Source: Hygrocybe punicea (lineage: Eukaryota; Basidiomycota; Agaricomycetes; Agaricales; Hygrophoraceae). From it: a DNA stretch of 64,000 nt. A program made the position numbers and the translations under genes. Position 1 is the first letter of the stretch. Every line of letters begins with the position of its first letter. Location: the NCBI GenBank assembly GCA_963556145.1, contig OY744469.1, positions 434,001-498,000 on the forward strand, in the 5' to 3' direction. Below the pieces are notes generated by a model. That model saw only the letters and a list, made by a program, of their open reading frames with translations, did not search any database and was not told where the DNA came from. Below are positions 1-64,000 of this stretch, piece by piece.

Positions 1-690
1 CATCAAGGCTGCTGTTTTTCCGCTCAAGGATCTTTTGGAGACCCGCTATCGGTTGGTATGCGTACGGTGCGTTTTCATGGACTCCATTCTCCATACGATC
101 GAGGATCCCTTCTAATATTTTGTTTGAATGTAATTCTTGACAGTCGAAGCAGCATGGCTGGCCACTTCTAGCGGAACCACGACACCTAGTCGATTGCAGG
201 TGCAACCCTTTGTTGTTGATATGGATAATCCATGGAAGCGCGCTGCGTTCATGCAGTCCGAATGGATAGGCGGTATACGGGGACATTTGGGATGGAACTG
301 GTATGTATATTCCGTGGCACACCTGCTTGAGATGGGCCGATGGCGTACTGACGAGTGATTGATTTGGTTTCGCAGGAAGATTGTCAATGACATTGTGCTC
401 TGCGGGATGAATATCACCGGCAGCATCAACATCGATGACATCGCGCTCCGAGTCGGCAGGACAGGTTGCTCGGACAGCGGCCGGATCTGCAGTGGGTGGT
501 GTGGCAGTATGAGCATCCCCTAGTTCTCTGGACTCGGTGATGTTCATGTCTTCATCCGACAGATCCTGCTCTACATCTTCAGGAATCAAATCAGCTTGGA
601 CGAGGGGAGGGATGTGTATTTGCGGAGGCCGCGGCACTGGACCAGCTACATTGCGGAGGAGACCGACATCGAAGAGTGTACGTAGTCCTT
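1..690 (+). CDS. Unidentified multi-exon gene fragment, cut by the window edge
   Basis: I do not recognise this protein. A coding-like run begins after an acceptor at 141-143 and reads to 300. A GT-AG intron at 301-375 then joins in frame (a split Trp codon) to an exon at 376-506. A second canonical 56-bp intron (507-562) joins to an exon from 563 that stays open to about 679. The joined segment is rich in Trp, Gly and Cys (for example SEWIGGIRGHLGWNW at the end of the first exon, and a Cys-rich stretch at 470-505). The 5' end is outside the window or unresolved: the open run at 1-54 could not be joined in frame. The 3' end is uncertain. It could be a decayed gene or transposon exon. Confidence 0.25.
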
Positions 691-699
691 TTACTTGCT

Positions 700-2160
700 G
701 GTTTTTCTTCACAGTTTGACGACATTTTGACTTGCCAGTGTGCTGCCCTAGACTGGCCTGTCCGCCAGTCCCCACCAGGATCATCTCGTGGCATTCTGGG
801 CACTCAAGCTTGTCTCCAACTTTGAATTTTGGTGCTGCCTGTCGTTGTATTATTAGTTTCTGTACTTATAGATGATTCATTTTGTTCACTTTTACCATGA
901 TGCAAGTGTTGCAAGCCACTCAGGGGTCTATAGCGAGTCAAAAATTACTATATAAGGCACATGTATTAAAGTACTCCTTTTTTTTATTTTGCTCGGCCGA
1001 ACCCCCCCCCCCCCCCCCCCCCCCACCTCGGGTGCGGGGTTTGAATGCCGGGCCCCCCTTGGTTTTTTTACCAAGGAAAAAAAATCGGTTGTCAGAAAGG
1101 AAAGGCGCATGTCGCTTTCAAAAACGACGCGATCCCGTTCATGAAGCCCACGCTGCCTTGGTGACCCCGGTCGCATCAAAGTCTATTCTTTTTTGGCGTC
1201 AGACTTTTTGCAAAAATAAATAAATAAAAAACAGCAAAGAAGGGGGGGTCAGTACATCCAATCAATCAATGTTTGCCAAGCACAGAAAAAAACCTCACCT
1301 GATCAAGGTCAGCCGGCGCGTCAGTTCGCCGTGCGCAAACTTGGAAGACCGCTCCCCGATTCCCTCACCCCTCGCCCCGCCATGACTGGCTAGCCTGAGT
1401 CGACACCCACGGCGACCCATCGCGCCGAGCATTCGGTGCACGGCTGCCTCCGCCGCCACCACATCATACAGCCCTTCACTATTGCCAGCGCCAAAGTCTA
1501 GTTAGTTTAGGTTAGGGGACGGTTGTGGTGCTACACATCATTGGCATTCCCTCGAGCATGAGATCTCTGACACTGTGGCCTTCTATGAGAATCGATAATC
1601 TAGACATGCTTGCTTGTTAGGCACACATGGATGGATACTTACCTTACCCGGTACCCGCATCCTTGTCATTGGCCGCCGTCGCCGTCGCTATTGTTGGGGT
1701 TTCTGCTACCACTGTCGCAGACGCCGCAGTCTGCGATGCTTTGCCCCATTCAACCATTTGGTTTCAATAGTCCTGTACTGTAGGACGTCCGCGTGTGGCA
1801 ACACAAAATTCAAATGAAGTAAATATGAGCATGTAGATATGAACGCAAAATTTACCTGACTAGCAGTGGTGATACACCCGGCTGTGGCGCCGTCACGTTG
1901 GGCGTTGGCGTTGGAGGCGTTGGATGTCAGCACATCGTTCGCGGGCGTTGGTGTTGACGGGTGTGGGATCATCGCGGGTCCCACATAGAGCAATATGTCA
2001 GATGAATCTTCTAATAGCTGAAGGGGCTGGGAAATTTTCCCTTCGTCCGGCGGCAAACATAATTGATGATAACGGCATAACGCGGATCCTTTGACCGACC
2101 CGCCCATCAAATAATTCAAATTGCTTCGATGCCAGTGGAGCAAGTACACCGATCTTCACA
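700..2160. other. No supportable gene; includes a 23-base C homopolymer
   Basis: No convincing gene was found here. An uninterrupted run of 23 C lies at 1002-1024, followed by A- and T-rich runs (1066-1083, 1203-1230). A minus-strand open frame at 1706-2149 has unconvincing composition. Its flanks (about 1745-1960) loosely resemble 9,870-10,050, with shared short stretches around a sequence like 'gttacctgact', so both may be remnants of one old repeat. Confidence 0.4.
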
Positions 2161-4300
2161 AGTTGACGCCCACGAAATGCCATGGATACCAGAACTTCCG
2201 TCTTCATGGCGCAGCCATCCAGAAGTCACTATTCGACCAACTTGGCCTCAACGTTTCAACTATCCACGAAACCTGATCTTCGAGTCATTGTAAGCCAAAC
2301 GGCAAAGCTCGTAAATGTTCATTACCACCTCTTCACAAATTCATTATAAAGGTCCTTATCACTCTAACATCTTTCGATTGACCATGAAAAGTGGCGTGGA
2401 CTTCATTACACATGCTGAGCGCATCCAGACTGCGAATGTAAGTACGGTCAGCCTGCACTTGCACTTTGTTTGTCCTCATATGTTGCAGTATGTCATCGGT
2501 GAGCGCTTTGCGTGCATGCATTGGCATGGAACCGTGGTTCTAACGGCGTTCATTCATCAAGTTGCTAGTATGGCCTTGATGGTAGCAGCTTGACTACCCC
2601 ATGCCCTAGACATCTGCTGATACCACTTGTCAGATTTATGATTACTGCCTTACACTGGGTGACGAGGTTCGGAAATGCGATTTCAGAACACATCTTCATC
2701 TAAAACTGGCTCGATAAAGGTCTATTTGATCTGGAAAGAAAGGCTCAACCTCGGAGACATCCTGTATTTGCTATCCCGGTACCCTACATTCGTCGATGTG
2801 GCTCTGACAGTGTATGGTGAGCAAATATGCGAACCTTTAGTCATATAAGCCAATACGCCTTAAACTTAATGTCAGTTGACGTCACCCCTCACATACCAAT
2901 GAGTGTGAGTATTGGTCCATGCCATTTGGGTTAGCTTCGATAATTCCGGTGCTCGATCTGGTCCAGCACTGTCTGCCTGTTGTTAAAGTCACAACTTGTT
3001 CGTAAATATTCTTGTTGTATGACCGCCAGTACCCCGACTAATATAATCATGCAGGGTTACTCACAATCGGCATTGGTGTTGCGGAGCGTCAGCAAATCCC
3101 TCCTTCATCAGCTTTTCGGTTCTCAAGATTCATTTCAGTGATCCTGGTGTTACGTACATTCGCGTTGTGGGCCAAAAGCCTGAAGGTCCTGTATGTATTG
3201 TTGTCTCTATTCACGGTACGTCACGGTACGCATGTTGGCCATCCCTTCGAACCAATTCATTCAATAACCTCTGGCAGACTCTCTTTGTTGCGTCTCTCGC
3301 TATTGTAGGGATTTATCTACGCTCACTCACAGGTAAGCAATTTGTAAGACATTTAGATGAAGAATACCGGAATTGACGATCAAATTCTGGAAGTGATTTC
3401 CCCTCCGTATCTGTCGTTCACTGGTTGCTATATCTCCGGCGGCAGTTCAATCGTATTTTTCAACTTCGTGATGCTAATTCTTTTCGAGACTGGTATGATC
3501 TACTGCCTTTCTGCACTCTGAGTCATCCTTACGAGAATTGCATCCCCAAAGTCATCATGGGCATGACAGCATTCCAAGTGCTCAAGAAATTCAGAGGCAC
3601 CACCAATCGATTAATTAGTGTCATGTACAGAGACGGAATACTGTTTTTCCTCTGTCTGTTCTGTGAGTCAAACAGTATACGGATCGAGTAACTGTGTCCC
3701 TAATACCTGCAGTCGTATCTCTTTCTAACGTCTTTATTCTGAGTTTGGGTCCGGTTAGTTGCCGCCTGCTGGCAGATTTCTAAGCACTAACATTGGGTCA
3801 TTCAGACTGATTTCCAGACTCTCCTGATCACGTACGTTTCTGGACTAATAAAGAAATACCCTTCTCACCATTTCTTGCTGCATCTTGCAGTTTTCAACAA
3901 GTCATGCATAGCCTGCTCTCCTGCCGCATCATCATCCACGCCAGACGAACTAGTCGAAAGTACCCTGCCACGTCGCCGACCGTGGAGCAACTTCAGCCAT
4001 GTGAATTACCATCTGAGCCCGCTGTCTTCACATCAGTAATGGAACCGGATAATACTGTTGTCCTGTGTGATCACAGAGGGGCTGCCATCACAACGCCTGA
4101 TCTGGTGAGCAGTTCGGTTATACAATGCCCTACCTGCATACTGAGCACCCAACTTTCAGCAGTCCGCTTGGTACTAGATTCGGAGGCCACCGGTGGGGGC
4201 TCGATCTTCCTTTGGTCGATATTATATTCCTTCTTTTGCCAAGTCGCACTCTTATCTCTTATAATTCCAGGTCATTTGTTCAAAATAGACATTTTAAATT
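2160..4300 (+). pseudogene. DUF6533-type membrane protein, degraded copy 1
   Basis: Exon-sized blocks separated by short introns follow the order of basidiomycete DUF6533 proteins, which are multi-helix membrane proteins of unknown function. A block near 2,640-2,690 encodes IYDYCLTLGDEVRKCDF, the usual first signature. A block near 2,740-2,815 encodes a version of LNLGDILYLLSRYPTF. Near 3,140-3,215 comes VLRTFALWAKSLKVLYVLLS, near 3,600-3,665 ISVMYRDGILFFLCLFC, and near 3,880-3,960 QQVMHSLLSCRIIIHARR, the usual C-terminal signature. An in-frame TAG lies just upstream of the first signature (about 2,606) and the blocks do not join into one frame, so I call it a pseudogene. A paralogue lies at 14,665-16,735 on the same strand. 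The family name comes from motif order only. Confidence 0.6.
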
Positions 4301-6060
4301 CAAGTGACGAACCAGTGACGAACAGCTTCTACGACTTCGCAATGCTGTTGACAGCTCGCGAAATGTATTGTACAATGACTTGCGATATTTATTCAATGAA
4401 ATTGTAGGTTACTATGCTAAAACGGTGGGAAGGAGGTCAACTAGATAGCAGCGAAACACTAATTCAACCGTTGAAGTCACTGATACTCGCAAGTACTGGT
4501 ACATATAATTGGAACGAAATGTCTCTGTTGACTGTAATCATAACGTATATTTGTGGTCCGGAGCATTACTGGAAAGCAACGGGATGTAATGTAGGAGAAG
4601 GCGATGGTTGTGTCACAACCTTGCGGTTCTTCCGTTTCAAAGGTGTTCCAATTGGCGAGCACCACCACCTCCGAGTAGTGGAGGAACGCTGTACCCACAC
4701 CGAAAGAGACACACTCACCCTCACCCAGCAAAGTATCCTTCCCTCAATCTCCCAGAGGAATAGCTTTGTCCGTAGTTTCAATGCTGGGTACCGTTACTAT
4801 AGTCAAAATTTTCGGGTAAATCGAGATACAGATGTACACTTACACTGTCTTTGGGGCGGTTTTCACTTACCTGTAAATACGGGTTTCTTAGGTCATATGC
4901 AATGAGAATGTTGATTGTTCCCATCTGTTGAACATTTCATGGAGGAGTTGAACATTTCATGGAGGAGTTGAAAGGGGAACATCATTTGTTCATCGTCATC
5001 AACATCCCTGGCAACAATTAGAGAAGAGTCTGTATGTTAGAAGGGAACCGACTAACGGACATAACTCGGGAGCATCTGCATCTTCATACACTGCCTCACA
5101 CAGTTGGAGGCCACCAAGAAAGAGGGCGAATCGGAGTGTTTAATACCAATCGATCCTTCTTCACTGGATATCGAATCTCGTTGAGAGATATTAGCGAACT
5201 GAAGTTCTTGTGAGAATTGAGAAGATTCTGTCGTTGGCATTCAACAAAACACACACTCGTCGTCGTCGTCCTTCAAGATTATTATTGCCATTGTCCCAGT
5301 TAGTGCCTCAACTCCTAAGATTAGCGCAGCCGCCGTACGGATTGCCTCGAGTTCTTGTATCGAGGCATTTTGCGAAAACGTCTCAGTCAAAATTTGCTGC
5401 TCCGAGGGCTTTGAATAGAGCGACAAGTCGACGTATTGCAATGACGGAGAATACGAGATGTTCCAACGAAACTAGCAGGGCGGCTTACTGTGGTGTGGTC
5501 TGAGGGAATCGGGGAGGGTGAATTGATTGATGTTGCAGTTTACAAGTCTGACGACCACTCAGCCGAATAGTAATAGTAGGCTCTTCAGCGCTGGCTGATT
5601 CTGTTCGCCATTGCACGAGGTGCATGGCCAAACTCGGTTTGTAACACCACACCCAGCTTGCGATCGCTTTCGACATCTGGCGACACTTGGTATGGGAAAA
5701 GAAGCCTTTCGCGAGAGGTCTGGTCTGGTCAATTTGGACCGTCAAGGGTACCGCACGCTTCTAGGGCTGATTCATCGGAACCCAGGATTTGGCAAAATGA
5801 AGGTGCTGCATCCTCTCTTCCGTTCTTTGCAGAATGTTCTTGCGGAGCACGGCTAGCACTGGCAAGCGTCACCAAGTCACCCTAGATCTAGATGCCCAAT
5901 CACCTCGCTGTTAGTACTCAAGCGGGCTGACATGAGTTTTCCCGATGCAGTGGTGATATCCCGAACCCGTTGCGAAAAGTCGAACCTCCCCGCCGATCAT
6001 TCTGCGACGGACACTTGAATCACGGCTTTAGTTTCAGCTTCGTTGGTAGTAAGGCATTTG
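4301..6060. other. No recognisable gene; 20-bp tandem duplication
   Basis: Several open frames occur on both strands (for example 4,414-4,905 plus), but none shows a family signature or clear exon structure. A perfect 20-bp direct duplication (unit beginning ttgaacattt) sits at 4,928-4,967. A GTC run is present near 5,257. The segment diverges from the second DUF6533 copy just past 4,300, so it is not part of that duplication. Confidence 0.4.
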
Positions 6061-6073
6061 TTTTCGATATCTT

Positions 6074-6769
6074 TCAGTTTCTCTCTCTCTGACTTGACTT
6101 GATCAAAAACACGGTGTTGGCTTGGTTGAGTGGGAAGCGGTTGGACATGGAACAGAGAACCATACCCTGAGTGCGTGGTGCTTCAACTCCCATAGAGATG
6201 GGTGTGAAAATGAACAGTTTGACATCACAGCCAGGCTGCCTCCCAATCTGTAGGCCTTTGAAGTACACCCACGGCCCAGCGAGAAGATAGATGACCCATA
6301 ACAGCACCACCATTGCCTGAGATCCTCCATTCTTCTTACGTCCCTTCGCCGACACCGACCAATTGAACATCATTAGAGAAATGGTAAGGAGTGAGAGGAT
6401 CGAATAGTCGACTGCAACAAGAGACCCTTCATGCATGTTGCGGAAAGCATTGATATATATGGCCAAGGTGGTGATGCTCCATCCAGACCGGGACGTATCA
6501 CTGTTTCGTGGGGAGGAAAAGAGAAAGATGACAACCGAGGCCCACTGGAGATATAAACTGCAGCGGATGCCGATGCCGTAGAGGTTGGGGTCGCCCTCTA
6601 TTTCACAGGTGGGACTTTGGACTGTGACCGCGAAACAGGGTACGCAAAGCGTGATAAAGAGAGCCGACGTGGCAAAACGGATGATGGTCATGGAAGGCTT
6701 GAGAGTTCTGTTTAGCCGAGTTTCGTGAAGAGATATGTGGGCGTATAATAGCCCAGATCTCATTTGCAA
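6074..6769 (-). CDS. Predicted multi-span membrane protein, fungal, function unknown
   Basis: A single open frame of 231 codons on the minus strand. Start choices are 6,769 or the internal Met at about residue 27, which precedes a hydrophobic segment (IIRFATSALFITLCVPCFAV) resembling a signal anchor. The motif GIGIRCSLYLQWASVVIFLF follows a Cys-containing PTCEIEGDPNLYG stretch. This pattern (a D-P-N/D-x-Y-G-x-G-I-R stretch before a hydrophobic LYLQW segment) is, to my knowledge, common in uncharacterised fungal membrane proteins. Further hydrophobic segments occur near residues 95-110, 120-135 and 150-170. The last ~50 residues look less conserved and the reading there may include intron sequence. 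No neighbour suggests a function. A real gene is likely; the exact start and end are less sure. Confidence 0.55.
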   Translation of the reverse strand: MQMRSGLLYAHISLHETRLNRTLKPSMTIIRFATSALFITLCVPCFAVTVQSPTCEIEGDPNLYGIGIRCSLYLQWASVVIFLFSSPRNSDTSRSGWSITTLAIYINAFRNMHEGSLVAVDYSILSLLTISLMMFNWSVSAKGRKKNGGSQAMVVLLWVIYLLAGPWVYFKGLQIGRQPGCDVKLFIFTPISMGVEAPRTQGMVLCSMSNRFPLNQANTVFLIKSSQRERN

Positions 6770-7766
6770 GGCCCATATATATGCGGCACATCGTTATCCT
6801 AAAAATTCCGCATCAAATGTCAACTCATTATTGTCATCTGAAAGGATGCACTGAACTTTCCTGCATATAGCAGATATGAACCACTCTGGCAGTGGCAGTG
6901 GTGGGGGCGATATACGAAATGGCCAGTGGAACAGTCTGGGTTGCTCAAGCTTAAGCGCTGAATCTGTGCCTCAATGATTGACTTTGCGGTCCTTGTAGGT
7001 GGGACGGAATCATCCAGGGGATGTCATCGAGGATCTCTAGACTGTTCGGGTCGCTGTTCATCGATATTCATCTAATCCTTCGAAGCCAGAATTTCGTGAA
7101 CCCGGCTTCACCCGATGAGCCAGCTTTACACTACTTCCCTCAGAGTGAGAAACAGCGACAGCAGCTGCAACAGGTTTATGATGGCTCGGGAGTTCAGGTG
7201 TTCAGGTGTAAAATAGTGACCGCTGAACCTAAATGTCGAGTGGCGGAAGGCACAGACACGCCCTAGTCTAACCCACCCATGGCCAGTTGCCAGTGTGCAT
7301 CCAACGGAGCAAACCTCACACGCAACGGAATAACGCGAATCTAACTCACCTTCAGGCTATCCGGTGGAACGGCCTTTGCTGCCAGTGGAGGTGGCGTTCC
7401 TGGCAAGGTGTGCTTTGATGGCTCATGGGATCTTTTAATTGATCCTCATAGAGTCTCGACAACTAATAAAAGCTACAGAATAAAATAACTACATGAATCC
7501 TTGTCCAGGCCTCAGGCTTGGAGACTTCCTCTAAGAAACTGCTCAATGCCAGCAATATTCATCGTTCGCAGGTGCCAGTGAATTGATTTTTGTTGCAAGT
7601 CGGTCCCAGGTTTCGCCTCAAATCTTACGAGATAATTCTGGGGATTCCCCATACACAGGGTGCGTTTTCCACCTTACATTTTTACTTTTTCCGCTGTCAG
7701 ATAACGCGGACAACTCTTGATCAGTTTACCGGGCCTGGACTGGAGCCATCGTCTATATAACGTCTT
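6770..7766. other. Intergenic; no supportable gene
   Basis: Only short open frames without signatures (for example 7,021-7,266 plus). A TATA-like tatataacg near 7,754 lies about 12 bases upstream of the ATG at 7,767. That is too close for a normal promoter unless transcription begins within the coding exon or translation starts further downstream. Confidence 0.35.
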
Positions 7767-8702
7767 ATGAGTCAGTGGCTAGTGGATCCCTCTTCGCGGA
7801 TTTTACTAGCCTGTGTGATCATCGTTTGCAGCATCAGGTTTCCTGTGATGGTGTCTTCAGTCCCCTCTCCAATCCCCTCTGACATTTCAATATCTGGAGG
7901 GATAAAGCACTGTCCCGGCGGGTCACCTGGAGACGCTCTCTCATGCAGTTTTTTCCCTCAGGTAGGCGGTATCCTTCTTCTTTCCCTCCAAGCGGCGGCG
8001 CTAACAAACGACCACTCACTCAGGAAACCTCCACTGCTTATCGTCTCTCGAGCATTGTCGGTGCCCCCGTCGAGAACTGCAATGGGGGTAGTCAACCAGT
8101 CCAGACAGTAATCGGTGGATACGCTACTGTCTCTCAAGGATGGTCAGATTCGTTGTCGGTAACGCTGCTACCAGGAGTCCTCGATCAGGTCTTGGAATTT
8201 CTCACAATCGGGGGTTCTGGCAGCTGGAGTCAGCAGGAGACTTGGCAGGCTCAGCAAACGGTGACAATTACGGTTGAGCCTGGGCAACAAGTCAGTGTTT
8301 ATGTCTCTTAATAGGTTGTCTCGTACATCTCATTCCTTAATCAGGCAGCCCTCGTGATCGAGGTTTTGAACACCATTACCACAGGACAGATATTGATGGA
8401 ATATCGTGAGCAAGTGAATGGTTCCTACGAGTGGTATTTTCAGACTGACAGCCCCTTGTCTCGAGTTATGGATAATTTACCTTACTAGGTACGTCAACAA
8501 TGTGACCTTGTACCAACCAACAAACGACACCATTTATAACACGCCGGTCATTCCTTGCGATAGCAGTTTTAACCTCCCTCGCGCGCCTCCCCTCGTCCCT
8601 ATCCCGCACAGTAGCGCTCTAGGCATCCGTCCTGATCTCTCAGCTGTCTTTTCACTCGTTCTTGTCACAATGTTCCTCGTCTCTTGTTCTCGTCGACATT
8701 AG
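7767..8702 (+). CDS. Secreted or surface protein with four exons, unknown function
   Basis: Exons read as 7,767-7,961, 8,024-8,290, 8,345-8,405 and 8,452-8,702. All introns have GT-AG ends and the frame is kept, giving 257 residues. The N-terminus has a hydrophobic segment (ILLACVIIVCSI), a likely signal peptide or anchor. The middle exon encodes a beta-rich region (GGYATVSQGWSDSLSV ... QQTVTITVEPGQQ), reminiscent of strand-rich aerolysin/ETX-like or lectin-like folds; this is a weak resemblance only. The C-terminus ends in a hydrophobic tail (SAVFSLVLVTMFLVSC) compatible with a GPI signal or membrane anchor. Introns 1-2 are well supported. The last acceptor (8,449-8,451) was chosen because it keeps the frame, and another splice form is possible. 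Confidence 0.5.
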
Positions 8703-10219
8703 TTACAGCGCTGTCTCATTACGTAGTATCACTCTTCTCCGGGGCTCTGTCTAGCTGTGCTTTTATTGTTGGATTGTACGTTGATTGTACGTCATGTAAA
8801 TTTGGGAACACTGGTACCGACCAAATAACAAATGCTTTGCATAAGAATCGAGAAACTGGAGGCAGATCCAAGTTAAATGACCGCAAATACTGTTGCTAGT
8901 GACCCACTGCATCTTGATACTTTCACCATCCCTGAACAGACTTCAGTGCCATTCAAGTGCGGTCTCGTCACTGTCCCTGTTTCCTACAAGAGAGGTACGA
9001 CTTTAATGCGCGTTGGATTTGGCTGCGGAGGGAAGAACACTGATCTCTTCTTCGAATGCCGTATTTATTTACAACCCACCTTGTAGCACTGTCACGAAGG
9101 CCATGCTTCCGCTGACAGCCTTCACGTCGACAGTCCCGACACAAGAAGCGTCTCCCCATCTATGTAACTTACACTAGTCGGAGACACTGAACCCTCTGTT
9201 TTGCGAGGCCCTCCGTTTTGCGAGGATCCCTTCATCCGTTGCAAAGGGAGAACCTCAAACCTTCTTCAAGACCAGATAAATACCGAGGATCTTGGTAAAT
9301 GCTGCGAATAAATGACACTCACGAAACCCATGAAATGCGTTGCCGCTAATTGTAACTAGCCAGCGCAGGTAAGCCTACACGTTGACTCCCTCTAATCGAG
9401 TATATTGGTTTAACACCACCATCCCAGTGGGGCGAGATAAGTCCGAAATACTACGGAATAAATGACACTTACAAGACATCGATGAAGAACCACCTCTGAA
9501 TTTGAACTTCTTGGTGCGCAAGCCATGCTGCATGTCGGGTACTATTTCCCTCCTTTCGAATAGCTTGGTTGAACACCACAGACCTGACAAAAGGTCGTGC
9601 ATCTAATTTCCCGCTCAACCTCATGTACACCTCGGCTGCCTCACTTGGCTGCCTCACTGGACGGAGAGGATGACACTCGGAGTTTGGGAGGACTTGCCCC
9701 ATCACGTTATCGTCCACCATCTTCCTCGCCGTTGTTGCGTAGCGTCGCAGGCTCCGCCCTCGTCCTGGGCTGTCGTACTGTTTGGGGAGTTGCTGGTTGC
9801 TGTTCCCGCCGTTGCAGAATCCGTTGTGCAATGGCGTTGGCCCTTTGTTCCAATTCCCCAGTCATTTGGTCTCGGTCTCACATGGGTCCCGTAGTAAGAT
9901 GTCCGCGGACTGTCAATGGCATGTTGTGAACACGACAACACAAATCAAGTAAATAGATATAATAGATATGTTACCTGACTGGTAGGGACCCATGACCTGC
10001 AGCGCCGTTGCGTTCAGGTGTTGGACGTTGGACATTGGACCTCGGCACCAGGGAATAATCGTCAATGGTACAAAAGACAGGTTTTCAAATAACACGACTA
10101 TCAGGTGGAATGGCCTTTACTTTACCTCGAGCCCAAGCTCGCTCAAGTTGGTCATCAATGTCAGATTTTATGTGGTGGTGGGCTGCGTTGGCATTTGGAC
10201 GTTTCCAGCAACTTCGAAC
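8703..10219. other. Accessory sequence with short unassigned frames
   Basis: No gene could be supported. A short plus frame at 8,877-9,086 and minus frames at 9,375-9,941 lack family signatures. The phrase 'gaataaatgacact' occurs twice (near 9,308 and 9,459), each followed by a possible minus-strand splice donor. The minus strand may therefore carry a small multi-exon gene here, but I could not assemble one. Confidence 0.3.
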
Positions 10220-10227
10220 CCTACCAG

Positions 10228-13200
10228 TACTGCTGTTCCGGCCCGGCTTGGCCCGGCTTTGGCGGCTTTGGCCCGGCCTGAAGGGGCTCCGGCTTTGTGA
10301 AACTTCTAGCCAAGCCAAAGCCGTCAACGACGGCTTGGCCCTGGCTTGGCCCGGCTCAGGCCACGGCTTTCTAGCCCTACTACCCAGCGAACAGGCAAGG
10401 TTTGTTTATTGAGGCACAAGGGACGCTACTCTATGTCGGACATAGGCTCATCTTCATCATCAACCGGCGACACATCACCTGAGTCATCTGTATCCCCATC
10501 GTCCTCACCAAAGCCATAACCAGCTTCCAATTCTGCTTCCAATGCCGACGAGGGTGCTTGCTCCTGAAAGAGTAGATCATTTCGTATCGCACACTTAATA
10601 CATTGTAAAGCCTCAACAATGTCTCCTTTCAAACAGCTGCGGCATTTGCTGATTGTAATACCACCATGGGAGAATGCACGCTCGCTTGAGACCGATGATG
10701 CCATAATTGCCAAATAGTTCCGGGCTACAGGAACCCAAGCTGGATAGCGATGGCCATTGACCTACAAGGATTCACTTATTTTGAATAAGATAAGATGTTG
10801 GGTTCAACCTACCCCCCACCACTCGACAGTGGTCCAGCCATCTGGCACATGCTCGATAGTATCCAGGTAACTGCGGAAGTCACGTAACCAGGGCCGCTTG
10901 GGATCGCTGGGCAAATTTTCCCGCTCGTCATCAGTTGGGCCTTCCTCATCACTAAGCTCACGGAGGAGTGTGCCGAGTTTGCTTTTCATTGACGGTGTTG
11001 ATTTCGTGGTGGAATAAGTTGGCGATGTTGTATAATGTTCTTTGAACTGATTAAAGGTGGTCAATAAATCATCACCGACACGTCAAACAAGGACTCACTA
11101 CATCTTCAACACACTGTAAGACGTCGGCTTGCAGGTCCACAGGCCAATGCTTTTTAAAATATCCAAGCTTCTCTCTTGGATCGAGAACTGACAAACGTCG
11201 GGGGCAGCAGGGCAGCGAAAAAAAGACAGACTCACCCATGGCCATGATGTATGCCGGTGAGTCTGTGGTTTTCTCATAATACTGGTCAATCTTCACGCAT
11301 CCAGCCTGTAGTGCTGCGGCAAATCTCTCGTATTTTGGCCGTTCGGCACGAGATGACCAGGCTTTATGTAACGCTTCGAGCGCGGGGATAGCAAAATGGA
11401 GCGTTGGGACTTTGCTGGAGGAGAATGATTGTTGTGCATTGTCGGCGTGCTGAAATGGTATCCAGTCACAAATATAGATGGTTATCTAGAGCAACGTACA
11501 CTCAGAAGCCCTAAAAAAACTCTAACTCGTTCCCATTCCTCACTGCTAAGCTTCAGTTCATGGATTTTGTCCCGTTTTGCGGTTTCAACTTCCTCCCAGC
11601 GTAACTCATCAACAAAGTTGTCGATGGACTACGGGTATCATCAATAGCAAACAGGAATCAGGCGGAATCAGAGACGTACTGCTTTGTGACGTTCCGCACG
11701 GTCAAGCATGACGTAGGTGGATGACCACCGTACCTTCATATCGATCTTAAGCTGGACGGGGTGCGGGACGTTGGCTTTGGTTAGAATGGTCTTCCACATT
11801 TCTTTGCGTTTCGAAGATGACCGTTCCTGATGAGTGGCTCAATCAACGTTGTCATACCAATCATCACCAGATACATGCCTTGACAACGATTGCCCTCACT
11901 AAGCCTACCTCATCGCGATCAATCGGAATATGAGCGTCTGGGTTCATGGGGTCGAAATGCGGAGCTTTACTAAAGGTCCCAATGAGCCCTTGGGTTGCTA
12001 AGTTAATAACATGTGCGAGGCAACTGTATATACATTGATAAGTGAAAGTGAGGTCACTGGGTTAGGCCGACACACAACTCACTTGATTTTCCTCATTTTC
12101 CAATTATATTTCTTGCCGCTGGCCCCTTTGATGCGTGTAGCAAACTCCTCTAGCATCATAGAATTATTTGAGGCGTTGTCGCATGTGATATGACCAATCT
12201 GTAGCACCAGATCAACGCATGAAGTAGTCCATAGAAGGGACATACCTTATGCTCAATCCCGACACGTTTGACAATCTTGAATAACACTTGGCCTAATCGA
12301 ATACCGTTATGTGCATTGTTGACCCGCGTGAAGCCAAGCAGGGCATTCTTGAGTTCCCATTTGCCAGCTTCTGTCTCATCGATCCAATGTCCAGTAACTG
12401 CGAAGTAGCCGTCGCTATTGCCTGCTTGCCAGGCATCACATGTCAGGCTAACCTCACCCACGACGGTCGGACCCTGAACAAAATCAGACACAACACATAG
12501 GGTTTTGTGATGCACACACATTAAGTTGGGCCTTTAGTTTCTTGAGGTGCTTACTGAATGTCCGTTTGATGTCTGCGCACGTTACTTTGCGACCAGGGAT
12601 CTTGACTCCCTTTGTTGCCTGAGATGCAATATCAACCATCTCCTGGAACTTCGGATGTTCAAGGGCTTGGATAGGCTGATCTGTCGCAACCAGCCATTCA
12701 ACCGCAGCTTGACGAAAACGTTTATCCGAGTAAGGGAGGACACGCTCGGACAGTTTCTTCTCCTTAAGGTCACGGTCCAGGGTGCGCGCAATCTGCTCAG
12801 CGGCTGCTTTGCGTTTTTTGATGTCACCAGGTAACTTTGATTTGAATTGGGCGGTCTTGGCCCAATTTCTGTATTTTCCCTGAATTGACATGAGAAACTT
12901 CACAAGCTTGTCAGGTGCTTCTCACTCACCAAATGAACCGCTTCCAAATGGCGCCATAAAGTTGTTACCTCGTCGACCAACATTTTTTGGTTACTATTAT
13001 ACCAATTTCTTGTACCAAATAGTATCAACGAACATGATTACTCACGGACATAACTTGCACACCCTGTATTTCTTCTGCTTGCCGTTCATTTCCTTTGACA
13101 CAGCTGGCTGAAAAAACCGATCAACATCGCGTCGCCTGTCTTCACATGAAGGTGCATCCGCATCCTCGTTGCTGATGTCCTGTACATCCACGTCCATCAA

Positions 13201-14374
13201 AAGACCATCATGATCGGTGGCAGTTGGATTTCCTAACGTGGTTCGTTTCCTTTTGGCTGTAGTGACAATGAGAATGAGTAAAATCAATTTCAATTGGGTG
13301 ATACATATGGCGCTTTGGTTGGACACCATCCGAAACCTCTTCATCGCTCTCAACAACAGTGATTGGGCGCTTTGGTTGTGGGACAAGCACCTCGGACGAC
13401 TGAGGCGCTGGACTTGATGTACGCCGGCTGGGTGGAGACGGAGGCGCGGGTGGAGCCTCTGTTTGCAGGGGATCCACTTGATCACGGCGTGTGTGGAAAT
13501 CCTCCACAGCCCGGCACTGAAACGAGAGCTCGGCCTGTTCAATGTTATCGGCATCCCGGAGTTTTGACGCAGGATTGATATGGCGTGTGGTTTTGGGCTC
13601 GTCGAGGTTAGTTTCACTGATAAGCGGTCATTAGTTGGCAAAGTAAATGAGGGTGACTTGAGAGTGTACATGAGATGGCTGAGTTCGGCGGCCAAGCGTT
13701 TCAGTTTTATTTCAACAAGTTCAAGCGGGAAGTCTTGAGGCTAGTCGATTTTCTTAAGATATGAGCAGACCACACCCATCCCACTTTTTCCTTGGCGGAT
13801 ATAGTGCAGTCGGCCTTCCGAGTTGCGACAATCCTTGGCAAAAAGGGCATCAAAGCGTTTATTGAATGTTTCAAATGCGGTTTCACCTTCCGGTCTCGAC
13901 ATGACAGACCAGATCTTGTCTTTTGTATTTCCCTTCGGAACAGAGGGAGGTAAGGAGTTCGAGAGCGTCGTTATTTTCTTGACAAGGAGCTTGATGTCCT
14001 CGATAGCGGGTGGCATCTTGCAAGGTGAGGTTAGTAGCAGACGAACGAGATGGGGTAAAAGTGACACTGCGGGTAAAGATAATGGCAGGGACAGGGTTTC
14101 ATCGTGCTTCAGCCATTGGGTGACAGCGAAGGAGCCTCGGAGTGCTTCAGCCATTGGGTGACAGGGAAGTTGCGACAGCGGAATGGATAAATATATTATA
14201 TTAATTAATTATTATGAGTACCAGGCCGCGGCCTGACGGCCTGGCTTGCGGCTCGCAAACACCCAGGCCGAGCCGTAAGCCACCAAAAGCCGTCACTACG
14301 GCCCGGCTGGGCTTGGCTTATGAGGGCCTGGCCTGGCCGGCTCACGGCTTTGAGGCCGGGCCGGAACAGCAGTA
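10228..14374 (-). mobile_element. hAT DNA transposon (hAT-1), full length, 4.15 kb
   Basis: The ends are inverted repeats beginning TACTGCTGTTCCGGCCCGGC on the left, with the reverse complement at 14,355-14,374. The element is flanked by an exact 8-bp direct repeat, CCTACCAG, at 10,220-10,227 and 14,375-14,382. An 8-bp duplication is the hAT hallmark. About 150 bp at each end is built of GGCC/CCGG-rich subterminal repeats (GGCTT and CCCGGC motifs in both orientations), as expected for transposase-binding arrays. The single internal gene runs on the minus strand. The element lies between the two DUF6533 copies. Confidence 0.9.
10426..14154 (-). CDS. hAT transposase with BED zinc finger (multi-exon)
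   Basis: This enzyme would cut and join hAT ends. From the N-terminus, the exon at 13.7-13.05 kb ends in VCKLCP, the Cys pair of a BED finger. An intron (donor after 13,046) separates it from a short exon encoding WRHLEAVH, the His pair, near 12,970-12,920. The catalytic-core exons follow at 12.90-12.5 kb and 12.5-12.2 kb (VSLTCDAWQAGNSDGYFAVT, GHWID). Near 11.06-10.8 kb an exon ends in VEWWG and splices to an exon from about 10,759 encoding HRYPAWVPVARNYLAIMASS then VSSERAFSHGG, the conserved hAT C-terminal dimerisation block. The stop is at 10,426-10,428. An in-frame TAG at 13,741-13,743 interrupts the N-terminal region unless it lies in an unrecognised intron, so activity is uncertain. Confidence 0.8.
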
Positions 14375-14664
14375 CCTACCAGATAATTCTAGGGAATCCC
14401 TGAAGATAATTGATCCGAAATCCAATTTATTATTATGCATATTTCATATCAACCGTTCAACAGCAAATCCAAGCGGAGGACTCAGACTCTCAGAGGCGAC
14501 GGCGAGTGAGGACCACAAGGACAACAACAATAAACGGCAACACATCTGAAGCCTGACTTGATCACGGTCTACTCAAGTGATGCCATCAATCAGTTGACAT
14601 GCATTGGCAGGAATTGCCAGTGGCTGACAGGTGTAAGCGCTCTTAAGACTTAGAGAACGTTAAT

Positions 14665-16735
14665 ATTGACGCCCACGAAACGCCATAGATAGGGAATGTT
14701 CTTCAAGTTGACACTCAGCCGTTGTTCAATTTGACACCAGGCGGCCTCAACGTTTCAACACTATCAACAAAACCTGACCTCTAGCCATCGCATCCAGCAA
14801 AGTGCCTTTTTGACCATGGGAAGCGCAGACTTCGTTACGCATACTAAGCGCCTCCAGACCGTGAATGTACCTATAGTTGACATTGCACTTTATTTGTTCT
14901 CATTTTCTGTTGCAGTATGTCATCGGTGAGCGCTTTGGCACTAGTGTGCAACCGTGGTTCTAATAGCATAGCGTTCGTCAAGTTGCTAGTATGACCTTAA
15001 TGGTAGGAGCTTTACTACCATGTCCTACACCTTTGCTGATGCCACCGTTAAGATTTATGATTACTGCCTTACGCTGGTTGACGAGGTTCGGCAATGCGAT
15101 TTCAGAACGTATCCCCATCCTTCTAAACTAGATCTTGAATACATCAATAAAGGTCAATTTGATCTGGAACGCAAGGCTTAACCTCGGAGAAATCCTTTAT
15201 TTTCTATCCCGATACCCTACATTCCTCGACGTTGCTCTGACGGTGTATGGTGAGTTAGATGCGAAACTTTAATCATAGAAGCCAATGTTCCTTATACTCA
15301 GCCCTTCTGCACCAGTTGACGTCACCCCTCACATACCAATGAGTGTGCGTATTCGGTCTCTGCAATCTGGGTTACTTGCGATATTCTGATTCCGGTACTC
15401 GATCTGGTACAGCACTGTGTACCTGCGGTTAAAGTCACATGTTGTTCGTAAATATTCCTGTTGTATGACCGCTGCCAGTACCCTCGACTAATATGGGGTT
15501 GTATAAACACGCAGGGTTAATCGCAATTGGCATCGGTGTTGCGGAGTGTCAGCAAGTCCCTGCTTCCTCAGCTTTTCAGATCTCAAGATTCATTCAGTGA
15601 TCTTGGTATTACGTACCTTTGCGTTATGGGCCAAAAGCATGAAGGTCTTGTATGTATTGTTGTCTCTATTCACGGTACGCATGTCGGCCATCGCTCTGGG
15701 CCCTCCCAACCAGTTCATTCAATAACCTCTGGCAGGCTATCTTTGTTGCATCTCTAGCTATTATGGGGATCTATCTACGCAACATCACAGGTAATTATTT
15801 TGTAGACATCATGTCGAAGAATAGCTGAACTGATGATCAAATTCTGGAAGTGATTCCCCCTCCGTATCCGTCGTTCACTGGTTGCAATATCTCCGGCGGC
15901 ACTTCAATCATATTTTTCAATTTCATGATGCTGATTCTGTTGGAGACTGGTATGATCTAGCACCACGAGTCATCATTCCGAGACTTACGTCCCTAAAGTC
16001 ATCATGGCCATGACAGCAATCCGAGTGTACAAGAAATTCAGAGGCACCACGAATCCATTAATTAGCACCCTGTACAGAGACGGAATACTGTTTTTCCTCT
16101 GTCTATTCTGTGAGCCAAACAGGATATGGATCGAATAAATTTATCCTTAACAACTTGCAGCCATATCCCTTTCTAACGTCTTTGTTCTGAGTTTGGGTCC
16201 GGTTAGTTATTGCTGTCTGCTGCAGACAAATTTGTGAAAACTGACATCTGGTCACGCAGAGCGAATTTCAGAATCTAATTACTACGTACGTTTCTAGTCT
16301 AATAATGAAAAATCCCCTTCTCAACATTCTTGCTGCATCTTCCAGTTTTCAACGAGTGATGCATAGCCTGCTCTCATGCCGCATCATCATCCATGCCAGG
16401 GGATCCAATCGTAAGTGTCATGCCGAATCGCGAACCGTGAAGCATCTTGAGCCGTGTGAATTACCGTCTGAGCTCGCTATCTTCACCACGGTAATGACGG
16501 AACCAGATATCAGTCTTGTATAGCGTGACCACTGAGGGACTTCAGCCAGAGCGTCTGAGCTGGTGAGCAGTCCGGTTGGACACTATCTGCATACTTTGCA
16601 CTGACTTGTCCACAGTCTGCCTGGTACTAGAGGACCCGATCTTGTTTTGGTTAATATTGTCTTCCTTCTTCCGCCAAATTGTGCTCTTGCTTCTTGTAAT
16701 TCCGTGTCATTTGTTCAGAATAGACATTTTATTGT
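14665..16735 (+). pseudogene. DUF6533-type membrane protein, degraded copy 2
   Basis: This is a diverged direct duplicate of 2,160-4,300, with the same block order. IYDYCLTLVDEVRQCDFRTY is near 15,053-15,112, LNLGEILYFLSRYPTFLDVA near 15,180-15,235, FALWAKSMKVLYVLLSLFT near 15,617-15,675, then RDGILFFLCLF near 16,078-16,112 and RVMHSLLSCRIIIHAR near 16,350-16,400. Homology begins upstream of the first exon and ends near a shared 'catttgttcaraatagacatttta' stretch (16,700-16,735). Exons do not join into a single frame by eye, so it is probably a pseudogene, although copy 2 is better preserved than copy 1 around the first signature. Both copies lie on the same strand about 12.5 kb apart. Confidence 0.6.
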
Positions 16736-16739
16736 TGTT

Positions 16740-17715
16740 TTCAGAAAAGCTGTCTTACGTGAAGACAATGGGTGTTGAAAAAACTGCCCATGTCACTTCT
16801 AGTGCATTTGTTTTTGCTTGGGTTTACCTATTAGAGGAAGTGCTGACTAGTGAATGGCATGAGTCTACCATGGGCTTTTTTGCATACCTGTACACATACC
16901 CAGTCATACCTGGACCTGTGATGGCAGGTATATCCATGGGTTTACCAATGGGTTCACCTACTGGTAGATGAGATATATATTACAACCATTTGCAGGTATC
17001 TTGACCAATTTTGGAAAATTTTGAATTGATTGAACAATATGGACTTAGACAAAATTACTGTACTCAATCTTGTATCTCATGAAATACTGCATGGATTGAG
17101 ATGGTTGTAGAGGGAAAGTTGTACTATTTTCTAATGGCTATCAGCTCCTGTAATTACATTTGAACAATATTTAGTGTATGATGAGTTGTGGATGAAGAGT
17201 GTTTTTTAACACCCAGAATTAGACTGTCTGGAGTCCATTCCTGGACCTCTTGGACCTGAGTCCAGACCAGACTGGACAGGGAGGTCCAAGGGTCCAGGCC
17301 AGAGCATTGTTGGACCGACCCTCTTTGGAGAGGTCCAGGGCCGCCTTGCTCATAGTGAATGGCACAGGTATGGGTAAACCCATGGGTTTTGCCGTGGGTT
17401 TAGCCAACGGGTTCGGGTCTGGGTCACACTTTTGTGACCCGCGGCTGTACCCGTACCCGACATGGGTTACCTGTGACTTTTAAGTCACGCGGTTGATGCG
17501 AGCTTCAACGCGTCGCTCAACCATCACCAGCAGAGACCAGGCGACGCCTGGTCTCTGCCCCAGGTAAGTTTCTCATAGTTTTTTATATTATTCTAATGAA
17601 TCTTACAGGTAAAATATAACTACGCGAATCAAAACAAGGACGAAAACCAGGATGAAAATGAGGATGGTGGCAGGTGAACAACAATGGCAACAGTGACAAT
17701 GAAGGCGACAATGAT
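16740..17715. repeat. Repeat-derived sequence with an old MITE-like relic
   Basis: The stretch at 17,020-17,180 (ggacttagacaaaatt ... atctcatgaaatactg ...) is a diverged relative of one arm of the palindromic element at 56,423-57,122. It probably marks an old, half-lost copy. Short repeated phrases such as 'ggtatgggtaaaccca' (17,370) recur near 60,125 and 60,350, again suggesting dispersed repeats. No gene is supported. Confidence 0.4.
17400..17690 (+). repeat. Dispersed direct repeat R1, copy 1 (hairpins plus intron-like segment)
   Basis: About 290 bp repeated in the same orientation at 21,090-21,340. It contains two perfect hairpins, GTCACACTTTTGTGAC (17,423-17,438) and GTGACTTTTAAGTCAC (17,473-17,488), and a 23-base near-perfect palindrome at 17,533-17,555. 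These are followed by a segment with ideal intron signals: donor CAG|GTAAGT at 17,564 and acceptor CTTACAG at 17,608. The hairpins and the intron-like segment are kept in both copies. Confidence 0.6.
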
Positions 17716-18105
17716 CTGCCAAAAATGGACCCTTAAACACCTAACTTTGCGACTACACATCTGAAAGATCTAAAATTAATTCTAGGGGTACTAAGGAAGG
17801 TGTACATTGTGTTCCAGACAAGTGCCTGGTAGTTGGTGGTGCAGGGAATGTGTTGTAGCCAAAATGGATTTGGATCTTTGCATTGTGGCTAGACAATCAA
17901 AAGTCTGTATAAGCAGACATAATCATGAATCGAATGTAAGTGACAAGTTCATCATATTTTGGCTACAACACATTCCCTGCACCACCAACTACCAGGCACT
18001 TGTCTGGAACACAATGTCCACCTTCCTTAGTACCCCTAGAATTAATTTTAGATTTTTCAGATGTGTAGTCACAAAGTTAGGTGTTTAAGGGTCCATTTTT
18101 GGCAG
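17716..18105. mobile_element. 390-bp palindromic MITE or foldback element
   Basis: Two inverted arms of about 150 bp (17,716-17,870 and 17,950-18,105) surround a short unique centre. The termini are CTGCCAAAAATGGACCCTTA and its complement at the right end. The arms match nearly base for base. No coding sequence is present. I could not identify a clear target-site duplication (left flank ...aatgat, right flank aggcat), so its superfamily is open. Confidence 0.65.
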
Positions 18106-18249
18106 AGGCATAGAATGCATTGTGAATATCTCCCAATATAAAATGGAATAAAATACAAAAACTCCCTGTGGGGTAGGAATATCATACTTACATCTCTTCA
18201 GGGTCTTGCCCTGGCCATTGAGGTGCTATAGTACATGTAATAATAATAA

Positions 18250-19380
18250 GAAATTCCAGCCACCCTCCCCTATATGGCAACTCGACCCCGTTTGGGATAT
18301 CGGCAAATTCTGGTTGAAATTCTCACACACGAGTTCAACATGACTTGTCATTTTCAACAACGACGCGACAATGGGTGCGGATGCTAGAGCACCCTAGGTA
18401 AGTGTTCTTTATCTTTTTTCTTCATTCTACTGACTACTTAAACACACTTGTAGGTTTTTTTCCCGCACCCTCATGCCAAACGAATGCGAACATGGCAACA
18501 GCAACAAGCAAACGTGCATGTGGGCGACAAGGAGACAGGATGCAGCCGAGAACGGGGACAACCCATACCGACCACGACAGCAAGAATGAGGACGATGGGA
18601 ATGACGATGACGGCGTAAACGAAGACAAGAACAAGGATGAATGCGATGATGGCGAGAACGGGGAAGATGACGACACAGTGGGTGTGGGAACTATGACAAC
18701 AGGAAGACGACAATGGGCAGGGCCAATGAAGACGAGGATGACGAGGAGGGCAGCGGGCACAGGAACCACGGACGATGGAAATGAGGACGACTGGGACAGG
18801 GGAATGGGACGATGAAGACCACGGAGCCCAGGACAACAAGGACAACGGCAACAGGGACAACGAGGATGGCAACGGTGATGGGGACGAGGATGATGACAAG
18901 GACGAGGACAGGGACCATGACGATGAGGACAAGGATGACGGGGACGGGGACAAGGAAGATGAGGACAAGGTGGACGGGGACGAGGATGGGGACGAGGATG
19001 AGGATGAGGATGAGGATGAGGACAATGGGGATGGGGACGACGAGGACGAGGACGAGGACGGGGACGGGGACAAGGGCGAGGACGCAGAGGGGCGTGGACA
19101 CCAGGGGAACACCGGTATGTACTTTTGTTAGTCCCTCCCTTTCCTCCTTTCCCCTCCTCCTCCTCCATCCTCCATTCCCTTCTCCCCCTGACTGTCTCCT
19201 ACCCCTTATCCCCCTTCCTAACCTGCCCCTTCTCCCCCTACTTATATGCTGTCCATCCACCATCCCTACCTCCCATCCACCTCCTGCCCCTTCTCTCCCT
19301 GCCCACCCCCTGCCATCCCCCTGCCATTCCCCCTCTCCTCTCCTCTCCTCCACCTCCCTGTCTCTCCCCTGATAAAGTAG
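18250..19380 (+). pseudogene. Spliced low-complexity gene-like repeat, copy L
   Basis: Exon 1 (about 18,278-18,397) encodes WQLDPVWDIGKFWLKF, matching WQLEPVWEVGNCWLEF in the minus-strand copy at 63.8 kb. It has an in-frame TGA soon after, so this copy is broken. A donor (CCCTAG|GTAAGT at 18,398) and acceptor (CTTGTAG at 18,453) bound a 56-bp intron. Exon 2 (18,454-19,114) is a low-complexity Asp/Glu/Gly/Asn/Thr-rich tract built of GAC/GAG/GGC-type triplets. It ends at a conserved boundary GGGGAACACCG|GTATGTAC. A pyrimidine-rich tract follows (19,130-19,375). All three frames are long because of composition, so no product is claimed. Confidence 0.5.
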
Positions 19381-19499
19381 AATACCATGTATTTAGGTAA
19401 AATAATTGTTTAATTTGCTATATCTATTTTGAGTGGTTGCTAAATTAAAATTATGTAACATGTGGCATTGGTATGATTATTATTGTGTGACTTGGCAGA

Positions 19500-20990
19500 T
19501 GCTGAGCAAGCAGGCAGTCCCACCAGCCTGTAGATTGGGGCTTTTTTGAGTAAAGTAAATATCCCAAGGGATAGTTTACATGTCCCATGGGCTGTTTCTG
19601 CAATAACAAAGGTATCCCAAGGGATAGTTTATGTGTCCAATGGGCTTTTTTGTGGGTAAAGTAAATATCCCAAGGGATATTTTATGTGTCTCATGGGCTT
19701 TTTCTTGGGTAACATAAATAACCCAAGCAATATTTTTCATGTCCCATGGGCTGTTTTATAAGACAACATAAGTATCCCATGGGCTTTTCTCAGGTAAGGC
19801 AAATATCCCAAGGGATATTCTACATGTCCCATGGGCTGTTTTCTAAGACAAGATAAGTATCCCATGGGATATTCTATATGTCCCATGGGCTTTTCTCAGG
19901 TAAAATAAATATCCAAAGGGATAAAATAAATATCCCAAGGGATAATATTATAGTCCCTAGGCCTTTTAATCTATGCACACAAATATTTCCATAATTTTAT
20001 CTATTTTATTTACAATGTTATAGCCATCTGGCTATGGTAGACCTGCTTGAGATATTTATTCCAGGAAAATATATATTCTCCCTGATGGTATTGTAATATG
20101 TCCCATGGGATGATATTTTCAGGCCGTGATCCTTTGTCAAAATCATCCCTTGGACAGCCCTTGGTCTTCTTTGGAAATTGTCCCTGGGATAAAAATATAT
20201 CCCTATGCCTGCCTACAGTCAGAATGTCCCTGGGGCAATAAATTGTCCTTGGGAGTACCATGGTTATATGAACACTTAGATGGAACACATATAGAGTTGT
20301 GTTATATCTAGTTAGTTGGGGCTAGGTGGTTGACTGAAGTGCAAATGGAAATGTCCCATGGGATATATCTACGGTAGAATAAATGTCCCATGGTATAATT
20401 TGAAGAAATGGAAACAGCCCATGGGATAAATCAATGGTAGAATAAATGTCCCATGGTATAATAGTAAGTATCCCATGGGACATATCTACAGTAGAATAAA
20501 GGTCCCATGGTATAATATGAACAAATGAAAACATCCCATGGGCTATATCCATGGTAGAATAAATGTCCTGTGGTATAAGTTCAATATAATGGAAGCATCC
20601 CATGGAACACATTTACATCCCATGGGAAATATTCATGGTCAAATAAATGTCCTATAGTATATTTCCTCAAAATCAAAGTATCCCATGAGAAATATTCATA
20701 GTAGACTAAATGTCTCATGGGACACATTTGTGTGCCAGTTAGTGTCCCACAGTCTTCTTCTGCATTGGTAACATATCCCTTGGACTAAGATTTGGTAGCT
20801 TCTTGAAATATATATTGTCCCTTACTTTAACCAAATATAAGCTCTAGAATCCCATGGTACTTATATTTAGACCATGGTTCTCTTTTAAAATTATCCCTTG
20901 GGATATTTAATCATCTGCTCGGCCTCTTTTGAAAGTGTCCCATTTTAGCCTTGGTCTGAAAATATATCCCATGGGTGAAATGTCCCTGGG
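19500..20990. repeat. Array of short palindromes of the CCCATGGG/CCCAAGGGAT type
   Basis: The words CCCATGGG, CCCATGGT and CCCAAGGGATA recur about every 30-60 bp across 1.5 kb, interspersed with AT-rich text such as 'gtagaataaatgtcc'. Around 20,350-20,620 the repeat becomes semi-regular, with a period of roughly 110 bp combining 'aaatgtcccatggtataat' and 'cccatgggatatat'. I count about twenty CCCATGG cores. No open frame here looks coding. Confidence 0.65.
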
Positions 20991-21089
20991 AAGACCAGGC
21001 CTGGTAGAACAATTAGATGGAACACAACATACTGTTATGTTACATCTAACTAGATGTACAATAGTGGTGGACTGAAGTGGCAGGTAAGC

Positions 21090-21340
21090 CACGGGTTCAG
21101 GTCCAGGTCACACTTTTGTGACCCGTGGCTATACCCGCACCTGCGATGGGTTACCTGTGACTTTTAAGTCACACAGTTGACGTGAGCCTCAATGCGTCAC
21201 TCAACCAACACCAGCAGTGCCCAAGGTAAGTTTCTCTTTTTCATTGAGTTTTTTATATTATTCTAATGAATCTGACAGGTAAGACATAACTATGTGAATC
21301 AAAACAAGGACCAAAACTAGGATGGCGGTAGGTGAACGGG
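21090..21340 (+). repeat. Dispersed direct repeat R1, copy 2
   Basis: Second copy of the repeat at 17,400-17,690, with both hairpins conserved (21,107-21,122 and 21,157-21,172). The intron-like segment has donor CCCAAG|GTAAGT at 21,226 and acceptor TCTGACAG at 21,278. The 23-base palindrome of copy 1 is missing here. The two copies bracket the 390-bp palindrome, the low-complexity gene-like repeat and the CCCATGGG array, so the whole 17.4-21.3 kb stretch could be one composite repeat. Confidence 0.55.
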
Positions 21341-22100
21341 TGCTCACACTAGAATTGAGTGGAACTGTGTCGATGTCGAAGGATCAGACTGTCTACTACA
21401 TTGGGAAGCCTACTGACTAAGGTCAATTGTGGGAACTGGGCACGTGACAGCCCAGGCACATCTACTACACCACCCTGGGGTACGGGTTTTCAACAGGTCC
21501 ATGATTTCTGACCCTAGGGTCACCTGGGACCCGCACCCGCAGGTCTCACCCACTTATCGCCCTGCCCATGTCACCATTTGACCTCACAACAACGGACGTG
21601 CGTCAATTGATGCAACACTGGTGGATGCGAGGTGAAGGGGGTGGTGGTCTTCGGGCACTCTGGCCCATCGTGGACTGGTATGCGGGGGGCCTGGCATGAG
21701 TCTTGAGCCCCAGAAATGGGATTGCGGGTATAGCCCATGCTCCCATTGTCCTTCGTGGTGCTGTTGTCCTTCTTGGTGCCAGTCCTTCTTGGTGCCTACT
21801 TCACAAACGACATCTACACGTCAGTCGATGCATCACAGTGTGTTCGCGAGGTATTGTGGCAGCCTGTTCATTCAAGGATTAGCATGGATGATGGGACGGG
21901 GACGCCCGGCCACTGCCCTCATTCGCGGTTGTCCACCTTGTGCCCCAATCATGTTGGTGTTCTTGGTGGTCGTGGTAATGGTCATGGTCATGGTCGTGGC
22001 CATGGTCGTTATCGTTGTCACCATCATTGTGACTACTCCAGCAGGTACAGGTTCTCAATGGGTATGGGTACAAGTACCCCTGGAATTACCCATGCCATTC
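21341..22100. other. Unassigned sequence with a short CATGGT/GGTCAT run
   Basis: No gene is supported. A simple-sequence run of ggtcatggtcatggtcgtgg type occupies about 21,960-22,030. This region lies directly 3' of the broken reverse transcriptase on the opposite strand. No tyrosine recombinase or integrase was seen here, although one would be expected if that element were complete. Confidence 0.35.
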
Positions 22101-25100
22101 ACTAGGTATGAGAAGGGGAAAGCGAGAACCAGGGGGGCCCAAAACGCTGTGGGAAATGGGATCAGCCAAGTTCGATTCAGAAGTCATGTATTGGAAGGAA
22201 AGGGAAAGGTTATTGTCGACAAGGAGAATGTCCATGTGACGAATGGAGAGGTTGACCATGAAATTGCATCCGCGACCTTTGGAGAAGGCGCCAATAACAC
22301 CTTCATTGTCGCTCCATATGAGGACATCGGAGCTAGAGATGCCCTTGGATTTGAGTGCGAGGCAGGCGAGCTCAATTGCTACAGCCTCAAGCTAGCCAAT
22401 GTCTCTGCCAGGGCCTCTCCAATCTGGGTAGAGCTGCCAGGCATCCCACATGTTTCCAAAAATGAGTCCAACTCCCCAGCTGGTGGAAGCATCAACCCAA
22501 ATGCCGAGATCTATGGTAGGGGACCGAGGAATGAGGGAACGATGATGAGGCACCAAGAGAATGTTGGACCAGTGTGCCAGATGAGACATGATGGAGGGGG
22601 GAGGCCAATGCGATTTCCACTTGTTTTTGAATGAAGCGAGGAAGGCATAGAGGGAGGAGAGATATGAGCGACCGGAAGTATACGAAAACAATGTGTGTGA
22701 GAGAACCGCACAAGGAAAAGACATCCTTTTTGGGCACTCATTGGTTCTTGTAGTTATCGAGGAATGTATCAACACATTTCTTGAATTTCAAACATTTAGA
22801 ATCAGTAAGGCTAATGGTATGGTTGGGAATGTCCCAGAGGAAACTGATATAAGTGAAAGTGGGGAGAAATTCTTGCCCTTTGGTTGGATGCCAAGGAATG
22901 TGGAGAGGGGCAATGAGATTTTTCATGGATTCGCGGTCATACATGTAGATGTAAGGAGAAAAAAAATTGTCCACAGTGAAACCTCCACCGATGGGAAAAT
23001 GGAAGCATACATAGTCATCGACCCATTTTACAACTGGTTTGACCTCTAGACAAAACCAAATATCCGTGACAGCGTCTGCCACTTGACCTTGGTTGCCGCC
23101 AGCCATAGTACAGCCGAAAATGTGACAATGGTCGATCCAGAACTGAGAGTTGACACTCACGACTTGAAAAACTTTATGTGGGGGCCAGAGAGGAATGGTA
23201 CGATATGCCCCTTCGACATCAAGGGAGCATGCCTCAGCTCTGGGAGGTGCACTCGAGATCTATGTAAATGAGAGTGAGTGACCAACAGGTCTCATACAAA
23301 TGGGGAATGTATGTGAAATGTTATGAATGGGGTATGACAATATGGATGTAAATGCGGAGCATGTCGCTCAAATGGGATGATGGTTGCAACAGGCAACAAG
23401 GGTGTAAATGAAACTTACGATGTCAGCAACCTCACTCACTGTACCCCAGTGGGTTGGAAAATCATCTGCATTGAGTAATTCGTTGATGGAGAAGCCGAGC
23501 TCTCCCTTGAAAGACAAGTTACAACAAATTCGCTTTTTATCTGGTGCACCGTTTTTGCCCAGGACGATGGCGACTTGAATTGGGGAAGAGCAAAAGGGAC
23601 TGAGTAATGACTCGACGTGAGACATAGAAAAAGGGCCAGACATACAGCCGAGAATGACCTCACTGACAAAGTATTCGAGAATTGCGGATTCATGTTCTGC
23701 GACAGATGAATGGTTTGGAGGAGTGTAGGTTTTGGTAATGGGTGGTAAATTGCCAAGGGGAAAACTGAAGGAGATTTTATGGGGCAAGTCAGGATAGTGT
23801 GATAAAAGATCAAATTTTGTTAAGAAATTATGAAAGGCGATTGGGTCATAAGGGGTGATGATGCGATTACGTTCCGATACAGTTCCTGGATGTTGCGTCA
23901 TGGGAGTTTTCACCACAGATGGAGAAAACGTGGTGATTTGTATGGTTTTTGGTGCAATGAGGACTGGGTCTGTAGATATTGAAGTTAATGCAGATGAGAT
24001 CCCCAGAGATCTTAGCTGTGAACTTTTTATCGCACCATTTGGTGAAGACTGGTTGCTTTCATTCAGTGGTGATGTATGTACAGGCATGGAATTTATGACC
24101 AGATCGTCCACAGATAAGACAAGTACCAGAGCCGGTTGATTCGACCTTGCCTTCTCAAAAGGGCTTGCCATCTTTTCTGGTCGTATTATTTCAGAATGAT
24201 GATGAGGGATATGGTTGGTAGTGGGATCTTTCAGAGTCAAGATGATCAGAACCTTGGCATAGTCACTCCAGATCCTTGCATTGTTCCGTTCGAAAGACCT
24301 CGGCTTTTATAGCTTCGAAACGGGTAACATAGTGATCTTCGTTAAAGGTTCGTGGATCATAAGTTGCCTCTTGGCATTGCTCTTTATCGAACGTCTTGAT
24401 AACATGGAAGTTGAGAGTGAAATGAGGTTGTGAATGAAGGAATTTGTAGTATGTGCTAGAGCGCTCGTAGAATTGAAGATCTCCGTAAAGTGATTGGAAT
24501 TCTAGAAGATTTGGGTAAGCTTTGTGGAAGTCAGAGATCGAGATGTCGTCTTCATCTGGGAATTGCGAGAGGTCGAGAATTGTAGCTTCAGAGCCAAAAA
24601 TGGTGGTAATCTTTTTAGTGATAAGCAAGGCTGAGTTCCTCCAGAGTCATTCAGTTGAAGCGGAAGTAAAAAGGCTTAGCGGAATATGGTATTTTACCTT
24701 AACTAGTGTTATTATATGTGGGTGAACTCAAAAGTTGACAGAGATTTTGGAATCGATGGGGCATTCATCCACTGTTGAGAACAGGGTCTCTGGACTGGGA
24801 ACGTCAGAAGAAGACCTAGGCACGGAAGACGTAAGAATTGAGGCTACAGCTTTTTTGGAATATGGGGTAAGGTTGGCAATTTCAGCTAAGGGGGCTGGGG
24901 TATTGTCTGGTTTGAAGGGAGTATTATCGATGTCAAGGGCAGGTAGTAATGGGGGGTACTTGGGTTGACTGTCAGCATTTAGTTCGTTGATGTTGAGTAA
25001 AGCCTCATTTTCTTCTAAGATGCCTTCAAAAGCTGAATCACTTCTCTGCAAATCCCTCAAGGCATTTCTGGTGAGAATAGTGGTATTCTCTTTGATGGCC

Positions 25101-25216
25101 TCATCGCGTGTGATTGTTCTCTCAGGGTCGGGACCAGATCCAGATCCAGATGTATTTCCATGAAGATGGGACGTGTCTTTTCCACTGACGCCAATAGGGA
25201 AAGTGAAAGAGGTCAT
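22100..25216 (-). pseudogene. Degraded retroelement: gag-like region, reverse transcriptase, RNase H (DIRS-like)
   Basis: Read on the minus strand. A gag-like segment (25,216-24,728 and 24,628-24,263) is followed by the RT start (24,240-23,419: FHNFLTKFDLLSHYPDLP, FPLGNLPPITKTYTPP, DDFPTHWGTVSEVADI). A 159-bp intron (23,418-23,260) precedes the exon with EACSLDVEGAYRTIPLWPPH, carrying the first catalytic Asp, and VVKWVDDYVCF, the V-D-D catalytic pair. RNase H follows (DLGIWVDASTSWGVGLIF, then WSDNEG) and ends with the typical LADPIS. Disabling changes: TGA at 22,738-22,740, a frameshift near 22,678, and TGG to TAG at about 22,392. The RT wording matches Agaricomycete elements that I associate with tyrosine-recombinase (DIRS-like) retrotransposons. 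That assignment is from memory, and no recombinase remains. Confidence 0.6.
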
Positions 25217-26150
25217 GGTATGAGTTCAGAAAATCTTTCTTAGGGCTCACAAACGAGAGGACTGAGGAGGACAGTGAGGGGCAGAGAAGAAGAAAGATTA
25301 ATTTGTCTATTGCATGATTTCTCCCCAAAAGGGTGTTACAAACTTTTGGGGATAAACACGCGATGTTATCTAACTCACTTACAAAGCCTTTGCTCGATTA
25401 GTCTTTCGTGAGCTCACCACATCAAGCCGCACTTTATGTTATATGCTGTGGATTCGCTTCCATTGAATACCACTTCTTTCGAGAACCTCCACCTCAGAAC
25501 CATGATGGATGAATTTGAAACACTTATGGTTTATAAAGACCATTAGGACGTTCTAGTTCATGGATTCCTCAACAATTGTTGCCTTTGATAGAGATCCTGT
25601 TCACTTATCATCATGAGCAACATGAATATCTTGCCAACTTGCATCACTCGCTTTATGATCTGGCATAGAAGCAAAGCGATATTTTGTCGGAATGTATCAG
25701 GTACCAAGCAACCAGACCCATGCTGGCCGGACAACACTAACTCTCATTTCGGAAGATCAGTTGATTTACGCAGAACTGTCGTGGGCAGGAACTCAAATCA
25801 GCATTGCACATGATATACCATAAGCTTCAATGTCTGGTATGGATATCTTGGTTGACCCATTCTGACGGTCTCATGTCCTTCCAGTGAAAATGCCAGCAGG
25901 TTAGGGAGAGCAGTTGCCACTTTTGTGCTGTGTCATATAATGTCAACCTCAACGTTTCACAAAATGGATGTGCCCGACCTGGCCCCCATTCCCTTCACAG
26001 CCCCTCTCGAGCTGGTCTTTCAATGGGGCAGGCCTCGAGTTAGTGCCGAGTGAAGTGGCTGGCTATACCCATGTCAGTACGGCATGAATGCTAGACACCT
26101 CAGTTGATAAGCTTTTTATTGATATTATTCCCAGAATTTCTGAGCGTGAG
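25217..26150. other. Intergenic; no supportable gene
   Basis: Nothing beyond short frames without signatures was seen. The sequence between the retroelement 5' end and the small secreted-protein gene at 26.2 kb has ordinary composition. Confidence 0.35.
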
Positions 26151-26153
26151 CAG

Positions 26154-26160
26154 TATAAAA
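26154..26160 (+). promoter_or_regulatory. TATA box
   Basis: TATAAAA 72 bases upstream of the ATG at 26,232, a plausible spacing for a fungal core promoter of the small secreted-protein gene. Confidence 0.45.
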
Positions 26161-26231
26161 GGACACACGAGTACTTTGACAACCTCCATCATCTCGAGTG
26201 TTCTCAGTTCACAGAAATCGATACTAGCATC

Positions 26232-26485
26232 ATGTTCTTTATCCTATCTGTCATAACCCTGCTTCAAGTGCTCCCCACCATTCTGTCTGCCACAGTTCCT
26301 GCCGCAGGTAGGACCACCATAACACACCGTAAATTTGAACTGACACATATATTTTTTGGGTGCGCTTTTCAGATAGCTCTGTGGTTGAAGCCAAGACTCT
26401 TGTTATTAATGGCCATGAGATTGGGGTAGCAACTGTGCCTGTCCCAGCTGCTGTTTTGGTGGTGTTACTTTTCACCCTGATCTAA
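26232..26485 (+). CDS. Small secreted protein, possibly frameshifted
   Basis: Exon 1 (26,232-26,307) encodes a clear signal peptide (FFILSVITLLQVLPTILSA). A 65-bp GT-AG intron (26,308-26,372) splits one codon and joins in frame to DSSVVEAKTLVINGHEIGVA. The frame ends at a TAA at 26,483-26,485, giving 62 residues. A coding-like run in another frame (HPDLTPASDPVSDSVSNNDV and onward, to about 26,634) begins just before this stop. Either a 1-base frameshift has truncated a longer secreted protein, or an unrecognised splice joins them. No known family is recognised. Confidence 0.4.
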
Positions 26486-27129
26486 CCCCCGCTTCCGACC
26501 CCGTTTCTGACTCTGTGTCCAACAATGATGTCATAACATGGGTCCAGAACATTATCGACGACAATCGAAGGCGATATCCCAATCCATATGATTACCCTCA
26601 TCGCCACCGTCACACACGCTCATACACGCACTGAATAATACCGCACAACATAACCACTGGATCAGTTGTCTGCTGACACCAGACCTGCAACGCAGCCATT
26701 GGCCTCCACGATGGTACCCCAAAACGTACAGACCACAAAGTGAACCAAGACGCCATTCATCTCGGAGCTTATCCTCCTCGCAGCCACGCATGATGAAGAA
26801 GCCTACCCTGAAGACATTGTAGTGTATATAAACCCGAATGCTTGTAGTCAGTAACTTTAAGTTTAGTCTAGCTACTCTTCCCCCGATTGCTACCAGAAAC
26901 CCAGATTCCCTTTTCCCCTTCTTGTAACTATTGTATTCGCTTTTTGTCTTCAATCATCCTCATTTGGTTTGTTGTTGCCAGAGTCCGCTATAAGAACAGC
27001 AATCCATAACAGGTGGCAGCTCGCAATAACGCCACCCATACTGCATCCTCAGTCATGAAGCGGGCCACCAATAATGGTTGCCTTTCTGGATGAGAGGAAA
27101 ATATTTTCCCACCAATTCGCTGCAACTGG

Positions 27130-27690
27130 CTGACAAATCCTTGCCTTCAAGGCCCCATGGTGACGTGCACCAACAACCTTAGCTCTTCACCTACAGCTCC
27201 GACCTCTGGTGACTGTGCAGATCTCACCAGTGCTATCAATGCACTTGCCTACAGCGAACTAACCCCAGGTTACCCTTGCAACTTCAACAACCTGGACTGT
27301 TAGTTTTACCTCTCCACTGTCATGACATGTCCTTTTTGTTGACATTATTTCATGCAGGCCCTAATTTCTCAGTTCCCCCTGGCTATGAACGGCAATACAC
27401 TCTCAGGACATGTCTTGCAGGATTCATCAATTTGAACCCAATTGGCAGTCTGACGCTGTCGTTCTGTGACTACCTCATGGTAAGCAAAACCATAACCAAA
27501 CCTCATGGCCGTGCTAGATTCAGTTTGTTGATGAAATTCAGGGCGGAACTACACCATTCATCTATTCTCACTGCATAATGACTGCCAGTAATACTGGTGG
27601 TTACTGCATCTCGCCAGAAAATGGTTTCATTTATGCAATCGCGTATGTCACTCTAACTCCTTTTCTCTGTGCTTCCCTTGCTTAACAAAT
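27130..27690 (+). CDS. Cysteine-containing secreted-type protein, 5' end unresolved
   Basis: Three joined exons read well. The segment to about 27,299 encodes SGDCADLTSAINALAYSELT and PGYPCNFNNLD. A GT-AG intron (about 27,300-27,358) splits a Cys codon and joins to CPNFSVPPGYERQYTLRTCL through SFCDYLM. A 38-bp intron-like segment from 27,481 then joins to IQFVDEIQGGTTPFIYSHCI through FIYAIA, which ends at a further donor near 27,642. The regular Cys spacing suggests an extracellular protein stabilised by disulfides. The first exon and start codon could not be fixed, and a gag-like or pseudogene origin cannot be excluded. Function unknown. Confidence 0.4.
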
Positions 27691-27699
27691 TTGACTATT

Positions 27700-28942
27700 C
27701 CAGAGTTAGGCACTTTTGATGCAAGGTAGAGCGTTTGCTGTTGGCAAAGAAAGGTTGATACACGTAGGCTAAACTGCTCTGGAATATTTCTTGATTAGCA
27801 TCTTTGAATATTATCTCATTGTTCATATCATCGACTAGAAAAACTCATATGGCAAAGTTACTGCAGTATTTATATAAGTGACGCATTCTCATAAATGCAG
27901 AGGAAGTCCAACTACAGATGAGTTGATCTTGACAGAGCAACCAGGCTAGTTGCATACACATTTATATGAATCAATGCACATCTCCTCTAACCTTCAAGGT
28001 TAGGATCTAGACTTGATGATTAGCCACGACGTCAGGACAAGTCATCGTTGGAGGTTATACAGTGTATCAATGGAGTACAGATGACTACTACTCAGAATGT
28101 ACCCCATGCTTGGTCACCCCAGCAATGGCATTTACGCAGCAGGTGCAGAAAGCCGTCAGATTTATCCAAGTTCTTGAGGAGGACGACAGTCATTGATATC
28201 TCATCGAGACCGGTGGATGATGGTCACCATCAGGGTGATGTACATTGCTTTAAGGCAACTGCATGGAGTATCATTGCCATGCAAATGATGATCCAAGACT
28301 TTTGCATTCACAAATACGCTGTCGGTTCATGCACTAGTACTCCGATTTCATGATTGGCCGTGAATATGGTAGGCTAAAGTCGGTCCAGTACACATACAGG
28401 GACGGAAGAGGGACTTATTACACCCAAGATGGGAGCTATCAATGATACCATTTGGTGGACCGCATAGCCTGCATATAATGTTTTGGCAGTGCCAGTGGGC
28501 GTTGGATGTTCTAAGGTTAACATTTCTGTCAGGAATCTTGGGATGTAGATAGTGTCCTCGTGTCGTATCTCTGAGATTGAGATTTCCTATCCAAGCCCAA
28601 AGTTTACAGGAAGTAACCTGTATAGAATTATGTACCTACAAAGGTATACTTCATAGTCCAACAGATCCATATCATTGCCGGTAGATTTGTAAGGCACAAG
28701 TATCATAATGTCATCAAAGGTGCGGAGATGCCAACTTCGGCTGGCCAATATTGAAATGACCAACGAATGCGCATAGCCATAACGGAGTGGCAGTCACCAT
28801 CAGATAATGGGTGTCAGAACAGTCAGGCAAGGCTTATCAAAGTGTGAAATTCAAAACTGACTGGCTCTCATGCATGAAGTCCTGTAGGCTATGCAATCTA
28901 TGACATATGTACTTCCAAATTGTCCACAACTAGCGGTAGCGG
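27700..28942. other. No recognisable gene
   Basis: Only one frame of notable length (28,048-28,353 plus), without a recognisable family, splice pattern or biased composition. Confidence 0.35.
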
Positions 28943-29089
28943 TGTAGTAGTGGTGCCTGTCATGTCACGTGACCTGGACCTTAGTCAGTAGCCAGTTCTG
29001 GATGTAGTAGACAGTTCTCTATCCCATCCACCTTGACCTTTCCGTGCGATTCCGTCCCTGATCCCGAGAGGTCTCTCGGGACCACTCCA
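28943..29089 (+). repeat. Solo LTR related to elements A and B
   Basis: 147 bp beginning TGTAGTAGTGGTGCCTGTCA and ending GGGACCACTCCA. It is flanked by a 4-bp direct repeat GCGG (28,939-28,942 and 29,090-29,093). It shares the TGTAGTAG start, the GTCACGTGAC core (28,963-28,972) and the CCACTCCA end with the LTRs of elements A and B, but differs in between. It is probably what remained after LTR-LTR recombination of a third family member. Confidence 0.8.
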
Positions 29090-29093
29090 GCGG

Positions 29094-29800
29094 TCAGCTT
29101 CATTTTCCTTTGAGTCTGCCAGAATTGCGAACCTTCACTTGTAAGGGGAAAAGTCCAAGTGTATGGCATTTTCCCTTGCAGTTTTATGAAGATCATCGGA
29201 GTGGGCAGGCCGAGTCTGGGTGAAATAGGCCAGTAAGATCATGCCTCATTGTGGCTCCTACATCTGTGGATCCCACACAAGGTTCTCATGGTCAATGTAA
29301 CCCCTCTGGGTACCGAAAGCATGAGGAGGGATATCGATAGTAGGCATTAACATTATCGTGCCTGCGGGAAGCAGCACATTGTTAGCATTTCCAGAACAAT
29401 AACTGGTGGCCGTCGCCGTTATATGGTCACCTTGCACCATTTGGATCAGCGATTGTGTCGCGTCAGATTTATAGTAAAGATTTTGACCCTGCAGGAGGTT
29501 CAATGGGATGATCATGCACATCTCTCACAAAAGATTTCGACCACCTTTGTGTTTTTTGAGCTCCTCTTTGAGGTATGTGTCCGCTGCTTCATACGTTGTT
29601 GGAATGAGCTACACACCTGGCATTTGCTCTAGAGTATGTTCCACAGCCATTTTACCGAAATCAGGACCCAGTATGCTGCTTGCCTGCAGTGGCAGGATCT
29701 GGCCCATAGTATACCAGGTTATCTCCGCAGAAGTCTCTATTGCCTGTAAGTGATGTCAAGAGTTGATCTAACAGTTCGGTGCGCAGAACTTACAGGAGTC
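29094..29800 (-). CDS. Unidentified minus-strand coding-like exons
   Basis: A frame at 29,258-29,521 encodes DATQSLIQMVQGDHITATAT followed by NVLLPAGTIMLMPTIDIPPH. The 'LPAGTIMLMPT' wording vaguely recalls the substrate-side beta region of cytochrome P450s, but no heme-binding Cys motif was found, so I do not name it. A short adjacent frame (29,094-29,196) may be another exon, interrupted by the solo LTR at 28,943. Probably a gene remnant. Confidence 0.25.
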
Positions 29801-29955
29801 ATGGTTTTACTGGTGGAAAGAAAAAAGAATATGTGACAACCATGACGCGTGGTTCATGACAGGTCGTTCACCTCTTTCACATGAAAGCCTGCTAACTGAT
29901 ACCCTCAAAAGCTCTCAACATCACCAATGGTTTGTACCTCTGATGGAATGTACGT

Positions 29956-30112
29956 TGTAGTAGTTGTGCCTGTCCTGTCACGTGACTGGATTCCCACGGT
30001 TTGTCGTAGTCAGTAGCTGATCTGATGTAGTAGATAGTTCCTATCCTAGTCTTCCAGTGCTTCCCAGCCAGACTCCTCGGGAGAGTCCCTCAGCAGTCCC
30101 CGACCCTCTCCA
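29956..30112 (+). repeat. Element A, 5' LTR
   Basis: 157 bp, one apparent difference from the 3' copy. Contains the CACGTG core at 29,979-29,984. Confidence 0.85.
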
Positions 30113-30113
30113 A

Positions 30114-30367
30114 CGTGGTGATGAGAGCGGCTTCGAACCCTGCCAGCAAATCTCTGTGATTTCCAAGCTTTTCCATCTTTTCCTGGCACTTTTTCGAGCC
30201 CCAGAACATTTCTGCACATTGAATACCAAGAACCGAGCCCTTTATCGTCCAAGAACCAAGAACTTTCAGAACTTCGAGCACCGAGAACCGAGTACCGAGA
30301 ACTTTCAGAACCCGAGCACCGAGAACCGAGAACTGAGCACCGAGAACTTTTCACATTTTATTTCGCC
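30114..30367 (+). repeat. Element A leader with GAGCACCGAGAACCGA tandem repeats
   Basis: Between the primer-binding-type site (30,116) and the ATG at 30,368 the leader contains several imperfect repeats of 'gagcaccgagaacc', interleaved with 'aactttcagaac' (30,240-30,350). The repeats could be packaging or dimerisation sequence, but nothing in the window proves this. Confidence 0.5.
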
Positions 30368-32163
30368 ATGACAAACAAAAAGAAAACAACAAAAAAATCC
30401 TCGACTGCTAGTGTTACGGACCAACGTGAACCTACACCCATCACTTCGGGTTCCCAGTTTCAAGATGGCGCAATTGTGCGCATTAAAGACATAGAAAAGC
30501 TCGTGTCATCAGTCCTCGAAAAAGGCAGAGTCCAGGGCATTGTGGAGGAACGCGCTCATTGGGAATCTACCCAAACGGCCCCTGAAACCCGCATATCAGC
30601 GTCAACGCAGATGAATGCAGCAACCCAGCCAGAGCCGCTCACCGGCACTTCCATCTCAACGCAAACAGAGCCGCGTACCCACGCAAACGCATCAGCGCAA
30701 ACGCTGGAGTAGTTGTGCCTGGTCCATCACGTGACTTAGGTCTCACGGTTGGATCCCTTATGTAGGATTTCCTGTCTTAGTCTTGGTCCATCTTAGAGCT
30801 TGTTCGGCTACCCCAAATTAGATCAACATCACCTTGGAAGTGAGGAATATGCCGGTTTATGTTAGGCGGAGATTCAAACTTATGGCAGGCAGCACTTGTA
30901 TCTAATCGATATGATTCCTCGTTGAGAGTCTCTCTCATGGACCACCAACAACGACTTGAAATGCGGCGACACATTCACCGTATCGTCCTCCTTGTTGTTA
31001 GTATCATCTTGAGTGCTACTGCCGGCATCATAGAAACGGTATATTCTCGGCACCAGTATCACACATCTGCCCTCTCCGGTTATGCCTGGGTCCTCGAACT
31101 GCTCACCGGCCACCCAGAACGCATCCGGTGTGAATTAGGCATGCATAAACATGTCTTCCTTGCCATCATAGATGAGCTTCGTGAACTTGGATATGGAGAT
31201 TCTCGTTCTGTCACCCTGGAAAAGCAACTGGCGATTTTCCTATACATTTCTGTCACTGGATTGTCGATCCGGCATGCAGGTGAACGTTTCCAACATGCAA
31301 ACGAGACAATGTCAAGGTCAGTTGCCATTCTGATCATAAAAAAAAGATCTCAAGCCTTTTTGGCAGATATTTCTGCAAAATGCTAAATATATTCTCTTCT
31401 GCACCCCTCTATACACGACATGTTCATCAACCGAAAGCACAGGACCATGTTCCTTCCAAGATATGCCAAAACCCCAAGTTTTACCCATATTTTAAGGATG
31501 CAGTAGGAGCCTTGGACAGCTCTCACATCCCCAGCGCCCCACAAGCATCCGAGTGAGCATTCCACCGCAACCGCAAAGGCTTCCTCTCTCAAAACTGTTT
31601 ATTTGGTTGTTCCTTCGATTTAAAGTTCATCTATTCGCTCACTGGCTGGGAAGGCGCCACAACAGATGCCCAGTTGTTTGAAGACGCAACAACCCACGAT
31701 CTACATATCCCACCTGGTAAATACTTCTTAGGCGATGGAGGTTTCCCAGCACATCCATCCCTACTCATTCCATATCGCCATGAGCGATATCACCTTGCCG
31801 AATAGGGTCGGTCTCGTCTTCGGTAGTTTATTTTTACTTTTAACTGTATATGATACTAATGTTGCTAAATTAGACCTACAAATAAACGGGAGCTCTTCAA
31901 TCTTCGACATTCATCGGCCCGCAACGTTATCGAGCGGATCTTTGGCGTTCTGAAACGCCGTTTCCGCATCCTCCTCATTGCACCTGAGTACAACATGGAT
32001 ATTCAAGCTCGAATCCCATCAGCCCTCTGTGTGATCCACAATTGCATCCGTGAACATGATCCTGAAGAAGGACCGCTTGAAAGCAACACTTTCCTCAATC
32101 GCGCACACTTTGCCGCAGACGCTGGTGTTGGAGGGGCAGATGAACCTGTGGAGACATTACATG

Positions 32164-33466
32164 TAGTGTTGCCGTAGTTCGGTTCCGAACCTAGCCGAAC
32201 CTGGTTCAAACCCCGAACCGAACCCTAGGTTCAGTCTAAGTTCAGCCAAGTGCTGAACCGGACCGCAGGTTCAGTTCCAGGTTTCGAGGCCTGCCGGATT
32301 TCCTGAATGGCTCCAAACCGCGTCCAAACCGCGAAGGCGGATATTTTTAAGGTATTTATTTCATTTATTTTTCACATTCCTTTACTTACTTTTTCGTGTT
32401 AAACGGTATCATGTGACCATTACAGGTAGCTTTCTTCACCAACACGCAACAACGCAAGGCCAATGAACGCGACACAATGTCGCGTTCATGAACACAGGTA
32501 CGTATTTTACTTTCCTGAACTTTACTAATGTTGCCTGCTACAGGAAGCTCGACCGCGACCGCAGTGTGACCACACCCACGGCCGCGAGATGACCACCCAA
32601 TGCCAACCCAATGCCAACGGACGCGCGACAGCTGCAACACCACCACCACCACCACCACCAGCGGCGGCAACAACAACGGCAACGACAACCACGACGGCCA
32701 GCAGCAGCAGCAGCAATGCCGGCAGCAGCAGCAGTGGCAACGGCAACGGCAACGGCAGCGGCAGCAGCAACGGCCACGACAGCAGCGGCAGCAGTGGCAG
32801 CAGCAACGGCGATGGCAGCAGGAGCAGCGCCGGCAGCGGCAGCAACGATGGCAGCAACGACGGCAGCAACGATGGCAGCAACGGCGGCAACAGCAGCAGC
32901 AGCAGCAGCAGCAACAGCGGCAGCGGCAACGGCGACAGCAGCAGCAGCGGCAGCAGCAACAGCGACAGCAGCAGGAGCAGCGCCGGCAGCAGCAGCAACG
33001 ACGGCAGCAACGACGGCAGCAGCAGTATCAGCAGCAACGGCGGCAACAGCAGCAGCAGCAGCAGCAGCAGCCGTGGCAGCAACACCACCACAACCATACC
33101 ACCGCCCCGACGAGGACAACGGTTGGCAGCAGCAGTGCTGGCAATGCCATGCAGGGACCACGGGACAAGACCCCCCGTCCCTCCACATCCCTTGGGGACA
33201 CCGGAGGGCTCCCCCGCACCCATCTACCTCGCGAAGTGCAGCGCCGTATCTATTGATATGCGCCTGCCATTCGCGAGGAGAACGGACGGGATGAGCCCAC
33301 CTTGGTCTGGGTTTCAGACCGCATCTGAACCCAGACCGAACGCGAAGAGATGGTTCGACGCCGTCTGGGTCCGGGTTTGGCCATGCGCCAAACCGGACCC
33401 GAAGTTCAGTTCGCGGTTCCGCCAAAAAGGGTCGGAACCGGACCGAACTGAACTTCGGCAACACTA
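32164..33466. mobile_element. Non-autonomous hAT element with a CAG/CGG microsatellite cargo
   Basis: The termini TAGTGTTGCCGTAGTTCGG and the reverse complement of TAGTGTTGCCGAAGTTCAG flank 1,303 bp. An exact 8-bp duplication ATTACATG lies at 32,156-32,163 and 33,467-33,474. Subterminal regions are full of GGTTCGG/CCGAACC motifs in both orientations. It has no transposase. Its first 11 bases equal those of the hAT element at 35,532, a candidate driver. It sits in the last part of the Harbinger transposase gene. Confidence 0.9.
32634..33080 (+). repeat. About 450-bp interrupted trinucleotide tract (CAG/CGG/CAA)
   Basis: Almost pure triplet sequence of CAG, CGG, GAC and CAA units with interruptions, open in all three plus frames and in minus frames. 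Coding predictions here (poly-Ser/Gly, poly-Gln, poly-Ala by frame) are composition artefacts. An intron-like segment (donor CACAG|GTACGT near 32,496, acceptor CTACAG near 32,545) precedes it. Confidence 0.8.
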
Positions 33467-33917
33467 ATTACATGACCAGCGCCGCGAAAATATTGCAGAC
33501 GCTATGTGGGCAGACTATCAACGCGTGCTCGCAGAGAGGCAATTGGCAGGAGACGAGCCACTATCTACTGAGAGCGAATTCTCATGTGTCTCGGATTCGG
33601 CAGAGGAAGAGGAATAGTCATCTGCCTATATACAATCGTGCGCATAGTCTTTCTCATTGCCGCTCTATGTTTCTTTTTTTCTGCCGTTATGCTTCTTTTT
33701 TTCCGCCGCTATGCTTCTTTTTTTCTGCCGCTATGTTTCTTTCTTTCTGCTGCTGTTTCTTTGTCTGTTTTTTTTCTTTTCTGCCACTGTTTTTTTTGCT
33801 TCTCAAAATTAATGGAGATGTCTGTCAAACGAATCACATAAACTGAGAAAAAAAGTACACGGTGGGAGATACATGACAAGATACACAGTACAAGATACAA
33901 GCTATGGGTATAATGAC

Positions 33918-35115
33918 CTACGGATGTTTGGCAAGGTAGTCCACAATCCACTGATGCCGGAAGTCCTCATCCTTAATCATGACAAACGTAGTTGCAGCCG
34001 ACATGTTGTCCGTAAATAACGAAGCAAGCGCTATTTTTTGTTCCATTGATAGGTCCAGAACTTCTTCGAGCATCTGCAGCGCTTGGAGTCGCCGTGCCTC
34101 CCGTGGATCCTCCATATTGATGTTAATCGACTTCTCAAGAGTCTCCGTGAGGTGATTGATGGACCCTTGCATGCCATGAATGGCCGTTGCAGGGGTCACT
34201 CGACTTGACTTTGAGCCAGAGGTGTCAGCTTTGCTTCGCTGGGACCTTTTCGATGTTTCCGAGATGAGTGGGACTTGTGAGTTATTAGCCGATAACCCCT
34301 CTTGAAGGGCATCAAGCTTGCATTTGCTGCTGTTTATTGATGATGGGGGGGTGAGAAGGGGGCCTTCTATATCCTCATCCTCGTCCACCAGATCCACCAC
34401 ACAGGATGATCCACCCTCCTTGTCCTTGTGAGTATCAGAAGAAGAAGTTGCGGCAGGCTGGAAGACACGAGAACCTCGTGGTGCATTCATTGGGATGATT
34501 GTCTGCATTTTATCGTAGTAGATCCACCCTTTGTTGCAGAATGGCCACATGATAGGCTGTAAAGATGATGAATAAGAAGACTCCAAATGAGTTTTAAGGG
34601 AATTAATACCTTGTTCGTCGTGTAGGTATTCCAAACATCCTGGGCAGCTGCACCGTCTATTCCAGCACCAGCTGCATTGTCCCAGTGAAACCCTGATGTG
34701 CCTCGATATGTTTCAATCGCTTGGTACGTCTGCTTCAGCTGTGGAATATGTCAGGAATGTTTCAACTGACGTGTTTGTTACTTACCCCAGACCATTTCGT
34801 CTTGATTGTCTTGGCAGTCTTGACCAGGCCCCGGTTTAGAAGAGGTGCAATATGTTTAGCTGCATTATTGAAGAAGGCGGCCTTGAAGTTCCCCCCATCT
34901 CCTGCCTCTGCCCGGTGCTCAACCAGATACTCAACCAGATAATCAACCAGTGCAGTGGTCTCTGCCTCGGTCCAGACAGTTACTTCCTTTTTCTCCGTTG
35001 CAGGGAGGGCAGCCATGAGGATGGTGGTAAGTTGAGAGAAGAGAGCAGCGATGGCCACTACGCCAGTCCAGACATGCCGCCTTTGCTGTAATCGATGGGT
35101 GGTTGATTCCGCCAT
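33918..35115 (-). CDS. Harbinger Myb/SANT-like DNA-binding protein
   Basis: Three exons, 35,115-34,786, 34,738-34,610 and 34,556-33,918, join at GT-AG introns of 47 and 53 bp with the frame kept, giving 365 residues. The N-terminal third holds a Myb/SANT-like (trihelix) domain: VTVWTEAETTALVDYLVEY, then a GGNFKAAFFNN stretch and TIKTKW. The middle is acidic and Ser-rich. The C-terminus has a predicted helical segment (QALQMLEEVLDLSMEQKIAL) before DFRHQWIVDYLAKHP. In known Harbinger elements this second protein brings the transposase to the ends and the nucleus. It reads as intact here, unlike the transposase. An alternative start is the Met at VTVWTE minus about 13 residues. Confidence 0.8.
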
Positions 35116-35531
35116 GAAGGTTTGAATAGTTTGAATCTCCGCCTAACATAAACCGGCATATTCCTCACTTCCAAGGTGATGTTGATCTAATTTGGGGTAG
35201 CCGAACGAGCTCTTATGATATCCTATCCGATTCTGTCGTGACTTCCCCATTCGTGTGTGAGCAGCCTCGGACCCACTCCATCGTGGTGATGAGAGCGCGA
35301 TTTGACCCACGCAGCCACCGGAGACCACCACATTCCACACGCACAGATCCTTTTCGAGCACAGAGCAAGATTTTCGAGAACAGAGAACCCTCACAAGAGC
35401 CCACCCGCGCGATTCCACGCAGCAACCCTATGCAAAACACTACAAAAAACAGCCTCCGAAGGCCCAAGTACTTCGTCCGCGTACTGCTACATGCCCCGCG
35501 ACCACCTTCACGACTTTTTGCCCATCCTCAC

Positions 35532-38494
35532 TAGTGTTGCCGCGACTCGACTAGTCAATAGTCGACTAGGAAAGTCGCAACTTCAACTAGACTATTCATT
35601 ACAATTTCATATAGTTGCAGTCGGTAGTCACGACTACCGACTACAGTCAACTTCAGTCGCGGCTCAGTCGGGGTTCTCACTACAAAAATGCTAACGATCT
35701 ATATATCCCCGTCATCTCCCTCACCCATGGCTGCAATCAGCACATCAAATGCTTGGTCCTTGTCCCCCTCAAACAATGCACCCAACAAATCCACCACCTC
35801 CTCCTCTACATCCATCATGCTGGCCTCGTTGACTGCCCACCCAGTCATGAAGTCAAGTCGAGATTTCTTGAGGCCGAATTTGAGCATTTGAAGGGCCTCC
35901 ATGAGGAGGGGATGGATGCGGTTGCGTTTGTGTGTGTCAGTCTCGACACTGGATGAGAAAACACGCTCACTCGGGACAGATGACGCTTGAATAGGTAGAT
36001 AGTCCATTGCAATAGAATAAATTGTCGGCAAGGTTGAATCGGACATGGACCAGAATTGAAGAAGGTTCGTCCCTGGCTTCGAGAGTGGGCCTTTGACATA
36101 GGACTCGTATTCTTCGTTGACCGTTGCCAACTCTCCTGATTCTTCGGCTGTTTCGAACATGTCGTCGAGGCCATATTGCGAGTCAAGTGTTTGCCATGCC
36201 TCAACGGAAGCGACAGCCGGCCAAGTGGGTAAGACTTCATCGGGGGCTACAGGTTTGGATTTGTCTCGGTACTGCTGCATGAGGTCAAGGAAGGTGGTTT
36301 CGGCTTTCTTGAACCAGTCTGCGGCCCAGTGTTTCTTGATCCAAGATGTGCGGACTGCCGGGTTGATGATCATTGCGACGACGTAGGCATCTGTTCGGTC
36401 CATCCGCTCATAGTATTTGAGCGCCCATTTCAGGCCTTCGTCGATGAATGGTTTGAGGCGGGGAATTTTCTCGGCGAGCTGCTCCCAAGACGACATGAAC
36501 ATTTCAAAGGCTGGGATGGAGCCAGACAGAATCGGTGTGGTTTCCTTCGACATTGTTTGTTGGGCTGCATGGGGCACAGCTAGGATTGCCTCGATGTCCT
36601 GAAGGGTATTCCACTCAACGTCTGTGAGACGGAGCGTTTGAAGATCCTTGTTGACAGGGCTTGCGAGGAAGGAATCGATGGCAGGCCGCAAAATGTGAAG
36701 ACGATTGATCATGTAGTAGATTGAATCCCACCTCGTCTTGACATCGCGAAGTAGTTGTAGGAGAGGGACCGTTATCGCGCGGCCATCCGGAAGTGTGAAG
36801 TGGGCCCTGCTGTTGCCCTCAATGATGATGGATTTGAAGTGCTCACGGCGTTGACCGGAAGATCGAACTTTGCGAACTACTACACGACCGAGTGCAATTG
36901 GGTCACGCTTGATGGCCTCCTCAAATGTTTGAGCACCAGGCTCATGCGGACGGTCCGCAGCAACGAAGGTCTCCACGGGATCAACGAGTGCGGTGTTGGT
37001 GAAGCCTTCAACGAGGTGCTGGCAACATATGTTGATGATGTGCGCGAAGCACATGATCCGATTCTCAATGGCACAGAAATCGATGTCGCGGGCCTTGAGG
37101 AGGCCTTCCAGCGCTACAACGAAGGTGTCATTGTTGCTCGCGTTGTCGAGGGTAAACCAACCAATGAGGGTTGTGATACCGGCACGGTCGAGCAGTTGCA
37201 GGATGATGGCGGCGAGGTTGGCGCCATCATGTTTGCCAGTGACATTGTGAAACGCGATCAGTGCGGTCTTGAGTTCCAGCTGATTGCTGCGCTTGTTGCA
37301 GGCAATCCAATGGGCGGTAATGCAGAGGTATGAGCGAAGATTCTTGTCAGACCAGAGGTCCGCGGTAAAGCTAACCTTCCCTACAGCGTCGGCGAGTTCG
37401 AGCCGCAGGGCCTTGAAGTGGGACTCCCAGGCTGCAATGATTGCCTCACGCAACTTGGTGCGGTGGGGGATGTCTTTGTCTTGAAGGTCGGAACGAAGGA
37501 GGAGGAGGAGATCTCGAAACTCCCGACACTCAATGACATTGATTGATTGATCATCCGCAACGACGAAGTTGATCAAAGCGTGAAGGAGGGCGGCGCGAGT
37601 GAAGGTGGGACGGCTGGATGATGATATGTCTTGAAGGTTAGAGTCGAGGGTAGATTGTCTGAGGCTAGCGGTTTCCTCACGGATCTTCCGCTTCGGCAAC
37701 TGCATCAACCAGCCATTCTCCTTGCAGGCTTTGACGTACTCGTCCTCATGGTACTTCTCGAGGTGGACACGGAGATTGGGGTTAGCTATGGCAGGGGCAA
37801 AGGTATAGTTGATGTTGAGGGCGAGGAACTTCGGATCGGCGGAACAGCGTGCCCTGTAGGTAGATAATTAGTGTACAGAAATCAATAGAAAGGGGGAAGA
37901 CACTCACTGACAGGCCTTACATATCGTTCGGATCTTCTCCTTGATACTCCCCTTCATGAAGAAGTGCCAGATATCGTGTGCAGCCGTTTTGAATCGGACC
38001 GAGCCTACGAGGTCGTTGACGGACGCGGGCTGACTGGGCCCAGTAGCGGCAGTAGCAGATGGGGCTGCTGACTCTGACGGGGCTGCTGACTCTGACAGGG
38101 CTGCTGACTGCATAGGAGCGGGAGATGGTTGACATTTCTTGGCCTTCTTCTTGGCACGCTCGGCCTTCTTCATCGCAGCTTGCTTTTTGGCACGCGTAAG
38201 GGCAGGGAGTTCAGATGATGAGGTAGCCAGAGATGAGGCATTTCCCGAGGACTTGGAGGACCCATCGTCGCTGTCCTTGCGACGACTTCATTTGGTCATG
38301 TCACGAACGAGATTGTTGAAGAAAGAAAAAAAAAACGTGGTCCGGACTTAGCCGCCAGCTATCGACTTGACCGAATCGGGTAGTCGTAGTCATAGTCGGT
38401 GTCATAGTCATAGTCGAGTCGGTTATCAACTCAGCTATGACCGACTACAACTATGACTACTAGTCGACTACTAGTCATAGTTGCGGTAACACTA
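35532..38494 (-). mobile_element. hAT DNA transposon (hAT-2) inserted in element B
   Basis: The ends are TAGTGTTGCCGCGACTCGAC and the reverse complement of TAGTGTTACCGCAACTATGA. The flanking 8-bp repeats are ATCCTCAC (35,524-35,531) and ATCCTCAT (38,495-38,502), matching at 7 of 8 positions. Both ends carry many GACTA/TAGTC motifs as subterminal repeats. One transposase gene on the minus strand fills the interior. Total 2,963 bp. Confidence 0.92.
35699..38173 (-). CDS. hAT transposase with N-terminal BED zinc finger
   Basis: Exon 1 (38,173-37,908) and exon 2 (37,853-35,699) are joined by a 54-bp GT-AG intron, giving 806 residues. The BED finger is split by the intron: IWHFF and TICKAC (Cys pair) in exon 1, then VHLEKYH (His pair) in exon 2. 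Core motifs are VSFTADLWSDKNLRSYLCIT (catalytic Asp), GWFTLDNASNND (second Asp) and a C-terminal dimerisation block (ASSVPSERVFSSSVETDTHK, RNRIHPLLMEALQML). A better upstream start exists at 38,297-38,299 in the same frame, but it meets TGA at codon 4 (38,288-38,290), a likely CGA-to-TGA change. Translation would have to begin at the internal Met used here, so the protein may lack about 42 N-terminal residues. Confidence 0.85.
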
Positions 38495-38502
38495 ATCCTC
38501 AT

Positions 38503-39527
38503 TATTCCGCACAGCCACCTCGCGCAGCCACGTCACCAGCTTCGCCCACCAAAAACCCGACCAACCACGCCCAACCACGGCACCCCACGCTCCTTACAAG
38601 ACCCCCACGAGGTTGCCGAGCCGGACGACGTATCCAACTACGCCGTCGCACAGCCAGGTGCACCCTCGATATCACCGTCCCCGTGTTCGACTCACCATTT
38701 TTCATTCAGACGCCCACAGCTTCACTACTGGATACACAGACGCTCCAACCCCCCCCCGCGTCTGTATGGCAGCTCTACCCACCCCGTATTCACCTGCGCC
38801 GTCCTCACCAACACCGTTTTCACGCCCACCCATCCGTTGCCACGTCGCCCAACCGCCACGTCACCAAGTCGACTGGTGCACCTCGCCCGCATCGGTACCT
38901 TCTTCCTCGATCCCATGGGCCCAGCACAACACGCCCGCGCCAACTTTCTCGCGCGTACAACACCAGCACGGCCCCAACGGCCCATACCCACGCGAACGGT
39001 GTGTCCAAGCCCACCCAACGAAATGCAACGACGGACCATCCACGCGAGAAGCCGCGAGCCCCACGTCAACTCGTTTTACGGCCCCATATGGCTGTTCCCA
39101 ACGCAATCGACTGCCTCCATGCCAGTACCAAGCGGCAAAACTGGCCCAGCGCGAACGGTACACCCCGCCCCTCCATACCCCGTTTATACACACACGGCCC
39201 CACGTTCCACACCATCACGAGTCCATGCACCACCACAACGGCCCATCCCCGCGATACGATGACCCCCAACCGCGTACTCAACGACGCGAATCCATCCGCC
39301 CCGCCCCCATGGCCATGGCCCCACCCATGCGACGTACCACGACGGCCGTACCCCAAGTGTTCGCGTTCGCGGCCTTGCCCACGCATCATATGGTGGCCCC
39401 GCGTCCCCTCGCGTCGACCCATGCCCAAGGATTCACCCCTTGGCCCCGCGCCATGCCGTGCCGCTTCCTTTTCCACATTCTACCAGTATTTCCCCACCTT
39501 TTTTTCACCATGATCCACCATTGTTAG
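38503..39527 (+). pseudogene. Element B internal coding-like region, C-rich in all frames
   Basis: Together with 35,281-35,531 this is the internal region of B. Three overlapping plus frames stay open for hundreds of bases (ending 39,262, 39,513 and 39,527) because the sequence is C-rich and stop-poor, so the true frame cannot be told. The frame ending at 39,513 can be read across the hAT site from an ATG at 35,430 once the insert and one 8-bp duplication are discounted, and it shows FIQTP and DTQTL, echoing the xQT repeats of the element A protein. No polymerase motif is present. Confidence 0.4.
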
Positions 39528-39693
39528 ATCCATCTGGAGTAGACTAGTCCACACCTTCTCCTTTTCTTCATGCTCTTCCTGTTCTCCTTACATTTTCTGC
39601 TTTTCTTCCAACCCTTTCAGTTTCCTTCTGCCCTTTTGGTTCTGTTTGTCTCTTGCTAGTGACGAGGGCGTCACTACAGAGAAGGGGGGCACT

Positions 39694-39849
39694 TGGAGTA
39701 GTTGTGCCTGGTCCATCATGTGACTTAGGTCTCACGGTTGGATCCCTTATGTAGGATTTCCTGTCTTAGTCTTGGTCCATCTTATGATATCCTATCCGAT
39801 TCTGTCGTGACTTCCCCATTCGTGTGTGAGCAGCCTCGGACCCACTCCA
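39694..39849 (+). repeat. Element B, 3' LTR (intact; shows the empty Harbinger site)
   Basis: This copy reads continuously through 'ccatcttatgatatcc', where the 5' copy is interrupted by the Harbinger element plus an extra TTA. It is therefore a direct record of the pre-insertion sequence. Confidence 0.9.
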
Positions 39850-41298
39850 ACGCCAACGCCCATTTCGATGCAAACAGCACCCAATGGCACCTCTGTGTTG
39901 ACCCAAACGGCACTCCCCTACACCGCTACAACAACTGCAATTCCAGTGGCACCATCCCACGCCTCTGTAGCAACCCAGACGCAAACGGCATCCATATACA
40001 CGTCCGCCTCGACGCAAACGACGCCAGCCACCATTTCCGTGGCAACCCCGCATCAATCACCTACCACCACCTCCACGTCAAGCCTAACGGCCCCACCCAC
40101 CTGCATGTCCATGTCAGTGCAGACGAACGAGCCCCCACCAGACCCAAGCACATCAGAAACGACGACGATCACGCCAGATCGCACCACGTCATCGTCGAGC
40201 ACCCAAACGGCCCCGTCCTCACGCGAAAACGCGCCCCAGCACACCCCAACGCGCCACACACCCGCGTCAACCCCAGATCCACCAGCCCCGCCGAAAACCG
40301 CATCCATACACGTGTCAGACCGCAATTCCAATGCGCCGGCGCCAGTACCCAACCAGTTTACGCCCCCACAGGCCCAAAATCCCGTGCCCGTGCAACAAAA
40401 CGTGCCCAGACGCGCCCCAGACCCCGTTTTTCCCCCAGGTCTATACCCACACGCACCCATGCCAGCCCAGGGTCACAATGCCGCCATCCAGACGCCGCAA
40501 CCGCGAACGCCAAGGCTCAATGGCGTGGAAACGCGAGCTGACGCGTACGCGAGGTTCGAGACGACGAAGGAGGATGAGAGGACTGGGAGAATGGGAGATG
40601 GTGCGGGGAACGAGGAGATGGATACGACGGGGACAGAGGAGACGAGCAAGGACGCACCGATGACAAACGAGTGCGCCAGCCGGGACGAGGCAGACCAACG
40701 AGAGCACGCAAACGGCCCCGTTTCGACGTATGAGCCCACCCCTGTGAATACACCCCCACCTGCATCTACCCCAGCGCGATTCAGCTGGGCCGATGACGCC
40801 GCCGCGACCCCTGTGCATCCCGTGTTCCCGAATACATACCCACCCCGTGACATTTCGACCCTCCGTTCCAACATGAAACGACGACCTTTTTCCACTCTAC
40901 GGCGCCGTGCTCGACGGCGCAACTACCCACGCCCTCAATGTTTCTTCACTGCCCCCACTGGTCCCATCATCACTCGAAGCCATCCGCGTGGCATTGGTCC
41001 TGGACGGCCAATCGTCACACAACCCCTCATGCCCACCAGCCTGGAACCACCCAATCCGACGCACCTCGATTGGGATCATGACCCCCACCTTTGTGATTTG
41101 AGTCGAGCACTCATAGCTTTGGGTTGGACAAGGCCTAGGTAGAGTTGAGCTTTCGGTCTGGACTTATTTTTGTTTTTGTTTTGTTTGTTTTGTGTCTGTT
41201 CCTCTCTCTCTTTTTTTTCTTCCCCCTTCCCCTGCCTTTCTTTTTGCTTTTCTCTCTTTGGCTAGCGACGAGGGCGTCGCTACAAGAGGGGGGGCACT

Positions 41299-41455
41299 TG
41301 TAGTAGTTGTGCCTGTCCTGTCACGTGACTGGATTCCCACGGTTCGTCGTAGTCAGTAGCTGATCTGATGTAGTAGATAGTTCCTATCCTAGTCTTCCAG
41401 TGCTTCCCAGCCAGACTCCTCGGGAGAGTCCCTCAGCAGTCCCCGACCCTCTCCA
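41299..41455 (+). repeat. Element A, 3' LTR
   Basis: 157 bp, preceded by the purine tract at about 41,284-41,298 and followed by the ACGT duplication. CACGTG is at 41,322-41,327. Confidence 0.85.
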
Positions 41456-41617
41456 ACGTATCAGTGACTTTTTTTAATGATATTACTTGGCTGTCCAAAT
41501 ATGATTATATTATATTTTGGACCATCAAACTCGAAGACTGTGCAATTTCCGTAGGGTAGATGCAGCATCAATAGTCCCTAGGAGCATTTCCTGCGCCAAG
41601 AAATTCAGGCCACTCGA

Positions 41618-42412
41618 TGTAGAGGGTCCTCGACCCTCTGAGGCCGTAACATCGATATCTAGCGAATCCGCTCGAACCCGACGTCTCTAGCAATCTACGT
41701 TCGAACCCGACGCAACCCGACGCAACCCGATGCATACCGACTAGCACGGCCGCTCACGTACCTGGACGGTCTATCTCCTAAACTCACGGAACTTCAAATA
41801 TCGAAGATAGATCTCATCGGACTGGGATCCCGACATCGGACTTGCCTTATTCACGCCTAGCGTCTCCCTTATGGGGATATAGTAAAGTATATTGCATCTT
41901 TTACGGTTTTTTATATCTTCCACCCATTTTCCCTGTCATCGTCGCCTCGCAACGCTCTTCCTACTTCCCCATTTTTATTCTCCTTTGTCTCCTCTCATCG
42001 GCCGAGGACTCTCGTCCGAATCTAGGTACACAAATTTGTAGTATAAAAACGGTGCCCAAGCGCCGTCTCAGAATAAGAAACCAGTTCCCCCATTTCCTCT
42101 CTCTGAGAATTAAGTCTCTCAGTAAATTCCATCGCACACATTGCTCGTCGGATTCCTCGACGCCCTCCCCGTCGTTCTACCGCCTTTATCTCTACGTTAC
42201 TCGTCACCCGACACCCGACCCGCCGTACCCGACATCGTCGGCCTCGTCGGCTTCGATCGGTCTCCATAGATCTCAGTAGTTTACTCGGCGGCTTCTTACT
42301 TTTTATATCCTATTATCTTACTGAAGCTTGTTAGACTATTCCTAGTCACTTCTACGCTGACCTCTCAGGCTTAGGATCATTATTCCGCAGCCACCCCGAC
42401 CTCGCCTTTACA
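41618..42412 (+). repeat. Ty3/Gypsy 5' LTR
   Basis: 795 bp. Starts with a short hairpin (GAGGGTCCTCGACCCTC, 41,621-41,637) and contains CGAACCCGACGCAACC-type short tandem repeats near 41,700. Confidence 0.93.
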
Positions 42413-42414
42413 TC

Positions 42415-42432
42415 TGGAGCCCACCGCGAGGA
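42415..42432 (+). other. Primer-binding-site candidate
   Basis: TGGAGCCCACCGCGAGG begins two bases after the 5' LTR. The TGG start matches pairing with a tRNA 3' CCA end. The tRNA was not identified. Confidence 0.55.
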
Positions 42433-42958
42433 ATAGTCTAGCACCACCATAGCTTCCTCTTCCCGTATCCCTCCCTCTGACCGTCGTCTTCGAGATCTTC
42501 CTCGAAGAACTCTTCAACAAGAACTCTCTTTAGCCGCCTTCGACCCGACAATCGACGACGACTTCTTCCAGCTAGTACCCGACCACCTCGCTCGACATAA
42601 CAATCTCCCGCTCGTCTCAGGATCAAACACCCCCCTATATCTTTCATCCGACAGTCTCGAATCGGTCGATATACCGATAATTACCATTACACCCGACTCA
42701 TCCGATCTCAGTTCGACACCCGCATCGCCTACGTCCCCGACTTCGACCTCGTTAGAACCCCCGTCCACGTCTTCGCTCTCGACATCGAAAACTCCGTCAT
42801 CGTCATCGTCTCCGTCTTCGCTCTCGACATCGAAAACTCCGTCATCGACATCGTCCCCGTCTTCGTCTTCGTCCACGCCGTCATCGCCCACGTTACCCGA
42901 CCCGCTCATCGTACACCCGACAACCGCTTCATCGACATTTCAGCTTCTTCCACCCACA

Positions 42959-45214
42959 ATGACTTCGACCTCTGGATCTTCGACCGCTCCCCACGTTACC
43001 GCTCCCCATGTTACTCCACGACAAATGCCCGCTCGCGGTCACTCCACGGCCCCGACCTTCGACGGGAACCCGCTCAATTTAAACCGCTTCTTCGAAGAAG
43101 TCGAGATACTTGCTGCCGATGCCGCTCTCGACGACGCAGGACGCATCAAGCATAGTCTGCGCTACGCGTCGCTTAGCGACTACGAGCTTTGGGCAAGTTT
43201 ACCTAGCGCGACCGGCGTCGATTATGCCGCATTCAAAAAGAGCGTACTCGTGCTATACCCGGGTACGGAAGACGATCACCGGTACACTATGGCGGATCTC
43301 GACCGTCTTACCCACACCCAAACCGCTTACGGTATCCGTACCCGCGCCGAACTTGGCGAATATTACCGCGAGTTCATCCGGATCTCGGGATTCCTCTTAG
43401 ACAAGGGTCGAATCTCTCCCCGAGAACGCAACATCGCGTACGAGAACGGCTTCCATGTCGAGCTTAAAAAGGACATCAAAACCCGTCTGCAGTACCAAAA
43501 GCCGAACCATTTCCATAGCGACCCTTACGACTTCCAAGACTTCCACAATTGCGCCCACTTCTTGCTGGCCGGAACCGCGGCCGAACCGTCCACCGTCTCT
43601 CGTCTCTCGTCAACGTCGCCTGCCGCCATCCGGTACTCGACTCCAATGGAACCCGCCACCCGCTACCCGCCACCCGCTCGCTATGACCCGGTCATTCCTA
43701 AAGCGGAACCGGTCGAACCTAACGTATCCGACCTATTTCGTCTCGTTTCGCAACAACTCGCCGTCCTCACGCAAGCCCTCACCGAACGCAACAACCCCCC
43801 AAAGCCGTGTGCAAATAGGGCTGAGCCGACCACCGCGGGACAGGGTTTCACCAATTTCAACTGCCTCTTTTGCGACGACCCGTTCCATCGTATACGCGAT
43901 TGTCCTATTTGCGAGCAGTACACTCGAGACGGAATATGCCGCAAGAACGAGCACGGCCGCATCGTGTTGCCTAACGGAATGTATCTTCCAAAGGCTATCG
44001 TCGGCAAAAATATGAGGGAACGCTTCGACGCGTGGCACGCACAGAACCCCGGCAACCGCGCTCCCCCTGCCCGCAACCCCACAGAACCGTTCCAACGCGA
44101 CCCGCCGCCTCATGTCAAAACTAACTTCGTCTCCGCCGTCGAAGTACCCACCTACGAACCAGAGGTCACCACCGAGTACGCCGACATCTTTCAGTCCACG
44201 ACGTCCGACATCGACGACGACAACGAACAAATTAAGGTTCTGGAAGCCGAAGTGCAGCGGCTTCGTAAACGGGTTAGATTCGACGGTGTAGAGATCCCAT
44301 CAAAGGCGAAAGGCAAGTCTAGAGAAACGTTTCCCAATCTGCCCACCACTTCCACGTCTGTCCCCGCCGCGAAACCCGCCGAGAAAACGACCAGACCTAT
44401 CAACGAGCAGCCGATCACCATAGTCCCCCCTTCGAACACGCGGCCGACCGAGCCGACCGCCCTTGTACCGCGCACTTCCCAGAACCTTCCCACATCGCAC
44501 CCCCAATACCGCTACCAAGCCCCCATCGAAGATCCCGGTATCGCCAAATCCGTCATCGACCGCGCGCTCGATTCTCAAGTCTGCATTTCGCAGCGAGAGC
44601 TTTTAGCCATGTCGTCCGACGCCCGCCGTCACATGAAGGACCTCACTACGTCGAAAAAGGTCACCGCCGAGAGTAACAACGTCGAGGTCTTCCACTTTCA
44701 CGCACCCGAAATCCCCACTCGCGCCTGTCAACACTGTCAGGAAAACGTCCCGCTCGTCGTCGGCCGCGACTCAGTCCCTCTCCGTGCGGTCTACCCGCTC
44801 ATCAACGGCAAATTCGTATTCGAGTGCGTCCTCGACAACGGTTCCATGATCATCGGCATGCGGCGCGATATTTGGGAGAAACTCGGTTACGGCCTCCAAA
44901 ATATGAAGATGCGGATGCAGTCGGCAAATAAAAGCGACAACGACACCCTCGGCCGGATCGCCAACCTAAAATTCACTTTTGGCGACGTCGATCTTTTCCT
45001 CCAAGTCCAAGTCGTCGACGACGCCCCCTACGAGATCCTCATCGGCCGCCCGTTCTTCACGCTTTCCGAGGCTCTTACGAAGGATTATAAAAACGGAGAA
45101 CAACAGGTCACGATCACGGATCCAAACACCGGCGCCGTCGTCACCTTGCCCACCATCGAGCACAACCAAAAGAACCGACGAGAGCGGTCCGACACCGGAA
45201 AGCCGGATTTTTAG
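42959..45214 (+). CDS. gag: Gag-protease polyprotein of the Ty3/Gypsy element
   Basis: 751 residues from the ATG at 42,959. The N-terminal half is a capsid-like region (FDGNPLNLNRFFEEVEILAA, then a YYREFIRISGFL stretch), as in Ty3/Gypsy Gag. A single CCHC zinc knuckle (C302, C305, H310, C315; CLFCDDPFHRIRDC) would bind RNA. A retropepsin-like site VLDNGSMIIGM lies near residue 625, with D-N-G-S replacing the usual D-T/S-G; the following stretch to residue ~690 ends LIGRPF, fitting a protease. The frame stops with TAG at 45,212-45,214. The same frame is open for 174 codons upstream of the ATG (42,437-42,958) without another ATG; see findings. Gag builds the particle, and the protease matures it. 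Confidence 0.88.
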   Translation: MTSTSGSSTAPHVTAPHVTPRQMPARGHSTAPTFDGNPLNLNRFFEEVEILAADAALDDAGRIKHSLRYASLSDYELWASLPSATGVDYAAFKKSVLVLYPGTEDDHRYTMADLDRLTHTQTAYGIRTRAELGEYYREFIRISGFLLDKGRISPRERNIAYENGFHVELKKDIKTRLQYQKPNHFHSDPYDFQDFHNCAHFLLAGTAAEPSTVSRLSSTSPAAIRYSTPMEPATRYPPPARYDPVIPKAEPVEPNVSDLFRLVSQQLAVLTQALTERNNPPKPCANRAEPTTAGQGFTNFNCLFCDDPFHRIRDCPICEQYTRDGICRKNEHGRIVLPNGMYLPKAIVGKNMRERFDAWHAQNPGNRAPPARNPTEPFQRDPPPHVKTNFVSAVEVPTYEPEVTTEYADIFQSTTSDIDDDNEQIKVLEAEVQRLRKRVRFDGVEIPSKAKGKSRETFPNLPTTSTSVPAAKPAEKTTRPINEQPITIVPPSNTRPTEPTALVPRTSQNLPTSHPQYRYQAPIEDPGIAKSVIDRALDSQVCISQRELLAMSSDARRHMKDLTTSKKVTAESNNVEVFHFHAPEIPTRACQHCQENVPLVVGRDSVPLRAVYPLINGKFVFECVLDNGSMIIGMRRDIWEKLGYGLQNMKMRMQSANKSDNDTLGRIANLKFTFGDVDLFLQVQVVDDAPYEILIGRPFFTLSEALTKDYKNGEQQVTITDPNTGAVVTLPTIEHNQKNRRERSDTGKPDF
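45207..45214 (+). promoter_or_regulatory. Candidate -1 ribosomal frameshift site between gag and pol
   Basis: The gag frame ends GAT TTT TAG. The run of five T just before the stop would let a ribosome slip back one base (to TTT TTA), and the -1 frame is then open straight into pol with no stop up to 45,316. No downstream structure was evaluated. Stop-codon bypass by another route is possible. Confidence 0.5.
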
Positions 45215-45315
45215 AAGTCGAGGACCCGGAGATACCTCTCGGAAAGGACGCACCGGGAGATGAGAAGCCGCCACTCGAAAGCGACCACACCTATACCACG
45301 AACTATGCTTCCCTT

Positions 45316-48300
45316 TTGCCGTTTCCCCTAGAAGAGGACTTATGTTTTTCTATCGATTTAGATTTCTCTTCGTCTCAGCCCCAGACTGCCGCCCAGTACA
45401 TTTCATTGTTGACCGATGTACAAAATCAGCTACGTACTACCGATACCCTTCCTTCGTCTTGTTCCGTCTCCGCTCCTGCGTCACATATTTCCTCTTCGAA
45501 TATTTGTAACAAAGCCTCTACTGAACACGCTACTTATATCTCGTATACCACCCCCCCTACCAGGGACCTAAAAGGAGTCGTTACCAAGAAAAAGTATAAG
45601 AAGGTAGCCGATCGTATCCGCCCAATTTCTACCACTCTCCCCGACGAATACCGCATCATACGCGAGATCACCGGCGACCCGCTAGCCGATTTACCCACGC
45701 TCCCGACTCACCCGCCCGACTTTACACCCGGCACCCGCTATACCCAGGAACGACACGATGCGATGCCGATGAACCCGGATGGATTCCTTTGGCCTGAGGA
45801 AGAAAAACTCGGCCACCATATCATCAAAACGCAAGAAGCCGCCTTCGCCTGGAACGAATCCGAGAAGGGCCAGTTCAATACGGACTACTTCCCGCCGATC
45901 CACATTCCCACCGTACCGCACGACCCGTGGGTCCATCGCAATATCCCAATCCCACCCGGCATCCTTAACGAAGTCATCGGCATCATCAAAGACAAAATTA
46001 ACGCCGGTACCTATGAACCCTCGAATTCGTCATATCGCTCCCGCTGGTTTTGCGTTTTGAAAAAGGACGGGAAGTCTCTTCGAATCGTCCACGATCTACA
46101 GCCGCTTAACGCCGTCACTATCCGCGATCCCGCCGTACCGCCCATGACCGAGCACTTGGCCGAGGCCTTTGGCGGCCACTCTTGCTACGCTTCCTTCGAC
46201 CTCTTCGTCTCTTTCGACCAACGCCTCGTCCACCCCTCGTCTCGTGACTATATGACCTTTCAGTCTCCACTCGGAACGCTTCGACTTACGCGGATTGCTA
46301 TGGGATACACAAATTCCCCGCAGATCTTACACGGTGACTCTACGTACATCCTCCGTGACGAAATCCCTCATCTTGCCGTTCCGTATATGGACGATATTCC
46401 CGTCAAAGGGCCTCCAACCCGCTACGAGCAACCCGACGGTACCTACGAGACTATACCCGAGAACCCGGCAATCCGACGTTTCATTTGGGAACACTTCCAA
46501 GGTGTCAACCGCGTCATCCAGCGTTTCCGCTATGTCGGCGGTACCTTCAACGGCAAAAAACTCGAGTTGTGTCGACCCTCAGTCATCGTTGTTGGCCACC
46601 GATGCACATACGAAGGAAGAGTAGCCGACGACTCCAAAGTACAGAAGATTCGCGATTGGCCACTGCCGACCAACCTCACCGAAGTTCGCGCCTTTCTTGG
46701 CATCTGCGGCGTCTTGCGTATTTTTATCAAGGACTTCTCGCTTCACTCCCGACCCCTCGTCCGCCTTACCCGCAAAGGTATACCCTTCGAATTTGGTGAA
46801 GAAGAAGAGACCGCCGTCGACTACCTCAAAAACGCCGTCATTACGTCGCCAGCGCTGCGCGCTATCGACTACACGCGTGAATGGGAAGTGATTCTCGCCG
46901 TCGATTCATCCGTTCTTGGAGTCGGCTTCGTTCTTATGCAAATCCGCGCCGACGGAAAGCGCTATCCGAATCGCTTTGGTTCAATATCGTGGAACGAACG
47001 CGAAGCCCGATACTCCCAGTCCAAGCTCGAACTCTACGGCCTCTTCAGGGCCCTCCGCGCCTATCGGATTTTCATTATCGGCGTCCGCAACCTCACCGTT
47101 GAAGTCGACGCGAAGTACATAAAAGGGATGCTCAACAACCCCGACATTCAGCCCAATGCAACGATCAACCGATGGATAGCCGGCGTGCTCTTATTTGACT
47201 TTAGACTCGTTCACGTACCCGCTTCCGCACACGGTGCACCCGACGGACTCTCCCGACGTCCCCGCGCTGCAGAAGACCCCGAGGAGATCAACGATTCCGA
47301 CGATTGGCTCGACCACTCCTACGGTTTCTTTATGGAAGTCGTCAACTACCGACCCGTTCCCATACCGTCTAAGCCGATTGCCGTATGCGGCCGCTGCCGT
47401 GCCACAGCCGACCGACTCCAAGAATTACCCGCCGTCCTCGTCTACACAAATCAGGAAGCCGTATCTGACATACCGCGATCCGATAAAGCCCGCGCGGCCG
47501 ACGCTCGTCTTGCCCTCGTCGAGACTTGGTTACGAGATCTAACCCGACCCGCGAACTTCACGGACGAAGAATACCGTCTGTTCCTACGATACGCCCTTGA
47601 ATTCTTCGTCACCGATAACAAGCTTTGGCGCAAAGACCGTCACGGAAAACACAAACTCGTCATACCGCCCGACCGCCGGCTTCAGTTACTCAAAGACGCT
47701 CACGACTCTCTCGGCCATAAAGGTATATTCTCCGTCCGCGCTCGGCTACTCGATCGTTTCTGGTGGCCGCACCTCGACCACGACGTTAAATGGTACGTCC
47801 AGTCTTGCCATCAGTGCCAAGTACGGCAAATGCGTTATCATCACATTCCGCCCACCGTCGCTACACCGGCCTCACTATTTCGTAAAGCGTATGTCGACAC
47901 AATGTTTATGCCACGATCCGGCGGCTATCGATACATCGTCCAAGCCCGTTGCTCCCTGTCCGCCTACCCTGAGTTCCGCATGTTACGCCGCGAGACCGGC
48001 TCCACCATCGGCACGTTCTTGTTCGAAGACATCTTATGCCGTTGGGGCGCTCTCGAAGAAATCGTTACCGACAACGGCAAGCCGTTCGTAGAAGCGCTCG
48101 ACTATCTCGCCTCCCGCTACGGTATCCGCCACATCCGCATTTCGCCCTATAACTCACAAGCGAACGGACCCGTTGAGCGTCGCCACCTAGATGTCCGGGA
48201 GGCCATTATGAAAAGTTGTGACGGAGATGAAAAGAAATGGCACACCGTAACCCACTCCGTATTTTGGGCCGAACGGGTCACGACACACAAAAGCCTCGGA

Positions 48301-48864
48301 TACTCGTCCTACTACATCGCACACGGAGTAGAACCGCTTTTTCCATTCGATTTTGCCGAAGCTACGTACATGGTTCCGACGCAAGATACGATGTCTACGA
48401 CCGACCTTATAGTCATCCGCGCCCGACAACTTCGTAAACGAGAAGCCGACCTCGATCGGGTCAAAGAAAAGCTTACCAAATCTCGGCTCGCGTCCGCCCG
48501 GCAATTCGAGCAGAAATACGCCAACACGATCAAAGTTTACGACTTCGAACCCGGTAACCTCGTTCTCGTCCGAAATTCACGTATCGAAATGTCTCTCGAT
48601 CGTAAAGCAAAACCGCGGTACTTTGGACCCATGGTTGTCGTCAGGAAAACAGAAGGCGGATCCTACATACTCGCCGAACTCGACGGTGCGGTTTCTAAAT
48701 CTCGATTTGCCGCTTTCCGAGTCGTACCCTACCACGCCCGCTCAAAAATATCGATACCGTTGGACGACTTCTTACAATACCCCGATGCTGACGATACCGA
48801 TTCAAACGATCTTGATGATCCGACGTACCCGCCCTCCATAGACTCCTCACCCGACGACGATTAA
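45316..48864 (+). CDS. pol: Pol polyprotein: reverse transcriptase, RNase H, integrase
   Basis: 1,182 codons counted from 45,316 (a TTG codon; the true start is probably by frameshift from gag, as the frame is open back to 45,207). RT: SRWFCVLKKDGKSLRIVHDL, then YMDDI near residue 357, the catalytic Y-x-D-D. RNase H: ILAVDSSVLGVGFVLMQ near 525. Integrase zinc finger H-H-C-C (HDSLGHKG ... CHQCQ) near 795-830; catalytic triad Asp (YVDTMF, ~860), Asp (VTDNGKPF, ~917) and Glu (GPVERRH, ~953). A GPY/F-type module (PRYFGPMVVVRKTEGGSYIL) is near 1,100. It ends with an acidic tail and has no chromodomain. The protein copies the element RNA and inserts the DNA. Confidence 0.93.
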   Translation: MPFPLEEDLCFSIDLDFSSSQPQTAAQYISLLTDVQNQLRTTDTLPSSCSVSAPASHISSSNICNKASTEHATYISYTTPPTRDLKGVVTKKKYKKVADRIRPISTTLPDEYRIIREITGDPLADLPTLPTHPPDFTPGTRYTQERHDAMPMNPDGFLWPEEEKLGHHIIKTQEAAFAWNESEKGQFNTDYFPPIHIPTVPHDPWVHRNIPIPPGILNEVIGIIKDKINAGTYEPSNSSYRSRWFCVLKKDGKSLRIVHDLQPLNAVTIRDPAVPPMTEHLAEAFGGHSCYASFDLFVSFDQRLVHPSSRDYMTFQSPLGTLRLTRIAMGYTNSPQILHGDSTYILRDEIPHLAVPYMDDIPVKGPPTRYEQPDGTYETIPENPAIRRFIWEHFQGVNRVIQRFRYVGGTFNGKKLELCRPSVIVVGHRCTYEGRVADDSKVQKIRDWPLPTNLTEVRAFLGICGVLRIFIKDFSLHSRPLVRLTRKGIPFEFGEEEETAVDYLKNAVITSPALRAIDYTREWEVILAVDSSVLGVGFVLMQIRADGKRYPNRFGSISWNEREARYSQSKLELYGLFRALRAYRIFIIGVRNLTVEVDAKYIKGMLNNPDIQPNATINRWIAGVLLFDFRLVHVPASAHGAPDGLSRRPRAAEDPEEINDSDDWLDHSYGFFMEVVNYRPVPIPSKPIAVCGRCRATADRLQELPAVLVYTNQEAVSDIPRSDKARAADARLALVETWLRDLTRPANFTDEEYRLFLRYALEFFVTDNKLWRKDRHGKHKLVIPPDRRLQLLKDAHDSLGHKGIFSVRARLLDRFWWPHLDHDVKWYVQSCHQCQVRQMRYHHIPPTVATPASLFRKAYVDTMFMPRSGGYRYIVQARCSLSAYPEFRMLRRETGSTIGTFLFEDILCRWGALEEIVTDNGKPFVEALDYLASRYGIRHIRISPYNSQANGPVERRHLDVREAIMKSCDGDEKKWHTVTHSVFWAERVTTHKSLGYSSYYIAHGVEPLFPFDFAEATYMVPTQDTMSTTDLIVIRARQLRKREADLDRVKEKLTKSRLASARQFEQKYANTIKVYDFEPGNLVLVRNSRIEMSLDRKAKPRYFGPMVVVRKTEGGSYILAELDGAVSKSRFAAFRVVPYHARSKISIPLDDFLQYPDADDTDSNDLDDPTYPPSIDSSPDDD

Positions 48865-49066
48865 GCATTTCATTTATATTCTGTCCACGTTATACCCCCA
48901 TTTTATTTAGTTCCTCTTAGTTTTCCAACGATATGACGAATGATGCGAATAGTCCTATGTCTTCGGGAGCCGATCGGCTTTCCTTAGCTGGGTGAACAAG
49001 CTGACACGTCTTTTATATACACGATATATTTTTATACAACGGGCTCGTTATTTTTATATATATATT
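48865..49066. other. Convergent 3' region between pol and the antisense gene
   Basis: About 200 bp of AT-rich sequence separates the two stop codons. It presumably holds both 3' ends; runs such as 'tatatatatt' (49,020-49,065) may serve as termination or polyadenylation sequence for both strands. Confidence 0.4.
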
Positions 49067-50454
49067 TTACAGGCGGCCGGTCTCGTAATCCCGCTTCAAC
49101 ATCGCCAACCTTGAGGTCGACCGTTCGAGATCGACGCGAAGCCGCTGGAACTCTTGACCGAAGTGGACGAGGTGACGGTTGACGTTGGTGCCCAGGGCTC
49201 CCAGCTCCTCCGTAAGGACCGCTAGCCGCGCCGACACTTGCTCGTAATTCTCCATCGTCAAAACGAACGGGTTCGCTGTCGAGGCCGTCCTAAGCCTTTT
49301 CGTCGGCCGCTCTTCCTCCGACTCCTCCTCGTCTTCGTCATCGTCCTCGACCGACTCCACCTCCTCGACCCGCGGTTTGCTCGTTGAGGCCCGGGCAGGC
49401 CTACTGCGGATGGGCTTTGTCGTGAACGACAACGGCTTCCTCGTACCGGCCGCGACCTCTTTGCCCTTTCCGGTATCCACCTTGCGCCGACCCCCGCCCG
49501 TCCGGTGTGTAGCGTTAGTACATCTCTTCTTCAGCCTCCGGCATCGTTCGCACACGTAGCCCGTGACGCCTCGACACGCCTCTTGCGCCTTGACGCAGTT
49601 GGTGCAGGGTTGTAGGGGAAACGGCCCGGTGAACTGTTACCAGGATCAGTAACTAAAGAACATATGAACCGACACAAGAACTCACCGTCGTACCAGCCAA
49701 GTCTCCGGTCTCTACGCCCGGCGTATCTACGTCGTCTACATCGGCCGGTGTCTCTGGTGCCGGGTCGACGGGGCCTTCCTCTGGCTCAACTGCGGCTTCC
49801 CCTTTCGGAATCGACTCAGTCCTTGGTTCACCCGCGTTTGCTTCAGCTCGCCGTTCTTCGCTGAGCCGCCGCCGATACGCGGCTCCATCCCTTTCAACCC
49901 GGTCCGCTTCTTGATTCCAGTGCTGCTCGTGTTGTTCTATTCTAAGCCGCTCTCGCCTTTCCTCTGCCGCCTTTCGCCTTTTCTCCGCCTCCGCTCGTGC
50001 ACTTGCCTCTGCCATCCGTTTGGCCTCCTCTTCCCGCGTAGCCGCTTCTTCATCCGCCCGCCGTCTGGCTTCTTCCTGTTCCTGCCTCTCCCGGTCCGCC
50101 GCTTCTTTCAGCCACTCTTCGACATCGTTGGCGTACGATTGGCGGTCGGCCCATAACGGTGGCGTTACTGGCCTCGTACCACCAGCTCGGAGTTCCGCGA
50201 CGATTCCATTGTAAGCACGCTGGCGGGACGGCATGAGCTATCTTAGGACACGCGTAGTCAATAAGGAAACTCACCAGCGCCTTCTTGCGGCCGCTTAACC
50301 ATTGTTGGGCCATCCCCTCGTTGCCGTCCACCATCGTTACGAGGTCGTCGCTATGAAACACGGTGACCGCGTTGACGGCCTCTTCGTAGTCCGCCCGGAC
50401 ATCGGGTTCGATGCTTTCGACGAAAGCGAGGAAGTTGTCGTAGACTTGGGACAT
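49067..50454 (-). CDS. Antisense Zn2Cys6 zinc-cluster / coiled-coil protein carried by the Ty3/Gypsy element
   Basis: Exons 50,454-50,275, 50,219-49,686 and 49,633-49,067 are joined by introns of 55 and 52 bp (GTGAGT...CAG and GTGAGT...ACAG), both phase 0, giving 426 residues. Residues 1-60 form a globular N-terminus (MSQVYDNFLAFVESIEPDV...). Residues ~85-175 are a charged Arg/Glu/Ala coiled coil, followed by an acidic Pro-rich linker. Residues 248-276 carry six Cys at 248, 251, 258, 266, 269 and 276, spaced exactly as a Zn(II)2Cys6 fungal cluster with basic RRLKKR between the last two. Next come a basic region, an acidic block (residues ~315-330), KRLR and a C-terminal helix. Such clusters normally bind DNA. 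In the element it could act on the LTRs, but that is inference; no transmembrane or capsid-like feature argues for another role. Confidence 0.85.
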
Positions 50455-50539
50455 TGTGAACGTGTGATGGTGTAGAGGAAAGGTCGGATCAACAACGAGA
50501 AAAATTTTCTTTTTTTTACTTTGCCGTTGTTTGGCCGCT

Positions 50540-50550
50540 CACGTGATTGG
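50540..50550 (-). promoter_or_regulatory. CCAAT box abutting CACGTG upstream of the antisense gene
   Basis: On the minus strand CCAAT (50,550-50,546) is directly followed by CACGTG (50,545-50,540), 86-96 bases upstream of the ATG at 50,454. A poly-T/A run lies between (50,502-50,518). This is a plausible compact promoter inside the element's internal region, just outside the 3' LTR. Confidence 0.5.
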
Positions 50551-50610
50551 CCACATTCGCGACCCGCATTCGGAGACCCCATATTCTCGACCACGGATGG
50601 TCTCTATTAG

Positions 50611-50624
50611 AAGACCCAAGGAGA
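50611..50624 (+). other. Polypurine tract candidate
   Basis: AAGACCCAAGGAGA lies directly before the 3' LTR, the place where plus-strand DNA synthesis is primed. It is broken by pyrimidines, so weak as a tract. Confidence 0.45.
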
Positions 50625-51419
50625 TGTAGAGGGTCCTCGACCCTCTGAGGCCGTAACATCGATATCTAGCGAATCCGCTCGAACCCGACGTCTCTAGCAA
50701 TCTACGTTCGAACCCGACGCAACCCGACGCAACCCGATGCATACCGACTAGCACGGCCGCTCACGTACCTGGACGGTCTATCTCCTAAACTCACGGAACT
50801 TCAAATATCGAAGATAGATCTCATCGGACTGGGATCCCGACATCGGACTTGCCTTATTCACGCCTAGCGTCTCCCTTATGGGGATATAGTAAAGTATATT
50901 GCATCTTTTACGGTTTTTTATATCTTCCACCCATTTTCCCTGTCATCGTCGCCTCGCAACGCTCTTCCTACTTCCCCATTTTTATTCTCCTTTGTCTCCT
51001 CTCATCGGCCGAGGACTCTCGTCCGAATCTAGGTACACAAATTTGTAGTATAAAAACGGTGCCCAAGCGCCGTCTCAGAATAAGAAACCAGTTCCCCCAT
51101 TTCCTCTCTCTGAGAATTAAGTCTCTCAGTAAATTCCATCGCACACATTGCTCGTCGGATTCCTCGACGCCCTCCCCGTCGTTCTACCGCCTTTATCTCT
51201 ACGTTACTCGTCACCCGACACCCGACCCGCCGTACCCGACATCGTCGGCCTCGTCGGCTTCGATCGGTCTCCATAGATCTCAGTAGTTTACTCGGCGGCT
51301 TCTTACTTTTTATATCCTATTATCTTACTGAAGCTTGTTAGACTATTCCTAGTCACTTCTACGCTGACCTCTCAGGCTTAGGATCATTATTCCGCAGCCA
51401 CCCCGACCTCGCCTTTACA
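50625..51419 (+). repeat. Ty3/Gypsy 3' LTR
   Basis: 795 bp at a constant offset of 9,007 from the 5' LTR, with no difference seen. Confidence 0.93.
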
Positions 51420-52712
51420 TCGAGATGCAAAGACGGGCATCCAATACCAGCTTCCCAACTGCCCATATATCCACCTCTGAACCATGTCCGTCTCGGAAAG
51501 TATTTGGGTGGTGGTTGTCCCTGTGCAAATGCATGGCAGCGAGTGTTGGGGCCTTGGATGCATCCTCAAAATCGATTAGAAACCAGCTTGAATGGCCCCC
51601 CTCCCACAGTGGCAAATATAGTACATTGGGCCAATGAATATCTATGGAAGATACTGGGATCCGGCTGATGCATTACCTATGAAGCTAAGTAAGCAGGAGC
51701 ATCTCTGCTACACTGAAATGTACCAAAAGAGCCATCAAAACACACTGTACCGCCACCTTGAGCTTGTCTTCGGAGATCGGTTTGCACTCTATTCCTTTGG
51801 GTGAAAGATATACCGCTGATCCAAGTCTAGGATGATCCTCGTAGCCACAGTTGAGCCTATCAATATGCTTCACGTCTTTTGTAATTAGTAGAGCATAGAT
51901 TGCTTTCAAATGCATGACTTGTAACTTGCAGTCTTCCCAGGTGTACTGTTTTCTAATGCCAGCTGAACCAATGATTACCATGGTACCATTTAGCCTATGT
52001 CTGCGTATTAACACTTTACATGTGAAAACCAGCGAGAGACTCACTGGTAAATTGGGATTAACTCAGGAATGTGACCTCCGATTCTCGCCTGTAACAATTT
52101 GAGAACAGAGCAGAACTTGATCATGAGAACCGCATTTTTTACGTGGTCTGTCTTGATTGAGAGGTTCAAGGAGAAAAGATTGTCAACCCCACCCCGTGTG
52201 ATGGTCGTGAGAGTGACAAGGGTCGTTATGGCGTGGTAACCTGTATGGGTAGTTCAAGAAATGTCGGGCAGAACAGAATAGTATATGAGCACTCGCCAAT
52301 TATATACGAACAGGGATCATACGTCCATTGGAGTAGATCCTTGATAACCCTTCAGTTTTTCTTCTCCTCTGAAAACACCAACCCCATTCAGGACATAGGC
52401 GAAATCTGGCCAGCAGAGAGTGCTTGTGTTGTGGTTGCTGTTTCTCACCCACGTCTCACCTCCAAGGACAATCTCAAGAATTTTCCGAATGTTGTCGTCC
52501 CAAAATGAATGGAATGAGTCCTCAGTGCCAGATTGACTTGGAGGCCGACCGTTGACTGCTGTGGTAAAAAGGTCAGAGTACCTAACGTCCTCGTCCTCGG
52601 CAAGTCTGAACAGAGGTTGAAGATCACCCTTGGAACAGTTGATTTCAATGTAGCCAGTTGAATGAAGCCAATTCCATATGCGTACATGTAGCACTTTGTA
52701 GAAGGAACGCAA

Positions 52713-53415
52713 AGTTTAATAGGGCATAGCGGAGCTATCACATGGATGGTGCAGTAAAGAGGTGATATGATAGACTGGAATCGGGAGTATACAAGATGTC
52801 CCTGTCATATGTAAACTATAGAGGGTATTTATGCGAAGTTGGTTGTTAGGGCAATAAAGGGTGAAGAAGGCAAGACAAATAGACAGTGCACAATGAAACT
52901 ATGGTGCAATAGGGATGAAATGGAACTGAAACGAAGGGTATAGCACCATGCGAAGCAATTTCCAAAATATCTAGAGGATAGGAGCTATAATGTTTGAAAT
53001 AAGTGAAACATGAACCGGAACAGAATTGGAATGGAATAGGGTGAATGGTATAAGCGTGGGTGATGTCAGAGAGGCTTGAAATATGTTTCCAAAGGGGCCG
53101 AAGAGCTCCGAAGAAAATCGCTGTAATGTTGAAGTATCGCCCATATCACACGCATATCGCGGTCGCATCACAATGGAGATACATTTAAATCAGGATGTTC
53201 GCTGTGAATCGCAGCGTGTCGAGGCTAGAATAGGTCCAATAGAACGTTTCCGTGCTTAGGGACGTGTGCTGCATATCAGCGGGTGAGCTCCCAATGATTA
53301 TTAATCAATTATTGACTGCTATTCCGCAAGGGTTTCAAAAAGGACCCCGGAAATTACTGATGCACGTGCCCTCGTCCTCGTCAGTGGCTGTGCTGCAAAC
53401 CTCGTAACTTGAATT
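52713..53415. other. Intergenic region between divergent genes
   Basis: Lies between the minus-strand kinase-like gene and the plus-strand NTPase/nuclease gene and should contain both promoters. A minus frame at 52,971-53,171 could be an upstream exon of the kinase-like gene, but has no signature. Confidence 0.35.
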
Positions 53416-56388
53416 ATGGATGTCGACTGCGAACCCCTAAATGCCTATGGTTTACCAGCTTCCACCTATCCTTACGCTTCCACTTCTATCAAAGAAATTG
53501 ACCTGCCGCAGAGTCAGCTAACAGGACTCAATCGCATAATGAATAATCTCTGTCGTCGCTTACAGTGGCAGGCTCGCATTGCTAATGCTAGGGACGATGT
53601 CACCGAATGGAATGACCTGTTCTCAGATGTATTGTTCTTCCTCACGACTGCATTGTCGACTACCGATCTGCAGATTGGCATCATCGCGATACCGACAGCA
53701 GAGAAGGCAGAACAATTCGTACAGGGTTTCAATAACGACGAATTAGAAGAGTGGGAGGACGGACTGAAGAAATGCGTGCAAAGCGGCAACTGGGTTAGCT
53801 TGGTCAAACATCGTATGTCTTGTTTCTGTCTGGTTGTTCAATTGTGTTTAATTGTCGAGAAAGCGAAAATCTGGGATCAAAGTCGGCCCCAGCAACGAAT
53901 TCCCCTCGTCATGGAGACGCCGTAAGTTTTAAAGTCTTTCTGTTGATTCCGGGATTCGATCTCCTTCAATCAAAGGGAGCAGCAAGCTCACCGACTCAAT
54001 AAGATGTTTCATCAGGCATACCGAGGAGGAGCTGTGAAAGACTTTGTCGAAGCACTCCCAATCTACAATCAGATTTACGATCCCGAAGTATACTTTGGGC
54101 GTTGCATCTCCATCCTACAGTCGAGTGGTACTGGCAAGTCACGCTTGGTCGAGGAGCTGGGGAAAGAGGTGCACTTGCTCTGCTGTCCTGCTGTCATGAA
54201 CTAACAGATTAAAATGCTCTAGGTGCCAACCCTCAGCATCTGCTTCCGCGAAAGTGAATCCCCCAGAGCTGGTTGGCCGCCCGGTGATCAGCCAGCCTAC
54301 AATTTTTTTTCCCAGCGTATCGAGTACAAGGTAATAGTTAATCATTATGGGTGGTCCATTCCCAAGTACTCAATTTTATTGTAGGGTGAAGAACTAGCTG
54401 CAGCCTTCCTTGGGGCACTGATGTGTGTCGTAGCCCAAAGGCTCAAGGCTCGGGCTGCCAGTAGCCGGTCGCCCAAGGATTGGATGGAAGACTGGCAACT
54501 TGATACCCCAACAAACGTCTTCAACTCTTCCCGGCATAAGTGCTTTACTGAGGTAGAAACTATGGCGAACCAGTTGTTAAAGAGGGAACACTCGAATATC
54601 TCAAACATGCGGATACCGTCACCAAAACTGGGTGACGATGCTGTCGTCGATACTGCCGCCGATTGGCACGGTAGTCTCTTCCGCATGCTCTGTCTCCCAT
54701 ATGCGGAAGAGCTCTCCATGGTTATCGGGGAACTGCAGACCAGATATTTCATACTTGCTTTCGATGAATGCTCGCAGCTGGGTCTGCACAAGCGACCCCC
54801 GGGCACAGAACCTTCGTGGCATGCCCAGTGGGGCATGTCCCTCATAGCATTGCAGCGCATCATCAAGGCTGGCGATAGGTTCGATCGATGTGGCGTCACT
54901 TTTTGGTTCCTCCTCCTAGACACAAGCTTGTCGGTATTCGATCTGTTTCCTTTTGGCCCGAATGCACCCTCCTTCAGGCTCACAAAGGGCCTCATGCCAT
55001 TGCCCCCTTGGGTCTACCTTGGATTCAACCAGATGGTTGGGGTGGACCACTGTGCAAAAATTAAACAGCCCGCGGACGTACTCTACGTGAAGCATCTCAA
55101 AGTATATGGGCGGCCCGTAAGCGATGACTCTTGATACCCTCGTGCTTTTTACTAAGTGTGCTGCTCTTTCCAGTACTGGTCAACTCTTTCAAACAGAGAA
55201 GTGCTGTCCGCAGCATACGAGAAGCTCTTTTTCAATATGACATTTGACCCCAGGAATCAAGACCACGTCTTCGCTGCTTTAGCGGTTCGGATTGGCCTGG
55301 AGATAGGCGAAGGCGAAGCCTCTGCGCGGCTGGCCACGGAAGCGGTACGCAGCCACATGCGTGTCCTAGTAGGCGTAACAGGTGGGCTCGTAGTTACCGC
55401 CTCGCCTTCAGAACCCATGCTTGCCATCGCTGCTGCAGAAGCGCTCAACACTTCAAGCGAAACATACAAGACTGCGATTGAGACTCTCCTCGATAAACTC
55501 ATTCTCCGTGGTCTTGTACTCGACCAAGGCCTACAGGGCGAGGTCTACAGTCGACTTTTATTGATGCTTGCTCGTGACAAAGCCACTATGACTTTGGGCC
55601 CCTCATTCGTGAAGTATGACGCAATCGGGAGTGAGCACAATGTTCAGGCCGTGCGGCTGTCGTGCTTCCTACAGACTCTTCTAGGAGACGACCTCGGTAT
55701 CCCGGACAGCCTTGTCGACCAAAAGGCCCTGCGTATGACACTGCTCGGAGCCACCTCCGAAGTCTGGATCAATTTCACGCACTTCGTTCAGCTGTCCCAG
55801 CCCATCGACGAGGTCACGCAGCCCATGTTGCTCAAGGCGTGGTCTTCTGGTTTCGCATTCCAGTGTACATTTTACCAGCCGGTGATTGACGGATTCATTG
55901 TTGCCTACTCCGGAACGCTTGATGGTCCATTCGATGCCTCCAACCTCTTTGTGATTCCATGGCAGACGAAAGCAAGATCAGATGCGGCCGGCCTAGCTGT
56001 TGCCCGTCAATTGACTGCCCCTTTCCTACTCCGAAGCGATGTTAATGGCAAACCCGAGCGCTACAAACCGCCGCATATAGTGTTCCTCATGGACCTAGCC
56101 GCATCTTCCGCATTTGGGAAAATCAATGGCCCCCACACTAACTTGACATTAGGTAACGCTGAGCGCCCAACCGGAAAAGGAGGCCGGTGGGACGGTTATG
56201 CCAGTGATGACGAAGTGGAGCCGGTACGATACTGCTTGAACATACGTGGTCACAGTGCACGCGAGTATCCTGTCCTTCAAGGCTTCGAGAAGCAATTCAA
56301 TCAACTATTCCAGCGGTCACTTCCCTGTGCTCGACCTGAGTTCCTACAATTTGCGGATGCAATGGAAGATGCAATGGGGGCAGTTTAG
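53416..56388 (+). CDS. Crinkler-type P-loop NTPase with C-terminal nuclease-like domain
   Basis: Six exons (53,416-53,812; 53,864-53,921; 53,976-54,168; 54,223-54,330; 54,385-55,116; 55,174-56,388) join at GT-AG introns of 51-57 bp, giving 900 residues without a break. A helical N-terminal region (1-180) precedes a Walker A motif SSGTGKSR (about 201-208) and Walker B FILAFDE (about 374-380). After residue ~500 comes a helical region, then PVIDGFIVAYSG with Asp about 735, and FVIPWQTKAR with Gln 760 and Lys 762, in the order of a PD-(D/E)xK nuclease core (Gln in the E place). An NTPase plus restriction-like nuclease is the architecture of Crinkler (CRN) proteins, which fungi carry in variable numbers. 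The role is unknown; proposals for the family include nucleic-acid-directed conflict or effector functions. No signal peptide is seen. Confidence 0.75.
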
Positions 56389-56422
56389 GTTTGGAATAAG
56401 TTGTTGTTTCTGGGGTTGGTTA

Positions 56423-57122
56423 CAGCGTATTCGGAAAAGCATGGCCAAGCCAACTTTTTTTTTTTTTTTGAATGTCCGACCGATAGCCACTGCAGTAACG
56501 CACGAATTTTGCACTGATTAGGAAATACAGACTTAGATAAGATTTGGATGTTTTGTATTGGATCTCATGAAATACTGTACCAATTTACATGATGTGAGAG
56601 AGAAAGTTTATTTATTTTATGAGGGCTAGTCTCTCCCACATTTACTTCCCAAAAACCTTTAGTGTTTTGAAGGTTATAGGTGAGGTATTTTAGTGAATGT
56701 TGTCAAATACTTCCCAAGATCAAAGAAATGTATAAATAATTGTATGTGGTCTTTTAGCTCTCTGAACATAGAACAAGTTTCTCCTCAAAACCATGTTGAC
56801 CTGAGCATTCCTTGTGGAGCTACTAACCTAACAAAATCAAGTGGATAACCTAAAATAATGATATTTCATCTATAACCTTCAAAACACTAAAGGTTTTTGG
56901 GAAGTAAATGTGGGAGAGACTAGCCCTCATAAAATAAATAAACTTTCTCTCTCACATCATGTAAATTGGTACAGTATTTCATGAGATCCAATACAAAACA
57001 TTCAAATCTTATCTAAGTCTATATTTCCTAATCAGTGCAAAATTTGCGCGTTACTGCAGTGGCTATCGGTCGGACATTCAAAAAAAAAAAGTTCGCTTGG
57101 CCATGCTTTTCCGAATATGCTG
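56423..57122. mobile_element. 700-bp palindromic MITE with TA target (Tc1/mariner-pogo type)
   Basis: Arms of about 260 bp (56,423-56,690 and 56,865-57,122) are near-perfect inverted repeats around a ~180-bp centre. The termini read CAGCGTATTCGGAAAAGC and CAGCATATTCGGAAAAGC. TA lies at both flanks (56,421-56,422 and 57,123-57,124), the Tc1/mariner/pogo target. There is no coding sequence. It begins about 35 bp after the stop of the NTPase/nuclease gene and probably lies in its 3' region. Confidence 0.75.
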
Positions 57123-57162
57123 TAATTGGGTTCCAATTTTGTATCCAACTTGCCTAGCACCG

Positions 57163-57359
57163 GGATTTGTAAATTTGACATATCCATAAACATATTAATA
57201 ATTGTTAAGAAAGTTTGCAAATGCATTCCAAATAAAGCAACAACTGCCATTTATAGAAATAAAGGGTCTAATATTTTACAAAATGTTGAGTCAACAAACC
57301 ATCTTAAAATTATTAATATGTATCTGGATTATTTTAGCATATGTCAAATTTACAAATCC
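57163..57359. mobile_element. CACTGCAAA-family MITE, copy 1 (truncated left end)
   Basis: Inverted ends GGATTTGTAAATTTGACATA on the left and its complement on the right, AT-rich centre. It matches the complete copy at 59,702-59,932, including the internal 'ccaaataaagcaa' and 'gttgagtcaacaaa' stretches. The outermost left terminus is lost. Confidence 0.6.
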
Positions 57360-57679
57360 TGTCATGTTTGCAGTGCAGCTTATAACCCTATGCTCCTTGT
57401 TTTGATCATTCATAACTTTCATGTAATCAACATTGTAGGTATAAATATGTATGTGGCCATGCTATATCTAAGCCAACCTAGAAATTAGCAGGGGTTTGCA
57501 CTGCTCCTAACTGATGGAAAGCAATTTTCATTGGCCCTTCTGTTGAACACCATATGGGATACTAGTTGGTACCCGTGCTTTGCAACGGTGTTTAGTTAAT
57601 GATGTTTAGTTAATGATTTTAAAAGTTAGTTAGTAAAGTTAGTTTGCGAAGCTATTAAATGTTAGTAGAGTTATTGAAT

Positions 57680-58174
57680 GTCAGTTAGCAGCAATTGGAT
57701 TTCGACCTATACGATCTCTTGCTTCGTGTTGACTTCAACAGGGGGTGCTTCAATCTTGAGCAACACGCTGCTTACGATACCGTCATGCATTCAGTCAACA
57801 ACAAGGAGGGAAAGGCATTCTTCATTCACAGTGCAGGTGGTGGAGGAAAGACCTTTGTGTGCAATACCATTGTTCGTGCCAATCACAAGGATGCTCTCAC
57901 CGTCGCCTCCTCTGCCATCTCTGCTCTGATCTTGGATGGTGGAAGCACCGCTCACTCTCAATTAAAAATTCCCATTCCCATCTTCGAGGATTCCACTTGC
58001 AGAATACAGAAGCAAAGTGAACTTGCAGATGTTTTGAGGCAGACAGACATCATCATTTGGGATGGAGCTCCAATGCAGCATCGTCATGCTATCGAGGCAC
58101 TCAATCGCACATTAAGGGATGTCCTGGATGATAACAGACTCTTTGGAGGAATGACAATGCTGTTTGGTCAGTAG
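57680..58174 (+). pseudogene. PIF1-type helicase fragment (Helitron-derived)
   Basis: About 160 residues of the first part of a PIF1 helicase: LEQHAAYDTVMHSVNNKEGK, Walker A SAGGGGKTFVCNTI, ALTVASSAISALILDGGSTA, HSQLKIPIPI, then QTDIIIWDGAPMQHR and TLRDVLDDNRLFGGMTMLFG. In PIF1 helicases Walker B reads D-E; here it is D-G, removing the catalytic Glu. The match stops abruptly at LFG, where GDFRQ would be expected, and the sequence changes to repetitive DNA. In fungi this wording is typical of the helicase domain of Helitron RepHel proteins. No Rep domain is present, so this is a fragment. Confidence 0.8.
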
Positions 58175-58179
58175 ACCCA

Positions 58180-59345
58180 GTCGTTTTGGTTAACCCAATC
58201 GCAGATATAGTTGCAAAAGGTAGGTACACATAGCCCAGTTGCTTGCTGGGGGGGTAGGTTAACCCAAAAGACAGCTCTTGCTGGGGAAATGTTGGGTGGT
58301 AGGTTGACCCAGGTACAGCTCTTGCTGGTCAAGGGTGGCTGGGTGGGTCAACCCGGTGTCAGCTCTGCCATGGGGTAGGTTAACCCAGGACAGCTATTCT
58401 GGATTGGTTGGGTTGACCCAGGTCCAGTTGTTCAAGCAATGTGGGTTGACCTGGCCGCAGCTATTGCTGCAGCACTGGGTTGACCATGGACCAGCTCTTG
58501 CTGCAGGCTTGGGTTGACCTGGGTCCAGCTGTTGCTGCAGCACTGGGTTGACACAGGCCCAGCACTTCCTGCAGGGTAGGGTGGCTGGGGTCCAGGTATT
58601 GCTGCAGGCTTGGGTTGACCTGGGTCCAGCTCTTGCAGCAGCACTGGGTCGACCCAGGTCCAGATATTGCTGCAGCACCAGGTTGACCTGGATCCAGTGC
58701 TCACTGTGGGCATTGGGTTGAGCAGGATCCAGGTATTGCTGCAGCACCGGGTTGACCCAGATCCAGCGCTTGCTGCGGGTCTTGGTTTGACCAGGATCCA
58801 GCTCTTGCTGCAGCACTGGGTTGACTGGGGTCCAAATATTGCTGCAGCACTGGGTTAACCCATGTCCAGATATTGCTGCAGCACTGGGTTGACCCAGATC
58901 CAGCGCTTGCTGCAGGGCTTGGGTCGACCAGGGTGCAGCTATTGCTGCAGGCTTGGGTTGACCCAGGTCCAGCACTTGCTGCAGGGCTTGGGTTGACCAG
59001 GATCCAGCTCTTGCTGCAGCACTGGGTTGACCTGGATCGAGCACTTACTGTGGGGCTTGGGTTGAATGGGGTCCAGCTATTGCTGCAGCACTTGCTTTAC
59101 TCAGATCCAGCACTTGCTGTAGGGTAGGTTGACTGGCGTCTGGCCTGTCCTGTAGCATTGCATTGATTGCAGACCCACCGATGTAGCAGGATTGGGTACA
59201 TGAAGGTCTGGCTATTGCTCCAATATTGCGTTGACATGGCCCTGCTCTTGCTGCAGCATTCGGTTGACCCTGGCCCAGCTCCCACTGCAGCATTGACTTG
59301 ACCAGGGTCCAGCTTTTGCTGCAATGTGGGCCCATGTCAGTGCAA
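58180..59345. repeat. Minisatellite of about 34-36 bp units
   Basis: About 30 imperfect tandem units of the type GGGTTGACCCAGGTCCAGC followed by TATTGCTGCAGCACT, strongest at 58,440-59,100 and more diverged on both sides. Each unit holds TTGACC(C/T)(A/G)G, GTCCAG and TTGCTGCAG. Frames on both strands stay partly open by composition; I reject them as genes. The array begins directly at the break of the PIF1 fragment. Confidence 0.85.
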
Positions 59346-59474
59346 TGGATTGCACCACATCTCACTCTGCCTGCAAGTATTTAATGTTGACAGCATTGAC
59401 AGAGCTCATAGTGGCTCAAGCCAATATTTATTCAGAAACTGCCATATATATAAAATAATCAAAATATTTCAATC

Positions 59475-60030
59475 TGTACTGTATGGCAACCGAGACTGAC
59501 CTGCTCAAAAACCGTGACACAATGTGTGATAGCCGAAGGCGATAGTGTATGGACCCCGTGTACTTTTTCTTTATCAATGTACATAATGTCTATTACTATA
59601 TTCACAAGTCTCTTTTTGTAGTTGCAAGGTCATGATTCTAATATACATGGTCAAAAGCATTGTGAATAGTTTAACTACATTGGCACATATGCTACTTTTA
59701 ACACTGCAAATATGAAGGGATTTGTAAATTTGACATAATCCAATAATTTTCAAGAAAGTTGGCAAACTCCAAACATTCATTCCAAATAAAGCAATGATTG
59801 CCATTTATAGAAATAAAGGGTTCAATAGTTTATGAATTTGTTGAGTCAACAAAACCATCTTATAAATTATTAATATGTTTATGGATTATTTTAGCATATG
59901 TCAAGTTTTCAAATCCCTTGATGTTTGCAGTGTAAGTAATTAGGATATGATAAAAGAATGAGGAAAGGGCCAGAAGGGGCAGGAAAGGTTATGGAGGGTG
60001 CAAGAGGGAGTCAGGGAGGTTTAGGGGGTC
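59475..60030 (+). repeat. Inverted duplication, left arm
   Basis: Matches the reverse complement of about 62,305-62,645 with high similarity, including 'gacctgctcaaaaaccgtgacacaatg' (in part), the 'gtgtactttttctttatc' stretch and the following GA-rich 'aaagggccagaagg' stretch. The left arm carries a MITE (59,702-59,932) that the right arm lacks. The arms enclose about 2.3 kb. Confidence 0.75.
59702..59932. mobile_element. CACTGCAAA-family MITE, copy 2 (complete), 3-bp TAA target
   Basis: 231 bp with ends CACTGCAAATATGAAGGGAT and the reverse complement of CACTGCAAACATCAAGGGAT. TAA lies at 59,699-59,701 and 59,933-59,935. The inverted paralogous arm near 62,398-62,410 reads through without it, which confirms the insertion. 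CACTG ends with a 3-bp target fit CACTA-type or PIF/Harbinger-type MITEs. Confidence 0.75.
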
Positions 60031-62304
60031 AGGGAGGGCCAAAGTGCAGGGAAGGGCAGGGGCGGGCTCAGGTGGGCTCAGGGGGAAGCCATGCAAGGGT
60101 GTGAGAGGCCAGGTAGTGTATTACATGGGTATGGGTAAACCTGCAGGTTTTGCCACAGGTATAGCCTCAGGTACAGGCACAGGCACAGATTCTTGGACCC
60201 ACCAGCTCTTTTTGAAGCCCTGGATCATCCACAAATGTCAAGTATTGAGCTAGATACACTTAAAATACTTTATTCTTGTATTTTAAGCATATCCAGGGCT
60301 TAAAATGACAGGTGAACCTGCAGGTATTGTACCAACAGGTGCAGGTATGGGTACAGCTAAAAATACCTGGGGGTTACCCATGCAATACACTAAGGACAGA
60401 GGGGTTGTGAGAGGTTCAGGGGGTTGGATGGTGCAGGGAAGCACTGGTGCTGCAGTTCTGGTGCCTCTTTGTTACCCTCATTGCCATCACCTTGAAAGCA
60501 CATTTGATGTGTTCTGTATTCATGAGGTAATCTTGAGCGGTATCTGGGGGGAGGTGAGAGATCTATGTTGAAGAAAAATAAAATGTACCTAGGTTGGAGT
60601 GCAGGCACACCACACCTCCAACCATTTTTGCCATTGTACTGTAACTGTTGTTGGTGTGGTCACCATTGCAGTCATTGTGGTTGTGGTTGTGGGTTTGGTT
60701 GTGGTCATGGCAGTTGCAGTCATCACCCTCAATGCCTGTTTGGTTTGGTTTGCACTGCTTTCTTGTTGGTGGTTGTGACCTGTTACCATCATTATAAGGG
60801 TGTGGTGTGGCAGTGGGTGGCCAGTTGGTGACCCTGACCTGCACCTGTGGAACCCGTTATGTAATTACCAAGTTGTTGTGACGGCGAGTGTCAGTGTAGA
60901 CCTGGATAGGAATCTACAGTAAGGGTGACCAGCTAGAAAGTGATCTGAGGAGTCTTAGGTCTTGTATAGGTTGTCATAATTAATCCAATCAAGATCTGGG
61001 GGCTCTGGAACAGAGGGGAAGTGTAGGGGGAAGATGAAGAGGAATATGGGAGATACAATGATGGTAGATCTGAAGTGTGGTAATAAGCTATATTTTGTAG
61101 TGTAAAAGTACAACTTTTATACTACTGGAGAGAATCCTGTTCTGTATACTATAAGCAAAGGAAGTAACTGATAGCGGTGAAGTGGGGAGGTAGATAGGAG
61201 AAGAGACCTATGTACTGAGAGATGGGAAATGAAGATATATGATGTACAAGTATATATGTACTGATTCTAAGTCATTAGGAACCTCACATCATGGGTAGGA
61301 ACGACTTCAGAGTTGGAATCCAGAGTGGAATCAGTGGAAACGAGTGGAATCAATGATATTGGAGTGGAAGTGGATGGGAACAATGTGGGACATGAAGAGG
61401 ATATGAGTCCAGACAGTCCAGAGCCTCTACATCATGAAAGGGTGGGGAGACACCAATGTGTTGGCAACCTGCAGGTGACCCACACACCACCCCATACCTC
61501 TGCAAGGGTACACCCATTGCACCCAACCCCTCACTGACCTGCAGGTCATTCAGGTGTCAGCATACCCATGATAGTCCTTGTGCGGGAGGGTGCAAGGGGT
61601 ATGGGTGTGCATGGGAAGGGTGTGTGTGAGGACACAAGGCATAGAGAAGGGAAGGGCAGAGTAGTGGAGTTGCAAACAATCTGTGGGGAGCTCATTAGTT
61701 ACTGGGGCTGCAAAATCAGGTGTGAAAGGTAAACTTGCAGCTTGCACTTTCATAATACTTCTCATGAATAATGAATGGTCATGTCCATCGTGAACAACAG
61801 CTGACTTGAGGGGTGGGGGAAGTATAGCTGTAAAGTGTATGAGCAAGGCATACATTCCAGGAAAGAAGTGCAGGAGGTGTTGGAAAGCATAATGTACAAG
61901 TAGTGGAGGTTGAAATTGGTGAGAAAGTGGCATAGGACAATGAAATCCGAGACTGTCAAATTGTCAAATGTGGAACACACTGTGATGTGACTTGTTGTCC
62001 TCTTCAAGTGGTTCTCCTCACTCTTGACAATACTCTCCTCATGATCATCACATTGTGTGATGCGGATGTGTAAGGCAAACAGTGGAGGGATATGTAACAG
62101 TGTGCATAATAGTATTTGCTGACAAACATCCTGCACCACTCCAGTCACCCATCCCAACTCACCTGAGCCCACCTCCTGCTCTTCCCTACACTCTGGCCTC
62201 CTCCAGGTCCTCCCTGTCCTCCCCTTGAGCCCTCTAAACCTCTCCAAGTTCTCTCACACTCTCCTGCACCTTTCACACCCTAACCAAGTCCTTCTTAACC
62301 TCCC
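60031..62304. other. Repetitive, gene-free sequence inside the inverted duplication
   Basis: Contains GGGTATGGGTAAACCTGCAGG-type phrases (60,125 and 60,310-60,380, related to 17,370), GA-rich stretches, and a TTGTGGTTGTGG run (60,640-60,720). Open frames lack signatures. No gene supported. Confidence 0.4.
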
Positions 62305-62645
62305 TGACTCCCTCTTACACCTTCCTGCCCCTTACAACCCTTTCTTAGCCATTCCTGTGCCTTCTGGCCCTTTCCCCATTCTTTCATCATATCCCAATTA
62401 CTGAAAAGTAGCACATCCATAAACTTATGTGCCAATGCAGTTAAACTATTCACAATGCTCTTGAGAATTTCACCATGTATATTAGAATCATGACCTTGCA
62501 ACTACAAAAAGAGACTTGTGAATATAGTAATAGACATTATGTACATTGATAAAGAAAAAGTACACGGGGTCCATACACTATCACCTTCGGCTATCACACA
62601 TTGTGTCACGGTTTTTGAGCAGGTCAGTCCCGGTTTCCATAGTAC
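62305..62645 (-). repeat. Inverted duplication, right arm
   Basis: Reverse-complement partner of 59,475-60,030. It preserves the uninterrupted site where the MITE entered the left arm. Confidence 0.75.
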
Positions 62646-62979
62646 TGAACATAAATGTACCATGTAATATAATTTGAATGCAATTATTATTAATAAAAGC
62701 TCAGGGAATAGCAAAATTACACAATTATTATTTTGACAATGCACAATATCTTACTTTTACTATCAGCTATCAGCCATTACAGGAGTTACTTATCCCTACT
62801 GACAATCTATGGCAAAACCAGAAATTACCCTATTTGGAATATTGTGCTTTTCTATTTAATATTGCTCAATTCTCTATTGGAATATATATAACCTCACTAT
62901 TACTTAAAATACACACATACATTTAATGATTATTAAAATACATAATTAAATAGTAAAGGGCAGGAGGCAGGTGGGTGGG

Positions 62980-63200
62980 TGTGGGAGGAAGGTGGGAGTG
63001 GAGTGGGAGGAAGGTGGGAGTGGAGTGGGAGGAAGGTGGGAGTGGAGTGGGAGGAAGGTGGGAGTGAAGTGGGAGGAAGGTGGGAGTGGAGTGGGAGGAA
63101 GGTGGGAGTGGAGTGGGAGGAAGGTGGGAGTGGAGTGGGAGGAAGGTGGGAGTGGAGTGGGAGGAAGGTGGGAGTGGGACTGGAGGAAGGTGGGAGTGGG
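62980..63200 (+). repeat. 22-bp purine minisatellite, about 10 units
   Basis: Unit GGGAGGAAGGTGGGAGTGGA plus GT, nearly perfect across 62,995-63,170. It lies in the purine strand of the pyrimidine-rich tract that follows the low-complexity exon of the minus-strand gene-like repeat. The overlapping frames are artefacts. Confidence 0.85.
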
Positions 63201-63312
63201 AGAAGGGAGTGGAAGTGGGAGAAGTAGGAAGGTGGGAAGGCAGAAGGGAAGGGCAGCAGGGAGAGGGAGAGGGAGAGGGGGGAGAAGAGGGAGGAGAGTG
63301 GGATGTACATAC

Positions 63313-64000
63313 CTGTTGCGTTCCCCTCGTCCTCATCGTCATCATCTACATCTCCGCGTTCCGGTCCCTGTCGTTCCTGTTCCCCTCATTCCCCTTGTCA
63401 TTGCCACCATCTTCATGGACGTCGTCATCCCCCCCAGTCCTCGTCGTCCCCTGGATCGTCGTCGTCATCTTCGTCATCCTGTCATCTCCTCGCTGGATGT
63501 CTCCATCCCTGTCCCCATCCTCTGGCTCGTATGTGCCCTCGCCATCGTCGTTGCCGCTGTGGCTGTCTTGGCCATCTGTCTCGGTCATTGGTGCATCCTT
63601 GTACCCGGCCTCGCGGCCTCATTTCCATGGCTGTTTTCATTGGCATCCGTTCTGTTTGCTGAGGTGGCTGTGGCATTGTTTTCTGGGCTGGTGTTGGTTG
63701 CGGTTCGGGTTCACCTGTGTTTGTCGTGGGTGTAGCTGCAATCATTAATAATCATTAGCACACAACTCACAAAACAATTACAAAAAGACCTACCTTGGGT
63801 ACTGTTCTGCACCCGTTTCGTGTTGTTGAAAACAAAGGAGTCGAACTCCAACCAGCAGTTGCCGACTTCCCAAACCGGTTCGAGTTGCCAAACATGGAAG
63901 TGTGGCTGAAGTTTTTGAATCTTCTGGCATGCACAACAAGGCATGTATACCCCAAGTGAGACCCTCAAAAGATGTAAATATAGTATACCTACTCTCATCT
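63313..64000 (-). CDS. Spliced low-complexity gene-like repeat, copy R
   Basis: Minus strand, 5' end at or beyond the window edge. Exon 1 (about 63,990-63,794) reads CCACQKIQKLQPHFHVWQLE, PVWEVGNCWLEFDSFVFNN and KRVQNSTQ without a stop. An intron (63,793-63,736; GTAGGT...TGCAG) leads to exon 2 (63,735-63,313). Exon 2 is a low-complexity region, first Pro/Gln/Thr/Arg-rich then Asp/Gly/Asn/Arg-rich, ending at a donor GCAACAG|GTATGTAC. The order and boundaries match copy L at 18,250-19,380. I do not recognise the exon 1 family; the Cys pair and Trp-rich stretch could be a small zinc-binding fold. Confidence 0.45.

Follow-up and report, generated by a model that had tools for sequence, protein, structure and literature searches.

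In plants, LTR retrotransposons carry open reading frames (ORFs) that lie antisense between pol and the 3' LTR, are present in most copies and are conserved like other element genes; for the antisense ORF of Grande a promoter of its own and a nuclear product have been reported, and for TRP28 DNA binding has been predicted (PMC7264820, PMC11963269). Neither PMC7264820 nor PMC11963269, on these plant ORFs, uses the term 'intron' in its main text. Among fungal elements, Boty of Botrytis cinerea has an antisense gene, brtn (Zhao et al. 2011), described as lying between pol and the 3' LTR (PMC7264820, PMC8365987, PMC4227169). Spliced antisense transcripts are described for the retroviruses HTLV-1 and HTLV-2, whose respective products HBZ and APH-2 lower Tax-dependent viral transcription (PMC3736048) and have a reported nuclear location (PMC11963269). 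What antisense genes do in LTR retrotransposons is treated as an open question (PMC7264820).

The locus described here is a fungal Ty3/Gypsy element whose antisense gene has two introns within its coding sequence and encodes a six-cysteine cluster, which is a new combination. The gene shares position, orientation and presence in most copies with the plant ORFs, but these encode different proteins, as described, and belong to plants rather than fungi. Compared by its published description only, Boty brtn is likewise an antisense gene between pol and the 3' LTR of a fungal LTR element; a chromodomain has been reported for Boty-like gag-pol, whereas a Pfam scan of the present element found none in pol. 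The HTLV genes come from animal retroviruses, have their first exon in the LTR, spliced to an exon with the main ORF, and encode bZIP or related proteins, whereas our gene has both introns inside the coding sequence and encodes a protein with a cysteine cluster and coiled coil, so that the likeness is one of analogy only. The original prediction could name no precedent for a spliced zinc-cluster gene in this position. This stands for the two coding-sequence introns and the cluster, and among open-licence titles and the openings of abstracts none was found that describes a fungal LTR element with a zinc-cluster gene spliced in antisense; it does not extend to antisense ORFs as such, known from plants and Boty, or to antisense splicing, known from HTLV-1 and HTLV-2.

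We analysed a window of 64,000 nt (positions 434001-498000 of contig C35) and searched the genome from which it comes (92.2 Mb, 42 contigs). One complete LTR element occupies positions 41618-51419 of the window. Its 5' LTR (41618-42412, plus strand, 795 nt, TGTA...TACA) and 3' LTR (50625-51419, plus strand) were delimited by their identity to each other and by their outer boundaries, and the element is flanked by a 4-bp target-site duplication, TCGA, at 41614-41617 and 51420-51423 (no strand assigned). The LTR pair is identical over 799 nt without a mismatch (41616-42414 versus 50623-51421), and the insertion is therefore very recent. A gag-protease frame, open from stop to stop on the plus strand (42437-45214), contains DUF4100 and an aspartic protease (PF13352, E = 1.4e-9; PF13650, E = 4.8e-4, below its cut-off). 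It is followed in another frame by pol (45091-48864, plus strand, stop to stop) with reverse transcriptase (RT), RNase H and integrase; PF17919, PF17917 and PF17921 scored above their cut-offs and rve (E = 1.3e-5) below its own, and the RT was identified through relatives of pol, many of those listed having PF00078, rather than by Pfam in the window protein. The LTRs, the short target-site duplication, gag, protease and the order RT-RNase H-integrase place the element in Ty3/Gypsy, and it is a young and abundant retrotransposon in this fungal genome.

The antisense gene occupies the minus strand between pol and the 3' LTR. Exon 1 (50275-50454, 180 nt) comprises codons 1-60; exon 2 (49686-50219, 534 nt) the end of the N-terminal segment, the coiled coil and an acidic linker; and exon 3 (49067-49633, 567 nt) the six-cysteine cluster, a basic and acidic linker, a long C-terminal helix and the TAA stop codon. 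Between them lie intron 1 (50220-50274, 55 nt) and intron 2 (49634-49685, 52 nt), both on the minus strand, both in phase 0 and both of the form GTGAGT...CAG. All three exons are multiples of 3 in length, and joined they give a frame of 426 codons from ATG to TAA. The stop codon lies 202 nt beyond the end of pol (48864) and the ATG ~170 nt from the 3' LTR (LTR start 50623-50625), which is the aORF-3R position, that is, a coding gene antisense to gag-pol and between pol and the 3' LTR. Since the coding sequence is clear of both gag-pol and the LTR, constraint on it cannot come from pol. These coordinates bear out what had been read from the window's letters: a three-exon minus-strand gene, two phase-0 introns with GTGAGT donors and six cysteines in C-x2-C-x6-C-x7-C-x2-C-x6-C spacing after a coiled coil, to which a second long helix following the cluster can be added.

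Most copies of the family carry the gene in conserved form, as is characteristic of aORF-3R genes. Exon 3 was found in antisense orientation 3-9 kb downstream of gag in 53 of 57 near-full-length DUF4100 matches of the element family (those scoring at least 34.3 bits); in two of the other four it lay ~12 kb downstream, and in two an exon-2 match was found 5.6-5.9 kb downstream. In a DNA search with the full 1388-nt query, the best 40 of 263 candidates were scored and all 40 matched over the full query at 99-100%, while all 150 scored candidates of an exon-3 protein search (485 at first look) matched at 91-100%. A search with exons 1 and 2 extended to a copy at 71% and led to an older subfamily, B.

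Both introns were bounded by GT and AG in all 30 near-identical copies (window included), in 20 of 20 more diverged copies (L077, with an unrelated 3' end, retained) and in 5 of 5 further subfamily-B copies (L077 left out), or 55 of 55 in total. One intron-1 and one intron-2 donor read GTAAGT and all others GTGAGT; the length varies by a base or two, 54-56 nt for intron 1 and 50-53 nt for intron 2. All three exon lengths were multiples of 3 in 16 of the 21 sequences of the diverged set (window included), in which exon 2 also shows a 9-nt in-frame length difference. Queries made of joined exon ends gave split matches only: of 198 and 197 candidates, 40 each were scored, and none of these lacked the intron. 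L067, considered as an unspliced copy, was rejected, since its exon 1 is shorter by 11 nt and the intron is not lost. Genomic RNA holds the introns as their reverse complement, a form that splicing cannot remove, and they are therefore retained at every transposition; a lack of intron-less copies is expected if copies arise from sense RNA. The original prediction that antisense introns survive the RNA stage in this way fits both the 55 copies and the joined-exon searches, and these copies illustrate how a gene in antisense orientation lets a retroelement retain introns.

The antisense frame is a gene kept by purifying selection, as judged from codon substitutions. In comparisons of the window with nine copies, the gene frame had a pairwise omega of 0.23-0.32, and the two shifted forward frames had values of 0.87-2.33. 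Reverse frames were examined as well for six of these comparisons: two gave 0.95-1.67, and the sense-strand frame sharing third positions gave 0.27-0.43, above the gene frame in six of six. Exon by exon (six comparisons, L077 excluded here and from the pairwise counts), omega was 0.07-0.22 for exon 1, 0.41-0.49 for exon 2 and 0.12-0.27 for exon 3, so that exons 1 and 3 are more constrained than exon 2 with its coiled coil. Across the cysteine region it was 0.06-0.28 in eight comparisons and 0.79 for L071 (two synonymous and five nonsynonymous changes). Two subfamily-B copies compared with each other gave dN 0.10 and dS 0.25.

Variant classes point the same way. In the 30 young copies we counted 73 variants (34 synonymous, 36 nonsynonymous, 1 stop and 2 intronic); those coding variants found in at least three young copies were seven synonymous and two nonsynonymous, counted by eye and omitting codon 199, where the window and L018 have a rare replacement in common. 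In 50 copies, L077 among them, the ratio of nonsynonymous to synonymous variants was 107:101 in at least three copies, 59:57 in two copies and 319:150 among singletons (shared in at least three versus singleton, Fisher p = 4.9e-5), and the same shared class gave 146:56 and 139:53 in shifted frames. Fixed differences between subfamily A (48 copies) and subfamily B (six copies, L077 excluded) comprised 40 nonsynonymous and 42 synonymous changes in frame, compared to 61:12 and 57:9 in shifted frames, and fell mostly on third codon positions (31/350, 20/363 and 66/292 by position), although against the singletons of that alignment (160:104) the difference was not significant (p = 0.07). Residues 241-285, which include the cysteines, had no nonsynonymous and five synonymous fixed differences; the C-terminal part had 26 and 13, and the first 95 residues five and two, respectively. 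As a control, gag in 30 copies gave 13:34 for shared variants and 56:63 for singletons; these copies were picked by profile, which favours intact gag, and L034, which is the window's own copy, was left out.

A chance or residual frame without function would account for the finding that only 8 of the 21 sequences in the diverged set (window included, most of them chosen as diverged) are fully open. It would not be expected to give an omega of 0.23-0.32 where shifted forward frames give about 1, to keep the six cysteines in 54 of 54 aligned copies and both splice-site pairs in 55 of 55, or to stay open in 29 of 30 young copies with a stop in just 19 of the 150 best exon-3 matches (counted by eye), and we give this explanation almost no credence. 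The original prediction had named copies lacking the frame, or an absence of purifying selection, as findings that would count against it; the omega values and the 53 of 57 elements with exon 3 downstream of gag show the opposite on both points.

Selection on a coding sequence may also serve ends outside the element. The gene could mainly counter or exploit host silencing, or steer host genes as a cargo transcription factor that helps copies to survive. When the antisense gene of the 30 young copies (L001-L030) is compared with that of the window, C-to-T or G-to-A accounts for 45 of 52 singleton changes, an excess expected from decay of methylated cytosine and so what would be seen if the host methylates the copies. 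Selection across transpositions, however, requires only a benefit to transposition, and we regard a mainly host-directed function as rather unlikely.

Turning to the protein, the cluster (49520-49606, minus strand, CTNCVKAQEACRGVTGYVCERCRRLKKRC) has its cysteines at residues 248, 251, 258, 266, 269 and 276. Zn2Cys6 clusters follow the pattern C-x2-C-x6-C-x(5-12)-C-x2-C-x(6-8)-C, with which this spacing agrees, and in Gal4-type clusters basic residues stand between the second and third cysteines. In the window product this stretch reads VKAQEA, with a single lysine, and a basic stretch, RRLKKR, lies instead between the fifth and sixth, an arrangement that could mean a different mode of DNA binding, or none. 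The Pfam profile Zn_clus scored 11.3 bits over the full length and 19.6 bits on a 46-residue piece, short of the curated cut-off of 21, and its best-matching stretch pairs the beginning of the profile with the latter half of the cluster. The product thus resembles Gal4-type PF00172 proteins in its six cysteines at allowed spacing and its coiled coil, but differs from them in its score, in the place of its basic residues and in the shifted register of the profile, whose first half falls on the latter half of the cluster.

Single-sequence models fold the cluster into two helices, with modest confidence (pLDDT block means 62-85). An AlphaFold model of exon 3 alone has a C-terminal helix of 59 residues (exon-3 residues 127-185), with block means of pLDDT of 91-98 over exon-3 residues 131-188. 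Fold searches gave no clear match, and the Pfam scan of the product found neither a bZIP domain nor another transcription-factor domain. The label 'Zn2Cys6' given by the original prediction therefore holds for the cysteine spacing, while the sub-threshold Pfam match and the fold searches do not extend it to the family. By its spacing and invariance the zinc cluster is a good hypothesis rather than a proven family member, and the product is probably a zinc-binding protein.

Relatives outside the family were sought at several levels. Against a protein database, none of 8000 scored candidates matched the full 426-residue product at E ≤ 1e-3, and none of 28 word-sharing candidates matched residues 235-330 at E ≤ 10, a null result that does not show absence from other fungi, because candidates were restricted to 0.55-1.75 times the query length, which omits the single-exon pieces that gene calling without introns would produce, and words from the coiled coil dominate the search. 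With pol as a control, 1887 of 8000 scored candidates reached E ≤ 1e-3, those listed including Rhodofomes, Leucocoprinus, Pleurotus and Candolleomyces, so fungal elements are represented in the database; from these names the host is most likely an agaricomycete. Exon 3 and pol were also scanned against IMG/VR, and neither found a relative. Within the genome, other Gypsy stretches, L086-L089, yielded neither a related antisense gene nor a six-cysteine pattern (tblastn E ≥ 2.4); of these, L087 was covered to ~2 kb past the end of pol and L088, stopping short of it, was uninformative.

Upstream of the antisense ATG lies a conserved, promoter-like block (50465-50550, minus strand). It contains CCAATCA at -96 (19 of 21 sequences), GTTGATCC at -39 (21 of 21) and the CT-rich box TTTCCTCTACACCATCA at -27 (20 of 21); between these boxes runs an A-rich tract. 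In L061, from subfamily B, the block is 85% identical over 129 nt and farther out there is no match to the window LTR; the introns of L061 differ at 25% of compared sites. This conservation suggests a promoter specific to the gene. A bacterial promoter scan was set aside as not relevant to a fungus.

On these grounds we propose, at a probability of about one half, that the antisense product is an element-encoded nuclear, DNA-binding coiled-coil protein that regulates the element's own LTRs. RNA polymerase II would start at a promoter belonging to the gene, immediately internal to the 3' LTR, and transcribe towards pol; the two small introns would be spliced out of the transcript. From its N terminus, the protein would comprise a conserved segment, a long coiled coil with many charged residues, an acidic linker, the cysteine cluster, which could bind two zinc ions, a basic stretch and the C-terminal helix. 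It would enter the nucleus, form dimers or higher oligomers and bind element DNA, most likely at sites in the LTR or U3, and its effect on LTR transcription would amount to self-control, a role comparable by analogy to that of HBZ in HTLV. A parasite may, on this proposal, encode its own regulator. Given recent copies, clear exons, codon-level selection and a recognisable layout, the nuclear location, DNA targets and LTR effect of the product are directly testable.

The predicted convergent transcription also lends itself to a different account, in which the antisense RNA is what matters, forming double-stranded RNA with gag-pol RNA for copy control, and the protein is secondary; control by double-stranded RNA has been raised for such elements (PMC7264820). 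Codon-level purifying selection and invariant cysteines are unexpected for a purely RNA-based function, and we hold this account to be improbable. For LTR self-regulation by the protein, the LTR itself offers candidate binding sites: GTCGGG occurs in eight direct copies, all on the minus strand, where 0.76 would be expected over the stretch scanned. In 4 of 300 shuffles the most frequent 6-mer also reached a count of at least eight, and GTCGGG was picked after the fact; these repeats are possible binding sites that serve as a lead only. A count of GTCGGG across copies by simple indexing (19-21 of 30 copies) was dropped, as indels shift the positions. A further sequence, GGCCGCTCACGT, occurs twice, at 50533-50544 beside the antisense CCAAT box, where it falls in a CACGTG palindrome kept in 15 of 21 sequences, and at 50755-50766 in U3.

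The target sites bear on another possible role. In the flanks of L001-L030, leaving out L002 and L016, whose LTR end was not found by pattern, the 4-bp insertion site was centred on CG in 26 of 28 copies and on TG and CA in the other two (background 0.048, P about 2e-32); the target-site duplication itself was observed in the window element only. In L002, CGA precedes a changed LTR end. With so strong a preference and no chromodomain in pol by Pfam, the antisense protein might be a factor for nuclear import or integration-site choice, contacting both DNA and the pre-integration complex and guiding insertion instead of transcription. Its cysteine cluster and coiled coils would suit a tether; against this reading, integrases by themselves can show strong local target preferences. 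Roles in retrotransposition have been suggested for plant antisense ORF products (PMC7264820). We consider an import or integration factor an unlikely alternative to LTR regulation. A protein that does both is a decidedly long shot: a spliced antisense DNA-binding protein with a permuted-looking six-cysteine cluster would control the LTR and also direct integration to CpG sites, preserved because antisense introns are invisible to splicing of genomic RNA. If this were so, the fungal Ty3/Gypsy lineage would have a self-encoded module for targeting and regulation.

Other stretches of the genome yielded some neighbouring observations. A different DUF4100 Gypsy family (L087:3-536, plus strand; G000:C3:515100-517600) has at the end of its pol frame a weak match to the ASCH domain (E = 0.068 in L087, below the cut-off). 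An ORF of 194-262 residues with no Pfam match recurs at L087:1599-2387 (plus strand), where it lies on the sense strand downstream of pol, and at L089:1272-1856 (minus strand), a stretch fetched near another DUF4100 hit; it is possibly a different accessory gene or part of the LTR of that family. The window itself also contains tandem arrays at 58442-59119 and 62963-63199, with units of 34/69/206 nt and 22 nt, respectively.
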